Shown piece after piece: positions 1-48,999 of a DNA stretch of 48,999 nt. The notes below the pieces were generated by a model. The model was not told the origin of the DNA, ran no database searches, and was given only the letters and a program-made list of their open reading frames with translations. Numbering within the stretch: the stretch's first letter is position 1; each line of letters starts with the position of its first letter. The stretch lies in contig JAFZUS010000125.1 in assembly GCA_017618275.1 (NCBI GenBank), forward strand, positions 1-48,999, in the 5' to 3' direction. Both the position numbers and the translations under genes were made by a program. Origin of the DNA: Prevotella sp. GTDB taxonomy: Bacteria > Bacteroidota > Bacteroidia > Bacteroidales > Bacteroidaceae.

Positions 1-67
1 AATATAATTAATATATATTAACATTATTCTTTATTATTCTTCTGTGCGAAACTACAAATTTCCAAAA

Positions 68-99
68 ACGACGTTACGACGCTACGACGTTACGACGCT
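68..99. repeat. Two tandem copies of a 16-bp unit (ACGACGTTACGACGCT)
   Basis: Bases 68-83 and 84-99 are identical 16-mers placed head to tail in the AT-rich stretch before the first gene. The core GTTACGACGCTAC resembles the GTTACGACACTAC that runs through the 21-bp tandem array near 37.8 kb (opposite strand), so this may be a dispersed simple-repeat family. Nothing else is recognisable in bases 1-170. Confidence 0.7.
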
Positions 100-192
100 T
101 GAGATTCTTGACTCACTCAAGGAGGCTTTTATTTTTACAAGTTTTAACTAGAAGTTTTGCCGTAGATATTAGGTTTCAAAGGTTTTTCTTTG

Positions 193-200
193 TACCTTTG
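193..200 (+). promoter_or_regulatory. Bacteroidota -7 promoter element for the GH2-like gene
   Basis: TACCTTTG matches the TAnnTTTG -7 consensus of the Bacteroidota primary sigma factor and lies 19 bases before the ATG at 220. No clean TTTG -33 box lies 19-20 bases upstream; TTTC near 174 is the nearest candidate. Confidence 0.6.
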
Positions 201-219
201 CAATGTAATTCAATAGACG

Positions 220-2343
220 ATGATCAGATTATTATTCATATACATATTATGTATGGTAAGTGGGCTGTCGGCTGCAGCGCAGGAAACGATAGAACTGACG
301 GGAGAGTGGGCGTATTCCGTCGGCGACTCTACACAGTATAACGATTATGTGACGCTGCCTGGGACGGTGCCGGCTAACGAAAAGGTTTGGCTCAGCAAGA
401 GTGTCTACGTGCCACAGACATGGGAGAAGAAACATGTCACGCTCTTCCTGGAGCGTCCACTCGGCGAGACAACGCTCTTTGTGAATGGTCAGGAGGCAGG
501 TCGACAGACATCGCTCATCATTCCCCATCAGTATGATATTTCTGACTATCTGGTGCCAGGTCAGCGCAACAAGATTGCCATCTGTGTCAATAAGGGTATC
601 GTGGGGCTGATGGGACTGAAGACACAGTCGAAGAAACTCTATATCGATAAGTGGACGATGAGACCTGACATACAAATGGGACTGGTACATCAGACATTTA
701 ATATAGGAGGCACTAAGCGTTTAATCGGGGGTGATGTGCTGTATGGAGACGTTTGGCAGATAGGTCATGAAGACAAGCAACCCATCGAATGGGGCAACTA
801 TCTGGAAGATCGGCAGATGTCCATAACGGCTTTTCTGGGCAACGAGACATATCTGTGGGATGAGTTCCGGCCTAGGCTCTACGGGATTTGCGCTACTCTC
901 GGCAACGAATATCAGGAGAAGAAGTTCGGTATACGCATGTTCTCCGTGAATAGCGGACAACTCTGTATCAACGGCTGTCCGATATGGCTGAACGGAATGG
1001 TGGAAGACGGTAGTCGCTTCTCTGAGACGGGTTATCCCCCGATGGACGAGGACACCTGGACGGATATCTTCAAGAAATGCGAGGAGTACGGTCTCAACTA
1101 TATGCGATTCCGTGGCTATTGTCCGCCTGAGGCTGCTTTTGCCGCTGCCGACAAGATAGGTTTCTATTTGCAGACAGACAGTTGTGGGGAGACAGAGTTG
1201 CAACAGATGATGGAAACCTACGGGCATCACCCCTCGCTGATGATGCTGACACCATACAGTGCTGTCACACAGAGAATTCAGGAGTTGGGACCGTGGCCTG
1301 CCTTCCCTGATACCAAGGAGGTGCGCGACAAGTTGCGCGACAATGGGATGGCTTATCAGGCAGAACTCTTTATGATGGCCAGCGGCAAGCAGCAGACGCT
1401 CCGTTATAAGGACGAGATAGAGCAGAATCTCCGTGACAAGGACAAGGCCGGCTTTCTGATGCCATCGTTCTCGCCCTATGCCAAAGCGGAAGAGTGGAGG
1501 GAGTTCTGCTCGCCAGTGGTTGCGCTGGCACAATTCCCGAAGTACGTCTATGCCAATACCGACTCGCTGATTGTGCCTGTCGGAATATACAATGCCATGT
1601 ATGGGGAAATCCAGAACACACGCACAGCCTTTTATATCTCGGACGACAGCATGAAGGTCAAAACGGGCGGCATCCTGTCTGTGGGCAAAATCCCTGTGGC
1701 GAAGAATGTAGCGGCCGGTACCGTCTGCTTCCCCCTCGACAGTATCAAGAAACCGGAAAGACTGTCGCTGGTCGTGACTGTGGCAGGGAAACTGAAGAAC
1801 AAGTGGGACTTCTGGGTCTATCCGACGGATAGCGTAGAGACGGTGGATGTGCCTCAGGATATCTGTATCACCGACACGCTCAACGCCAAGGCGCTGGATG
1901 TGCTGAAGAATGGCGGAAAGGTCTTGTTGACGGCCCGTGGAAAGGTGCAGTACAATGGTCGCGAGGCACTGGGAACCTATATCGAGCAGTCGCATCCGCT
2001 CTTCAAGTACGACTTTCCTACCGATATGTGGGCCAACCGCAACTGGCAGGAGTTGTTGGACGGGTCGCTGGCAATGGACCTGACGGCACTCCCCAAAGAC
2101 TATCTGTCGCCCATCCAACCCATCGACCAGCCGGAGACCTGTCGGAAACTGGGTATGCTGGTGGAGGCGAATGTGCTGAAAGGCAAGTTGTTGGTGACCA
2201 CGATGGATATCGCTAACGGTCTGGACCGTCGACTCGTGGCCCGTCAGATGCGCAAGGCCATCCTGTCCTATATGCAAGGCGACGACTTCAAACCCGTCAT
2301 CACCCTCCAGCCCCAGACGGTCAGTAGTCTGATAACAAAATAA
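220..2343 (+). CDS. Secreted GH2-like protein, probably catalytically degenerate
   Basis: The 707-residue product starts with a signal peptide (residues 1-21, cleavage after SAAAQ). Residues about 45-125 resemble the jelly-roll sugar-binding domain of family 2 glycoside hydrolases (LPGTVPANE, LFVNGQEAG, YDISDYL). Residues about 255-325 resemble the start of the GH2 TIM barrel (LNGMVEDGSRF, YGLNYMRFRGYCPPEAAF, GFYLQ). Active relatives continue with a GNE motif carrying the acid/base glutamate after HPS; here the text reads HPSLMMLTPYS, so that glutamate is absent. Later pieces (WREFCSPVVALAQFPKYVY, KWDFWVYP) still match the large Bacteroidota GH2 proteins, but the protein is shorter than the 900-1000 residues I expect for them. 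It is probably a non-catalytic or decaying relative. The reading frame is intact and a promoter box precedes it. Confidence 0.6.
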   Translation: MIRLLFIYILCMVSGLSAAAQETIELTGEWAYSVGDSTQYNDYVTLPGTVPANEKVWLSKSVYVPQTWEKKHVTLFLERPLGETTLFVNGQEAGRQTSLIIPHQYDISDYLVPGQRNKIAICVNKGIVGLMGLKTQSKKLYIDKWTMRPDIQMGLVHQTFNIGGTKRLIGGDVLYGDVWQIGHEDKQPIEWGNYLEDRQMSITAFLGNETYLWDEFRPRLYGICATLGNEYQEKKFGIRMFSVNSGQLCINGCPIWLNGMVEDGSRFSETGYPPMDEDTWTDIFKKCEEYGLNYMRFRGYCPPEAAFAAADKIGFYLQTDSCGETELQQMMETYGHHPSLMMLTPYSAVTQRIQELGPWPAFPDTKEVRDKLRDNGMAYQAELFMMASGKQQTLRYKDEIEQNLRDKDKAGFLMPSFSPYAKAEEWREFCSPVVALAQFPKYVYANTDSLIVPVGIYNAMYGEIQNTRTAFYISDDSMKVKTGGILSVGKIPVAKNVAAGTVCFPLDSIKKPERLSLVVTVAGKLKNKWDFWVYPTDSVETVDVPQDICITDTLNAKALDVLKNGGKVLLTARGKVQYNGREALGTYIEQSHPLFKYDFPTDMWANRNWQELLDGSLAMDLTALPKDYLSPIQPIDQPETCRKLGMLVEANVLKGKLLVTTMDIANGLDRRLVARQMRKAILSYMQGDDFKPVITLQPQTVSSLITK

Positions 2344-2363
2344 GAGGCCGTCTGGCCTCTTAT
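2340..2363 (-). terminator. Rho-independent terminator of tRNA-Lys, overlapping the GH2-like gene's stop codon
   Basis: A perfect 10-bp stem (ATAAGAGGCC / GGCCTCTTAT) has a GTCT loop. Read on the minus strand it follows tRNA-Lys and is trailed by TTTTGTTAT, so it best fits termination of the tRNA transcript. The plus-strand gene's TAA (2341-2343) is inside the stem, so it could serve both convergent units. Confidence 0.7.
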
Positions 2364-2367
2364 CCTG

Positions 2368-2440
2368 TGATCCGTTTGGGGCTCGAACCCAAGACCCCAA
2401 CATTAAAAGTGTTGTGCTCTACCGACTGAGCTAACGGATC
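2368..2440 (-). tRNA. tRNA-Lys (anticodon TTT)
   Basis: Read on the minus strand this is a complete 73-nt cloverleaf: acceptor GATCCGT/ACGGATC, D-arm GCTC/GAGC, anticodon stem CAACA/TGTTG around loop CTTTTAA (anticodon TTT, plus-strand 2405-2407), T-arm TTGGG/CCCAA with TTCGAGC, discriminator A. No CCA is encoded. Confidence 0.95.
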
Positions 2441-2473
2441 AACCTTAAATGTGCAATCTTTCGAAAGCGGCTG

Positions 2474-2505
2474 CAAAGGTACGACTTTTTCCTGAAACTA
2501 CCAAA
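2474..2505 (-). promoter_or_regulatory. Promoter of tRNA-Lys
   Basis: On the minus strand TTTG (plus 2502-2505) is followed by exactly 20 bases and then TACCTTTG (plus 2474-2481), an ideal Bacteroidota promoter about 34 bases upstream of the tRNA. It overlaps the last part of the tdk transcript. Confidence 0.8.
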
Positions 2506-2506
2506 T

Positions 2507-3097
2507 TTATTCGGATGAATTTTGCTCTTTGAGCGATTTTTGATAGCAATCACGGCATAAAGGCTCGTATTCCTGGGTCTCTCCGAGCAGTACACGCTTG
2601 TCGTTCTGCACGGTACGATGGCTGACATATGCCAGGTTGCCGCACTTGACGCAGATGGCATGAACCTTCGTCACATCGTCGGCAATGGCGCAGAGGGCAG
2701 GCATCGGGCCGAAGGGAACACCCTTGTAGTCCATGTCGAGGCCTGCGATGATGACACGCACCCCCCGATAGGCCAGTTCATTGCAGACATCCACCAGTCC
2801 CATGTCGAAGAACTGTGCCTCGTCGATGCCCACCACGTCGATGTCTGACGACAACAGCAGGATACTTGCCGACGAGTCGATGGGTGTCGACTGGATATGC
2901 TTCTGGTCGTGACTCACCACGTCCTCCTCTGAATAGCGTACGTCGATGGCCGGTTTGAATATCTCCACCTTCTGCTTGGCGAACTGTGCCCTGCGGAGCC
3001 TTCTGATGAGTTCTTCCGTCTTGCCCGAGAACATCGAGCCGCACACCACTTCGATTCTTCCGGGACGGTGCGCCTCTCCTGCGATATTTCCTGTCAT
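2507..3097 (-). CDS. tdk: Thymidine kinase
   Basis: This enzyme phosphorylates thymidine in the nucleotide salvage pathway. The Walker A loop [11 protein letters not shown] is near residues 20-30. A DEAQFF motif follows (Walker B and magnesium site), then a lasso region, then the structural zinc cysteines CVKC and CRDC near the C-terminus. This is the type II (tetrameric) TK family, and 196 residues is a normal length. The frame is open up to 3145, but that earlier start lies inside or before the promoter (TAATTTTG at 3115-3122, minus strand), so the ATG at 3097, about 10 bases from the expected transcription start, is chosen. It is transcribed divergently from rsmI. Confidence 0.93.
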
Positions 3098-3114
3098 TTG
3101 CGTTATATTTTCTG

Positions 3115-3146
3115 CAAAATTACAAATACGTTTTAAAAATTGCAAA
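3115..3146 (-). promoter_or_regulatory. Promoter of tdk
   Basis: Minus strand TTTG (plus 3143-3146), 20 bases, TAATTTTG (plus 3115-3122). The ATG lies 17 bases after the -7 box, which implies a leader of roughly 10 nt. Confidence 0.8.
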
Positions 3147-3161
3147 GTTTTTAGTGTTTTT

Positions 3162-3193
3162 TTTGTCTGTTATAATTATTTAGGCTAATTTTG
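3162..3193 (+). promoter_or_regulatory. Promoter of rsmI
   Basis: TTTG (3162-3165), 20 bases, TAATTTTG (3186-3193). Only nine bases separate the -7 box from the ATG at 3203. The -33 box lies just 15 bp from that of the divergent tdk promoter. Confidence 0.8.
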
Positions 3194-3202
3194 CCAACTG
3201 TT

Positions 3203-3883
3203 ATGGGCATATTGTATATTGTACCGACCCCCGTCGGGAATATGGAAGATATGACATTCCGTGCCATCCGTATATTAAAGGAGGTGGACTTGGTACTGGC
3301 GGAAGATACCCGGACATCGGGCATCCTGCTGAAACACTACGAGATCAAGAACTCGCTGATGTCGCACCATAAGTTCAATGAGCACGGCACCTCGGCAGCC
3401 ATCGTCAACCGTCTGCTGGCCGGTGAGAATGTCGCCCTGATCAGCGATGCAGGCACGCCAGGCATCAGTGATCCCGGGTTCTTCCTCGTCCGTGAGGCCG
3501 TCAGGGCTGGGGTGGAGGTGCAGTGCCTGCCCGGGGCCACAGCCTTCGTGCCGGCCTTGGTGTCGAGCGGACTGCCTTGCGACCGTTTCGCCTTCGAGGG
3601 GTTCCTGCCTCAGAAGAAAGGGCGTCAGACAAAACTCCTCTCCCTGAAGGATGAGCAGCGCACCATGATCTTCTATGAGTCGCCCTACCGGTTGGTGAAG
3701 ACGTTGGAACAGTTTGCTGAGGTATATGGCCCAGACCGTCAGGTGAGTGTCTGCCGTGAGATATCCAAGGTACACGAAGAGAGCGTGCGAGGTACATTGG
3801 AGGAGGTGGCGGCCCATTTCAAGGCGCATGCGCCGAAGGGTGAGATCGTCATCGTCCTTGAGGGCGCAAAAGAGAATGGATAA
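3203..3883 (+). CDS. rsmI: 16S rRNA (cytidine1402-2'-O)-methyltransferase
   Basis: RsmI uses S-adenosylmethionine to 2'-O-methylate C1402 in the decoding centre of 16S rRNA. The 226-residue protein has the tetrapyrrole-methylase fold signature: YIVPTPVGNMEDMTFRA at the N-terminus, LAEDTRTSGILL, and the SAM-binding loop ALISDAGTPGISDPG, followed by CLPGATAFVPALV and FEGFLPQKKG. The frame opens 12 bases earlier at a TTG, but that codon lies in the -7 promoter box, so the ATG at 3203 is the start. Twenty-five bases separate it from the lipoprotein gene downstream, which may be co-transcribed. Confidence 0.93.
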   Translation: MGILYIVPTPVGNMEDMTFRAIRILKEVDLVLAEDTRTSGILLKHYEIKNSLMSHHKFNEHGTSAAIVNRLLAGENVALISDAGTPGISDPGFFLVREAVRAGVEVQCLPGATAFVPALVSSGLPCDRFAFEGFLPQKKGRQTKLLSLKDEQRTMIFYESPYRLVKTLEQFAEVYGPDRQVSVCREISKVHEESVRGTLEEVAAHFKAHAPKGEIVIVLEGAKENG

Positions 3884-3908
3884 TTGTTAGTTTAATTAAA
3901 TAAAGATT

Positions 3909-4775
3909 ATGAAGAAATTAGCATTTTTGGCCGTATGTGCGCTGGCAGTCGCCAGTTGTACTGACGGAGTGAAACAAGCACAACTCGCTGCCGAGATGCA
4001 GCGTGACTCTCTGAATCAGATCATTGCCCAGAAGGAGAATGAGATTACTGATATGATGACCACCTTCAGTGACATCGAGGAGGGCTTCCGTGAGATTACT
4101 GAGGCTCAGAGCCGTGTGACGCTGGCCAAGCAGGGCGAGGGAACGAGCAGTGCCCAGCGCATACGCGAGAATATGCAGTTCATCCAGTCGACGATGAAGC
4201 AGAACAAGGAACTCATCAACAAACTGAAGCAGCAGGTGCGCGAGGGAAGTGTCAAGAGCGAACAGTTGAAGAAACTGGTGGAGAACCTGACCCAGCAGAT
4301 GGAGGAGAAAGAGCGTCAGTTGATGTCTCTTCGTGAGGAACTGGACAAGAAGGACATCCACATTGCCGAACTCGACGAGCAGGTGGCTGACCTGAATACG
4401 AATGTGGAGAATCTGACGGAGGAGACCACTCAGAAGACCCAGACCATCAATCAGCAGGACAAGCAGTTGAACACCGCTTGGTTTGTGTTTGGCACCAAGG
4501 ATGAACTGAAGAAGCAGAACATCCTGACGAAGGAAGGCTTGTTCAAAAAGACGAGGCTGTTGGAGAAGGACTTCAACAAGGAGTATTTTACCAAGATTGA
4601 TATCCGTATCGACAAGGAGATCAAACTCTACAGCAAGTCGGCCGATATTCTGACCTCACATCCCTCAAGTTCGTACACATTGCAGCCGGATGCCAACAAA
4701 CAATATGTACTTCGCATCACCGACCCACAACTCTTCTGGTCTACCAGCAAGTATCTTGTGATACAGGTGAAGTAA
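3909..4775 (+). CDS. Coiled-coil lipoprotein (Cbp1-like family, putative)
   Basis: The 288-residue protein has a short lipoprotein signal with lipobox VASC (Cys17). Residues about 20-195 are a long, heptad-rich coiled coil (ELINKLKQQVREG, QMEEKERQLMSLREEL, QVADLNTNVENLTEET). A compact C-terminal domain of about 95 residues follows (WFVFGTKDELKKQNIL, EYFTKIDIRIDKEIKLYSK, ADILTSHPSSSY, FWSTSKYLVIQVK). From memory this arrangement matches Bacteroidales proteins annotated as Cbp1-family collagen-binding adhesins. The C-terminal domain is the recognisable part; collagen binding is not shown by the sequence. It is expected at the cell envelope, anchored in the outer or inner membrane. A strong terminator follows directly. 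Confidence 0.7.
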   Translation: MKKLAFLAVCALAVASCTDGVKQAQLAAEMQRDSLNQIIAQKENEITDMMTTFSDIEEGFREITEAQSRVTLAKQGEGTSSAQRIRENMQFIQSTMKQNKELINKLKQQVREGSVKSEQLKKLVENLTQQMEEKERQLMSLREELDKKDIHIAELDEQVADLNTNVENLTEETTQKTQTINQQDKQLNTAWFVFGTKDELKKQNILTKEGLFKKTRLLEKDFNKEYFTKIDIRIDKEIKLYSKSADILTSHPSSSYTLQPDANKQYVLRITDPQLFWSTSKYLVIQVK

Positions 4776-4798
4776 ATAAATACCAAACAATGAAAATG

Positions 4799-4824
4799 CG
4801 GGTGCTCAAAGCACCCGTTTTTTG
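4799..4824 (+). terminator. Rho-independent terminator after the coiled-coil lipoprotein gene
   Basis: Perfect 8-bp GC-rich stem CGGGTGCT/AGCACCCG (4799-4806, 4810-4817), a CAA loop, and a run of six T. Confidence 0.88.
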
Positions 4825-4871
4825 TTGCGTTTTATTCGACTTTTCAGTTGATAAACATCAATTGTAAAAGG

Positions 4872-5100
4872 GGAAAATGTTAAAAAACGACGCTCAAATG
4901 TGATTTTTTTATAAAATTATTCGTTTTTTAGAAACATGTACACTATTTTTGCAGGTTGAAAAAGTCAAAAAGGGGTAAAGTACCAACACCTCAGCCCCCT
5001 GTTAGTACTTAATTATATATATGTACACGAACATTATTTATTTAATTGTATAATCAACAAAAAGAGAGAATTTATGGAAAAAAGACTAGCGTTGTTTTTT
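4872..5100 (+). repeat. Duplicated susC promoter-leader module, copy 1
   Basis: This stretch is closely repeated at about 10012-10255. Identical blocks include 34 bases over the promoter's upstream part (4897-4930 = 10031-10064), the 17-mer CAACACCTCAGCCCCCT (4984-5000 = 10118-10134) in the untranslated leader, CGAACATT, and AACAAAAAGAGAGA just before the ATG. Similarity continues into the signal peptide and the first 95 codons. Confidence 0.85.
4944..4951 (+). promoter_or_regulatory. Promoter -7 box of the first susC operon
   Basis: TATTTTTG fits TAnnTTTG; TTCG at 4920-4923 lies 20 bases upstream as a weak -33. The start codon is 122 bases downstream, so the mRNA has a long 5' leader that is duplicated before the second susC gene. 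Confidence 0.6.
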
Positions 5101-8100
5101 GCCAGTTTCTTCCTTTGTGTAGGAAGCGTACTGGCTCAGACAAAGGTTACTGGTACTGTGTATTCTCAGGAAGACGGTCAGCCGATCATTGGTGCTGCTG
5201 TCAAGGTGGATGGTACGCAGACTGGTATGTTGACTGACGTAAACGGTAAGTTCACGCTGACGTTGCCAGAAGGTAAGAATCAGATTACCGTTTCCTATCT
5301 GGGTTATCTTACACAGACGTTGGCAGCCAAGAACGGCATGCGCATTTTCTTGAAAGCCGATGCCGCAACCCTCGATGAGGTGGTGGTGACAGCCATGGGT
5401 ATCTCACGTGAGAAGAAAGCCCTGGGTTATGCCGTCAGTGAAATTGATGCCGAAGAACTTATCAAGAGCCGTGGTGGTTTGAGCAACCCGGTGAATGCCC
5501 TTCAGGGTAAGGTTGCTGGTCTGCAGATCAGTTCTGGTGCCGGCTCTATGGGTGGTTCTTCCAAGGTGCTTATCCGTGGTAACAACTCACTGAGTGGTTC
5601 CAACCAGCCCCTTTTCGTGGTTGACGGTGTACCCATCGAAGGAAAAGACTTTAACTCTACTGAAACCCAGCGTGGTGGTGGCGGTTACGACTATGGTAAC
5701 CTGATTCAGGACCTGAACCCCGATGATATTGAGAATGTCTCTGTGTTGAAGGGTGCTGCTGCATCTGCTTTGTATGGTAGCCGTGCTTCGAATGGTGTCA
5801 TCATGATTACGACGAAGAAGGCTCAGAAACAGCAGGGCCTCGGTGTGGAATTCAGTTCTACTTTGGGCATCGAGCGTGTCACGAAACTGCCTAAACTGCA
5901 GTCAGAGTACGGTGGCGGTTATGGTTATATGTCACTCGACGGCTTTGATGATTTTGATGAGGTTGAGATCAATGGCGTGACCTACACTGTGCCCGACTAT
6001 GCTTTGGATGAGAGTTGGGGTCCGAAACTCGACGGTCGTCAGGTGCTTTCATGGTATGACCTCGCCAAGTGGGAGGCTAACGGTAGGGTAGGTAACCCCA
6101 CAACCTCTGCTTGGAGTGCTCCGAAGCATGACTATGAGGACTTCTTCGAGACAGGTATCTCGTTCACCAACAACGTGGCTATCTCGCAGGTGTATGACAA
6201 CAGCGCTTTCCGTATCAGTTACACGAACACAAGTCTGGACGGCTATCTGCCCAACAGTTCGATGTATAAGAACATCTTCAATGTGAATGGTAACATCATG
6301 AGTCCTGACAAGAAGTTGAACGTATTCACCAGCGTGAACTACTATAACAGCCGTGCCAAGGGTCGTCAGGATACTGGTTACGGTGACAACAACATCATGG
6401 TGAAGTTCGTGCAGTGGGGTCAGCGTCAGTTGGATATGGACGAACTGAAGGATATGTACAAGTATCCCGACGGCACTATGGCTACATGGAACCGTAATGC
6501 CGTTGACGATCCTACGGCTGCTTACCACAACAACCAGTACTGGAGCCGCTACATGAACTACGAGAACGATACTCGTAACCGTATCTACGGTAATGTCGGT
6601 GTCAGTTATCAGATTCTTCCTCAGTTGAAGGCTCAGTACAAGGTAAACCTCGACTTCTTCGTTGACAAGCAGTACGAGCGCAACGCCGTAGGTTCGCAGG
6701 AGGAGTCACGTTACGAGGAGATTTCCCGTCAGCAGTACGAGATCAACCATGAGTTCATGCTGATGTACAACCAGACATTCAATGATTTCTCACTCAATGC
6801 CAACCTGGGTGCGAACATCATGAAGAACCACTACGAGTATGTGTATGGTGAGACGCAGGGCGGACTTGCCATCCCTGAGTTCTATAACCTGGCTAACTCG
6901 CTGACACAGGCTGCCGGCTATAACTATCGCCGTGAGAAGTCTATCAACTCACTCTTCGGTGACGTAACATTGGGTTGGAAGAATATGCTCTATCTGGAGG
7001 CTACCGTCCGTGGTGACAAGTCTTCAACACTGCCGAAGGATAACAATACCTACGTGTATCCCTCTGTAACGGGTAGTTTCGTGTTCTCAGAACTGCTGAA
7101 GGAAAAGGCTCCTTGGTTGAGTTTCGGTAAGGTACGCCTCGGCTTCGCTAAGGTGGGTAACGACACTGATCCCTATCAACTCTACAACGTATTCTCACAG
7201 TACACCAACATCGACTCTACGACACCAGGTTATCGTCTGCCTAACACCATGCAGAACCCCGACTTGAAGCCTGAGTCAACCACATCATTTGAGGCTGGTC
7301 TTGAGATGAGTTTCTTCAACAATCGTCTGGGCTTCGACGTTACCTACTATCAGACGAACACGAAGGACGAGATCCTGCCACTGTCAGTTTCTGGTACAAC
7401 GGGTTACATCTACAAGTATGTGAACTCAGGTGAGATCGAGAACAAGGGTATCGAGATTGGCGTTCACGCTACACCTGTCAAGACGCATGACTTCGAGTGG
7501 AATACCAACCTGACGCTTGCCCACAACAAGAATAAGGTGAAATCGCTGGCCGATGGTGTTGACTACTATCGTATCGCCAGTGCTCCGTTCCTCGTAGAGA
7601 TCGGTGCTATGGTTGGCGAGGAATACGGTGTCATTATGGGTACGAACTACTTGTATGACGACAACGGCAACAAACTTGTTGACGAGGACGGTTTCTATAT
7701 GGCTACCGACGGCAATGAGGTGATTGGCCATATCTTCCCTGACTTCACTGGTGGTTGGAGCAACACGTTCCGTTACAAGAACTTTGATCTGGGCTTCCAA
7801 CTCGACTTCTCAAAGGGAGGTCAGTACTTCTCTACCACTTACCTGTGGGGTATGTATTGCGGTATGTTTGAGGAGACTGCTGCCAACAACGTGCGTGAGA
7901 CAGGCATCATCTCTGAGGGTTACACCGAGGCCGGCGTACCCAACACAACCGTTATCTCTGCTCGCGACTACTACGAGAACTTCTACTCAGGTCCTGCTGC
8001 ACAGAGCCTGCTGAAGAGTGACTATATCAAGTTGCGTGAGGTAAGCCTCGGCTATACCTTCAAACTGAATCCGCTCTGGTTCGTGAAGAGTCTGCGTCTC

Positions 8101-8256
8101 TCTGCATACGGTCGTAACCTCGCTGTATGGGGACCCGATGTGAAGCACTTCGATCCTGAGATGATTGTGACGGGCTCTGGTAATATTCAGGGTGTTGAAG
8201 GTGGTGCTACTCCGATGGTTTCTACCTATGGTTTCACAGTTAATATGAAATTCTAA
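5074..8256 (+). CDS. SusC/RagA-type TonB-dependent outer-membrane transporter
   Basis: The 1060-residue protein is the barrel of a SusCD nutrient importer. It has a signal peptide (1-21, SVLAQ), a carboxypeptidase-regulatory-like domain (about 23-105: VTGTVYSQEDGQPIIGAAV), the TonB-box-like DEVVVTAMG, a plug domain (about 115-235: NALQGKVAGLQI, VLIRGNNSLSGSNQPLFVVDGVPI, VSVLKGAAASALYGSRASNGVIMITTK) and a 22-strand-type barrel ending in aromatic F at the C-terminus (GFTVNMKF). The susD-like gene follows after 20 bases. No regulator gene (hybrid two-component, ECF sigma/anti-sigma, SusR) adjoins it. The substrate cannot be read from the sequence; the N-terminal extension typical of anti-sigma-regulated SusCs is absent. 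Confidence 0.93.
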   Translation: MEKRLALFFASFFLCVGSVLAQTKVTGTVYSQEDGQPIIGAAVKVDGTQTGMLTDVNGKFTLTLPEGKNQITVSYLGYLTQTLAAKNGMRIFLKADAATLDEVVVTAMGISREKKALGYAVSEIDAEELIKSRGGLSNPVNALQGKVAGLQISSGAGSMGGSSKVLIRGNNSLSGSNQPLFVVDGVPIEGKDFNSTETQRGGGGYDYGNLIQDLNPDDIENVSVLKGAAASALYGSRASNGVIMITTKKAQKQQGLGVEFSSTLGIERVTKLPKLQSEYGGGYGYMSLDGFDDFDEVEINGVTYTVPDYALDESWGPKLDGRQVLSWYDLAKWEANGRVGNPTTSAWSAPKHDYEDFFETGISFTNNVAISQVYDNSAFRISYTNTSLDGYLPNSSMYKNIFNVNGNIMSPDKKLNVFTSVNYYNSRAKGRQDTGYGDNNIMVKFVQWGQRQLDMDELKDMYKYPDGTMATWNRNAVDDPTAAYHNNQYWSRYMNYENDTRNRIYGNVGVSYQILPQLKAQYKVNLDFFVDKQYERNAVGSQEESRYEEISRQQYEINHEFMLMYNQTFNDFSLNANLGANIMKNHYEYVYGETQGGLAIPEFYNLANSLTQAAGYNYRREKSINSLFGDVTLGWKNMLYLEATVRGDKSSTLPKDNNTYVYPSVTGSFVFSELLKEKAPWLSFGKVRLGFAKVGNDTDPYQLYNVFSQYTNIDSTTPGYRLPNTMQNPDLKPESTTSFEAGLEMSFFNNRLGFDVTYYQTNTKDEILPLSVSGTTGYIYKYVNSGEIENKGIEIGVHATPVKTHDFEWNTNLTLAHNKNKVKSLADGVDYYRIASAPFLVEIGAMVGEEYGVIMGTNYLYDDNGNKLVDEDGFYMATDGNEVIGHIFPDFTGGWSNTFRYKNFDLGFQLDFSKGGQYFSTTYLWGMYCGMFEETAANNVRETGIISEGYTEAGVPNTTVISARDYYENFYSGPAAQSLLKSDYIKLREVSLGYTFKLNPLWFVKSLRLSAYGRNLAVWGPDVKHFDPEMIVTGSGNIQGVEGGATPMVSTYGFTVNMKF

Positions 8257-8276
8257 AACGAAGGAGGAAACAAGAT

Positions 8277-9869
8277 ATGAAAAAATTGATGAAATATACA
8301 CTGATTGGCTCTCTTTGTCTTGTTGCAGTGGCCTGCTCGGATCAGGAGGCAATGAATGTCAACCCCAATGCGGCTTCAAATGTTCCGTCGAACATGATCA
8401 TGAACGCAGCGGAGAAGTGGACGATGGATAATATCTACGACAACTGGTTCAGTGGTCGTCAGTGCCTCGTGTATTCTCAGCAGTGGAGCCAGCGTAACTA
8501 TACTGAGGAGGATCGTTACCAGATCCGTGAGTCTGTGAACAACAGTTACTTCAAGTATATGTATATGGGTCTGAACAATTTCCAGAAGGTGATCAGCATG
8601 AACACCGATGAGGCTACGAAAGATGCCAGTTCGGCCTATGGCGCCAACGCCAACCAGATTGCCGCTGCCATGATTATGAAGGTATGGCTGGCAGATGTGA
8701 TGACCGACACTTGGGGAAGCATCCCTTACTCTGAGGCACTGAAACTGGAAAGCGACGGTGTGCTCTATGCCAAGTACGACGATCAGAAGGATCTCTATGC
8801 CCAGTTGATGAACGAGTTGACTGAGGCTGTGAATATGATCGATGAGAGCGAGCCTGCATTTATCAGCGGTGACGTAATCTACGATGGTGATGCTTCGAAG
8901 TGGAAGAAGTTCGGTAACTCATTGAAGTGCCGTCTCGCTATCCATATGTCGAAAGTTGACAGCAACTGGAAGGCTTACATCCAGCAGGCTCTGGCCAGCG
9001 GTGTGATGGAGAGCAACGACGACGCTGCCAAGTTCCAGTATACTGCTTCCGGATCTGAGTACTGTAAGTTCTATGAGGGATTCTATGTGGATCGTCGTAA
9101 CGACTTTGCCATCAACAAGACTCTGGCAGACCTGTTGAAGGGTCAGCCCGACACGCTGAACGCCAAGTCGCACCCCTGGGCGGGCGTGATAGACCCACGT
9201 ATCCACGTATTCACCGTAGATGATGGTAAGTGGAACGGTATGGCCGTGGCCACTCAGACCGGTATTCAGGCCCGTCTATTCACTCAGGACGGTGTGGCCA
9301 GTTGGTATCACAATCAGCCCCCTGTGCTGTACAAGACCTATGCAGTGCCCCTGATGACCTATGCTGAACTGAAGTTCATCATCGGTGAGTACAACGGCTT
9401 CAGCGTTGAGGACTACAAGGAAGGTGTGGAGGCCAGTATCGACTACTGGTACGATGTCATGGGCGAGGCCTACGACCCTGCAGAGGTTGCAGCCTACGTG
9501 GATGCCGTCTGCCAGAATGTGAATGCTGAGGCCTATGCCATACAGAAATATATCGACCTCTTCACCAACGGTACGGAGGCTTGGACCGAGATTCGTCGTA
9601 CGGGCTATCCCGAGCAGATTGTACGCCCAGGAGAGATCTGTGCAGTGTACGATACCGACAACGGCCAGGTTCCTTATGAATTTACGCCACTGTCTGAAGT
9701 GAAGGGTGATATCATTGCACGTGTGAAGTATCCGACGGATGAGAGCACGCTGAATAGTGATAGTTGGAAGGCTGCTGTTGCCAAACTCCAGGATGGCACC
9801 AACAACTACTACTCTAAGATGTTCTGGGACGTTCGTACTTCAACTTACGATCATCCAGCAAATAAGTAG
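8277..9869 (+). CDS. SusD-like surface lipoprotein (SusD-like_2 type)
   Basis: The 530-residue partner of the preceding transporter forms the lid that captures substrate outside the outer membrane. It has an SPII signal with lipobox VAVACS (Cys20). The motifs NVNPNAASNVPSNMIMNAA and later ADVMTDTWGSIPYSEAL, PLMTYAELKFIIGEY and QKYIDLFTNGTEAWTEIRRTGYPEQI fit the SusD-like_2 branch, which is distinct from the SusD of the next locus. A true Shine-Dalgarno AAGGAGG lies about 10 bases before the ATG, unusual here because most starts in the window lack one. A strong terminator follows and no enzymes are present in this unit. Confidence 0.9.
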   Translation: MKKLMKYTLIGSLCLVAVACSDQEAMNVNPNAASNVPSNMIMNAAEKWTMDNIYDNWFSGRQCLVYSQQWSQRNYTEEDRYQIRESVNNSYFKYMYMGLNNFQKVISMNTDEATKDASSAYGANANQIAAAMIMKVWLADVMTDTWGSIPYSEALKLESDGVLYAKYDDQKDLYAQLMNELTEAVNMIDESEPAFISGDVIYDGDASKWKKFGNSLKCRLAIHMSKVDSNWKAYIQQALASGVMESNDDAAKFQYTASGSEYCKFYEGFYVDRRNDFAINKTLADLLKGQPDTLNAKSHPWAGVIDPRIHVFTVDDGKWNGMAVATQTGIQARLFTQDGVASWYHNQPPVLYKTYAVPLMTYAELKFIIGEYNGFSVEDYKEGVEASIDYWYDVMGEAYDPAEVAAYVDAVCQNVNAEAYAIQKYIDLFTNGTEAWTEIRRTGYPEQIVRPGEICAVYDTDNGQVPYEFTPLSEVKGDIIARVKYPTDESTLNSDSWKAAVAKLQDGTNNYYSKMFWDVRTSTYDHPANK

Positions 9870-9893
9870 AACACCAATAGACTGGAATCATAG

Positions 9894-9936
9894 CGGGGTC
9901 GGGGAATTTGATATGTTCTCCGACCCCGTGATTTTT
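9894..9936 (+). terminator. Terminator after the first susC-susD pair
   Basis: The arms CGGGGTCGG (9894-9902) and CCGACCCCG (9920-9928) form a 9-bp GC-rich stem around a 17-base loop, followed by TGATTTTT. Bases 9937-10010 hold nothing else recognisable. Confidence 0.75.
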
Positions 9937-10011
9937 GGGGTCGTATCAAATCTACAGTCCAAATAAATAGTATACATCTTGGTTGATATAAGTCTACTAC
10001 AGTCGTTGAAA

Positions 10012-10255
10012 TGTTAAAAAATGATGCCCTAATGTGATTTTTTTATAAAATTATTCGTTTTTTAAAAACTTATGCACTATTTTTGCAAACTGAAACTATC
10101 AAAAAGGGACAAAGTGGCAACACCTCAGCCCCCTATTGTGCTTGTATAATATACTTGTATAATATATGTACGCGAACATTAATATTTTAAACATTTAATA
10201 ATTAATTAACAAAAAGAGAGAGATTTATGGAAAAAAGACTAACAATGTTGATGGT
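10012..10255 (+). repeat. Duplicated susC promoter-leader module, copy 2
   Basis: This is the second copy of the module at 4872-5100: same promoter region, the same CAACACCTCAGCCCCCT in the leader (10118-10134), AACAAAAAGAGAGA before the ATG, and near-identical first codons (MEKRL, FLCVGS, LAQTKV). This copy carries an extra TATAATATACTTG-type AT repeat near 10145-10165. It fills most of the 357-base gap between the two loci. Confidence 0.85.
10078..10085 (+). promoter_or_regulatory. Promoter -7 box of the second susC operon
   Basis: TATTTTTG at the position equivalent to 4944-4951 of the first operon, with the same upstream TTCG (10054-10057) 20 bases away. It predicts a leader of about 135 nt. 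Confidence 0.6.
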
Positions 10256-13200
10256 CAGCCTCTTCCTTTGTGTAGGAAGTATGCTGGCACAGACAAAGGT
10301 TTCCGGTACGGTCTACTCGCAGGAAGACGGACAGCCGATTATCGGCGCTGCCGTTAAGGTTGTGGGAACAAGTACTGGTCTTCTCACGGATGTGGAAGGT
10401 AAGTTTACTCTGACTCTTCCCGCAGGAAAAAATCAGTTAGAGATTTCATACCTTGGTATGGAGACTCAGACAGTACAGGCCAAGAACAACATGCGTGTGT
10501 TCTTGAAAACCGATTCTAAGATGGTTGACGAAGTCATCGTCGTGGCCTATGGTACTCAGAAGAAATCGTCATTTACCGGTTCTGCTTCAGTGGTTGGTGC
10601 AGAGGATATCGGTAAAGTGCAGGTGACCAATGCTGTCGATGCTTTGAAGGGTAAGGCTGCTGGTGTGCAGATCTATAGTGCCTCTGGTCAGCCTGGTACG
10701 ACACCAAACATTCGTATCCGTGGTGTGAACTCTATTAATGCTGATAGTGATCCTCTGTTGGTAGTTGACGGAGCCCCCTATGATGGTAGCCTTAACGACA
10801 TCAACCCTGCAGACGTGGAGTCGATGACCGTACTGAAGGATGCCGCTTCAACATCTCTGTATGGTGCCCGTGGTGGTAATGGTGTCATCCTGATTACCAC
10901 GAAGAGCGGTAAGCGTGGCAAGGACGCTACTATCACATTTGATGCCAAGTGGGGTTCAAACCAACAGGCAACTCCTAACTATGAGGTAATTAATAGCCCT
11001 GCCAAGTATTATGAGAAGTACTACAGTGGTCTGAATCTTTATGCTCAAAATAAATTGGGTTATTCTGCCAATGAGGCTTGGCAGTGGGCTAACCAGGCCA
11101 TGCTTGCCAACAGTGGCGACTTTACTCTGGGATATAACGTTTACAACGTTCCTGAGGGCCAGTTGATGATTGGCCAGAATGGCAAGATGAATCCTAATGC
11201 TACATTAGGTCGCGTTGTTACTTATAAGGATACGCAATATTTGCTGACTCCTGATAACTGGGAAGATGAAGTTTACAACAATGGCCTCCGTCAGGAGTAT
11301 ACGGTTAGTGCCAATGGCGCAACAGAACGCTCAAACTTCTATGTGTCAGCCAACTATCTTAAGAATGAGGGTATTACTACAGGTTCTGACTTCACTCGTT
11401 TCACAGGTCGTCTGAAGGCTGATTTCCAACTGAAGTCTTGGTTGAAGGTCGGTGCCAATGCCAGTTACGCACATTTTGTGCAGAACTATCTGGGCGATGA
11501 TGGTACAAGTGGCAGTTCCGGCAATGCATTCTCATTGATTAATCTGGCTCCTATCTATCCCGTATATATCCGTGACGCTAACGGTAACTTTATTTACGAC
11601 GAGAATTCGCGTCAGATTTTCTACGACTATGGTGATCGTGCCATCAATGGACAGTATCGTCCTTACTTAAGCCAGTCGAACCCACTTTCGGCCAATGCTC
11701 TGGATACCCGTGAACGTGAGGGAAACAACTTCAGTGCTACTGGTACGATTGAGGTACGTCTGCCTTACGGCTTTACCTTCACTTCTCTCAACACAGTTTA
11801 TATGCGTGAGTATCGCTATACAAACACCACGAATCCGTTCTTTGGACAGTATGCCTCCTCTAACGGTATTGTTAGCAAAGAGCATATGCGTTGGTGGAAC
11901 TATAACTACCAGCAGCGTCTGAACTGGCGTGGTGACTTTGGCAAGCATGGTATTGATGCCATGGTGGCCCATGAGTACACCCGCAACTACGACTACGACC
12001 TTTGGGCAGGTAAGCAAAATATGTTCTCTGTATTCAATAAGGAATTGGCTGGTGCTGTTATTTTGGGTAGCGCATCATCTACCATGGGCGAGTACAACGA
12101 TGAGCGTTGGGTCGGTCGTGCTCAGTATAGTTTCGATGAGAAGTATTATTTGCATACTTCATTTACCCGTGAGGCCTCTTCACACTTCGCTCCAGAGAAC
12201 CGTTGGGGTAACTTCTGGTCACTGGGTGCTGCCTGGCTGATTTCTAAAGAGAAGTTCTTCAAGGTCAGATGGATTGATGAACTGAAATTCAAAGCCTCTT
12301 ATGGTGAGAACGGTAATGACCAGATTGGTTCTTATCGCTACATCAACTACTACAATATCAATAACTCAAATAATCAGGTTTCACTGGTTCCTTCTGCACT
12401 CGGTAATGAAGATATTTCTTGGGAGAAGGCTGGCAAGTTCAATATTGGTTTCGACTTTACGATGTTGAAGAATCGTGTTTGGGGTAGCATTGAGTACTAC
12501 TCAAACAAGACCAATGATATGTTGTCTTGGTATCCTCTCCCCGCTTCGTTCGGTTATACAGGCTACTATGCTAATGTTGGTAATATGATTAATAGGGGTG
12601 TTGAAATTGACCTCCATGCTGACATTATTCGTTCTAACGACCTTACTTGGTCTGTTTATGCTAACCTGACTTCGAACCACAACGAAATTACAGAGTTGGC
12701 AGAGGCTCGTAAGACCTGGCAGGACAACCTTCAGGGCAAGGGTTATTCTTCTGGTTCATACTTCTACATGGAAGGTGAGTCACGTTATTCATACATGACA
12801 CGTCGTTATGCTGGTGTCTATACGGAAAGCACCTATTCAATGGTTGGTGACGAAAAGTACGATCCCAGCAAGGGCGGTATGTCAATGTGGTGGATGAATG
12901 AGTATGAGAAGGATGCCAATAAGAAGGAAATCTATTATGACAAAGATTGGAATGTGATTGACGATCCTGATAGTTATGTAGGTGAAAAGCGTCGTAAGAA
13001 GGTCGGTGAAAAGGCTACAACTACCTATAGTGAGTCCGACGACTATATCATCGGCGACATGATGCCAGACGTATATGGCGGTTTCGGAACGAGTTTGGCA
13101 TGGAAGGGCTTTGATCTGTCTGTTGATTTCCAGTATCAGTTAGGTGGTAATGTTTATGACAGTGAATATGCTAGTCTGATGGGTAACACCCGTGGTTTCG

Positions 13201-13544
13201 GTATGCACGTGGATATTCTCAATTCATGGACACCTGACAACCAGAACACTGTTGTTCCTCGTTATCAGTCACAGGATACTTATTCGAATGGTGCTTCCGA
13301 TCGTTTCATTATCAGTGCCTCTTACCTCTCATTGCAGAACATTACACTGGGTTACACACTGCCGAAGTCTTGGTCAACCAAGATCGGTGTGCAGAAGATT
13401 CGTCTTTATGGCGTAGCCGACAATGTATGGCTCTGGTCTAAGCGTCAGGGTCTCGACCCACGTCGTAGCATCACTGGAGGATCTGGTGCTCAGTACTATA
13501 GTTCCATCCGCACCATTTCTGGTGGTATCTCCGTGACTTTCTAA
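10227..13544 (+). CDS. SusC/RagA-type TonB-dependent outer-membrane transporter
   Basis: This 1105-residue SusC has a signal peptide ending SMLAQ, a carboxypeptidase-regulatory-like domain (about 23-105), TonB-box-like DEVIVVAYGTQKK, a plug (ALKGKAAGVQI, IRIRGVNSINADSDPLLVVDGAPY, MTVLKDAASTSLYGARGGNGVILITTK) and a barrel ending GGISVTF. Its first 95 residues are nearly the same as in the transporter at 5.1 kb, whereas plug and barrel differ clearly, so only the N-terminal module and leader are shared. It heads an operon with a SusD-family lipoprotein and a third lipoprotein. No local regulator is seen. Confidence 0.93.
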   Translation: MEKRLTMLMVSLFLCVGSMLAQTKVSGTVYSQEDGQPIIGAAVKVVGTSTGLLTDVEGKFTLTLPAGKNQLEISYLGMETQTVQAKNNMRVFLKTDSKMVDEVIVVAYGTQKKSSFTGSASVVGAEDIGKVQVTNAVDALKGKAAGVQIYSASGQPGTTPNIRIRGVNSINADSDPLLVVDGAPYDGSLNDINPADVESMTVLKDAASTSLYGARGGNGVILITTKSGKRGKDATITFDAKWGSNQQATPNYEVINSPAKYYEKYYSGLNLYAQNKLGYSANEAWQWANQAMLANSGDFTLGYNVYNVPEGQLMIGQNGKMNPNATLGRVVTYKDTQYLLTPDNWEDEVYNNGLRQEYTVSANGATERSNFYVSANYLKNEGITTGSDFTRFTGRLKADFQLKSWLKVGANASYAHFVQNYLGDDGTSGSSGNAFSLINLAPIYPVYIRDANGNFIYDENSRQIFYDYGDRAINGQYRPYLSQSNPLSANALDTREREGNNFSATGTIEVRLPYGFTFTSLNTVYMREYRYTNTTNPFFGQYASSNGIVSKEHMRWWNYNYQQRLNWRGDFGKHGIDAMVAHEYTRNYDYDLWAGKQNMFSVFNKELAGAVILGSASSTMGEYNDERWVGRAQYSFDEKYYLHTSFTREASSHFAPENRWGNFWSLGAAWLISKEKFFKVRWIDELKFKASYGENGNDQIGSYRYINYYNINNSNNQVSLVPSALGNEDISWEKAGKFNIGFDFTMLKNRVWGSIEYYSNKTNDMLSWYPLPASFGYTGYYANVGNMINRGVEIDLHADIIRSNDLTWSVYANLTSNHNEITELAEARKTWQDNLQGKGYSSGSYFYMEGESRYSYMTRRYAGVYTESTYSMVGDEKYDPSKGGMSMWWMNEYEKDANKKEIYYDKDWNVIDDPDSYVGEKRRKKVGEKATTTYSESDDYIIGDMMPDVYGGFGTSLAWKGFDLSVDFQYQLGGNVYDSEYASLMGNTRGFGMHVDILNSWTPDNQNTVVPRYQSQDTYSNGASDRFIISASYLSLQNITLGYTLPKSWSTKIGVQKIRLYGVADNVWLWSKRQGLDPRRSITGGSGAQYYSSIRTISGGISVTF

Positions 13545-13579
13545 AGTAATATGTAAAAGTTAAAGATAATAATAAGAAT

Positions 13580-15193
13580 ATGAAAAGACTGAATAAAACA
13601 ATATTCACCCTCGCAGCAGCAGTTGTCAGTCTTGCTACGCTGAACAGTTGTATCGAGGAGACAGAGCCGACATCAGTTGCTACGACTAAGCAGATTGCCG
13701 AGTCGTCGTCTGCTACTGAGGCTCTATTGATGGCACAGCCAGCCTACTTCAATCTTCTATGGGATGACGACCGCCATTACTCATTTGGCTATGGTGCTAT
13801 GATGCACATTCGCGACATTATGGCTAGCGACATTACCAAGAATACTACAAGTTATAACCAGTGGCGTTACTGGCTTTGCAACCAATATCAGGGTGATGCT
13901 TATATCTTTGGACAGTTTATCTGGAACTATTATTACGGATTTGTGCTGGCTGCCAACAACGTGATTGGTAATATTAATCCTGAGACAGCAACAGCGGAGC
14001 AACTCGGGTATTTAGGTACAGGTTATGCCTTCCGTGCTATGCTCTATCTGGATATGGCCCGTATGTATGAGTTCCTGCCAAACGATGGAACAAAGAGTAT
14101 CAATGCCAATGGTAACGATGTAACAGGTCTGACTGTTCCCATTGTGAAGGCAGAGATGACGCAGGATGAAGCCCGCAACAACCCACGTGCTACCCGTGCA
14201 GAAATGAAGAGTTTCATCGAGGAAGATCTGGACAATGCTGAACAGTATATTGGCAACCTTAAGGATACAAACGGCAAGACCCTTCCTGATCTGTCTTGCG
14301 TCTATGGTCTGAAGGCTCGTCTGTATATGTGGATTGAGGATTATGCCAAGGCTCAGGAGTATGCCCGCAAGGCTATCAATGCTGCAAGTGTAGATCCAAT
14401 GTCTCAGGAAGAGTGTCTGAACACCACCACCGGTTTCAATGTAACTGATCCTTGGATGTGGGGAGCCCAGATGACTACAGAGGATGATGTCGTACAGACG
14501 GGTATCATCAACTGGACATCACATGTGAGCGATGAGAGTACCTTTGGCTACTGTGGAGCCGCTACAGGTCTTTACAACGTAGCAGACAAGAAATTCTATG
14601 AGCGTATCAGTAATACCGACTTCCGTAAGTTAGAGTTCAAGGCTCCAGAAGGATCGCCTTTGGCTGACAAGGTGTCATATGTCAATAAAGTCTATGCTGC
14701 CGACTTTGCTGATTATACTATGGTGAAGTTCCGTCCCGGAGATGGTAATGCTGATGACTATATGACAGGTTCTGCAACAGCATATCCTATCATGCGTGTT
14801 GAAGAAATGTACTTCATTGAAGCAGAGGCTGCCGCTCATCTGAACCCCTCACAGGGTCAGCAACTCATCAATGATTTCATGACCAAGTATCGTGACCCGA
14901 ACTATAATACCACAAAGTCTGGTGATGAACTGGTTGAAGAGATCGTGTTCCAGAAGCGTGTCGAATTGGTAGGTGAAGGTCAGTCGTTCTTTGATATCAA
15001 GCGTCTGAACTATCCTGTTACCCGTGGTTATGAGGGTACTAACTTTATTGCTACTGCTCGTTTCAATACCACAACACGTCCTGCTTGGATGAACATCGTA
15101 ATGGTTCGTACCGAGAAGAATAATAATCCTGCTGTAGACGGCTGGAACAATCCTGATCCTTCAGATGTTTACAAAGTCTGGACAGGTCAATAA
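13580..15193 (+). CDS. RagB/SusD-family surface lipoprotein
   Basis: This is the 537-residue substrate-binding lid for the preceding transporter. The lipobox is LNSC (Cys24). Typical RagB/SusD features include the TPR-like helical N-terminal half (AANNVIGNINPETATAEQLGYLG, YAFRAMLYLDMARMYEF, ARLYMWIEDYAKAQEYARKAI) and the C-terminal segment PIMRVEEMYFIEAEAAAHL, IVFQKRVELVGEGQSFFDIKRLNYPVTRGY. It belongs to the classical RagB-like branch, unlike the SusD-like_2 protein of the first locus. Thirty-five bases separate it from susC and 27 from the next gene, consistent with one operon. Confidence 0.92.
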   Translation: MKRLNKTIFTLAAAVVSLATLNSCIEETEPTSVATTKQIAESSSATEALLMAQPAYFNLLWDDDRHYSFGYGAMMHIRDIMASDITKNTTSYNQWRYWLCNQYQGDAYIFGQFIWNYYYGFVLAANNVIGNINPETATAEQLGYLGTGYAFRAMLYLDMARMYEFLPNDGTKSINANGNDVTGLTVPIVKAEMTQDEARNNPRATRAEMKSFIEEDLDNAEQYIGNLKDTNGKTLPDLSCVYGLKARLYMWIEDYAKAQEYARKAINAASVDPMSQEECLNTTTGFNVTDPWMWGAQMTTEDDVVQTGIINWTSHVSDESTFGYCGAATGLYNVADKKFYERISNTDFRKLEFKAPEGSPLADKVSYVNKVYAADFADYTMVKFRPGDGNADDYMTGSATAYPIMRVEEMYFIEAEAAAHLNPSQGQQLINDFMTKYRDPNYNTTKSGDELVEEIVFQKRVELVGEGQSFFDIKRLNYPVTRGYEGTNFIATARFNTTTRPAWMNIVMVRTEKNNNPAVDGWNNPDPSDVYKVWTGQ

Positions 15194-15220
15194 TAGTAAT
15201 ATCATAAAAGAAAAGCAATT

Positions 15221-15997
15221 ATGAAGAAATTATTTAAATATACATACGTTGCTCTGGCAGGCATGATGGCTCTGGCTTTGGCATCTTGTGTGGATAAATA
15301 TGAATATGATGGTGTAGGCGAGAGTGATCCTGGTGCTTTCATCTCTGCTGATGCCACGCAGATAAAGTATGCAGCAGATGATGCTCAGATACTGAACTTC
15401 GTCCTTCAGCGTACAAATCCTGAGTCTGCAGAGGATATCGCTCTGACTTGTGACAATAGCAAGTTCCAGGTTCCTTCATCAGTAAACTTTGCTGCTGGTG
15501 AGAGTAAGAAGACTGTTTCTGTACCATTCAGCATTCTTGGAGGTACAACAGAAGAAGTCACAATTTCTGTTGCTCCTCAGAGTGCCACAGTATACGGCGT
15601 AGGTGAGATGAAATTCACCATTACACGTGACTTCGTATGGGAGTATCTTGGCGAGGGAGTGTACACTGCATGGCTGTTTGGTGAGAGTTGGCCTCAGAAA
15701 GTCTATCGTGGTGAGGGCACTCAACTCTATAAACTCACTAGTTGTATTGCTGAGGGTTATGACATCGAGTTCGAATTGACAGAAGACGGTCAGCATTTGG
15801 CTAAGCCTATTGCTACTCAGGAGACTGGTTATGTACATCCCAGTTATGGTATGATATCATTGACCAATGGTGTTGATGATGATAAGAATCCGTTGGATAT
15901 TGTTCGCGAGGACAACATCATCTACCTGCCTATGAATTATATCGTCAGCGCAGGTTCATTTGGAACAAATTATGACTCTATAGAACTTCCTGAATAA
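15221..15997 (+). CDS. Surface lipoprotein with a Calx-beta-like domain, third gene of the susCD operon
   Basis: The 258-residue protein has an SPII signal with lipobox LASC (Cys22). Residues about 30-135 resemble a Calx-beta-type immunoglobulin-like repeat (LNFVLQRTNPESAEDIALTC, VPSSVNFAAGESKKTVSVPF, EVTISVAPQSATVYGVGEMKFTI). The rest (VWEYLGEGVYTAWLFGES to the end) is a beta-rich domain I do not recognise by name, but it recurs in proteins encoded after susCD pairs. By position it is probably a surface glycan- or peptide-binding accessory protein (SGBP-like). The substrate is unknown. A strong terminator follows. Confidence 0.75.
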   Translation: MKKLFKYTYVALAGMMALALASCVDKYEYDGVGESDPGAFISADATQIKYAADDAQILNFVLQRTNPESAEDIALTCDNSKFQVPSSVNFAAGESKKTVSVPFSILGGTTEEVTISVAPQSATVYGVGEMKFTITRDFVWEYLGEGVYTAWLFGESWPQKVYRGEGTQLYKLTSCIAEGYDIEFELTEDGQHLAKPIATQETGYVHPSYGMISLTNGVDDDKNPLDIVREDNIIYLPMNYIVSAGSFGTNYDSIELPE

Positions 15998-16016
15998 GGC
16001 TTGTTCGTATTTTTTC

Positions 16017-16056
16017 AAGGCCGTGCCGGCGACATTTTCCTCGGCACGGCCTTTCT
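16017..16056 (+). terminator. Terminator of the second susCD operon
   Basis: Perfect 12-bp stem AAGGCCGTGCCG/CGGCACGGCCTT (16017-16028 and 16042-16053) with a 13-base loop, then TCT. The lower stem's TT plus the downstream T partly replace a long T-run. Confidence 0.8.
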
Positions 16057-16081
16057 AACTTAAAAATTTAGAAAGATATTT

Positions 16082-17737
16082 ATGAAACTGAAAGCAACCA
16101 TCATCCTCGCATTTTTACTGGCAACTATTAGTTCGTCAGCAGCAGAAAGAACTGCTGTAGAGAAAAGAATGGTGGCAGAACAATATTTAGGTACGCATTC
16201 TACTCGTACGACCTCTAATAATTTGCGTACGATAGTTGAGAATGAGATGCTGACGATGATAGGTTCTGAAAACTGTGGTTTTGTCATCGTGCCTAATGAT
16301 GATGTGTTTCCTCCAGTTATTGGATACTCACAAGAAGCGTTTTCGTCAGACATGCCTTCAGGCCTTAATTGGTACCTGGGTGCTGCAGGAGAATCCATGA
16401 GAGAAATCCTTGCAGGTAATGCGCGGTATAAAACCATTACCCCGCCATCAGATATTCCTGAGTCAGTAGATCCTTTTATAACATCCACATGGGATCAAGG
16501 TAACCCCTACAACAAGTTATGTCCTGGTGGTAATGGTACATCATCCAGGCTCTATCCTACGGGTTGTGTGGCTACAGCGTTGGCACAAATCATGTATTAT
16601 CATAAATATCCCGAAGTAGGTATCGGCGATCATCAGTATTCATTCAAGCCACAGTCTGGTGTGGGTAGAATTTTATCAGCCAATTTTGGTGAGACTCATT
16701 ATGATTGGGCAAATATGCTGGATGACTATTCAAAGGGATATACTGACGAACAGGCTGACGCAGTAGCGACATTAATGCTACACTGTGGCGTTGCTGTAGA
16801 AATGGGATATACTTCTTCTGGAAGTGGATCGTATGGACAAGAGGCTTGTCTAGGTATCAAAAAATTCTTTGGCTATAATAAGAATGCACGATTATATACT
16901 CGTGACTATTACACGGCAGAATTATGGATGCAGATGATTTTTAAGGAACTGAATCTCAAACGCCCCATTTACTATAATGGTGTCAGTGAAGGTAGTGGCG
17001 GTCATGCTTTTGTCATCGATGGATATGATAAAGATGGATTTGTACACGTAAATTGGGGATGGGGCGGCAAGTCTAATGGATTCTTTGACATCGCATTGCT
17101 TAATCCGTCTGGTAGCAGTTTTTCTATAGACCAGGGAATGATAATAGGTATTTGTAAACCTGATGTTGACATACCTTATGAGTCTCAAGTGGTAGCAGAT
17201 GAATTGGGCTTTATCTTCTCTGGAACAAGCACAAAAAGAGTGACTATAAGTGGTGTTATTTATAATGCGGCTGCAGAGAAGTTTTATGGTACTATCGCAT
17301 GTGTTCTTGAGAACAGTGAAAATACGATTGTCCTAAAAACAGAAGATAATCTGACACTCCAACCTATTACTGGCGGAAGATGGTTTACTACAAACTTGTC
17401 TTTGAGAAGCAATAATCTTTCATCAATTCCTGATGGTACATACCGTCTCTTTGTTGGTTCAAAGACTGCTGAAGATTCAAGATGGCAATTAGTACGTCCT
17501 AGAGAAGGTGAAGTTAGTAGTTATATCGTCGTAAAGAATGGTGACGATGTGACATGGACAGAAAGTAAAGATGACATGTGGACATCTGAAACCACAGGAA
17601 TCTCATCTGTCACAATAAAGTCACAAGATAATGCGAATTCTAACATCTATGATCTTCAAGGTCATAACAAAGGTAAGGATTTTGCTCCTCTCCACAAGGG
17701 CATCTATATCATCGGTGGAAAGAAAGTGTTGAAATAG
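16082..17737 (+). CDS. Secreted C10-family (streptopain/interpain-like) cysteine peptidase
   Basis: The 551-residue pre-pro-peptidase has a signal peptide (about 1-21), a Spi-C10-type propeptide (about 25-125; VEKRMVAEQYLG, NCGFVIVPNDDVFPPVIGYS) and a C10 catalytic domain: the nucleophile Cys162 lies in PTGCVATALAQIMYYHKYP and the catalytic His308 in GSGGHAFVIDGYDKDGFVHVNWGWGG. The last about 40 residues (NIYDLQGHN, KGIYIIGGKKVLK) look like the reduced C-terminal sorting signal common on Prevotella secreted proteins, which would fit export by T9SS (inference). It sits just downstream of the susCD operon behind a terminator. Its last 12 codons and its terminator are repeated at 19.1 kb. Confidence 0.9.
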   Translation: MKLKATIILAFLLATISSSAAERTAVEKRMVAEQYLGTHSTRTTSNNLRTIVENEMLTMIGSENCGFVIVPNDDVFPPVIGYSQEAFSSDMPSGLNWYLGAAGESMREILAGNARYKTITPPSDIPESVDPFITSTWDQGNPYNKLCPGGNGTSSRLYPTGCVATALAQIMYYHKYPEVGIGDHQYSFKPQSGVGRILSANFGETHYDWANMLDDYSKGYTDEQADAVATLMLHCGVAVEMGYTSSGSGSYGQEACLGIKKFFGYNKNARLYTRDYYTAELWMQMIFKELNLKRPIYYNGVSEGSGGHAFVIDGYDKDGFVHVNWGWGGKSNGFFDIALLNPSGSSFSIDQGMIIGICKPDVDIPYESQVVADELGFIFSGTSTKRVTISGVIYNAAAEKFYGTIACVLENSENTIVLKTEDNLTLQPITGGRWFTTNLSLRSNNLSSIPDGTYRLFVGSKTAEDSRWQLVRPREGEVSSYIVVKNGDDVTWTESKDDMWTSETTGISSVTIKSQDNANSNIYDLQGHNKGKDFAPLHKGIYIIGGKKVLK

Positions 17738-17774
17738 TCGACATTGCTAAAAATACATAAATATCAGCCGGAGT
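17701..17774 (+). repeat. 74-bp direct repeat, copy 1 (end of the C10 gene plus left terminator arm)
   Basis: Bases 17701-17774 are identical to 19099-19172. The repeat covers the last 12 codons and stop of the C10 peptidase gene, the spacer, and the first arm of its terminator. The two copies flank the Rpn-family gene. Confidence 0.95.
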
Positions 17775-17807
17775 CACATTCACTGACGTGAACTTCGGCT
17801 GATATTT
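17759..17807 (+). terminator. Terminator of the C10 peptidase gene
   Basis: The left arm AAATATCAGCCGGAGT pairs with ACTTCGGCTGATATTT across a loop that can extend through CAC/GTG. It ends in the T-rich end of the second arm. Confidence 0.7.
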
Positions 17808-17810
17808 ATC

Positions 17811-17990
17811 CATCATATACCTTCATCACTGGACCCCCCTTTGTAGAAAGGCTTCTTGCGAAGGTATATGTTTGTCAAACATGTACCTGTCATATACATA
17901 ATCATATACCTTTGGGGTTAATTCAGTGCGTTTACTGGCGAACTCGAGTTCGCTCCTTAGCGAACTACAGTGCACTGCCTACACTCTTCT
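17811..17990. repeat. Intergenic repeat-rich stretch (CATATACCTT copies and a 16-bp palindrome)
   Basis: The decamer CATATACCTT occurs directly at 17814-17823 and 17903-17912 and inverted at 17861-17870. A perfect 16-bp palindrome GCGAACTCGAGTTCGC lies at 17938-17953, with GCGAACT repeated at 17959. No gene is evident. The stretch lies between the C10 terminator and the 3' end of the Rpn-family gene. Confidence 0.6.
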
Positions 17991-17996
17991 TATAAC

Positions 17997-18989
17997 TTAT
18001 AGTGTTTTGATTTCATCGATTGTCAAACCCGTATAACGGGCTATTTTCTCGAAACTCTCTTTGTCTTTTTTCATGCTCCGTGCAATTTCGTAATCTCTCT
18101 CAGTACGACCTTCTGCACGACCTTCTGCACGACCTTCTGCACGACCTTCTGCACGACCTTCTGCACGACCTTCTGCACGACCTTCTGCACGACCTTCTGC
18201 ACGACCTTCAAGTTTCGCCTCAAGCAATTGGGTCTTTAGCACGTCAGTGTCACGGACAAGTGTATCGAGATAGTTGTCGTAGGCCTGCTGTTGTTCTGGT
18301 GACATGCGCAAATATTCAAGACGCTCACGAGCCTCTTTCAGACCTGGGGCGGCTGTATCTGGGCTGATGTACTCGTCCTTCAGATAACGCATCCATTCCT
18401 CTAACGGGTCAGTGGCCAGTTTGTCGAATTCATTGACACGGATAATGTAGTATTCTGGAAAGACATCGAGGGGGGACACAACCTTCAGATCCTCACGCTC
18501 ATACTCCGTTAACTCCAATTGATCACCATCATGTACGCCTGTCAATATAGTCTGCCCATGGTATAGATAGTCGGTACCCTCACCAAGGTTGAAGTAAAGG
18601 ATGTTGATGCTGAACACCTTCTTGACATTCTCGTAGGCCTTGCCGCTCTTCATGTGCTCCGTGATGACCTTGGCCACGCCATAAAGCATGCGCTGAAGGT
18701 AATCAATCTCACGGCTCTGCTGAATCTCAACAATAATGATTTCGCCTTTAGAGTTCACTGCCTTGATATCTACACGGTTGTGCTTGTCGTCACGCGATTC
18801 TTGGTTCGATTCACTCTCAAGCAATTCCACGATGCTCACTTTCTCCTTTACAAGCACAGAGATTAGGCCTTCGAACACCACAAAATCGGCCTTATTGCGG
18901 AGAATGTTCTTCGCTGCCCAGTCGAACCTTACGTACTTGTTGTGACTCATCTTTGCCTCCTTCTTTGTTTCTTTCATTTTATTCTCCAT
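17997..18989 (-). CDS. Rpn-family recombination-promoting nuclease/putative transposase (PDDEXK type)
   Basis: The product belongs to the PD-(D/E)xK nuclease/transposase family (Rpn/YhgA-like). N-terminal KYVRFDWAAKNILRNKADFVVFEGLISVL is followed by the active-site core RVDIKAVNSKGEIIIVEIQQ (Asp74, Glu88 and Gln90 in this numbering), the helical FDKLATDPLEEWMRYLK, and a charged tail. Residues about 261-296 are eight EGRA units and one EGRT, a variable-length hinge typical of this family, followed by a terminal helical segment. The frame opens at 19019 on a TTG inside the -7 promoter box, so that start is rejected. ATG 18989 is taken, although ATG 18950 has a strong AAGGAGG five bases upstream and is a good alternative. 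The gene is enclosed by a 74-bp direct repeat. Confidence 0.85.
   Translation of the reverse strand: MENKMKETKKEAKMSHNKYVRFDWAAKNILRNKADFVVFEGLISVLVKEKVSIVELLESESNQESRDDKHNRVDIKAVNSKGEIIIVEIQQSREIDYLQRMLYGVAKVITEHMKSGKAYENVKKVFSINILYFNLGEGTDYLYHGQTILTGVHDGDQLELTEYEREDLKVVSPLDVFPEYYIIRVNEFDKLATDPLEEWMRYLKDEYISPDTAAPGLKEARERLEYLRMSPEQQQAYDNYLDTLVRDTDVLKTQLLEAKLEGRAEGRAEGRAEGRAEGRAEGRAEGRAEGRAEGRTERDYEIARSMKKDKESFEKIARYTGLTIDEIKTL
18102..18209 (-). repeat. 12-bp tandem repeat encoding (EGRA)n in the Rpn-family gene
   Basis: Nine consecutive 12-base units (plus-strand form CTTCTGCACGAC) are almost identical at DNA level. Unit number changes keep the reading frame, so length can vary without inactivating the gene. 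Confidence 0.95.
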
Positions 18990-19016
18990 AATAATTTGAT
19001 TCTTGATTGAACGCCG

Positions 19017-19048
19017 CAAAGATACGAAGATTATCTGATACCGCCAAA
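19017..19048 (-). promoter_or_regulatory. Promoter of the Rpn-family gene
   Basis: On the minus strand TTTG (plus 19045-19048), 20 bases, TATCTTTG (plus 19017-19024). A consensus promoter suggests the gene is expressed. Confidence 0.75.
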
Positions 19049-19098
19049 TTTTTCACTATCTTTTTTCAGAAATCGTTCCATTACAGGACCCCTATGGA

Positions 19099-19172
19099 CA
19101 TCTATATCATCGGTGGAAAGAAAGTGTTGAAATAGTCGACATTGCTAAAAATACATAAATATCAGCCGGAGT
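19099..19172 (+). repeat. 74-bp direct repeat, copy 2 (orphan C10-gene tail plus terminator arm)
   Basis: Identical to 17701-17774. This copy is detached from any peptidase gene: it encodes IYIIGGKKVLK and a stop with no body upstream. The following bases re-form the hairpin (ACTTCGGCTGATATT, 19180-19194) with a shorter loop than in copy 1. Confidence 0.95.
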
Positions 19173-19175
19173 TCG

Positions 19176-19205
19176 TTTGACTTCGGCTGATATTGTATAT
19201 ATTTG
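19176..19205 (+). promoter_or_regulatory. Promoter of the M64 peptidase gene, built into the duplicated terminator hairpin
   Basis: TTTG (19176-19179) lies in the loop of the orphan hairpin, 18 bases before TATATTTG (19198-19205). The ATG follows after six bases, which predicts a nearly leaderless mRNA. Confidence 0.6.
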
Positions 19206-19211
19206 CAGTTG

Positions 19212-20876
19212 ATGAAAAGAATACAGTTATTTTTTACCATAGGGTTGTTGACGGCAGTACTGCTGATAGTAGGCTGTTCGGAAGATGAGACAGAAAGTAT
19301 TACCCTGTCTACTACTGGGACGACGGAACTTTATTCGGTGACGAATCAGAGTGCCGACATCAAGTTCACGGCAAGCAGTTCGTGGAAGGCGAGTAGTGCG
19401 GCTAAATGGTTGACCGTCTCGCCAAAGAGCGGTGACGCAGGTAGCCAAGTCATTACCGTTGCGACTACCGCCACCAACCGCACGGGCAGTTCCCGTGTAT
19501 CGAATGTGACCATCGAGTCGGGCGGTACAAAGAAGACCATCTCCGTGAAGCAGCGTGGTGAATATGCTGTCTTCGACGTAGATGAACTGAATGTGCCTTC
19601 GGAAGGAGGCACCTACAGAGTGGACTTCCGGACGAATCTGGAAGAGAATCAGTTGTTCCTCTATGCCAGTGCCAAACTGGAAGATTGGCTCAAGGACAAG
19701 GAGTCTGATGCCCGTACCAGAGCGGATTATACGGGTTATCTCTATCCTTTGCGCTTTTTGCCGAACGAAAGCACAAATGCCCGTGATGGTGCACTGTTTT
19801 GGGTGATGAAGGACAAGGCGGGCAATCCCATCTTGCTCGACACCTTGTTTGTCTATCAGGAAGCCAGAGACCTTGGCTATATGTCAAGCGACTATTCTGC
19901 CGATGGGAAGGTGGAACTCCTCAACAAGGCCACTGAGGGCAAAGGCATCCCTATCGTGCTGATGGGCGACGGATTCGTCGACAAGGAGATAGCCGACAGC
20001 ACTTATGCCCGTGTGATGCAGCAGACGATGGACAATCTTTTCAGCGAGGAGCCTATCAAGTCGTTGCGTGACTACTTCAATGTCTATCAGGTGACGGCTG
20101 TTTCCCCTCGTAACCTTTTCGAGGGCATCTCCTCAACGGCCTTTGGTACGGTGCCCGACCGTCAGACAATGGGTATCGATGTGGATGCCAATGCAGTGAT
20201 GAAATATGTGAAGAAGGTAGAGGGCATCGACTCCCTGAACACTTTGGCTGTGGTCATCCTGAATAGCAGCATCAGTCGTGGCGTTACCTATATGATGGGC
20301 AGCAACAAGCAGGAGTATAATTATGCCATCGCCCTCTGTCCTGTCATCGACAGCCTGAAGAGTGAGTCGTTCCGTCAGGTGCTGACGCATGAGGCCGTCG
20401 GTCATGGCTTTGCCAAACTGGCTGATGAGTATGTGCGCTCTACGGAAGGCTCTGCCACCGACAAGGACATCAAGGAACTGAAAGACAAGCACGAGAAACT
20501 GGGATGGTTTCTGAATGTGGATTCGGAAAAGGATTCGACAAAAGTGCTATGGACGAAATTCATCTACGACCCGGAGTTTGCCAACGAGCAGATTGGCACG
20601 TATGAGGGTGGCTATACGTTCTACAAGGGTGTGTACCGTCCGACACAAGAGAGCATGATGCGCTCCAACAATGCGCCCTTCAATGCTCCCAGTCGTCAGG
20701 CTATCTATAATAAGGTGATGAAACTGGGCTTGGGAAAGACTGCTACCTATGAGGAGTTCGTGGCTTTCGACCAGCAGCATAAGCCCCCGGTATGGACTTA
20801 TCAGTCGAGGACACGACAGGGTGGGGAGATTCCTTGGCGGCCTGCACCACCGAGGATAATATTTAAAACTTGGTAA
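19212..20876 (+). CDS. BACON-domain lipoprotein metallopeptidase, M64 (IgA-peptidase-like) family
   Basis: The 554-residue lipoprotein has lipobox IVGC (Cys22). Residues about 35-117 form a BACON domain (SADIKFTASSSWKASSAAKWLTV, ITVATTATNRTGSSRVSNVTI), an Ig-like module common on Bacteroidota surface proteins. After a linker, residues about 245-530 resemble peptidase family M64: GIPIVLMGDGFVD, YFNVYQVTAVSP, and the zinc motif HEAVGH (393-398) followed by GFAKLADEY. It probably degrades host or dietary proteins at the cell surface. The frame is open from 19203 (TTG), but that codon is inside the -7 box, so ATG 19212 is used. Its neighbour across the Rpn insertion is a second peptidase. Confidence 0.87.
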   Translation: MKRIQLFFTIGLLTAVLLIVGCSEDETESITLSTTGTTELYSVTNQSADIKFTASSSWKASSAAKWLTVSPKSGDAGSQVITVATTATNRTGSSRVSNVTIESGGTKKTISVKQRGEYAVFDVDELNVPSEGGTYRVDFRTNLEENQLFLYASAKLEDWLKDKESDARTRADYTGYLYPLRFLPNESTNARDGALFWVMKDKAGNPILLDTLFVYQEARDLGYMSSDYSADGKVELLNKATEGKGIPIVLMGDGFVDKEIADSTYARVMQQTMDNLFSEEPIKSLRDYFNVYQVTAVSPRNLFEGISSTAFGTVPDRQTMGIDVDANAVMKYVKKVEGIDSLNTLAVVILNSSISRGVTYMMGSNKQEYNYAIALCPVIDSLKSESFRQVLTHEAVGHGFAKLADEYVRSTEGSATDKDIKELKDKHEKLGWFLNVDSEKDSTKVLWTKFIYDPEFANEQIGTYEGGYTFYKGVYRPTQESMMRSNNAPFNAPSRQAIYNKVMKLGLGKTATYEEFVAFDQQHKPPVWTYQSRTRQGGEIPWRPAPPRIIFKTW

Positions 20877-20878
20877 CT

Positions 20879-20919
20879 TGTTCAGACCTCCCCTGACCCC
20901 TCCTAACTTAGGAGGGGAA
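20879..20919. repeat. Dispersed palindromic repeat (CCTCCTAACTTAGGAGG type)
   Basis: GTTCAGACC is followed by a C-rich tract and the near-palindrome CCCCTCCTAACTTAGGAGGGG. A sister element with the same GTTCAGACC head and CCCCCTAACTTAGGGGG core lies at 28677-28709. It fills the gap between the convergent M64 and tadA genes and could act as a weak bidirectional terminator. Confidence 0.65.
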
Positions 20920-20923
20920 AAGA

Positions 20924-21370
20924 CTATCGTTTTTGCTGAAAGAAATCCTGCATCAACTGGCGGCACTCCTCCTCGAGTATGCCGCCAGTTATCGTTGCCT
21001 TGGGGTGCATGGCGTGGGGAGCATACTCGTGGTAGCCCCGTTTCTCGTCGAGGCAACCGTAGACGATACGGGGAATCTGTGCCCAGCCGATGGCTCCGGC
21101 ACACATCACACAGGGTTCCACCGTGACGTAGAGCGTACATTCCGTCAGGTACTTGCCGCCCAAGAGGTTGGCGGCAGAGGTGATGGCCTGCATCTCGGCA
21201 TGGGCGGTCACGTCGCAGAGGGTTTCCGTCAGGTTGTGGGCACGGGCGATGATACGGTCTTTACACACCACTACCGCCCCGATGGGAATCTCTCCCTCCT
21301 GATATGCCAACCGAGCCTCGTCCAGCGCCCGTTGCATATAGAATTCATCTTTTTTCTGTTGATTATCCAT
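20924..21370 (-). CDS. tadA: tRNA-specific adenosine deaminase
   Basis: TadA deaminates adenosine 34 of tRNA-Arg(ACG) to inosine. The 149-residue protein has the cytidine-deaminase-fold zinc motifs HAEMQAI (catalytic Glu) and PCVMCAGAI, plus IPIGAVVV and GCLDEKRG, and a normal length. The frame extends to 21403, but that part lies upstream of the -7 box TACCTTTG (plus 21381-21388). Two ATGs remain: 21376, only four bases from the -7 box, and 21370. I take 21370 (MDNQQKKDEF); 21376 would make a leaderless message. It is transcribed divergently from birA. Confidence 0.93.
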   Translation of the reverse strand: MDNQQKKDEFYMQRALDEARLAYQEGEIPIGAVVVCKDRIIARAHNLTETLCDVTAHAEMQAITSAANLLGGKYLTECTLYVTVEPCVMCAGAIGWAQIPRIVYGCLDEKRGYHEYAPHAMHPKATITGGILEEECRQLMQDFFQQKR

Positions 21371-21380
21371 GTTCATGGCG

Positions 21381-21388
21381 CAAAGGTA
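21381..21388 (-). promoter_or_regulatory. -7 promoter box of tadA
   Basis: TACCTTTG on the minus strand, with its start codons 4-10 bases further on. No TTTG is seen at -33. The upstream region is the ATTATG heptamer tract shared with the divergent birA promoter. Confidence 0.65.
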
Positions 21389-21400
21389 TAAAAAATTGTG

Positions 21401-21428
21401 CATTATGCATTATGAATTATGAATTATT
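21401..21428. repeat. Heptamer tract (CATTATG)2(AATTATG)(AATTATT)
   Basis: Four consecutive 7-base units lie between the divergent tadA and birA -7 boxes and cover the expected -33 regions of both. Confidence 0.8.
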
Positions 21429-21431
21429 TAG

Positions 21432-21439
21432 TATCTTTG
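21432..21439 (+). promoter_or_regulatory. -7 promoter box of birA
   Basis: TATCTTTG, five bases before the GTG start at 21445. The expected transcription start falls at or just before the start codon. Confidence 0.65.
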
Positions 21440-21444
21440 CAACC

Positions 21445-22194
21445 GTGGATTGGAAAATCATACATATCGACGAGACGGATTCCACCAATCATTGGCTGCG
21501 GATGACACAGGGGGACGGTTCTTTTGTGACATCAGACGATATCACAAAAGAACCGTCCCCCTGTGTCATTGTTGTGGCTGATTATCAGACGGCAGGGAAG
21601 GGCTGCGGAAGCAACTCCTGGGAGAGTGAGCGTGGCAAGAACCTGACGTTCTCGATGCTGATTCATCCGGAGGAAATACCGGCGAATGAGCAATTCCGTA
21701 TTACAGAGATGACATCGGTGGCGATGTGCGAGACTTTGAAACGATACGGCTGCAAGGAGGTCAGCATCAAATGGCCGAACGACATTTATGTCGGTGACCG
21801 TAAGATTTGTGGGATGCTGATAGAAAACCGCTTGCAGGGCAGCGTCATCAAGGACAGCATCATCGGCATCGGACTGAACGTGAACCAGCGTGAGTTCCTG
21901 AGTGATGCCCCTAATCCCGTATCCCTCTATCAGTTGACGGGGCAAGAGTTTGACCTTGGGGAGTTGTTGAAGGCATTCCTTGATGCTTTCGATAGTTCCT
22001 ACAACAGTAAAACAACTTGTTTTGCCTACAAAGGAATGCTTTATAGGAGGGGAAGAGATAGTCTCTTTAAGGACAAAACAACTTGTTTTACAGCGACGCT
22101 AACGGATGTCTTGCCCGACGGGAGGCTTCTGCTTGTGGATCAGGAGGGTCGGGAACGGCTTTACGCCTTTAAGGAAATACAATTTATCATATAA
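21445..22194 (+). CDS. birA: Biotin-[acetyl-CoA-carboxylase] ligase with an embedded palindromic repeat
   Basis: BirA attaches biotin to the carrier domain of acyl-CoA carboxylases. Motifs present: DETDSTNHWL near the N-terminus, ADYQTAGKGCGSNSWES (biotinyl-AMP loop), KWPNDIYVGDRKICGMLIE, and C-terminal DGRLLLVDQEG with YAFKEI. The class is the short one without a DNA-binding domain, 249 residues. The frame is open from 21304 and includes ATGs, but these precede the promoter, so the GTG at 21445 (VDWKIIHIDETD) is chosen. Two oddities: residues about 20-42, in the linker between the first two motifs, are encoded by a 28-bp perfect inverted repeat, and the C-terminal part contains two copies of AAAACAACTTGTTTT. 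pyrH follows after 15 bases. Confidence 0.9.
   Translation: MDWKIIHIDETDSTNHWLRMTQGDGSFVTSDDITKEPSPCVIVVADYQTAGKGCGSNSWESERGKNLTFSMLIHPEEIPANEQFRITEMTSVAMCETLKRYGCKEVSIKWPNDIYVGDRKICGMLIENRLQGSVIKDSIIGIGLNVNQREFLSDAPNPVSLYQLTGQEFDLGELLKAFLDAFDSSYNSKTTCFAYKGMLYRRGRDSLFKDKTTCFTATLTDVLPDGRLLLVDQEGRERLYAFKEIQFII
21502..21569. repeat. REP-like inverted repeat inside birA (28-bp perfect arms, 12-base loop)
   Basis: Arms 21502-21529 and 21542-21569 are exact reverse complements. Each arm contains a 23-mer of the form CACA-N-GGGGAC-N8-TGTG, the same layout as the REPs beside the RAYT transposase at 36.9-38.3 kb. The whole element is read in frame as birA codons. Confidence 0.9.
22009..22089. repeat. 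Two copies of the 15-base palindrome AAAACAACTTGTTTT in birA
   Basis: Copies at 22009-22023 and 22075-22089, 66 bases apart. Each has 7-bp arms around a central C and is translated in the same frame as KTTCF. Confidence 0.9.
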
Positions 22195-22209
22195 TAAATA
22201 ATAAGGTAT

Positions 22210-22920
22210 ATGGCAAGATTTAAGAGAATCCTATTGAAATTGTCGGGCGAGAGCCTGATGGGAAAGCAGGGTCATGGTATCGACCCTGAGCGTTTGGGCG
22301 ACTATGCCCGTCAGATTAAGGAAGTGTCCGAGATGGGTGTGCAGATTGGCATTGTCATCGGTGGTGGTAACATCTTCCGTGGACTGAGCGGTGCGAAGAA
22401 AGGTTTCGACCGTGTGAAGGGCGACCAGATGGGCATGTGTGCCACAGTGATCAATTCCTTGGCACTGAGCAGTGCCCTTGATGCAGAGGGTGTGAAGAAC
22501 AAGGTGCTGACGGCCATCCGTATGGAACCGATCGGTGAGTTCTACAGCAAGTGGAAAGCCATCGAGGCTATGGAGGCCGGTTATGTGTGTATCTTCTCTG
22601 CCGGCACGGGTCAGCCTTACTTTACGACGGATACAGGCTCGAGCCTGCGAGGTGTGGAGATTGAGGCCGACGTGATGTTGAAGGGTACCCGTGTGGACGG
22701 TGTCTATACGGCTGATCCCGAGAAGGACCCGACAGCCACAAAGTTTGAGGAGATCACTTATCAGGAGGTGCTGGAACGTGGTCTGAAGGTGATGGACCTC
22801 TCGGCTGTCTGCATGTGTCAGGACAACAACCTGCCTATCTACGTCTTTAATATGGACATAGTAGGTAATCTGAAAAAGGTGATGGATGGTGAGCAGATAG
22901 GAACGCTCGTGCATCCTTAG
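22210..22920 (+). CDS. pyrH: UMP kinase
   Basis: PyrH phosphorylates UMP to UDP in pyrimidine biosynthesis. The 236-residue protein shows amino-acid-kinase-fold motifs: KRILLKLSGESLMG (phosphate loop), IGIVIGGGNIFRG, GDQMGMCATVINSLAL, SAGTGQPYFTTDTGSSLRGVEIEADVMLKGTRVDGVYTADPEKDP and the C-terminal NMDIVGNLKKVM. Length and motifs are normal for a homohexameric bacterial UMP kinase. It is probably co-transcribed with birA (gap of 15 bases) and converges on the DUF4834 gene. Confidence 0.95.
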   Translation: MARFKRILLKLSGESLMGKQGHGIDPERLGDYARQIKEVSEMGVQIGIVIGGGNIFRGLSGAKKGFDRVKGDQMGMCATVINSLALSSALDAEGVKNKVLTAIRMEPIGEFYSKWKAIEAMEAGYVCIFSAGTGQPYFTTDTGSSLRGVEIEADVMLKGTRVDGVYTADPEKDPTATKFEEITYQEVLERGLKVMDLSAVCMCQDNNLPIYVFNMDIVGNLKKVMDGEQIGTLVHP

Positions 22921-22939
22921 ACTAGCCTGTGGGAGTCTG

Positions 22940-23323
22940 CTAATCGTGGATTTCCTCGAACTCGACGTATTCACCGTCGTTGTTGTCGAAGATCTTTTTC
23001 TTCTCTTCGCTCTCGTCGATAATCGTTACACCACTATCCGTAGTTGTCTTGCGGGTAGTGGTTTGTTTTCCTGCCTGTTTCTGCTTTCCGTCATCGGTGC
23101 TCTTGAAGTAGTCCTTGCTAAACGGGTTCTTCCCCTTCTGTTGGCGTTGTTGGTAGCGGATGTATTCCTGGCGACTGAACTTCTTGCCGCCCGTGTTGAT
23201 GATCTCCTCTTGTATCTCCTTCATGTTCCTGACTCCTTTGTACATGAAGCGGATGACTACTGCTGCGACGATGGCTGCAGCGATGAGAAGAAAGAGTATG
23301 AAGGCTACGATTCCTTTCAGCAT
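22940..23323 (-). CDS. DUF4834-family single-pass membrane protein
   Basis: The 127-residue protein has one N-terminal transmembrane helix (about residues 4-26, rich in Ile/Ala/Val) followed by a basic, then acidic, low-complexity cytoplasmic or periplasmic tail (KKFSRQEYIRYQQRQQKGKNPFSKDYFKS, ending DNNDGEYVEFEEIHD). The acidic YVEFEE end and KFSRQEYIRYQQ segment fit my recollection of DUF4834, a Bacteroidales family of unknown function. It is the last gene of the psd-pssA unit (14-base gap), which suggests an envelope-related role, but no function can be assigned. Confidence 0.7.
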   Translation of the reverse strand: MLKGIVAFILFLLIAAAIVAAVVIRFMYKGVRNMKEIQEEIINTGGKKFSRQEYIRYQQRQQKGKNPFSKDYFKSTDDGKQKQAGKQTTTRKTTTDSGVTIIDESEEKKKIFDNNDGEYVEFEEIHD

Positions 23324-23337
23324 GACATAGATGGTTA

Positions 23338-24018
23338 TTAGGTTGTTTTGTTAGTGGCAATGGATAAGATGACATACCATGCGATGATGGCGGCTAGGCC
23401 GGTGACTCCTAATAGAAGCAGCAAGGGTATGCAGGAGAGTAAAAAGATGTATTTGATCTCGTTGCCCTTCCAGCCCCATGTCTTAAACTTCAGGGCGAAC
23501 ATGGGAATCTCGCTGATGAGCAGCCAGCAACTGATGAACACACCTGCCAGAATGACCAGACTCAGGTTGGGACCAATGAATGGTGCCGACTTCATCCACT
23601 CGCCTGCGCCGACAATGAGGGAGCCCCAGAATAGCGCATTGGCAGGGGTAGGGAGTCCGATGAATCCCATGGCCTGACGCTCATCGAGATTGAACTTCGC
23701 CAGTCGTAGTGCAGAGAAGGCGGCCATGACGAAAACGATAAACGGAAGCAGTTCTGTATCAGGTCTGAGATATCCGTAAACGATGGCCGACGGTGCAAAG
23801 CCGAAGGTGATGTCGTCGGCCAGTGAGTCGAGTTCCTTGCCGATAGGGGAGGAGACATGCAGCAGACGGGCCACCATCCCGTCGAAGAAATCAAAGACAG
23901 CCCCGATGACGATGAACAGCAATGCCAGACGGAAATCGCCTTGGAAGGCGAAATATGTAGCGATGCAGCCAGAGATGAGGTTGCAGCAGGTGATCGTATT
24001 GGGGATATGCTTCTTCAT
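23338..24018 (-). CDS. pssA: CDP-diacylglycerol-serine O-phosphatidyltransferase
   Basis: PssA makes phosphatidylserine from CDP-diacylglycerol and serine, the step before Psd in phosphatidylethanolamine synthesis. The 226-residue integral membrane protein carries the CDP-alcohol phosphatidyltransferase signature DGMVARLLHVSSPIGKELDSLADDITFG near residues 43-71 and several hydrophobic helices. Its ATG follows the psd stop codon with no intervening base, so translation is probably coupled. Confidence 0.93.
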   Translation of the reverse strand: MKKHIPNTITCCNLISGCIATYFAFQGDFRLALLFIVIGAVFDFFDGMVARLLHVSSPIGKELDSLADDITFGFAPSAIVYGYLRPDTELLPFIVFVMAAFSALRLAKFNLDERQAMGFIGLPTPANALFWGSLIVGAGEWMKSAPFIGPNLSLVILAGVFISCWLLISEIPMFALKFKTWGWKGNEIKYIFLLSCIPLLLLLGVTGLAAIIAWYVILSIATNKTT

Positions 24019-24708
24019 TTAGGTTAATTTTGCAATGACGGTCTGGTCGCCCGTGGTGGGCTGATTCATGGTGACACAGGCCTTGGCTGTAAGTGGCAGG
24101 AAGACATCCACACGCGAACCTAATTTGATAAAGCCCATGTGCTCGTCGATGTAACATTCCTCTTCAGGCTTGGCATAAGTGACAATACGACGTGCCACAG
24201 CACCTGCAATCTGGCGCACCAAGATATCCTCGCCCTCAGGCGTGGTGATCATGATGTCGGAGTGCTCGTTCTCCTCACTGGCCTTGGGCAGCCATGCCTT
24301 GTGGTAGTTGCCGTCGAAATGCTTCACGAACTTCACCTTGCCATCAACCGGAAACCAGTTGGCATGTACGTTCCATGGACTCATGAAGATGGAAATCATC
24401 AGGCGCTTGTCGTGGAAGTAGGTGTTCTCTTCGGCTTCCTCTACCACCACAATCTTACCATCAGCAGGAGCCACTACCAATTTCTCCGTGTCGCCGTTGA
24501 AGTAGCGGATGGGACAGCGATAGAAATTGAGTGCCACAAGCCATACGGTTCCAAATAAGACAATGAATATCCAGAAAGGAATATGTGATTCGAAGAGGTG
24601 AAGGAGCAATACACCGATGGCGATAATCAGCCCCGCACTGAGTGTCAGTTCGTTGGTTCCTTCACGGTGAATCCTGATTTTCTTCAGTTTCTTGATTCTT
24701 TCTCCCAT
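24019..24708 (-). CDS. psd: Phosphatidylserine decarboxylase proenzyme
   Basis: Psd decarboxylates phosphatidylserine to phosphatidylethanolamine, using a pyruvoyl group made by self-cleavage. The 229-residue protein is the short form found in many Bacteroidota: two N-terminal membrane segments (about 22-60), [31 protein letters not shown], and the self-cleavage motif LGSR ([13 protein letters not shown]) near residue 197, whose serine becomes the pyruvoyl group. It is the first gene of a psd-pssA-DUF4834 unit with a consensus promoter upstream. Confidence 0.93.
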
Positions 24709-24740
24709 TAGTTATCTTTCCGATTGTTTTGTTCTGGGTG

Positions 24741-24772
24741 CAAAGGTACATCTTTTTTGCGTAAATTACAAA
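24741..24772 (-). promoter_or_regulatory. Promoter of psd-pssA-DUF4834
   Basis: Minus strand TTTG (plus 24769-24772), 20 bases, TACCTTTG (plus 24741-24748). Confidence 0.8.
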
Positions 24773-24788
24773 CTTTTCACATTTTTCT

Positions 24789-24820
24789 TTTGATATTCTC
24801 AGGATTTAGCAGTAACTTTG
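24789..24820 (+). promoter_or_regulatory. Promoter of dnaE
   Basis: TTTG (24789-24792), 20 bases, TAACTTTG (24813-24820); back to back with the psd promoter, 16 bp between the two -33 boxes. Confidence 0.8.
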
Positions 24821-24851
24821 ACCCACAAAAACCGAAAAAGCAAGCATTTTG

Positions 24852-27800
24852 ATGGAAGATTTCATACATCTGCACGTACATACATACTACTCAATTCTCG
24901 ACGGTCAGTCGAGTATCAAACGACTTGTCAACAAGGCGATAGATGACGGCATGAAGGGCATGGCCATCACCGATCACGGTGATATGTTCGGCATCAAAGA
25001 ATTTCACGATATCTGCAATGACGTGAACAAGGGCCGGAAGAAAGAAGGACTGGAACCCTTCAAACCCATCTTCGGCTGTGAGATGTATGTGGCCCGTCGT
25101 GGTGACAAGAGCCTCAAGGAACATAAGGAGGACTTGGGCGGTTATCACCTGATTGTCTTGGCTAAGAACGCCAACGGCTACAAGAACCTGATCAAACTCG
25201 TCAGCAATTCGTGGGTCGATGGCTTCTATAACCGTCCGCGTACCGACCGTATGGAACTGGAGAAGTATCATGAGGACCTGATTGTCTGTTCTGCCTGTAT
25301 CGCCGGTGAGGTGCCTGCCAAGATTCTGAAGGGCGACATCGCCGGGGCCCGTGAGGCCATCGAATGGCACCAGCGACTCTGGGGCGACGACTACTATCTG
25401 GAGTTGCAGCGCCATGAGGTGACGGATCCTACTATCCGTGCCAACCGTGAGACCTATCCCTTGCAACAGCAGGCCAACAAGGTGCTGATAGAACTGGCCA
25501 AGGAGTACGGCATCAAACTGATCTGTACCAACGATGCCCATTTCGTGGATAAGGAGAATGCCGAGGCCCACGACCATCTGCTCTGTCTCTCGACGGGCAA
25601 GGATCTCGACGATCCGACGCGTATGCTCTACTCCAAGCAGGAGTGGTTTAAGACCCGTCAGGAGATGAACGATATCTTCAGTGATGTGCCCGAGGCGATG
25701 GCTAACACCTTGGATATATTAAATAAGGTGGAGATATATAGCCTCGACAACGACCCCATCATGCCGTTCTTCCCCATCCCCGAGGAGTTCGGTACCGAGG
25801 AGGAGTGGCGGCAGAAATTCACGGAGCAGCAACTCTACGATGAGTTCACCAGTGATGAGAACGGCGAGAACCAACTCTCTCCTGAAGAGGGTGAGAAGAA
25901 GATCAAGAAACTGGGCGGCTACGACAAACTCTATCGCATCAAGTTCGAGGCCGACTATCTGGCGAAACTCGCCTATGAGGGCGCCCAGCGCATCTATGGA
26001 AAGTCCGAAGACTCCGGAAAATCCGGCTTGCCTGCTGAGGTCGATGACCGCATCCGCTTTGAACTCCACATCATGAAGACGATGGGTTTCCCGGGCTACT
26101 TCCTCATTGTGCAGGACTTCATCAATTCCGCCCGTGACGAACTGGGTGTGATGGTAGGCCCTGGGCGTGGCTCGGCTGCTGGTAGCGTAGTGGCCTACTG
26201 TCTGGGTATCACGAAGATAGATCCTCTGAAGTACGACCTGCTGTTTGAGCGTTTCCTCAACCCCGACCGTATCTCACTCCCTGATATCGATACCGACTTC
26301 GACGATGATGGTCGTGGACGTGTGCTGAAATGGGTAGAGGATAAGTATGGGCACGAGAACTGTGCCCATATCATCACCTATGCCACGATGGCAACGAAGA
26401 ACTCCATCAAGGATGTGGCCCGGGTGGAAAAGGTACCCATCCCTGTATCCAATGCCTTGTGTAAGGCCATCCCCGACCGTCTGCCAGAAGTGGACGGCAA
26501 GACGCCGAAGATGAATCTGGTGAACGCCATCAAGGCCGTTCCCGAACTGCGCGAGGCAGAGGCTTCTTCTGACAAGGCCCTTGCCAATACCATCAAATAC
26601 GCCAAGATGTTGGAAGGTACGGTTCGTGGAACGGGTATCCATGCCTGTGGCTTCATTATCTGTCGCGATCCCATCAGTGACCATGTGCCGGTGTCGACGG
26701 CAGACGATCCCGACTTCAAAGGCACCAAGACCAACTGTACGCAGTACGACGGACATGTCATTGAGTCGACAGGACTCATCAAGATGGACTTCCTCGGGTT
26801 GAAGACCCTCTCGGAGTTGAAGGAGGCCTGTGAGAATATCAAGCGTACCCGAGGCATTGAGGTGGATCTGGATCATATCCCCATCGACGACCCCCAGACT
26901 TATAAACTCTATCAGGAAGGACGTACCGTAGGCACTTTCCAGTTTGAGTCGGACGGCATGCGGAAATACCTGCGTGAGTTGAAACCCACTGTATTCGAGG
27001 ACCTCATCGCCATGAACGCCCTCTACCGTCCTGGTCCTATGGGTTATATCCCCCAGTTTATCCGTCGTAAACACGGTAAAGAACAGATTACCTACGATAT
27101 CCCCATCATGGAGAAATACCTGAAGGATACATACGGCATCACGGTGTATCAGGAACAGGTGATGTTGCTGTCGCGTCTCCTGGCGGATTTCACCCGTGGT
27201 GAGAGTGATGCCTTGCGTAAGGCGATGGGTAAGAAAAAGAAGGATATTGTCGATGCGATGAAACCGAAATTCATTGAGGGTGGTAAGAAGAATGGCCATG
27301 ACCCCAAGGTTCTGGAGAAGATCTGGGCCGACTGGGAAGCCTTCGCCTCCTACGCCTTCAATAAGTCGCATGCCGCCTGCTATTCGTGGGTGGCCTATCA
27401 GACGGCCTACCTCAAAGCCAACTATCCTGCTGAGTTCATGGCAGCCATCATGAGTCGTCGGCGTGACCAGATTACGGAAATCACCAAACTGATGGACGAG
27501 TGTAAGGTCATGGGTATTGCCACGCTGGGGCCTGATGTGAACGAGTCGTATGAGAAGTTCGGTGTGAACCATCACGGCGAGATCCGTTTCGGTCTCGGTG
27601 CCATCAAGGGCATGGGCGACTCGGCTGCACTGGCCATCATCGAGGAACGTGAGAAGAACGGTCTTTTTAAAGATATCTACGACTTTGCCCAGCGTGTCAG
27701 TTTCTCATCCATCAACCGAAAGGGCTATGAGAGTCTGGCATTGAGTGGTGGCTTCGACAGTTTCGGTATCCGTCGTGAGGACTACTTTGCCGTCAATAAC

Positions 27801-28601
27801 AAGGGCGAGATGTTCCTCGATACACTGGTGCGCTACGGTCAGGCCTACCAGCAGGAAAAGGCCGAGATGCAAAACTCCCTCTTCGGGATGTTTGGCGAGG
27901 GCATAGAGATAGCCCGTCCTCCGGTGCCGAAGAGTGATACACGGTGGAGCGACATAGAACGACTGAACAAGGAGCGCGACCTCGTAGGCATCTATCTCTC
28001 CGCCCATCCCCTCGATGAGTATAAGATCGTACTCGACAACCTGTGTAATACGAAGTGTGCCGAATTGGCAGACCGAGGCATCGCCTTGCAGAATAGGGAA
28101 GACATCACTCTGGGCGGAGTGGTCACAAGTGTACAGTCGAAATTCGGCAAGAACAATAAACCCTGGGGGATTGTCACCCTTGAGGATTTTGAGGGCTCTG
28201 GCGAACTGGTGCTCTTCGGCGACGACTGGGTCAACCTGAACGGCAAGTTCATCGAGGGTGCGGCCGTATATGTCACAGGCAAGATGCAGGCCCGTTTCTT
28301 TAACAGCAATCAGAAGGAACTGAAGGTGACAAACGTCGAGTTGTTGCAAACCGTGAAGGAGAAGTCGATAGACCGGATCACCATCTCTCTGGCCTCAGAC
28401 ATGCTCGATGAACAGATTGTGGCAGAACTCAGTGAGATTATCAGCGAGAATCCTGGAAAGACCAAACTCTTCTTCCTGCTCCGCGATACACAAAACAGGA
28501 ACCATGTGCTGTTGCGGGCTTCGAGTAGAGGCGTGGATGTGCGGCATACGCTGATTGACTATATCGAGAGTCATGAGATGCTTGACTACAAGATCAATTA
28601 G
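24852..28601 (+). CDS. dnaE: DNA polymerase III alpha subunit
   Basis: DnaE is the replicative polymerase subunit. The 1249-residue protein has an N-terminal PHP domain (HLHVHTYYSILDG, ITDHGDMFG), a C-family polymerase core with catalytic aspartates in LPDIDTDFDDDGRG preceded by GPGRGSAAGSVVAYCLGI, fingers (RPGPMGYIPQFIRRKHG), the Y-rich AFNKSHAACYSWVAYQTAYLKANYP, a helix-hairpin-helix region and an OB-fold (ITLGGVVTSVQSKFG, SGELVLFGDDW). The frame starts at a TTG one codon earlier; the ATG at 24852 is used. Codons about 384-393, between the finger-proximal linker and PAEVDDRIRFEL, are a nine-base tandem repeat (SEDSGKSG) not expected in the family. Confidence 0.96.
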   Translation: MEDFIHLHVHTYYSILDGQSSIKRLVNKAIDDGMKGMAITDHGDMFGIKEFHDICNDVNKGRKKEGLEPFKPIFGCEMYVARRGDKSLKEHKEDLGGYHLIVLAKNANGYKNLIKLVSNSWVDGFYNRPRTDRMELEKYHEDLIVCSACIAGEVPAKILKGDIAGAREAIEWHQRLWGDDYYLELQRHEVTDPTIRANRETYPLQQQANKVLIELAKEYGIKLICTNDAHFVDKENAEAHDHLLCLSTGKDLDDPTRMLYSKQEWFKTRQEMNDIFSDVPEAMANTLDILNKVEIYSLDNDPIMPFFPIPEEFGTEEEWRQKFTEQQLYDEFTSDENGENQLSPEEGEKKIKKLGGYDKLYRIKFEADYLAKLAYEGAQRIYGKSEDSGKSGLPAEVDDRIRFELHIMKTMGFPGYFLIVQDFINSARDELGVMVGPGRGSAAGSVVAYCLGITKIDPLKYDLLFERFLNPDRISLPDIDTDFDDDGRGRVLKWVEDKYGHENCAHIITYATMATKNSIKDVARVEKVPIPVSNALCKAIPDRLPEVDGKTPKMNLVNAIKAVPELREAEASSDKALANTIKYAKMLEGTVRGTGIHACGFIICRDPISDHVPVSTADDPDFKGTKTNCTQYDGHVIESTGLIKMDFLGLKTLSELKEACENIKRTRGIEVDLDHIPIDDPQTYKLYQEGRTVGTFQFESDGMRKYLRELKPTVFEDLIAMNALYRPGPMGYIPQFIRRKHGKEQITYDIPIMEKYLKDTYGITVYQEQVMLLSRLLADFTRGESDALRKAMGKKKKDIVDAMKPKFIEGGKKNGHDPKVLEKIWADWEAFASYAFNKSHAACYSWVAYQTAYLKANYPAEFMAAIMSRRRDQITEITKLMDECKVMGIATLGPDVNESYEKFGVNHHGEIRFGLGAIKGMGDSAALAIIEEREKNGLFKDIYDFAQRVSFSSINRKGYESLALSGGFDSFGIRREDYFAVNNKGEMFLDTLVRYGQAYQQEKAEMQNSLFGMFGEGIEIARPPVPKSDTRWSDIERLNKERDLVGIYLSAHPLDEYKIVLDNLCNTKCAELADRGIALQNREDITLGGVVTSVQSKFGKNNKPWGIVTLEDFEGSGELVLFGDDWVNLNGKFIEGAAVYVTGKMQARFFNSNQKELKVTNVELLQTVKEKSIDRITISLASDMLDEQIVAELSEIISENPGKTKLFFLLRDTQNRNHVLLRASSRGVDVRHTLIDYIESHEMLDYKIN
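26004..26030 (+). repeat. Nine-base tandem repeat (TCCGGAAAA type) in dnaE
   Basis: TCCG begins at 26004, 26013 and 26022, giving three 9-base units. The middle unit is exactly TCCGGAAAA. The same units in the same codon frame occur in the GH3 gene at 45044-45070. Confidence 0.8.
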
Positions 28602-28676
28602 ACTCGTATTTTGGCATAGTATTTGCAACAAATCAATTGAAGAAATAATAAGTAAAACCGGTGGAGAAGAATGGTA

Positions 28677-28709
28677 GTTCAGACCCCCAACCCCCTAACT
28701 TAGGGGGCA
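28677..28709. repeat. Dispersed palindromic repeat (CCCCCTAACTTAGGGGG)
   Basis: A sister of the element at 20879-20919, with the same GTTCAGACC head. It sits 15 bases before the trxA start codon and so lies in the expected 5' leader of trxA. The gap 28602-28724 holds no other clear feature; no convincing promoter was placed. Confidence 0.65.
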
Positions 28710-28724
28710 AAAAAACAAAAGATT

Positions 28725-29039
28725 ATGGAAGTAACAATCACAAGCGAGAATTTTGAGAGCCTGAAGAAAGGCGATCTGCCTTTGGTAGTGGATTTCTGGG
28801 CAACATGGTGCGGCCCCTGCCGTATGATCGGCCCAATCATTGCGAAGTTGGCAGAGAAATACGACGGTAAGATCGTCGTAGGTAAGTGCGATGTGGAGGA
28901 GAACGACGACCTCGCCGCAGAGTTTGGTATCCGTAACATCCCGACTATCCTGTTCTTCAAGAACGGTGAGATGGTCGACAAGATGGTGGGTGCCCAGAGC
29001 GAGGCTAAGTTGGACGAGAAATTCCAGGCCCTGCTTTAA
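28725..29039 (+). CDS. trxA: Thioredoxin
   Basis: This is a cytoplasmic thiol-disulfide reductant of 104 residues with the classic active site WCGPC (28-32), preceded by LVVDFWAT, and the cis-proline region NIPTILFFKNGE. Length and motifs are those of a standard thioredoxin without signal peptide. It is followed after three bases by a small conserved gene. A palindromic repeat sits close to its start codon. Confidence 0.93.
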   Translation: MEVTITSENFESLKKGDLPLVVDFWATWCGPCRMIGPIIAKLAEKYDGKIVVGKCDVEENDDLAAEFGIRNIPTILFFKNGEMVDKMVGAQSEAKLDEKFQALL

Positions 29040-29042
29040 TCT

Positions 29043-29363
29043 ATGGCAAGCATTGAAGAAGAACTCAGGCTCGACGAGGAGGAGAATCTTCGGGAACTGG
29101 CGTTTATCCGTGAGCGGATTCCGTTTGATGCCAAGAAGCATTATAGCGACGAGACCATCCTGTATATGATGGACTTGATAGTAGACTACTACTATACGAG
29201 TGGCATCTTAGAGAGTACTGAGGAGGAGATTGACATCGACTTGGAGGAAGTGGCCGACTATGTCTGCCGCAAGGCTAAGGAGGATGGGGTCAATAACCTT
29301 GATCCCGAATATGTGCTCTTCATCGTTCAGGCTGACCTTGATTATCAGGAACAGAACCTTTAG
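29043..29363 (+). CDS. Conserved small acidic protein of unknown function
   Basis: The 106-residue, strongly acidic protein has no signal peptide or membrane segment (SIEEELRLDEEENLRELAFIRERIP, ETILYMMDLIVDYYYTSG, DLEEVADYVCRKAKEDG, PEYVLFIVQADLDYQEQ). It appears all-helical. I believe close relatives sit beside trxA in other Bacteroidales, but I cannot name a family or function. It starts three bases after the trxA stop, so the two are very likely co-translated. Its TAG overlaps the TAA of the convergent tsaE gene by two bases. Confidence 0.8.
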   Translation: MASIEEELRLDEEENLRELAFIRERIPFDAKKHYSDETILYMMDLIVDYYYTSGILESTEEEIDIDLEEVADYVCRKAKEDGVNNLDPEYVLFIVQADLDYQEQNL

Positions 29364-29767
29364 AAGAGGATGGCGCGAGTGCCATCCTCTTCTTCTTTTA
29401 TTGATACTTTGACGGCATCCTCAGGCAACACTTCCTCTATCAGTTCCGGCCACTCGATGAAGCAGAGTGCGCCAGAGTAAAAGTAGTCCTCGAATCCCAT
29501 ATCGTAGACTTCTTCCAGTTTCTTGATGCGGTAGAAGTCGAAATGGTAAATGGGACCGTCGGAGGAGGTGTATTCATTGACAATGGCGAAGGTGGGGGAG
29601 GTGATGACATCCTCTACGCCCAGTTCTTCGCAGATGGCCTTGATGAAGGTGGTCTTGCCAGCCCCCATCTCTCCATAGAAGGCAAAGACACGGTGCTCGC
29701 CGATGTGGTTGACAAACTGCCGCGCTGCCTCGCGGATCTCTTCTATATGCTGAATCTTGATTTCCAT
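29360..29767 (-). CDS. tsaE: tRNA t6A biosynthesis ATPase
   Basis: TsaE is the P-loop ATPase of the TsaBDE complex that makes N6-threonylcarbamoyladenosine on ANN-decoding tRNAs. The 135-residue protein has Walker A GEMGAGKTTFIKAI (about 32-45), SPTFAIVNEY, YHFDFYRI and FIEWPE, all typical. It is the last gene of the aroA-porW-porX-tsaE series on this strand. Its 3' end is shared with the terminator of the opposing trxA operon, and the 48-base gap from porX is a run of TACCTTTTT-like repeats. Confidence 0.93.
   Translation of the reverse strand: MEIKIQHIEEIREAARQFVNHIGEHRVFAFYGEMGAGKTTFIKAICEELGVEDVITSPTFAIVNEYTSSDGPIYHFDFYRIKKLEEVYDMGFEDYFYSGALCFIEWPELIEEVLPEDAVKVSIKEEEDGTRAILF
29362..29398 (+). 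terminator. Terminator of trxA and the small acidic gene, embedded in the tsaE coding region
   Basis: A 12-bp perfect stem GAAGAGGATGGC/GCCATCCTCTTC (29363-29374, 29381-29392; one more A-T pair outside) around GCGAGT, followed by a pyrimidine-rich TCTTTT. On the other strand these bases encode the last residues of TsaE (EEEDGTRAILF). Confidence 0.75.
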
Positions 29768-29826
29768 TATTCTTTTTTACCTTTTACCTTTTTACCTTTT
29801 TACTTTTTTACCTTCTTACCTTTTCT
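29768..29826. repeat. Low-complexity TTTTTACC tract between porX and tsaE
   Basis: Six to seven degenerate units of TTTTTACC(TT) (minus-strand form GGTAAAAA, AAGTAAAAAAGG). The same kind of tract occurs at 34385-34425, where it is translated as the porW signal peptide. Confidence 0.75.
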
Positions 29827-31390
29827 TCCCCGTTAGGGTAATCAGTGGGATAATCATCTCCTCCATCGAGATGCCGCCGTGCTGGAAGGTATCACGGTAG
29901 TAGGAAACGTAGTAGTTGTAGTTGTTGGGATAGGCGAAGAAAGAATCGCCTGTGGCAAACACGTAACTCGTAGAGAGGTTCGGAGCAGGCAACAGGGCCT
30001 TGCGCGGTTCCTTGATGGTGAACAGGCTCTTGTCGTCGTAACTCAGGTTCTTGCCGAGTTTGTAGCGCAGGTTGGTGTTGGTATTCCTGTCGCCAACAAT
30101 CTTGACAGGTTGCGTACAACGGATGCTGCCGTGGTCGGTCGTCACAATCACCTTATAGTCTTTCTGTGCAATCTGCCTGAAGAAATCGGCTATGACAGAG
30201 TGGCGGAACCAGGAGAGGGTGATGCTGCGGTAGGCACTCTCGTTGTTGGCCAGTTCACGTACCATCTTGGATTCCGTCCTTGCATGACTGAGCATGTCGA
30301 TGAAGTTGAATACCACCACATTCAGGTCGTTTTTCTCCAACGCATTCAGTTGCTGCATCAGTTTGTCGGCATCCGCTGAGTTGTTCACCTTATGATAGGA
30401 GAAGGTGTTCTTCCGACGATAGCGGTCCAGTTGTGTCTGGATGAGTGGCTCTTCGTTCAGGTTCTTGCCTTCCTCTTCCTCTTCATCCACCCAGAGGTCA
30501 GGAAACATCTCGGCAATCTTGTCGGGCATCAGACCGGAGAAAATGGCGTTGCGGGCATATTGTGTGGCTGTCGGAAGGATGCTGCAATAGAGTTGCTCGT
30601 CAATATCGAACTGGTCGCTGAGTTCGCGTGAGAGCATACGCCACTGGTCGTAGCGGAAGTTGTCGAGCACCACGAGTATGACTTTCTTTTTCTCGTTCAG
30701 GAACGGGAAGACGGTTGTCTTGAAGAGTTCTGGGGATAATATAGGTCTCCTAGGTTCCCTAGGATCCCTAGGATTTCCTAGGCTTGTAATCCACTCCAGA
30801 TAGTGCTTCCTGATGAACTTCGCAAAGCCGAGGTTGGCTTCCTGTTTCTGCATAGAGAGCATCTCGGTCATGCTGCTCTCTGTGCTACTCAGTTCCAGTT
30901 CCCAGTGTACGAGCCGTTTGTAGACTCCCACCCAGTCCTGCCACGTCTGACAGTCCATGATCTGCATGGCTATCTGCTGGAAGTTCTGCTGATACTGGTT
31001 TTGTGTGACCTCTGTCTCTATCTCCTTGCGGTGGATGTTTTTCTTCAGTGTCAACAGGACCTGGTTGGGATTGACGGGCTTGATCAGGTAGTCGGCAATC
31101 TTCTGGCCGATGGCCTGTTCCATGATGTTCTCTTCTTCGCTCTTGGTGACCATCACCACTGGGGTCGTGGGATGGATCTCCTTGATGCGCTGCAGGGTTT
31201 CCAGACCACTGATACCTGGCATCTGCTCGTCCAACAGCACCAGGTCGTAGTTGTGCTCCCGACAGAGATCGATGGCGTCAGTGCCATTCGAGACCGTCGT
31301 CACCTCATAGCCTTTCTTCTCCAAGAACAAGATCTGCGCCCTCAACTGCTCAATCTCGTCGTCTACCCATAATAATATGCCGTTTGTCAT
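29816..31390 (-). CDS. porX: PorX-type response regulator/alkaline-phosphatase-superfamily (PglZ) protein
   Basis: PorX regulates the type IX secretion system together with the PorY sensor kinase and binds the PorL motor. The 524-residue protein has an N-terminal receiver domain (WVDDE acidic pair, phosphoacceptor Asp54 in LVLLDEQMPG, Lys83 in VTKSEEE), a helical segment (about 115-220) and a PglZ/alkaline-phosphatase-like effector domain with metal-site-type motifs LVVLDNFRYDQW, SHARTES and VTTDHGSIR. Residues about 206-216 (NPRDPREPRRP) are a three-residue repeat encoded by CCTAGG-containing nonamers, probably a repeat expansion in the linker. It starts 12 bases after porW, consistent with one operon. 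The absence of a DNA-binding domain is typical for PorX. Confidence 0.9.
   Translation of the reverse strand: MTNGILLWVDDEIEQLRAQILFLEKKGYEVTTVSNGTDAIDLCREHNYDLVLLDEQMPGISGLETLQRIKEIHPTTPVVMVTKSEEENIMEQAIGQKIADYLIKPVNPNQVLLTLKKNIHRKEIETEVTQNQYQQNFQQIAMQIMDCQTWQDWVGVYKRLVHWELELSSTESSMTEMLSMQKQEANLGFAKFIRKHYLEWITSLGNPRDPREPRRPILSPELFKTTVFPFLNEKKKVILVVLDNFRYDQWRMLSRELSDQFDIDEQLYCSILPTATQYARNAIFSGLMPDKIAEMFPDLWVDEEEEEGKNLNEEPLIQTQLDRYRRKNTFSYHKVNNSADADKLMQQLNALEKNDLNVVVFNFIDMLSHARTESKMVRELANNESAYRSITLSWFRHSVIADFFRQIAQKDYKVIVTTDHGSIRCTQPVKIVGDRNTNTNLRYKLGKNLSYDDKSLFTIKEPRKALLPAPNLSTSYVFATGDSFFAYPNNYNYYVSYYRDTFQHGGISMEEMIIPLITLTGKKR
30742..30782. repeat. Nine-base tandem repeat with CCTAGG core in porX
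   Basis: CCTAGG occurs at 30749, 30758, 30767 and 30777, with spacing 9, 9 and 10 bases. The coding strand reads as repeating xPR tripeptides. Confidence 0.92.
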
Positions 31391-31402
31391 ATCCCTTTTT
31401 GT

Positions 31403-34400
31403 TTACCAGAAGTCATCACCGAAGTCGAAGTCTTCCACTTGTTTCTTTTCTGTTTTCTTGGCGGGTGCTGCTGGCAGGATTCCATCGTCGTCTTCCTTTC
31501 CAGTCTCTTCGTTCTCCGTCGGTTCATCAGATTCACTGCCCTCATCCTCGGGGTCGATGATTTCCACGTTGTCGGGCCTTATCAGCAGTTTCTCTTCGCT
31601 GATTTTCATCGGCAGGAAGGTTTCCTCATAGAACCGTTCGTACTCTTCATAGGTGAAGCGGCTGCCCAACAGGGCGAGGTTCTGGCTGCTGATGATGAGG
31701 CTCAGACAGGGCCGTAGTCGTTCTGCCATTGCCTTGTCGGTATAGAGTTGACGGGCGTATTGCAGGGCCTCGTCGTAACTGAGGAAGCCGCTGAACACCA
31801 TTCTGTGGTACTCGCCTGGCATCACCTCTTCTTCCTCCTCATCATAGGGTGGTTCTGCTGCCTCTATCTGAATCTCGAAGTTACGTACCAGGAAGTTGGT
31901 GAAGTTATAGCGGGCCATCTCATAGAGCAGTTGGTTCTCATTGACGGAGTCGGGTTGGTAGGTCAGGATGAAAAGGAAGTCCTGTTCTCGGGCCGCATTC
32001 AACGTGTCGGTCACGGTGGAGTCTGCTGTCAGTGTGATATCCCTTCGCGACCATACGTCACCGATGTCGAACTTACCGCCGTGCAACCGCCGTCCGTCCT
32101 GTACGCCCTTGATGATCATGCCGGCCAACTCACTCACCTCGCTCTCCGGATATTTCTCTACGACGGTTTTCAGTCGTTCGATACAGCCGTCACCATCGCC
32201 GTCGTTCAACCGGCTCAGACCGTCGATGAAGATGAACTTCGCACGGTTCTCACCCAACGGGAACCGCTCTTCCGATATCTTCGCATTGGCGCGTATCATC
32301 TCGTGGTTGTCATCTTTGAAGGCTTGATAGGTGGCAGCATAGAGTGAGTCCTCGATATGTTCCCCGAACTTGGCGTTCTCGAAGTAATAGGGATCGCTCA
32401 GCAGGATGGTCCATTCACTTTCGGGATGGGCGGTCTTCATGTGAGTCAGGCAACTGTCGGCCATATCCTCCCGTCCTTGTCGTGAATAGAGTAGGAAGAG
32501 GTGATACCAGGCTTCGTCCAGATGCTCAAAGTCCGGATAGTTGCCTGTCAGGCGCAGCAGTTGCTTCTCGCCGAGTCTCAGGTTCTCGAGTTTATCCTTG
32601 AAGATGATGCCCGAATGCAGCAGTCCGTCCTTGATGATGTCGTGGCAGGCGGCCTTCATCTCGTCGGTGGTGGGTATCTGTGCCAGGTAGTACTCGCGGT
32701 TGTGCGGGTCGTTGGCGAGGGTGTCCACGGGGATGGAGTCGGTAGGATTGGCGGCGATGAGGCTGTCTGTAGCGAGGCTGTCTGTTAAGAGGGTGGCGTC
32801 CGGATTGTTCGGGTTTTCCGGGTTTTCCGGATTATCCGGATCTTCCTTATTGAGGTTCACCACGGTCTTGTTTACGCGCTGCCAGTCGTCGACGTTCTCG
32901 CGCTTACCCCATTGTCGTTGGAAGGTGGCCTTACCCTGGTTCACCGCCATCGGGTTATAGAAGTACCACTGTCCGTTGCCCTGTTGCGGTATGGTGGGGG
33001 CGGCAGGTGCATTGGGGCGCTGGGTGTTGTTGCCCTTGGCGGCATTCTGCTGTTGTATCTGTTCGGCTTCGAGTTCCTGCTGTCGGCGCAGTTCCTCTTT
33101 TTCTTTCTTCTTCAGGTCGCTGATGATACGGTCGATCACCTTCAACTGTTCTTCCTCGGGCAGTGTCGAGAGTTCCAACAGGGAGTCCTGCAGGTGGATG
33201 GCATCGGTATAGGGAACGAGTTCGTCGAGCACCTTCGAGCGGTTCGACAGTTCCTCATAGTCGTCGCGCTCTTTGTCCAACAGTCCGATGGCCTCGCCAT
33301 AGCAGCGCTGGGCATCGTTGTATTTCTCCAATTCCCAGTAGAGGTTACCCAGTGTCAACAGCAACACTCCTTTCTCTATGCCGCTGCGGGTTGCCTTTTC
33401 ATTGCCTTTCTCATAGGCGGCAATGGCTTTGACTGTGTCCTTCTGGGCCATGTAGATATTACCCATGGCGTAATACACCTGATCCAGATAGTCCTTGTTG
33501 TTGTCGTTGGCTGCCATACGCTTCAGTCGGCTGATCATGCCTTTGGCATTCTCTGCGGCCACAACCTCCGTCTGGGCGATACGGGCATTGAACTCCAGTT
33601 CGTAGGGCGGATGACAGCCCACCACCTTCCTGAAGGCTCGTTCTGCCTCGGCACGGTTGCCTAACTGTCGTTGTATCTGTCCTAACAGGAACCATTCACG
33701 GGCTTTCTGCTTGTTGCGCTTCTCGTGCTTGATCACTTTCTTCAGATAGGGCACGGCCTTCTCCATTTCTCCGGCACGCAGATAGTAGTCGGCGTATGTG
33801 TAGTCCCAGTCCTTCACGGTGCGGAAGTCCACCGAGTCGCGGTTCATGTTGCGTATCACGTCCTCCGCATCGTAGATCCAGTCCAGTTCCACATAGCATT
33901 TGGCCAGCCAGGCACGGGCCAGTCCGTTCTGCATGGGCTGCGTCTGGTAGAGTCGACTCATATAGGAGAAGGTAGCGGCGGCCTCGTCGAAGGCACCTTT
34001 CTGGAACTGTGCCTTGCCCAACAGCATCCAGGCTTTCCAGATAAACGGGTTGTACTCCTTGCGTTCGAGCCATTCACGGTCTTTGGCTGTCTTGGTCTTG
34101 CCGCTCTTCCATTCTGGCTTGGCCTTGATACTGTGCATTTTGATGGCCTTTTCCGCCTTCTCGATGGCACGCTCGTACTGCCCCGAGCCTATCTCACGGC
34201 TGTTCTTATTACCGACAGGGTAGAGAGGCAGGGTCTCGGTATAGTTGTCCTTATTGCCTTTCTCCTTTTCTAGGTTACCGTCGATAAAGGCCTGATGACC
34301 GTTGTAGTAAATGTTGTATTTGGCATTGAACGAGTGCCACCAGCGCGACTGGGCCGTGTTGTGCTTGGTGCTGCATCCAGTTGCGAAAAGTAAAAAAGTA

Positions 34401-34651
34401 AAAAGGTAAAAAAGTAAAAAGGCCTTCTCACCTCCTGACCTTCTCACCTTCTCACCTCCTGACTTTCTCACCTTCTCACCTTTTCCCTCCATCAGACAGT
34501 GCAGTTTGCACGTCTCGTCGTGGGCGGCGGTGCAGGTAGAACAGTCGTGTCCCTGTTCGATGGTGTCATTCCCCTTATCAAACAGGTTGGCTACTGCGGC
34601 AACAATGCCCAGCACCACGATCATTCCTATGCAAACCAGCGCAAAACTCAC
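31403..34651 (-). CDS. porW: PorW/SprE-type T9SS TPR lipoprotein fused to an N-terminal Cys-rich membrane segment
   Basis: Residues from about 90 on are a PorW/SprE-like T9SS lipoprotein: lipobox LLFATGC (Cys93), SRWWHSFNAKYNIYYNG, TPR repeats (about 160-480), a low-complexity linker (about 520-640, including DPDNPENPENPNNPD), and a C-terminal domain with TYEEYERFYEETFLPMK. Residues 1-53 are a different module: a transmembrane segment (8-23) and a Cys-rich piece (CSTCTAAHDETCKLHC) that resembles a separate small protein following aroA in relatives. Both are joined in one frame by GGTGAGAAGG-type repeats. Start GTG 34651 lies four bases after the aroA stop; ATG 34492 (MEGKGEKVR) would give PorW alone. 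Which start is used is open. Confidence 0.8.
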   Translation of the reverse strand: MSFALVCIGMIVVLGIVAAVANLFDKGNDTIEQGHDCSTCTAAHDETCKLHCLMEGKGEKVRKSGGEKVRRSGGEKAFLLFYLFTFLLFATGCSTKHNTAQSRWWHSFNAKYNIYYNGHQAFIDGNLEKEKGNKDNYTETLPLYPVGNKNSREIGSGQYERAIEKAEKAIKMHSIKAKPEWKSGKTKTAKDREWLERKEYNPFIWKAWMLLGKAQFQKGAFDEAAATFSYMSRLYQTQPMQNGLARAWLAKCYVELDWIYDAEDVIRNMNRDSVDFRTVKDWDYTYADYYLRAGEMEKAVPYLKKVIKHEKRNKQKAREWFLLGQIQRQLGNRAEAERAFRKVVGCHPPYELEFNARIAQTEVVAAENAKGMISRLKRMAANDNNKDYLDQVYYAMGNIYMAQKDTVKAIAAYEKGNEKATRSGIEKGVLLLTLGNLYWELEKYNDAQRCYGEAIGLLDKERDDYEELSNRSKVLDELVPYTDAIHLQDSLLELSTLPEEEQLKVIDRIISDLKKKEKEELRRQQELEAEQIQQQNAAKGNNTQRPNAPAAPTIPQQGNGQWYFYNPMAVNQGKATFQRQWGKRENVDDWQRVNKTVVNLNKEDPDNPENPENPNNPDATLLTDSLATDSLIAANPTDSIPVDTLANDPHNREYYLAQIPTTDEMKAACHDIIKDGLLHSGIIFKDKLENLRLGEKQLLRLTGNYPDFEHLDEAWYHLFLLYSRQGREDMADSCLTHMKTAHPESEWTILLSDPYYFENAKFGEHIEDSLYAATYQAFKDDNHEMIRANAKISEERFPLGENRAKFIFIDGLSRLNDGDGDGCIERLKTVVEKYPESEVSELAGMIIKGVQDGRRLHGGKFDIGDVWSRRDITLTADSTVTDTLNAAREQDFLFILTYQPDSVNENQLLYEMARYNFTNFLVRNFEIQIEAAEPPYDEEEEEVMPGEYHRMVFSGFLSYDEALQYARQLYTDKAMAERLRPCLSLIISSQNLALLGSRFTYEEYERFYEETFLPMKISEEKLLIRPDNVEIIDPEDEGSESDEPTENEETGKEDDDGILPAAPAKKTEKKQVEDFDFGDDFW
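32799..32846. repeat. Nine-base tandem repeat (TCCGGA core) in porW
   Basis: Five 9-base units start at 32799, 32808, 32817, 32826 and 32835 (plus-strand form TCCGGATTT). On the coding strand they give NPE/NPN/NPD tripeptides. Confidence 0.9.
34385..34486. repeat. Low-complexity tract encoding the porW fusion joint and signal peptide
   Basis: Plus-strand text consists of AGTAAAAAAGTAAAAAGG units followed by CTCACCTTCT/CTCACCTCCTGAC units. On the coding strand it is translated as GEKVRKSGGEKVRRSGG and then the hydrophobic FLLFYLFTFLLFA. Confidence 0.9.
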
Positions 34652-34655
34652 CTTC

Positions 34656-35924
34656 TCACTCTCTCACCTTCTCACCTTCTTCCACATCGAAGCCTGCCTC
34701 GGCCAGACTTGTCCAAAAACTCGGGTACGACTTCGTCACCACCTGCGGATTGTTGATGATGATACTGCCAGCCTTCAGCGCATACGGGGCGAAGGCCAGT
34801 GCCATCCGATGATCCTCGTAGGTGTCGATGCCTTGTTCCATAGCGGGCTCGCAGGTCTCACCGTTCCAGATCAGTTCACTGTCGTCGCGACTCTCTATCA
34901 CGTAGCCCAGTTTCCGCATCTCTTTTTTCAGCGCCTCAATGCGGTCAGTCTCCTTGATCTTCAACGTCGACAGACCCTTGAAATGGAAGGGGACGCCTTT
35001 GGCTGCACAGGCCACGACAAACGTCTGGGCCAGGTCGGGCGAGTTGATGAAATCGTACTCCAGTTTGGGCAGACAGCGTCCGTTGGTCTTGATGGTCACC
35101 GTCTGTGGCTTGGTCGATTTCTTCGATTGGAAGGTGGTCTTCACACCCAACAGACTGAAGATGTACCTGACTACGGAGTCGCCCTGCTTCGAGCCGTCCT
35201 TCAGACCAGTCAGACGCAGTTCTGCGTCGGGGTCGTTTATCAGTGCCATCATCTCATACCAGTAGGAAGCCCCGCTCCAGTCGCTCTCAATGAAGTAGTC
35301 GTGCTGTTCGTAGGGCTTTGGCTTCACGGTGATGGTGTCGCTCGATGTCCATTCCGCATCTGCCCCGAACTCTCCCATCATCCAGAGGGTCAGGTCAATG
35401 TAGGGACGTGAGATGATGTCACCCATCAGCCGTAGTTCCAGGCCTTTCTCTAAGGCGGGGCCGATCATCAGTAATGCCGAGATATATTGCGAACTCACAT
35501 TGCCTGCTATCTCCAGCGTGCCGCCCTCCAGTTTCTTGCCTGTGATGCGGAGTGGGGGAAAGTCCTTCTCGCCTGTATATGTGATGTCTGCCCCTAATGA
35601 GCGCAGGGCATCCACCAGTATGCCGATGGGACGGTGCTTCATCCGTTCTGTTCCCGTGATGGTGTGCGTGCCTTCCGTCACCGAGAGGAAGGCTGTCATG
35701 AAGCGCATGGCCGTACCTGCCGCCTTGATGTTGATGACATCCGGCATATTGCGCAGGGCTTCGATGATCACTTCCGTATCGTCGCAGTCGCTCAGATTCT
35801 GGGGCAACACCTGTCCGCCGCTCAGCGCATAGATGATAAGGGCACGGTTAGAAATGCTCTTTGATGCTGGCAACGCCACGGTGGCATTCAGCGTCTTCGG
35901 AGCGGTAATCCTGTATTTTGTCAT
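34656..35924 (-). CDS. aroA: 3-phosphoshikimate 1-carboxyvinyltransferase (EPSP synthase)
   Basis: AroA transfers enolpyruvate to shikimate-3-phosphate in aromatic amino-acid synthesis. The 422-residue protein shows LPASKSISNRALI, AAGTAMRFMTAFL, SSQYISALLMIGP, KETDRIEALKKEM and DDHRMAL-type EDHRMALAFA. It is a Bacteroidota-type, somewhat divergent EPSP synthase. The last codons (EEGEKVRE) fall inside the GGTGAGAAGG repeat tract that continues into the next gene, so its C-terminus was probably rewritten by the repeat. It heads the aroA-porW-porX-tsaE series and has a consensus promoter. Confidence 0.94.
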   Translation of the reverse strand: MTKYRITAPKTLNATVALPASKSISNRALIIYALSGGQVLPQNLSDCDDTEVIIEALRNMPDVINIKAAGTAMRFMTAFLSVTEGTHTITGTERMKHRPIGILVDALRSLGADITYTGEKDFPPLRITGKKLEGGTLEIAGNVSSQYISALLMIGPALEKGLELRLMGDIISRPYIDLTLWMMGEFGADAEWTSSDTITVKPKPYEQHDYFIESDWSGASYWYEMMALINDPDAELRLTGLKDGSKQGDSVVRYIFSLLGVKTTFQSKKSTKPQTVTIKTNGRCLPKLEYDFINSPDLAQTFVVACAAKGVPFHFKGLSTLKIKETDRIEALKKEMRKLGYVIESRDDSELIWNGETCEPAMEQGIDTYEDHRMALAFAPYALKAGSIIINNPQVVTKSYPSFWTSLAEAGFDVEEGEKVRE

Positions 35925-35955
35925 AAATCGTATCTTTCTTTATTCTTTTAACGTG

Positions 35956-35987
35956 CAAAATTACACATTATTATTTGTATAGGCAAA
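35956..35987 (-). promoter_or_regulatory. Promoter of aroA-porW-porX-tsaE
   Basis: Minus strand TTTG (plus 35984-35987), 20 bases, TAATTTTG (plus 35956-35963). Confidence 0.8.
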
Positions 35988-36034
35988 AATCATTTGTAAA
36001 AAAACGCTGTTTTGCGAAAAAAGTTCCCTGAAAA

Positions 36035-36066
36035 TTTGGTTAATCCGAAAAAACTGTGTACTTTTG
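36035..36066 (+). promoter_or_regulatory. Promoter upstream of tRNA-Pro
   Basis: TTTG (36035-36038), 20 bases, TACTTTTG (36059-36066). It lies about 130 bases before tRNA-Pro, so a leader RNA would precede the tRNA. Confidence 0.7.
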
Positions 36067-36072
36067 CATCCG

Positions 36073-36195
36073 ATTTCAAAAAAATCGTCTGCGATGATGG
36101 GTTGCACTTCGGCAAAAAGCCCGCTTTCTGCACTCAGTTTGCACCATCATTGCACGCACATTCGGCCTAAGGGTCAGTGCAGGCTGCAAAATGTT
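36073..36195 (+). ncRNA. Putative structured leader or small RNA upstream of tRNA-Pro
   Basis: The transcribed stretch can form a long hairpin: GCGATGATGG (36091-36100) pairs with CCATCATTGC (36144-36153, one G-T pair), then TGCA with TGCA after a two-base bulge, enclosing a C/G-rich internal region (CTTCGG, AAAAAGCCCGC). No open reading frame or protein match is evident. It may be a 5' extension removed by tRNA processing or an independent small RNA. Confidence 0.35.
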
Positions 36196-36268
36196 CGGGG
36201 CTTAGCGCAGTTGGTAGCGCACACGTCTGGGGGGCGCGAGGTCGCTGGTTCGAGTCCAGTAGCCCCGA
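36196..36268 (+). tRNA. tRNA-Pro (anticodon GGG)
   Basis: Acceptor CGGGGCT/AGCCCCG with discriminator A, D-arm GCGC/GCGC, anticodon loop CTGGGGG (anticodon GGG at 36229-36231), T-arm GCTGG/CCAGT with TTCGAGT. The anticodon stem CACGT/GCGCG has one A-C mismatch and one G-T pair, otherwise the fold is complete. CCA is not encoded. Confidence 0.92.
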
Positions 36269-36275
36269 CATTTAG

Positions 36276-36312
36276 AAAAGACTGAGAATCGAGAGATTTT
36301 CAGTCTTTTTTG
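36276..36312 (+). terminator. Terminator of tRNA-Pro
   Basis: The arms AAAGACTGAGAATC and GATTTTCAGTCTTT (one G-T pair) with a GAGA loop, ending in a run of six T. Confidence 0.85.
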
Positions 36313-36328
36313 TCAACTAGAAGTAATA

Positions 36329-36838
36329 ATGATTATGAGAAAGAAGTTCATCCTATTGTTGTTGAGTAGTGTGTTGGTGCTGGGCATGAATGCTCAGACA
36401 ACCCTGAAAAAAGTTTATAACGAGGATATCAATCCCGTCGAACAGATCGAACAGGCCGTCGTGAAGGCAAAGGCTGAGGGTAAGTTCGTGGTTTGTCAGG
36501 TGGGCGGCAACTGGTGCCCGTGGTGTCTGCGCTTTGCCGATTTCATCACCAACGACACGACCATCAGCAAGCTGATTGACGACAACTTCGTCTATATCCA
36601 CGTGAACTACAATCCCCGCAAGTCAGAGGGAGAGGCAAAGGCTCAGTTGGCCAAAGCCATGTTGAAACGACTTAACAATCCTGCCCGTTTCGGCTTCCCC
36701 GTGTTTGTGGTACTTGATGAGTCTGGTCGCGTCATTCATATCCAGGACTCCAGTTTCCTGGAGGAAGGCGAGGGCTATGATAAGGAAAAAGTGCTCCGCT
36801 TCTTCAAGAACTGGACCCCAGCCTCCGTGAAAGAATAA
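36329..36838 (+). CDS. Secreted thioredoxin-family protein (CPWC active site)
   Basis: The 169-residue protein has a signal peptide (about 1-22, GMNAQ) and a thioredoxin-like fold with active site WCPWC (Cys63 and Cys66), preceded by GKFVVCQVGGN, and the cis-proline region FGFPVFVVLDESGRV. The CPWC motif and the export signal point to a periplasmic thiol oxidoreductase rather than a cytoplasmic thioredoxin. The start could also be the ATG at 36335 (MRKKF), which gives the same mature protein. It stands alone after the tRNA-Pro terminator; the REP and RAYT gene follow on the opposite strand. Confidence 0.85.
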   Translation: MIMRKKFILLLLSSVLVLGMNAQTTLKKVYNEDINPVEQIEQAVVKAKAEGKFVVCQVGGNWCPWCLRFADFITNDTTISKLIDDNFVYIHVNYNPRKSEGEAKAQLAKAMLKRLNNPARFGFPVFVVLDESGRVIHIQDSSFLEEGEGYDKEKVLRFFKNWTPASVKE

Positions 36839-36849
36839 TCCTCTATCAT

Positions 36850-36874
36850 CTCACATGGGGACAGGAGTGCTGTG
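36850..36874 (+). repeat. REP element, left flank of the RAYT locus
   Basis: 25 bases that are the exact reverse complement of 38218-38242. The core follows CACA-T-GGGGAC-N8-TGTG. It lies four bases beyond the stop codon of the transposase gene. Confidence 0.9.
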
Positions 36875-36878
36875 CGAT

Positions 36879-37667
36879 TTAAGCCGTTCTGATGATAGAA
36901 AAACTGATTCCTGTCAGACGAACGAGTTGTCTGATACTGGCTCCATACAGTTTTGCTGCTCTGATAATGTCATTCCTACGTTCACGACTGTATAGTTGTA
37001 TATCCGAAGGCTGTCTGAGTCCAAAAGAAACTGAAAGGAATTCCTTCACTTCCTCATCACTTCTGTTAATATCTCCACTATCATAGTCCAATATCATCGT
37101 TGTCTTTGGCAAAGGTTCATTTACCAATTCTTTTAATTCTGCCAATGGCATCCGAGCAAAAACATGACTAACATTGCATATTATAGGAATACAACTACTG
37201 GCTCGTTCATATTCGTTCCAACTGCTCCACTCATAGTCATTGACGTTTTTCGTGATACCTGCTGCAACGGGATTCTGGTGGATGTATCGAAGCAAGGTAA
37301 AGAAATAGGCAGCATCATTAACAGGCTCACTCTTATATCTATCTTGGAACAGGTGCCCAAAGTGTTGGTATTTCCTGTTATAATGCTTGGCATATGAAAT
37401 GCCGATGCGCTTTATCACCTCCCCAATACTTTCTGCATTCTCCCTGATAAGAAGATGAACATGATTAGTCATTAGACAATAGGCATAGAAAGTACATCTT
37501 GCAGGCAGTGGTTGCCTATTCTTATCTGTAGGATTGACCATCTGTAGAAGGATCTCCCTGAATCGGATATAGTCATCCGTATCCTCAAAGATGTTCTGCC
37601 TGTTAATACCACGCATCATTACATGATAGATGCCCGTCCCACTTACTACTCTTGGATTTCGTGCCAT
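36879..37667 (-). CDS. REP-associated tyrosine transposase (RAYT, IS200-like Y1)
   Basis: RAYTs are single-copy HUH/Y1 transposases thought to spread REP hairpins. This 262-residue protein has ARNPRVVSGTGIYHVMMRGINRQNIF, the metal-binding HUH motif in MTNHVHLLI, the family hallmark FGHLFQDRYKSEPV, and RYIHQNPVAAG. The C-terminal tail (DIIRAAKLYGASIRQLVRLTGIS) looks like a helix-turn-helix. The catalytic tyrosine is probably in SYAKHYNRKY. The frame is open to 37718, upstream of the -7 box, so ATG 37667 (MARNP) is chosen. Four REP copies surround the gene. Confidence 0.92.
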   Translation of the reverse strand: MARNPRVVSGTGIYHVMMRGINRQNIFEDTDDYIRFREILLQMVNPTDKNRQPLPARCTFYAYCLMTNHVHLLIRENAESIGEVIKRIGISYAKHYNRKYQHFGHLFQDRYKSEPVNDAAYFFTLLRYIHQNPVAAGITKNVNDYEWSSWNEYERASSCIPIICNVSHVFARMPLAELKELVNEPLPKTTMILDYDSGDINRSDEEVKEFLSVSFGLRQPSDIQLYSRERRNDIIRAAKLYGASIRQLVRLTGISFSIIRTA

Positions 37668-37695
37668 AATACTAAACTTAAATAAATCAACGGTG

Positions 37696-37727
37696 CAAAG
37701 ATACGTATAATTATTCAAAGCGCCAAA
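37696..37727 (-). promoter_or_regulatory. Promoter of the RAYT gene
   Basis: Minus strand TTTG (plus 37724-37727), 20 bases, TATCTTTG (plus 37696-37703). Confidence 0.75.
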
Positions 37728-37775
37728 TAATTCAACGATAAAATGAAGGAGAGAGAATTATTCCCTCTTCTTAGA

Positions 37776-37798
37776 CCTCACAACTGTCCCCATGTGTC
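37776..37798 (-). repeat. REP element, shortened copy right of the RAYT gene
   Basis: Minus strand reads CACATGGGGACAGTTGTG (18 bases): the same CACA-T-GGGGAC head and TGTG tail with a shorter middle. Confidence 0.8.
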
Positions 37799-37807
37799 TT
37801 GAAAAAT

Positions 37808-37885
37808 TAGTAGTGTAGTAACGATAAATAGTAGTGTCGTAACGAAAATTAGTAGTGTCGTAATGAAAAATAGTACCGTCCTCGT
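37808..37885. repeat. 21-bp tandem repeat, about 3.7 copies
   Basis: TAGTAGTGTCGTAACGAAAAT-type units start at 37808, 37829, 37850 and 37871, exactly 21 bases apart; the fourth is partial (TAGTACCGTCC). The array lies in the 550-base gene-free stretch between RAYT and the phosphatase gene. Confidence 0.92.
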
Positions 37886-38046
37886 GCGTATGCGCGTATA
37901 TTTGTCATATCCACTTTTTATCCCACCTATCCCGCCGACCCCACACCTAAAGTAAAAAAACTTACGTGCGGGATGGGCGGAATAGGTGGGTTGTTTTCTG
38001 GTTCCTCTATACCACGCCCGCATGGACAAGATAGGTACGCAGCGAG

Positions 38047-38202
38047 CGCTGCCGATATAATCCCCGTTCGCTGCCGATATCAGCAGCGGCCGCTGCTGAT
38101 TACGTCCCCGCCCGCTGCTGATCCGAAGGGAAGGGGTTTTATCCCTGTTCCAAAGGCACTTTACCCCTGTATTGAACGTCTCTTTCCCCTGTTCCCTACG
38201 TC
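38047..38202. repeat. 22-bp periodic array with two unit types
   Basis: Units begin at 38047, 38069, 38091 and 38113 with CGCTGC(C/T)GAT; the fourth diverges after its first ten bases. Three further 22-base units follow at 38137, 38159 and 38181 (consensus like CTTTACCCCTGTTnnnnACGTC). Two units abut to make the perfect 22-base palindrome ATCAGCAGCGG/CCGCTGCTGAT at 38079-38100. No gene is evident here. Confidence 0.8.
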
Positions 38203-38217
38203 TTAACAACGCAACCT

Positions 38218-38263
38218 CACAGCACTCCTGTCCCCATGTGAGGCTCCTGTCCCCATGTGAGGC
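38218..38263 (-). repeat. REP elements, right flank of the RAYT locus (one full, one truncated copy in tandem)
   Basis: 38218-38242 is the exact inverse of 36850-36874. 38243-38263 repeats its GGGGACAGGAGC part in the same orientation. They end just before the phosphatase gene's stop codon (38277) and may form its 3' end structure. Confidence 0.9.
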
Positions 38264-38276
38264 AGCCAATGAAAGC

Positions 38277-39548
38277 TTATTCCGAAGGGGAGTGAGCCTT
38301 GCAGCGGTCAGTATAGAACTGGCGGAAGTCAGACCATCTGTAATAGGGATACATGTCTGATGGCAGTGGGAGGCTGGCCTCCACGCCATTGAGCAGACAC
38401 TTGACGAGGATATCGTCTGTTGACTTCTTCCCACGATAGAAGACCAGTTGGATGTTTGATGCCTTGCAGGTCTGCCAGTTCTGGTAGATGTTCTTCACCT
38501 CATACGGATCCTCGGGGTCGGCGTCGGCACCGTTGATACCCATGAGAATGTGGAGCGGCCCTAAACGGTCGTCGTGTCCGAAACGCAGGTCGGCAATGTG
38601 GTCGCTACTACCGTCGATCACAGCATCGGCTTTCTTGATGATATCCTGCAAGATGGGAATCATCCTATATTGGAGTGGAAACAGCCATGAGTAGGAGCCC
38701 AGGTTGGAACTTTCCCATCGGTCGGCTATATCCTTGTCGGTGACCAGGTTGCCCATCATGCCCTCATGGCCGATGTTGGGCAGCGAAGTATAGAGGTTAA
38801 TGAAGTTCTCGCCAATATGGTGTACGCTGCCAGGAAGTCCCTCGGTGCTGGTGAAGGCACGCTTGACGATTGTCTCGTCCAAGTTGTCTGTGTATTTGAA
38901 CTGGTCGCGGTTCTTCTCGTAGCGTGGCTTGCTGCTGGGGAAATCGCGACGGGCGGGATTCTGGCGGTCGTCAGGTACCACACCGTCGAGGGTGAAACGC
39001 GATGACTGTTCACGGATCTCTATCTTAGGATTACATTGCACCAGTTCCTGACAGAAGCCCGACATGCTGATAACGCAACGTCCGCTGAGCGAGGCAATGG
39101 CCAACACGTTGCCGCCCTTCTTGAACACTTCGGGGAAGTTGTTGTACATGGTTCTGGCAATGCGCTGGTGTTGCTCCCAACCCAAATCTGTCAACTCGCT
39201 GACACCTGTGGATAGTTCCTCCTTGGCGGCCTCGAACTTCGTATAGAACTTTTCGCCTTCGGGCGTGAGTTGATGCTTGCGATGGGCATTGGTCAGCAAA
39301 CTGTCCATTTCCCGATAGAGAAATGCATTCCAGTAATAGCGAGAACCGTGACGACCATAATGGCTGATATAGAACGGTTTGTAACCACGTGGCGCCTTTG
39401 TCAGCGGAGTCGTGGTGAAGGAATAGGGATAATCGGTACCATAACTCTTTCTGGGGTCAGACTTGAGTTGGTCGAGCACGTTTGTCTGTTGTGCCGATAC
39501 CGTCAGGCATAGCACCACAAGCGATAGGATAGTCAAAACTTTTTTCAT
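38277..39548 (-). CDS. Secreted histidine-type phosphatase (clade 2; MINPP/acid-phosphatase-like)
   Basis: The 423-residue protein has a signal peptide (1-19, TVSA-QQ) and the histidine phosphatase signature SHYGRHGSR (RHG at 66-68), whose histidine is phosphorylated during catalysis. The proton-donor motif is FGHD (323-326, RFGHDDRLGPLHILMG). The family includes phytases and multiple inositol-polyphosphate phosphatases; the substrate is not evident. It follows the DUF4380-like gene after 15 bases, so the two form an operon. A paralogue with the same motif spacing lies at 47.5-48.8 kb. Confidence 0.88.
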   Translation of the reverse strand: MKKVLTILSLVVLCLTVSAQQTNVLDQLKSDPRKSYGTDYPYSFTTTPLTKAPRGYKPFYISHYGRHGSRYYWNAFLYREMDSLLTNAHRKHQLTPEGEKFYTKFEAAKEELSTGVSELTDLGWEQHQRIARTMYNNFPEVFKKGGNVLAIASLSGRCVISMSGFCQELVQCNPKIEIREQSSRFTLDGVVPDDRQNPARRDFPSSKPRYEKNRDQFKYTDNLDETIVKRAFTSTEGLPGSVHHIGENFINLYTSLPNIGHEGMMGNLVTDKDIADRWESSNLGSYSWLFPLQYRMIPILQDIIKKADAVIDGSSDHIADLRFGHDDRLGPLHILMGINGADADPEDPYEVKNIYQNWQTCKASNIQLVFYRGKKSTDDILVKCLLNGVEASLPLPSDMYPYYRWSDFRQFYTDRCKAHSPSE

Positions 39549-39563
39549 ATGTCAATCTTGTTT

Positions 39564-40439
39564 TCAATTCTTGATGGCGTTGAGTACTTTTTGCTTGAGG
39601 GCTTCGCTGGGCTGGGTCTCTTCGCAGGGCAGGAGATACCAGCGGACGGTCCAACTGAACTGCTCACCAGGTTGCAGCGTAGTATAGGCACCCTGACTCT
39701 CCAACTCGATGAAGGTCTTGCGCTGGTTGACATAGACCTGTATCTCTGCCTCGTCGGGAGCAGGCTGTGACTTGTCGAGGTCCTGGAATTTCTTCACCAT
39801 CAGCAGTCCCTTGGCGCAGTGAGCCAGCCAGCCCTTGCCGTCGGCATTGATCTTGCGGTTCTGCTGGGCTTCGTCAGCCGTGTACCAACTGAGTCCGAAG
39901 GCAGGTTTGAAGTCCATGAGACCGGCGGGCGTGATGTCCTCGATGGGTGCGTCGAAGAAGATGATACCGTCGTTGGGTACACGGGTGATCTCCCATGGGG
40001 CCACCTGACGTGGCTCTTCAGACTTGTTGATGATGGAGTAGGTGACGACGATGGCCTTGTCGGAAGGATCGACGGTGAACTCCTTGCACACCTGGTATTT
40101 CAGTCTGCCTGACACTTCGCTGGTCATGACGAGGTTGTCGCCTGCGGTGACCTGATAGGGCATGCGGTCGAACTCGGCTACCGGTGGCCAGTTCCACTCT
40201 TTCTGGGGACTGGTCCAGAAAGTGCTGCCGAACGAGTTGGGGAAGGTGGTCTGACTGATCACTTCGGCATCGCCGTATTTGAAAGAGAGGATCTTTCCTC
40301 CCTCTTTAGACACGGTCATCGTGACTTGGTCGTTCTGGATGGTGTACTTGCCATCGCCGTTGTCGGTGATGGTGGCGGCGCTTACCGTGATGCAACTGGC
40401 GAAAAGGGCCGTCAGGATGGTTGTAACAAACTTCTTCAT
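39564..40439 (-). CDS. Secreted DUF4380-like protein (mutarotase-like fold suspected)
   Basis: The 291-residue protein has a signal peptide (about 1-21, TVSAA) and a beta-rich body: DGKYTIQNDQVTMTVSKEGGKILSFKYGD, SFGSTFWTSPQKEWNWPP, KYQVCKEFTVDPSDKAIVVTYSIINKSEEPRQVAPWEITRVP, and a C-terminal LQPGEQFSWTVRWYLLP. The GGKI(L)SF and TFW-SPQ-W-WPP pattern matches what I recall of DUF4380, which shares a supersandwich fold with galactose mutarotases. No catalytic role can be given. It precedes the histidine phosphatase in the same operon. A TATCTTTG box is at plus 40473-40480. Confidence 0.65.
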   Translation of the reverse strand: MKKFVTTILTALFASCITVSAATITDNGDGKYTIQNDQVTMTVSKEGGKILSFKYGDAEVISQTTFPNSFGSTFWTSPQKEWNWPPVAEFDRMPYQVTAGDNLVMTSEVSGRLKYQVCKEFTVDPSDKAIVVTYSIINKSEEPRQVAPWEITRVPNDGIIFFDAPIEDITPAGLMDFKPAFGLSWYTADEAQQNRKINADGKGWLAHCAKGLLMVKKFQDLDKSQPAPDEAEIQVYVNQRKTFIELESQGAYTTLQPGEQFSWTVRWYLLPCEETQPSEALKQKVLNAIKN

Positions 40440-40472
40440 GAATAGTTATTATTTATTGTTGAACTTTGGGTG

Positions 40473-40480
40473 CAAAGATA
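40473..40480 (-). promoter_or_regulatory. -7 promoter box of the DUF4380-like/phosphatase operon
   Basis: TATCTTTG on the minus strand, about 33 bases before the ATG at 40439. There is no clear TTTG at 20-base spacing. Confidence 0.55.
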
Positions 40481-40589
40481 TTAAAAAAGATGCTATGAAC
40501 AGACAAAAGTAAAACATAAAATCCTTACAATTAGAGAAGATTAACAAAATGACACAAGTTTAAAAAACATTAATCTTAAAGAAGTGTAG

Positions 40590-40620
40590 TTGGTACGTTC
40601 AATAATTTTGCTTATCTTTG
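40590..40620 (+). promoter_or_regulatory. Promoter of the esterase-GH3-MFS operon
   Basis: TTG (40590-40592), 20 bases, TATCTTTG (40613-40620). TAATTTTG at 40603-40610 is an alternative -7 box. Confidence 0.65.
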
Positions 40621-40655
40621 CTCAAAATTTTCTAACTTTCTTAAAACTATTGCAT

Positions 40656-42707
40656 ATGAGAAAAGTAAAATGTGTTGCTATTGCCGCATTATTTGGACTG
40701 GCAACAAACTGCTGGGCCCAGCAGGCCGCAGTCAAATCAACCGTCTGTAATCCAGATGGAACAGTGACCTTCAACTATCAGAACGACTCTGCAAAGAACG
40801 TGTCGGTGGATGTCCAGTTCGCTGGACGCAAGGAGATGACACGCAATGCCGATGGGGTTTGGACCGTAACCCTCGGTCCGGCAGAGCCCGACATGTATCC
40901 CTATTGCTTCATCGTTGACGGTGTCAGCGTGATGGATCCTCAGAATCCCCAGTACTTCCCCAACGAAGGCTTCAAGAACAGTCTGTTGGAGATCAAGTCG
41001 AAGGACGGACTGCCCCATGACATCAAGGACGTGCCCCACGGACGTGTGGAGTACATCCACTACTATTCAAAGAGTCTCGGTGGCACAAACACTGCCATCG
41101 TCTATCTGCCGCCCAGTTACAATACCATGACGATGTCGTTTAATGCGGGCGACCAGAAGAAATACCCCGTGTTCTACCTCATCAGTGGTACGACGGACAC
41201 CGAGGAGGTGTATCTGAAGGTGGGCCGTGTGAACTATATCCTCGACAACCTGATTGCTGAGAAGGCTGCCAAGGAGATGATCGTGGTGCTGCCCTACGGT
41301 AATCCCACGAAACTCCTGCCTGCTCCGAAGGACGGCGGCCCGCAGTTGCAGTTTGGCAACGACGTGTTCAGCAAGGACCTCATCAACGACTTGATGCCTT
41401 ATATCGAGAAGAACTACCGTACGGTGAATAATCGTGACAACCGTGCCATCGGCGGCTTCTCACGTGGTGGTAACCAAGGTCTGCTCAATGGTCTGACGAA
41501 CCTTGACAAGTTCTCTTACCTGTGCAGTTACAGTTCGTTTACCTCGACGGATATCCCCAATGTCTACGACAATGCTGCTGACACCAACAAGAAGATCCAT
41601 CTCTTCTGGCTCGGTGTAGGTACGGATGACTTCCTCTATGGCAATGCCCGTGACTATATGGAGTTCCTCGACAGCAAGGGCATCCAAAGCGTGAAGGAGT
41701 TCACGACTGGCAAGTTCGGCCACACTTGGATGAACGCCAAGTACTTCCTCACCAAGACCCTCCCACTGCTCTTCAACAAGAAGGCTGCAGAAGAGGCAAT
41801 GAAGAACGGTCAGCCTGCTCCCGCCAAGACGGGACAGGAACAGCAGTTTACGCCTGGCGTGATGGCCCGACTCTTCCCGCGTCCGATCATTTCGCCGGAA
41901 TATGCTGAAGACGGTATCACCTTCCGTTTCAAGGCTCCCGAGGCCAAGAAAGTGGAACTGGAGTGCGAGATGCTGCCTGAGAACCTCGCTATGGAACGTG
42001 ACAGCGACGGTGTGTGGAGTGTGACAATGACCGATCACCTCTTCGATACTTTTGAATACTGTTTCGTGATGGACGGAACCCCTGTGGCTGACCCCAGCAA
42101 TATGTATCTCTCGCCCAACAAGGGCTTCAAGTACAGCATAGCCGACAATCCCAATTCACCTTTCAACTTCGCCTCGATGGGTGAGATAGAGCACGGACGC
42201 GTGTCGTATGACTTTGAAAATAATGAGGCTTGGTACACCTCGGCGATGCAAGGACAACAGGGAGGCGGCATGTTTATGATGCCCACGATGATCCAGTTGG
42301 TACCCGGCAAGGATGACACGATGGAGAGTTGGTTCAAGGTCGGTGGCGCTGATGCCATCGTCGACAAACTCGTTGCCGACGGCAAGGCCAAGGCTTGTAT
42401 CCTTACCACCAGTAGCATGGACTTCATGCAGGGTATGCCTGGTGGTGGCGGTATGCCCGGCATCCAGATGGATGTGTTGAAAGCCGACGACTATCCAACA
42501 TGGGGTCTGCGTCGTGCAGCCCTCATCAAACTGCTCCTTGATATTGCCAAGCGTCCTGCTCCACAGATGGGTGGCTTTGGTGGTGGACGTCCCGGTGGTG
42601 CTGGCGGTCGTCGTGGTGGCGGCGGTGGCTTCCCAGGCGGTGGCGGCGGCTTCCCAGGCGGAGGCGGTGGCTTCCCCGGTGGCGGTTTCCCGGGTGGAGG
42701 CTTCTAA
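40656..42707 (+). CDS. Secreted CE1-type esterase with E-set (CBM48-like) domains and a Gly-rich tail
   Basis: The 683-residue protein has a signal peptide (about 1-22, NCWAQ), an E-set/CBM48-like domain (about 30-115), an alpha/beta-hydrolase esterase domain with nucleophile Ser269 in GGFSRGG and His356 in FGHTWMN, then a second E-set domain (about 420-520) and a segment resembling the beginning of another esterase domain (ESWFKVGGADAIVDKL). CE1 relatives remove feruloyl or acetyl groups from xylan. The last about 50 residues are Gly/Phe/Pro-rich (repeated GGGGGFPGG). The frame is open from 40590, before the promoter, so ATG 40656 (MRKVK) is used. GH3 and MFS genes follow in the same direction. 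Confidence 0.85.
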   Translation: MRKVKCVAIAALFGLATNCWAQQAAVKSTVCNPDGTVTFNYQNDSAKNVSVDVQFAGRKEMTRNADGVWTVTLGPAEPDMYPYCFIVDGVSVMDPQNPQYFPNEGFKNSLLEIKSKDGLPHDIKDVPHGRVEYIHYYSKSLGGTNTAIVYLPPSYNTMTMSFNAGDQKKYPVFYLISGTTDTEEVYLKVGRVNYILDNLIAEKAAKEMIVVLPYGNPTKLLPAPKDGGPQLQFGNDVFSKDLINDLMPYIEKNYRTVNNRDNRAIGGFSRGGNQGLLNGLTNLDKFSYLCSYSSFTSTDIPNVYDNAADTNKKIHLFWLGVGTDDFLYGNARDYMEFLDSKGIQSVKEFTTGKFGHTWMNAKYFLTKTLPLLFNKKAAEEAMKNGQPAPAKTGQEQQFTPGVMARLFPRPIISPEYAEDGITFRFKAPEAKKVELECEMLPENLAMERDSDGVWSVTMTDHLFDTFEYCFVMDGTPVADPSNMYLSPNKGFKYSIADNPNSPFNFASMGEIEHGRVSYDFENNEAWYTSAMQGQQGGGMFMMPTMIQLVPGKDDTMESWFKVGGADAIVDKLVADGKAKACILTTSSMDFMQGMPGGGGMPGIQMDVLKADDYPTWGLRRAALIKLLLDIAKRPAPQMGGFGGGRPGGAGGRRGGGGGFPGGGGGFPGGGGGFPGGGFPGGGF

Positions 42708-42748
42708 CCTGTCAGTTTGCATACAACCATAATAAATATAGTATTAAA

Positions 42749-45373
42749 ATGAGAAAAATGTTTTTGGCGGCAGTGACCGCTATGTTGGCCCTGACCAGTG
42801 CGTCGGCCCAGTTCAAGTATGAATGGCAGAACCCGAACATGCCGAGAGAACAGCGTGTGGAGAGTCTGCTGAAGATGTTGACCCCCGAGGAGAAGGTGGG
42901 ACTGATGATGAATAAGTCCATCAGTATCGACCGTCTTGGCATCCCCTCCTACAACTGGTGGAGCGAGGCCTGTCACGGTGTGCGTCAGGGCGGCTATACC
43001 GTCTATCCGCAGCCGATTGGTATGGCTGCTGCCTTCAGTTCGGAGTTGGTCTACAACGTGTTCTCGCAGGTGTCTGACGAGGCCCGTGCCAACTGGAACC
43101 GCAGTGACCACAATATCTTCAACGTGCCTATGGGCGTGACCTATTATCCCGGTAATCCGGAACTCACCTTCTGGTGCCCGAACGTGAATATCTTCCGTGA
43201 CCCACGATGGGGCAGGGGACAGGAGACCTGTGGTGAGGACCCCTATATGAATGCCGTGCTCGGTGTGGCAACGGTACTCGGTATGCAGGGCAACGACGAC
43301 AAATACTTCAAGACCCACGCCTGTGCCAAGCACTATGCCGTACACAGCGGTCCGGAGCCTTTGCGTCACTCGATGAACGTGGAGCCCACCAACCGCGACT
43401 TGTGGGAGACCTATCTGCCTGCCTTCAAGGCTTTGGTGAAGGAAGGTAATGTGCGTGAAGTGATGTGTGCCTACCAGCGTTTCGAGGGGAAGCCCTGCTG
43501 TACGAGTGACCGTCTGTTGATCGATATCCTGCGCAACAAGTGGGGCTACGACGGTATCGTGCTCACCGATTGTGACGCTATCAACAACTTCTTCAACCGT
43601 GGACAGCACGAGACGCATAAGGATGGTCTTTCTGCTTCTGTCGATGCTGTGCTGAACGGTACCGACCTCGAGTGCGGTAAGGTGTTCATGTCGCTGACCG
43701 AAGGCCTGCAGAAGGGTCTGATCAAGGAGAGTGACCTCGACGGTCATCTGCGCAAGGTGCTGATGGGTCGCTTCGAACTCGGTATGTTCGACCCCGCCAA
43801 CCTGTTGCCTTGGGCCAACCTCGGTCCGGAGGTCATCAGCAGCGAGAAGAACAACGACCTGGCTACTCAGGCCGCACGCGAGTCGATGGTACTGCTCGAG
43901 AACAAAGGCAATGTACTGCCCCTCTCGAAGAGCATCAAGACCCTCGCCGTGCTGGGCCCGAATGCCGATGATGTGGAGTTGCTGAACGGTAACTATGGTG
44001 GCACGCCCACCGACAACCACAAGCACTCGCTGTTGGAGGGCATCAAGGCTGCTGTTCCTGGAGCCAAGATTATCTACAATAAGGCTTGTGAGTTGAATGA
44101 TGAGTTTACGACCGTACACCACATTCAGGACTTCAACGACGGTAAGGGCGTGTTCGTGGAGTTCTGGAACAATAAGAACCTGGAGGGTGACCCCGTGAAG
44201 AGCGACTACTACACTGGCGAACTGAACTTCTCTACCTTCGGAGCCTGGGGCTTTGCCGAGGGTGTCGACAATGACAATCTCTCTGTCCGTGTCAGCGGTA
44301 AGTATACGGCTACCTTTACGGGCGAGATGAAGTACACCCTCTCTACCGACAACGGTTACGTGCTGAAGGTCAACGGCGAGGTCGTCGAGGAGAACAAGGG
44401 TGGCGGCCGTCGTGGTTTCGGAGGCTTCGGCTTCGGACGTCGTGGAGCCGACTACAAGGGCTTCAACGTTGAGAAGGGCAAGACCTATGATGTGGTCATC
44501 GAATATGGTCGTGGCAACGGACAGTTCGCCATGTTGCGTGGCGACATCTGCGAGCGTAAGTTGGCTGACTTCACTGATCTGGCCAACGAGGTCAGCGTGG
44601 CTGATGCCATCGTCATCATCGGTGGTATCTCTGCCCGTATGGAAGGTGAGGGTGGCGACAAGCAGACCATCGACCTGCCGAAGGTTCAGCAACTGTTGGT
44701 GGAGGCTATGCACAAGACCGGCAAGCCTGTGATCTTCGTCAACTGCTCTGGTTCGGCGATTGCCTTTGGTAGTGTCGAGGGACAGTATGATGCCCTGTTG
44801 CAGGCATGGTATCCCGGTCAGGGTGGTGCCAAGGCACTCGCTGAGGTGCTCTTCGGCGACTACAACCCCGGCGGCAAACTGCCTGTGACCTTCTACCGTT
44901 CGAACGACGATCTGCCCGATTTCATGGACTACTCGATGAAGAACCGCACCTACCGTTACTTCACGGGTGTGCCTCAGTACGCCTTTGGTTACGGTCTGAG
45001 TTATTCCACCTTCAAGGTGGGCAAGGGTAAGATCTCTGCCGCATCCGCAAAATCCGGAAAATCCGGCACTTTCTGCACCATCACCGTGCCAGTGACGAAT
45101 ACCGGCAAGCGTGAGGGAACAGAGACCGTACAGGTGTATGTGAAGCGTCTCGACGACCCAGGTGCTCCCATCAAGGCGCTGAAGGGATTCCAGAAACTGA
45201 ACCTGAAGCCCGGTGAGACCCAGACGGCCGCTATCGAACTCAAACCATCAGCCTTTGAATACTACGATGAGATGATCGACGAACTGTCGGTAAAGACAGG
45301 ACGCTACAAGATCCTCTATGGAACCTCGTCGCTCGACAAGGATCTGCAGAGTTTTGACTTTACTGTGAAATAA
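42749..45373 (+). CDS. Glycoside hydrolase family 3 (beta-glucosidase/beta-xylosidase) with PA14 insert
   Basis: The 874-residue secreted enzyme has a signal peptide (1-20), the GH3 barrel (YNWWSEACHGV; FWCPNVNIFRDPRWGRGQET; KHYAVHSGPE; nucleophile Asp274 in GIVLTDCDA), the alpha/beta domain (VLLENKGNVLPL), a PA14-type insert (about 465-610) and a C-terminal fibronectin-III-like domain (VPVTNTGKREGTETVQVYV). The RHSMNVEP and EACHGV pattern fits xylan beta-xylosidase/beta-glucosidase branches. The PA14 part contains a Gly/Arg/Phe-rich insertion (GGGRRGFGGFGFGRRG). The linker before the FnIII domain holds a nine-base repeat (SAKSGKSG). It is followed after six bases by an MFS transporter. Confidence 0.93.
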   Translation: MRKMFLAAVTAMLALTSASAQFKYEWQNPNMPREQRVESLLKMLTPEEKVGLMMNKSISIDRLGIPSYNWWSEACHGVRQGGYTVYPQPIGMAAAFSSELVYNVFSQVSDEARANWNRSDHNIFNVPMGVTYYPGNPELTFWCPNVNIFRDPRWGRGQETCGEDPYMNAVLGVATVLGMQGNDDKYFKTHACAKHYAVHSGPEPLRHSMNVEPTNRDLWETYLPAFKALVKEGNVREVMCAYQRFEGKPCCTSDRLLIDILRNKWGYDGIVLTDCDAINNFFNRGQHETHKDGLSASVDAVLNGTDLECGKVFMSLTEGLQKGLIKESDLDGHLRKVLMGRFELGMFDPANLLPWANLGPEVISSEKNNDLATQAARESMVLLENKGNVLPLSKSIKTLAVLGPNADDVELLNGNYGGTPTDNHKHSLLEGIKAAVPGAKIIYNKACELNDEFTTVHHIQDFNDGKGVFVEFWNNKNLEGDPVKSDYYTGELNFSTFGAWGFAEGVDNDNLSVRVSGKYTATFTGEMKYTLSTDNGYVLKVNGEVVEENKGGGRRGFGGFGFGRRGADYKGFNVEKGKTYDVVIEYGRGNGQFAMLRGDICERKLADFTDLANEVSVADAIVIIGGISARMEGEGGDKQTIDLPKVQQLLVEAMHKTGKPVIFVNCSGSAIAFGSVEGQYDALLQAWYPGQGGAKALAEVLFGDYNPGGKLPVTFYRSNDDLPDFMDYSMKNRTYRYFTGVPQYAFGYGLSYSTFKVGKGKISAASAKSGKSGTFCTITVPVTNTGKREGTETVQVYVKRLDDPGAPIKALKGFQKLNLKPGETQTAAIELKPSAFEYYDEMIDELSVKTGRYKILYGTSSLDKDLQSFDFTVK
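45044..45070 (+). repeat. Nine-base tandem repeat (TCCGGAAAA type) in the GH3 gene
   Basis: Units start at 45044, 45053 and 45062: TCCGCAAAA, TCCGGAAAA, TCCGGCACT. Codon phase is the same as in the dnaE copy (Ser-Gly-Lys). Confidence 0.88.
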
Positions 45374-45379
45374 TATGGT

Positions 45380-46609
45380 ATGGAGAGGCTATGGAATAGG
45401 AACTACTGCAAGGTGATGGTGGCGAACTTCTCACTATTCTTTGCCTTCTACGTTCTCACGCCATTGCTTCCCCTCTACCTGAGTGAACATTTCGGAGCGA
45501 CGAAGGATGTAATCGGACTGGTGCTGTCGGGCTATACCGTCACAGCGCTGCTCTTCCGCCCGTTTAGCGGCTATGTCGTCGACTCGTTTCCAAGAAAGAA
45601 GGTGCTGATGCTTTGCTTCGGCACCTTCTCTATTTTCTTTGCCGGCTATCTGGCTGCCTCCACCTTATTATTATTTATGGTGGTGAGAACCCTTCATGGC
45701 GGTCCCTTTGGTGCACTGACAGTCTCTAACTCCACGGTAGCCATCGATGTGCTGCCATCGAGTCGGCGCACCGAGGGCATCGGTTATTACGGACTGAGTA
45801 ATAACCTGGCAATGGCGGTGGCGCCCACCATCGGCATCTTCCTCTACAAACTGACCAATAGTTTCGAAGCGCTTTTCTGGCTCGCCCTCATCGTGGCCTG
45901 CCTCGGTTGGCTCGTCGATGCTACGGTGAAATTGAATCATGGGGACTGGCACAATGATAGAAGCGCAGCGACGATTAGGGAGCCTGTCTCCGTGATTCAG
46001 AAGCGCTGCAAACTCTCTTGGGATCGTTTTTTCCTCGTCAAAGGCTGGCTCCTTGGACTCAATATGGTGGCCTTCGGCTTCAGTTTCGGTGTGCTGAGCA
46101 ACTATCTTGCCATCTATGGCAAGGAGGTGTTGGGCATTACGGGTGGCACAGGTACTTATTTCATGCTTTGTTCTGTCGGTCTGATCCTCTCGCGGTTACA
46201 GGGCGGCAAAGCACTGCGCAAGGGACGTCTCACCCATAATGCGGGTGAGGGTATGGTGATATCTTTTATCGGCTATACCTTATTTATCGCCGCCCCAGGG
46301 TGGCTGGGTTATTACGGCTCCGCCTTACTCATCGGTCTGGGCAACGGACACATGTGGCCCGCCTTCCAGAATATGACCATCAATGTGGCCCGTAACAACC
46401 AACGTGGTACGGCCAACAGTACCATCCTCATCTCGTGGGATATCGGCATGGGTCTTGGTATCCTCGTTGGTGGGGTGGTCTCCGAACTGTTGGGCTACGC
46501 CGCTGCCTTCTGGACGGTGGTGTTGGTCAATGGCGCTGGTGTGCTCTGTTTCTTTCTCGCCACCAAGGCGTTCTTTCTCCGCCGCAACCTCAACGAGTCT
46601 GTTCGTTGA
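45380..46609 (+). CDS. MFS transporter (DHA1-like)
   Basis: The 409-residue protein has about 12 hydrophobic helices and opens with NYCKVMVANFSLFFAFYVLTPLLPLYL; the MFS loop motif appears as FRPFSGYVVDSFPRKKVLM. The gene starts six bases after the GH3 stop, so the substrate may be a sugar released by the esterase/GH3 pair (inference from context; DHA1 relatives are often drug or sugar effluxers). The cytoplasmic loop between helices 6 and 7 contains NHGDWHND, which is encoded by a REP-like 23-mer (45936-45958). Confidence 0.87.
   Translation: MERLWNRNYCKVMVANFSLFFAFYVLTPLLPLYLSEHFGATKDVIGLVLSGYTVTALLFRPFSGYVVDSFPRKKVLMLCFGTFSIFFAGYLAASTLLLFMVVRTLHGGPFGALTVSNSTVAIDVLPSSRRTEGIGYYGLSNNLAMAVAPTIGIFLYKLTNSFEALFWLALIVACLGWLVDATVKLNHGDWHNDRSAATIREPVSVIQKRCKLSWDRFFLVKGWLLGLNMVAFGFSFGVLSNYLAIYGKEVLGITGGTGTYFMLCSVGLILSRLQGGKALRKGRLTHNAGEGMVISFIGYTLFIAAPGWLGYYGSALLIGLGNGHMWPAFQNMTINVARNNQRGTANSTILISWDIGMGLGILVGGVVSELLGYAAAFWTVVLVNGAGVLCFFLATKAFFLRRNLNESVR
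45936..45958 (+). repeat. REP-like 23-mer inside the MFS gene
   Basis: ATCA-T-GGGGAC-N8-TGAT: the same length and GGGGAC position as the REPs of the RAYT locus and of birA, with different but self-complementary ends (ATCAT/ATGAT). Confidence 0.6.
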
Positions 46610-46620
46610 AATAAAGATGT

Positions 46621-47448
46621 TTATTTTTGTTGCCTGGTATAGTCCAGTGCTGCGCCGATGGCGGTGCAGTATTGGGAATACTTGGGTATATGGAAACGGA
46701 TATCGTAGAGTTTCTCCAAGGCAGGGAACACTTCCTTGCACTGCGGTAGCAACGATAGGTTGCCGATGAGTACGAAGTCGCGGATGTCGCTGCCTAGGGA
46801 TGCCAACCAGGCGGCGGAACCTATTGACTGGAGCACCATCTTGATGATGCCTGCGGCAATGTCCTCCTTCGAGGCATCGCTCTGGGCACGAGCGAAGTTG
46901 GAGGCCGTCGTATCCATCGGTAGTCCGGGCAATGGCTGCGGGCTGATATCGCCGATGGTGAGGTCGATATTTCGGATGTTTCCCTGTTTGGCAAGCGCGG
47001 CCACGGTCTTGATGTCGCTGGTGTTCAACATGATACGGGCCAGACCGGCCAATGTTCCACCTCCTACGCCGATACCACCGATATGTCGCATATCGTCGCC
47101 GTCGCATTTCACGAACGATGTACCTGTCCCCATCGAGACCACGATGGTGTGGTCGAGTTTTGACTCAAAGCGTGCACCGAGTCCGTCGGCAATGAACTCC
47201 TGCGACTTGCTGGTGGGCAGACCGTAGATGGGCTGGTCGATATAGGCGGCACCCACACCCGTCAGCATGACGTGCTCCACATCCTTCAGTTCTATGTCGT
47301 TGTCGTGCAGATACTTGCCAAAAGCCCCATAGAGCGAGGTGATGGGGTCGGCTGCCGTGATGCGAATAGGGGCCGAGACCTTGTTGTTCTTGATGCCTAC
47401 AATTTTTGTCGTGGAGATGCCCACGTCGATTCCAATGACGATTCCCAT
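46621..47448 (-). CDS. coaW: Type II pantothenate kinase
   Basis: It phosphorylates pantothenate in coenzyme A synthesis. The 275-residue protein has the ASKHA-kinase phosphate loop IGIDVGISTTKIVGI at the N-terminus, VSMGTGTSFVKCDG, GIGVGGGTLAGLARIML and GNLSLLP, matching the eukaryote-like type II pantothenate kinases that Bacteroidota use. The gene follows the histidine phosphatase after 16 bases in the same direction. It converges on the MFS gene; an AT-only hairpin (46609-46626) between the stops may serve as a weak terminator. Confidence 0.88.
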   Translation of the reverse strand: MGIVIGIDVGISTTKIVGIKNNKVSAPIRITAADPITSLYGAFGKYLHDNDIELKDVEHVMLTGVGAAYIDQPIYGLPTSKSQEFIADGLGARFESKLDHTIVVSMGTGTSFVKCDGDDMRHIGGIGVGGGTLAGLARIMLNTSDIKTVAALAKQGNIRNIDLTIGDISPQPLPGLPMDTTASNFARAQSDASKEDIAAGIIKMVLQSIGSAAWLASLGSDIRDFVLIGNLSLLPQCKEVFPALEKLYDIRFHIPKYSQYCTAIGAALDYTRQQK

Positions 47449-47458
47449 AATGATAGTT

Positions 47459-47483
47459 GATAGTTTAGAGTTTAGAGTTTAGA
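47459..47483. repeat. Heptamer tract (TTTAGAG)3 at the 3' end of the phosphatase gene
   Basis: Three TTTAGAG units cover the stop codon and the last codons. This is the same kind of short tract as the heptamers at 21401-21428. Confidence 0.85.
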
Positions 47484-48751
47484 GTATCAAATTTGGCGAG
47501 TTTGTCGAGATAGTACTGGCGCAAGTCTGCCCATTTGTAGTAGGGGTGACTGTCGGTCTTGACAGGGAGAGTGGCTTCGCGCTCGTTGAGCAGGGCCTTG
47601 ACAAGGATGTCGCCATTGCCTTTCTTGGGACGGTAGAAGATGAGTTGGATGTTACAACCCATCGGAAAAATCTTATAGTTCTGCCAGTGCTGGTCAAGTT
47701 CGTCAAGGTTCTCTACTTGTACGGCACAGTTGTCAAGTTCCAACAGGCAGGCGAGTGGCATGACGCAAACCTCGTGGCCGAAGCGGAGGGTAGCCTGTGT
47801 CTGGGTGACGGTATCAGCAGTCTCGATAATATTCCTCAGGAGGTTGCGCTGACTGAAAGGCATGATGCCCTTGGTCTGTGGGGCGGGACCGTAGTTGAGA
47901 TACCAGGCGATATTGTTCTGTTTCCACAGGTCGTAGATTTCCTCGTCGGTGAAGAGTGAGAAGAGTTCGATATCGGTGTCGTGGCTCTGCATATTGGTGG
48001 CAATCTCGAAAAGACTGCGCATGAACGATCCTGCCCGCAGGTTGCTGAACACCCAATTCTGATCGTTGAAAAGTGCCTGCATCAAGCGTTCCGGGTGGGT
48101 GTATTTGTCGCGCCAAACCTCACGACGAACCTTTCCGTCGTTGCCGGTTTCTTTTACGAGACCATCCCAAGGCTGGTTCAGGTAGTATTGTAACGACTCA
48201 CTGACATCGTTGTGGAAACGGGCAGTCGGATTGGCGGCAGCCAGTTCCTCGCACTCCGCAATCATGGAGAGGATGCAGCGGTTGACAACCGTAGAACGTG
48301 CGTCGATGGGTATGTTCTTGGTCTTGAAAATCTCTGGAAAGTTCTGGGCCATACGCATACCAATGCCGTGATGCTGGCGTTCGCCAACGGTGGAAAGGTC
48401 GCCTAAACGGTCAACAGAGGTCGGTTCGAAGGCCTCGATTTTACGGAGCGTCTCCTCGCCAAGGGGTGTCAACTTTCCCCGTTCTTTGGCTTCGCGAAGG
48501 ACATCTCTGGGACCTGTATAACTGTTGTCGCTGATGAGCCAGCGGGAGCCGTGACGGCCATAGTGGCTCATGTAGAAGGGCTCATAGCCTTTGGGAGCGG
48601 GGGTGAGCGGCTTGTCGGGAAGCCTGCGGTTATAATCCAGATACTGACTGCCAGACAAATACTTGTTGGCCTTGATTTCTTCGCGGGCAGTCTGGGCTGA
48701 GACTGTCAGCGTCAACATCGCAATGGTGAGGGTGGTGATAACCTTTTTCAT
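47465..48751 (-). CDS. Secreted histidine-type phosphatase (clade 2), paralogue
   Basis: The 428-residue protein has a signal peptide (1-20), SHYGRHGSR (RHG at 66-68) and the proton-donor motif FGHE (324-327). Overall it aligns along its length with the phosphatase at 38.3 kb, with the RHG motif at exactly the same residue number, but uses FGHE instead of FGHD, which may reflect another substrate class. The last residues (LNSKL) are encoded by a CTAAACT heptamer tract that continues past the stop. It is followed by pantothenate kinase. A promoter with exact 20-base spacing lies upstream. Confidence 0.88.
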   Translation of the reverse strand: MKKVITTLTIAMLTLTVSAQTAREEIKANKYLSGSQYLDYNRRLPDKPLTPAPKGYEPFYMSHYGRHGSRWLISDNSYTGPRDVLREAKERGKLTPLGEETLRKIEAFEPTSVDRLGDLSTVGERQHHGIGMRMAQNFPEIFKTKNIPIDARSTVVNRCILSMIAECEELAAANPTARFHNDVSESLQYYLNQPWDGLVKETGNDGKVRREVWRDKYTHPERLMQALFNDQNWVFSNLRAGSFMRSLFEIATNMQSHDTDIELFSLFTDEEIYDLWKQNNIAWYLNYGPAPQTKGIMPFSQRNLLRNIIETADTVTQTQATLRFGHEVCVMPLACLLELDNCAVQVENLDELDQHWQNYKIFPMGCNIQLIFYRPKKGNGDILVKALLNEREATLPVKTDSHPYYKWADLRQYYLDKLAKFDTLNSKL

Positions 48752-48775
48752 ACCTTAATAATATATAATAGGCTG

Positions 48776-48807
48776 CAAAGATAAGGCATTTTTCGGAAAT
48801 AAACAAA
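48776..48807 (-). promoter_or_regulatory. Promoter of the phosphatase-coaW operon
   Basis: Minus strand TTTG (plus 48804-48807), 20 bases, TATCTTTG (plus 48776-48783). Confidence 0.8.
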
Positions 48808-48830
48808 TAATAGAGGGTTTATTTGCAGAC

Positions 48831-48865
48831 AAAAAGAAAACCCGGCTCCACAGGGGATAACCGGG
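48831..48865 (-). terminator. Terminator of tRNA-Phe
   Basis: Minus strand: CCCGG (48861-48865) pairs with CCGGG (48841-48845), with an inner CCCC/GG pairing, followed by TTTTCTTTTT. Confidence 0.7.
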
Positions 48866-48881
48866 CTAATGAAAGGAGGAG

Positions 48882-48954
48882 TGGTACCTCCAGGAATCGA
48901 ACCGGGGACACACGGATTTTCAGTCCGATGCTCTACCAACTGAGCTAAGGCACC
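48882..48954 (-). tRNA. tRNA-Phe (anticodon GAA)
   Basis: Minus strand: acceptor GGTGCCT/AGGTACC (one G-T pair) with discriminator A, D-arm GCTC/GAGC, anticodon loop CTGAAAA (GAA, plus 48919-48921), T-loop TTCGATT. CCA is not encoded. Confidence 0.95.
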
Positions 48955-48988
48955 ATTGTGTCAACTGCATTCCTTTCGTTTGCGGGTG

Positions 48989-48996
48989 CAAAGGTA
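48989..48996 (-). promoter_or_regulatory. -7 promoter box of tRNA-Phe
   Basis: TACCTTTG on the minus strand, 35 bases upstream of the tRNA. The -33 region would lie outside the window. Confidence 0.7.
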
Positions 48997-48999
48997 CTG

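Follow-up and report, generated by a model that had tools for sequence, protein, structure and literature searches.

Why a gene for an essential biotin ligase should contain a long palindrome that is translated in frame, and where such a sequence could have come from, is the question raised by a 48,999-nucleotide stretch of Prevotella sp. DNA (GenBank assembly GCA_017618275.1, contig JAFZUS010000125.1), hereafter the window; the genome assembly to which it belongs, denoted G000, is 92% complete. The initial annotation described a 28-bp perfect inverted repeat with a 12-base loop, read in frame inside birA, and both parts of this description hold: positions 21502-21529 are exactly complementary to 21542-21569 (28 of 28 pairs) across a 12-nt loop, and the element, read from the GTG at 21445, makes up residues 20-42 of the protein. 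The features at this locus are as follows.

21445..22194, plus strand: birA, biotin--[acetyl-CoA-carboxylase] ligase, 249 codons, GTG start (TIGR00121, E 1.9e-40)
21502..21569, no strand assigned: REPIN-like palindrome of repeat family 1, translated as BirA residues 20-42 (MTQGDGSFVTSDDITKEPSPCVI)
21502..21529, plus strand: left arm, first REP unit, exact complement of 21542-21569, with the 16-mer core at 21512-21527
21542..21569, minus strand: right arm, inverted REP unit, with the 16-mer core at 21544-21559
22007..22091, no strand assigned: second repeat inside birA, two GTAAAACAAsTTGTTTTAC-like palindromes encoding KTTCF...KTTCF
22210..22920, plus strand: gene downstream of birA, pyrH in the initial annotation, of the amino acid kinase family (PF00696, E 1.4e-34)

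The element ranks at the top of the inverted repeats detected in the window and, with one mismatch allowed, its arms grow to 32 nt while the loop shrinks to 4 nt. Folding of the mRNA, which had been suggested as a check, yielded -55.9 kcal/mol for the element, where shuffled versions averaged -16.0 (z -13.7; none of 200 shuffles was equally stable), and -84.9 kcal/mol (z -8.3) for the first 181 nt of the birA mRNA, in which the hairpin begins 57 nt past the first base of the start codon. The initial annotation suggested that such a hairpin could affect translation of birA and pyrH. The element has the structure of a REPIN, two REP units in inverted orientation within one hairpin; a single 25-nt REP unit also folds by itself (-7.5 kcal/mol). 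A chance palindrome was ruled out by the perfect arms, the existence of a repeat family and the stability of the hairpin relative to shuffles.

The search for BirA revealed no second full-length birA match in the assembly. In an AlphaFold2 model computed from the window protein and 31 relatives (mean pLDDT 88.3), the insert is placed between a helix (residues 14-20) and a strand (residues 40-48), with block mean pLDDT values of 52 and 56 and with residues 29-35 below 50; residues 51-60 are also low (54). According to this model, the insert fills a low-confidence loop that leads from helix 1 to strand 2 of BirA. In two solved biotin ligases compared at residue level, the alignment begins at residue 42, past the insert. 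The two palindromes of the second repeat inside birA start 66 nt apart, and this repeat keeps the native length of the protein while altering native residues, including a Gly that is nearly invariant in the alignment. Pairs of the same type and with equal spacing occur outside birA in G000 (C45), G181 (C28), G134 (C16) and G123 (C8), and a more diverged pair is found, likewise outside birA, in G034 (C59).

We then compared the birA linker across relatives, of which the nearest named records are uncultured Prevotella, several of them from ruminants, with 70% identity at best among the best 80 loci. Of 60 genomes searched for BirA, 59 had a match, and part of their linkers were inspected. In a side-by-side alignment of 28 rows, including two pairs of rows with identical sequence, the element is present in two genomes (G000 and G031) and absent from 26 rows. 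Relatives lacking these 60-70 bp, for which the initial annotation had proposed to look, thus exist, and their birA sequences rule out a conserved native linker. The accompanying claim that the linker of other BirA proteins carries no palindrome is accurate for most of them but fails for G031, which has the same element, and for several other linkers. An inverted repeat scoring at least 9 was detected in 9 of 83 distinct birA linkers (derived from 92 matches among 126 loci), two of them containing this element, compared with 3 of 597 control stretches of equal length (Fisher p 7e-7); at least one of the nine (L083) falls mostly within conserved codons and could be a chance occurrence. An unrelated palindrome (CCTCTCCCGCTG/CAGCGGGAGAGG) occupies the linker in G127 and in a named record with an identical linker, and remnant-looking fragments are present in G020 and G007 (AGAGGGACG..CGTCCCTTTGTGTC; ACAAAAAGAACCGTCCCTTTTGTGT). 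The birA linker is a recurrent landing site, in which other species carry other palindromes.

The two birA copies of the element more likely represent separate landings than one inherited copy, to judge from sequence comparison. A tree built from the Obg, fucokinase and BirA alignment columns of 12 genomes, which does not settle the branching order of G000, G018 and G143, groups G031 with G114 (support 100/99), and birA of G114 has a different linker without the element. Moreover, the insertion in G031 is shifted by one codon relative to G000, and at one inner stem pair both bases differ. Given this grouping, the shift and the changed stem, two landings are the simpler account, and a single ancestral insertion shared by G000 and G031 was judged less likely.

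The element belongs to a dispersed repeat family, which we call family 1. Searching 10 genomes of the genus, picked for matching the element or for closeness of birA, with the 16-mer core GGGACGGTTCTTTTGT and at most one mismatch, we identified 118 arms in 9 of the 10, against a single match for a reversed-pattern control. These arms form 39 complete inverted pairs, in which both core arms have at most one mismatch, and 40 single arms; three further loci (G000 C29, G000 C179 and G031 C108), where the second arm is worse, were left out of the pairs. The nine genomes with a match contain 1 to 35 arms each, which is moderate at most, and the genomes behind the 39 pairs are mostly fragmentary assemblies, 78-94% complete. 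A wider sample of 200 genomes from the genus contained 18 that matched the 68-bp element, that of the window being one of them. The initial annotation had suggested searching the full genome for the 28-mer: the other matches found in G000 include no exact second copy, but diverged family members are present, namely, palindromes at C118:131252-131301 and C29:681-725, and single or degenerate copies in C191, C50, C179 and C170. These, together with the many more copies in relatives, support the view expressed there that mobile-repeat DNA became protein sequence.

Most of the complete copies lie within genes. In 32 of the 39 pairs, the element is in frame within a long ORF, a raw share into which coding density is not factored, with 14 of 14 pairs in G143, 8 of 11 in G031, 4 of 4 in G018, 4 of 5 in G114, 1 of 1 in G112, 1 of 2 in G000 and none in G007 and G075 (one pair each). 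The seven others (G000 C118, G007 C101, G031 C38 twice and C55, G075 C81, and G114 C2:273932) are intergenic, located at gene ends or uncertain. The 32 in-gene pairs correspond to 25 sites in 22 genes, all with the frame preserved, and six of these sites are occupied in two or three genomes; as in the case of protein-coding palindromes, a repeated palindrome resides in conserved genes without breaking their frame. The host genes, named by Pfam or NCBIfam matches of the gene or an orthologue, encode biotin ligase, an RluA-family pseudouridine synthase (two sites), fucokinase/pyrophosphorylase, PrmC, MntP, RsmF (two sites), 5-formyltetrahydrofolate cyclo-ligase, a Trans_reg_C protein, an anaerobic sulfatase maturase, GH92 (G031 C47, where the pair is located at the contig start), a THUMP-like protein, a GSCFA protein, a sigma factor, a heavy-metal P-type ATPase (two sites), Obg, a HAD hydrolase, an acyltransferase, an ABC transporter, GH2, RsmD and DUF3109, in addition to a long ORF common to G018 and G031 for which no family exceeded the cut-off.

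The reading frames are unevenly used. The first arm is translated as QGDGSFV or QRDGSFV in 23 of the 32 in-gene pairs, as GRFFC in eight and in the third frame in one, and the second arm gives KEPS in 25 of the 32 (counts obtained from 34 listed pairs minus G075 C81 and G114 C2:273932). Part of this bias is due to stop codons in the variable outer stem.

Single arms are distributed differently, with only 8 of 39 readable ones located inside genes (Fisher p 8e-8 in comparison with the pairs); 39 of the 40 were classified, G018 C4:2473 being left out. Those in genes are found in fkp (G000), GH92 (G112), IPP transferase (G018), prmC (G031), three periplasmic binding proteins (L204, L218, L220), where they may be native codons, and a TonB-dependent receptor (L205), where the match is probably due to chance; without these last four, the count is 4 of 39. 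The single arms L226 and L183, in ORFs without a Pfam match, were counted as outside genes, and moving them inside changes the result to 10 of 39 (p 1e-6). One reading of this difference is that indels that destroy an arm are purged inside genes and free to accumulate outside, so that complete copies are preserved in genes.

Orthologous sites can be filled, empty or occupied by something else. Among 13 genomes, obg carries the element in one (G143), other insertions in two (G022 and G075) and a short linker in 10. For mntP, matched in 10 of 13 genomes searched, the element is present in G143, G114 and G031, six genomes have a short or unrelated loop, and G000 has a different palindrome (GATCATGGGGACTGGCAC..GTGCCTGTCCCCGTGATC) at the site of the element. 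For fkp, matched in 12 of 13, there are full copies in G143 and G112, one arm in G000 and a decayed-looking form in G020. RsmF and PrmC show a similar mix of site states, and in fkp, GH92 and prmC, single-arm remnants occur where other genomes hold full copies. In obg, mntP and birA, the insert replaces a few linker codons, and neither a clean, single-step empty site nor a rule for target choice emerged from these loci; no target-site duplication was evident by eye, the insert-free sites being highly diverged and linker codons having been replaced. Other repeat-like inserts in linkers that host family 1 include PPSQGGDGG, SSPEGD, LAPRTSHLAPRTSYLAPR and NSQFSILNSQF, at loci L298 and L300 (obg of G075 and G022), L319 (fkp of G075) and L158 (rsmF of G018). 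In G114, a putative prmC appears to be split by about 1.9 kb containing another ORF, and each of its parts is accompanied by a complete element (L185/L075; C2:273932 and 275838); its N-terminal part, lacking a Pfam match, was recognized by eye against L187, and the arrangement looks like a composite insertion or an assembly effect.

A clue to how the element could move comes from genes for REP-associated tyrosine transposases (RAYTs) in close relatives. A RAYT-type gene in G143 (L211:3043-3825) is bracketed by single, inverted family-1 arms, GTAACAGAGGGACGGTTCTTTTGTTA and its inverse, with cores at 2956-2971 and 3873-3888; the arms of the birA element thus match the inverted repeats around a transposase gene, as expected of a MITE. 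A RAYT gene in G031, the protein product of which is 74% identical to that of G143, runs into a complete element at its 3' end and takes its stop codon from it, the 5' side being cut by the contig end. The window itself encodes a third such protein, associated with the following features.

36879..37718, minus strand: RAYT-like Y1 transposase gene, motif NHVHLL (PF01797, E 6.7e-13; NF047646, 60.9 bits)
36852..36865, plus strand: family-2 terminal repeat CACATGGGGACAGG, at one end of the window RAYT
37783..37796, minus strand: family-2 terminal repeat, at the other end, with one mismatch
38227..38259, minus strand: two further family-2 units in tandem

All three proteins, from the window, G143 and G031, contain the HUH motif NHVHLL and match PF01797 above its cut-off, and for each, NF047646 (REP-associated tyrosine transposase) is the best family, at 60.9, 65.0 and 70.6 bits, respectively, all below the cut-off of 80. 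The window RAYT, 59% identical to that of G143, is the only RAYT-like gene found in G000. It is bracketed by CACATGGGGACAG repeats, which constitute a second family, and was set aside as the mover of the birA element given that its ends are a different repeat. Hence, no cognate family-1 RAYT was found in the 92% complete G000 assembly, where the single RAYT match has other ends. Our scan of RAYT ends covered six loci, including L229, which lacks an ORF with the HUH motif; four further RAYTs (G031 C146, G112 C47, G114 C17 and C1) carry their own terminal repeats, which in the case of G114 C1 are partly family-1-like. The G000 mntP palindrome (L275) resembles family 2, and from this likeness, family 2 may also enter genes.

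Pairing between the arms extends beyond the conserved part of the repeat. Of the 39 pairs, 37 have a 16-bp core without any mismatch between the arms, and outside the core, the sequence varies between copies with pairing mostly kept, such that 1118 of 1170 cells are paired, compared with a mean of 985 and a maximum of 1007 in 500 shuffles that ignore relatedness. When orthologous copies were compared, both members of a stem pair had changed once in birA, twice in fkp, twice in mntP (in two of three comparisons), once in the unknown ORF and three times at the N-site of the pseudouridine synthase; uncompensated differences number one, two, zero to one, two and three, respectively. In rsmF, G143 and G018 carry copies that agree at 30 of 30 pairs.

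We consider it highly likely that the birA element is a REPIN- or MITE-type unit of a RAYT-linked family that moved into birA, was tolerated there and is read as a loop. It would consist of two REPs of approximately 25-28 nt, inverted and almost touching, with the same sequence as the repeats flanking RAYTs in close relatives, and a family-1 RAYT probably moved it into birA. The insertion would be tolerated thanks to the variable loop, the frame-keeping length and the stop-free frames, and the ribosome would read the element as a flexible, hydrophilic loop of 23 residues with BirA still working. As far as the sequence indicates, the peptide is presumably made and the enzyme active, and the birA copy probably confers no benefit. 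Points against this explanation are that G000 yielded no family-1 RAYT, that neither a target rule nor a clean empty site emerged, and that arms stay paired through some both-side changes, which would be needless for a dead relic, although uncompensated changes occur as well. Such pairing could arise if the arms were equalized by template switching or overwriting between copies, a process compatible with the insertion of a RAYT-linked repeat, which would render perfect pairing uninformative on age or function and which we regard as quite conceivable, if somewhat short of probable. The outer stems, differing between copies and yet mostly complementary, fit such equalization, as do the fkp copies of G143 and G112, which differ at two pairs on both sides, next to the decayed-looking G020 form; however, independent landings in one permissive linker would resemble each other, the rsmF copies are unchanged, and other sites contain uncompensated differences. 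That the hairpin is instead kept for a function, its structure in the mRNA tuning translation or decay of birA or the loop changing BirA, appears improbable. The stable fold at the start of the mRNA, the excess of paired cells over shuffles and the both-side changes in orthologous fkp, mntP, birA, unknown ORF and pseudouridine synthase copies would suit this idea, but the same comparisons include uncompensated differences and no change at all in rsmF, template switching or separate insertions of different copies also give both-side changes, the 22 host genes are unrelated to one another and so are the depths at which they contain the element, and 26 of 28 birA rows lack it.

Two more alternatives were considered. 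The palindromes within genes could be artefacts of metagenome assembly, considering that draft, multi-contig assemblies underlie the window and most relatives and that palindromes can cause misassembly; with the frame kept at 25 distinct sites, six of them filled in two or three genomes, and with single-arm remnants at fkp, GH92 and prmC where full copies exist elsewhere, we find this very hard to credit. Least credible of all is a native BirA linker that chance, or selection on the protein, turned into a palindrome. The linker does vary in length and sequence among relatives, and a scan of the window for the core alone, allowing three mismatches, is weak evidence (it gave two matches, neither with a mismatch, where 0.29 would be expected, and at least two were found in 4 of 100 shuffles); against this stand the occurrence of the same DNA in unrelated genes and between genes and a hairpin far more stable than shuffles. 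Beyond the insertion of a RAYT-linked repeat into birA, we put forward, as a tentative extension that is possible but on the doubtful side, that family 1 belongs to a RAYT-linked REPIN lineage whose main habitat is genes. Its coding compatibility would consist in a length that preserves the frame, frames free of stops that yield a hydrophilic peptide, and arms mostly kept in pairing as their sequence changes; complete copies would persist in protein loops rather than in intergenic DNA, with several families competing for such loops. The modest copy numbers, the small, non-random sample and a raw in-gene share that leaves coding density out count against it.

Protein-coding palindromes and RAYT-class repeats within genes are already known, and what is new here is the host, the intragenic habitat and the candidate mover. 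Rickettsia palindromic elements (RPEs) are described as inserting in frame into ORFs (PMC3767692, PMC2229807), birA too is mentioned in one paper among the hosts of Rickettsia and Wolbachia protein-coding palindromes, and guanylate kinase bearing an RPE is reported to be translated and active with changed substrate affinity (PMC2229807). The RPEs and their Wolbachia counterparts (WPEs) appear analogous to family 1 in being short palindromes located in frame in conserved genes, with several families that are sometimes neighbours in orthologues. They come from an unrelated host phylum, and the likeness proposed here is one of operation. The RPEs are also longer, at 105-146 bp, and for CGTC repeats, which include RPE-4 and RPE-6, the source indicates apparently no dedicated transposase (PMC3733652), whereas family 1 has a RAYT with the same ends in relatives.

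REPINs, whose definition derives from extragenic REP doublets (Bertels and Rainey 2011, PMC3116915), resemble family 1, as far as that description goes, in the hairpin formed by an inverted REP doublet, the matching RAYT repeats and single arms that look like decay products. By the same description, REPINs are extragenic, in contrast to the predominantly intragenic doublets of family 1, in which, furthermore, the spacer is nearly absent and copies number in the tens at most. TIRYTs and TIRtrons (Di Nocera 2013, PMC3733652) comprise RAYT-like genes between terminal inverted repeats, the sequences of which also form repeat families, and the same source reports REPs wholly inside ORFs in several species, most of them in O. 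terrae (GTAG, a RAYT-tied class) and R. conorii (CGTC), with CGTC repeats known from Bacteroidetes among other phyla. The GTAG and CGTC repeats, with which family 1 can be compared by description only, are presented there as residing mainly between genes, the intragenic units being a subset; Prevotella does not occur in the text of that paper. One subclass of such transposases is reported to be mostly from Bacteroidetes (PMC6006769). Correia/NEMIS, ERIC and RU MITEs are, like family 1, small, non-autonomous inverted repeats that can be fused in frame to ORFs, but according to the same account they are about 100-200 bp in size and primarily intergenic (PMC2229807). In the open-access literature, we found no report of elements of this type in Prevotella or Bacteroidetes.

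The many in-frame copies suggest that parasitic DNA has repeatedly been turned into protein in this bacterium and its relatives, including in an essential enzyme gene. Protein-coding palindromes are best described in Rickettsiales, where the sources, to the extent available, name no mover. Relatives of ruminant Prevotella offer a candidate transposase with the same ends, filled and empty orthologous sites, and housekeeping hosts. Two questions thereby become open to test: how a host comes to tolerate selfish DNA as protein sequence, and which loops in essential proteins can take up 20-odd foreign residues.

Two other features of the window deserve mention. Beside the RAYT gene, positions 37922-37990 contain a 29-nt inverted repeat (83%) that, by eye, is unlike either family, and at 17997-19019, a minus-strand ORF carries a run of GRAE repeats near its C-terminus.
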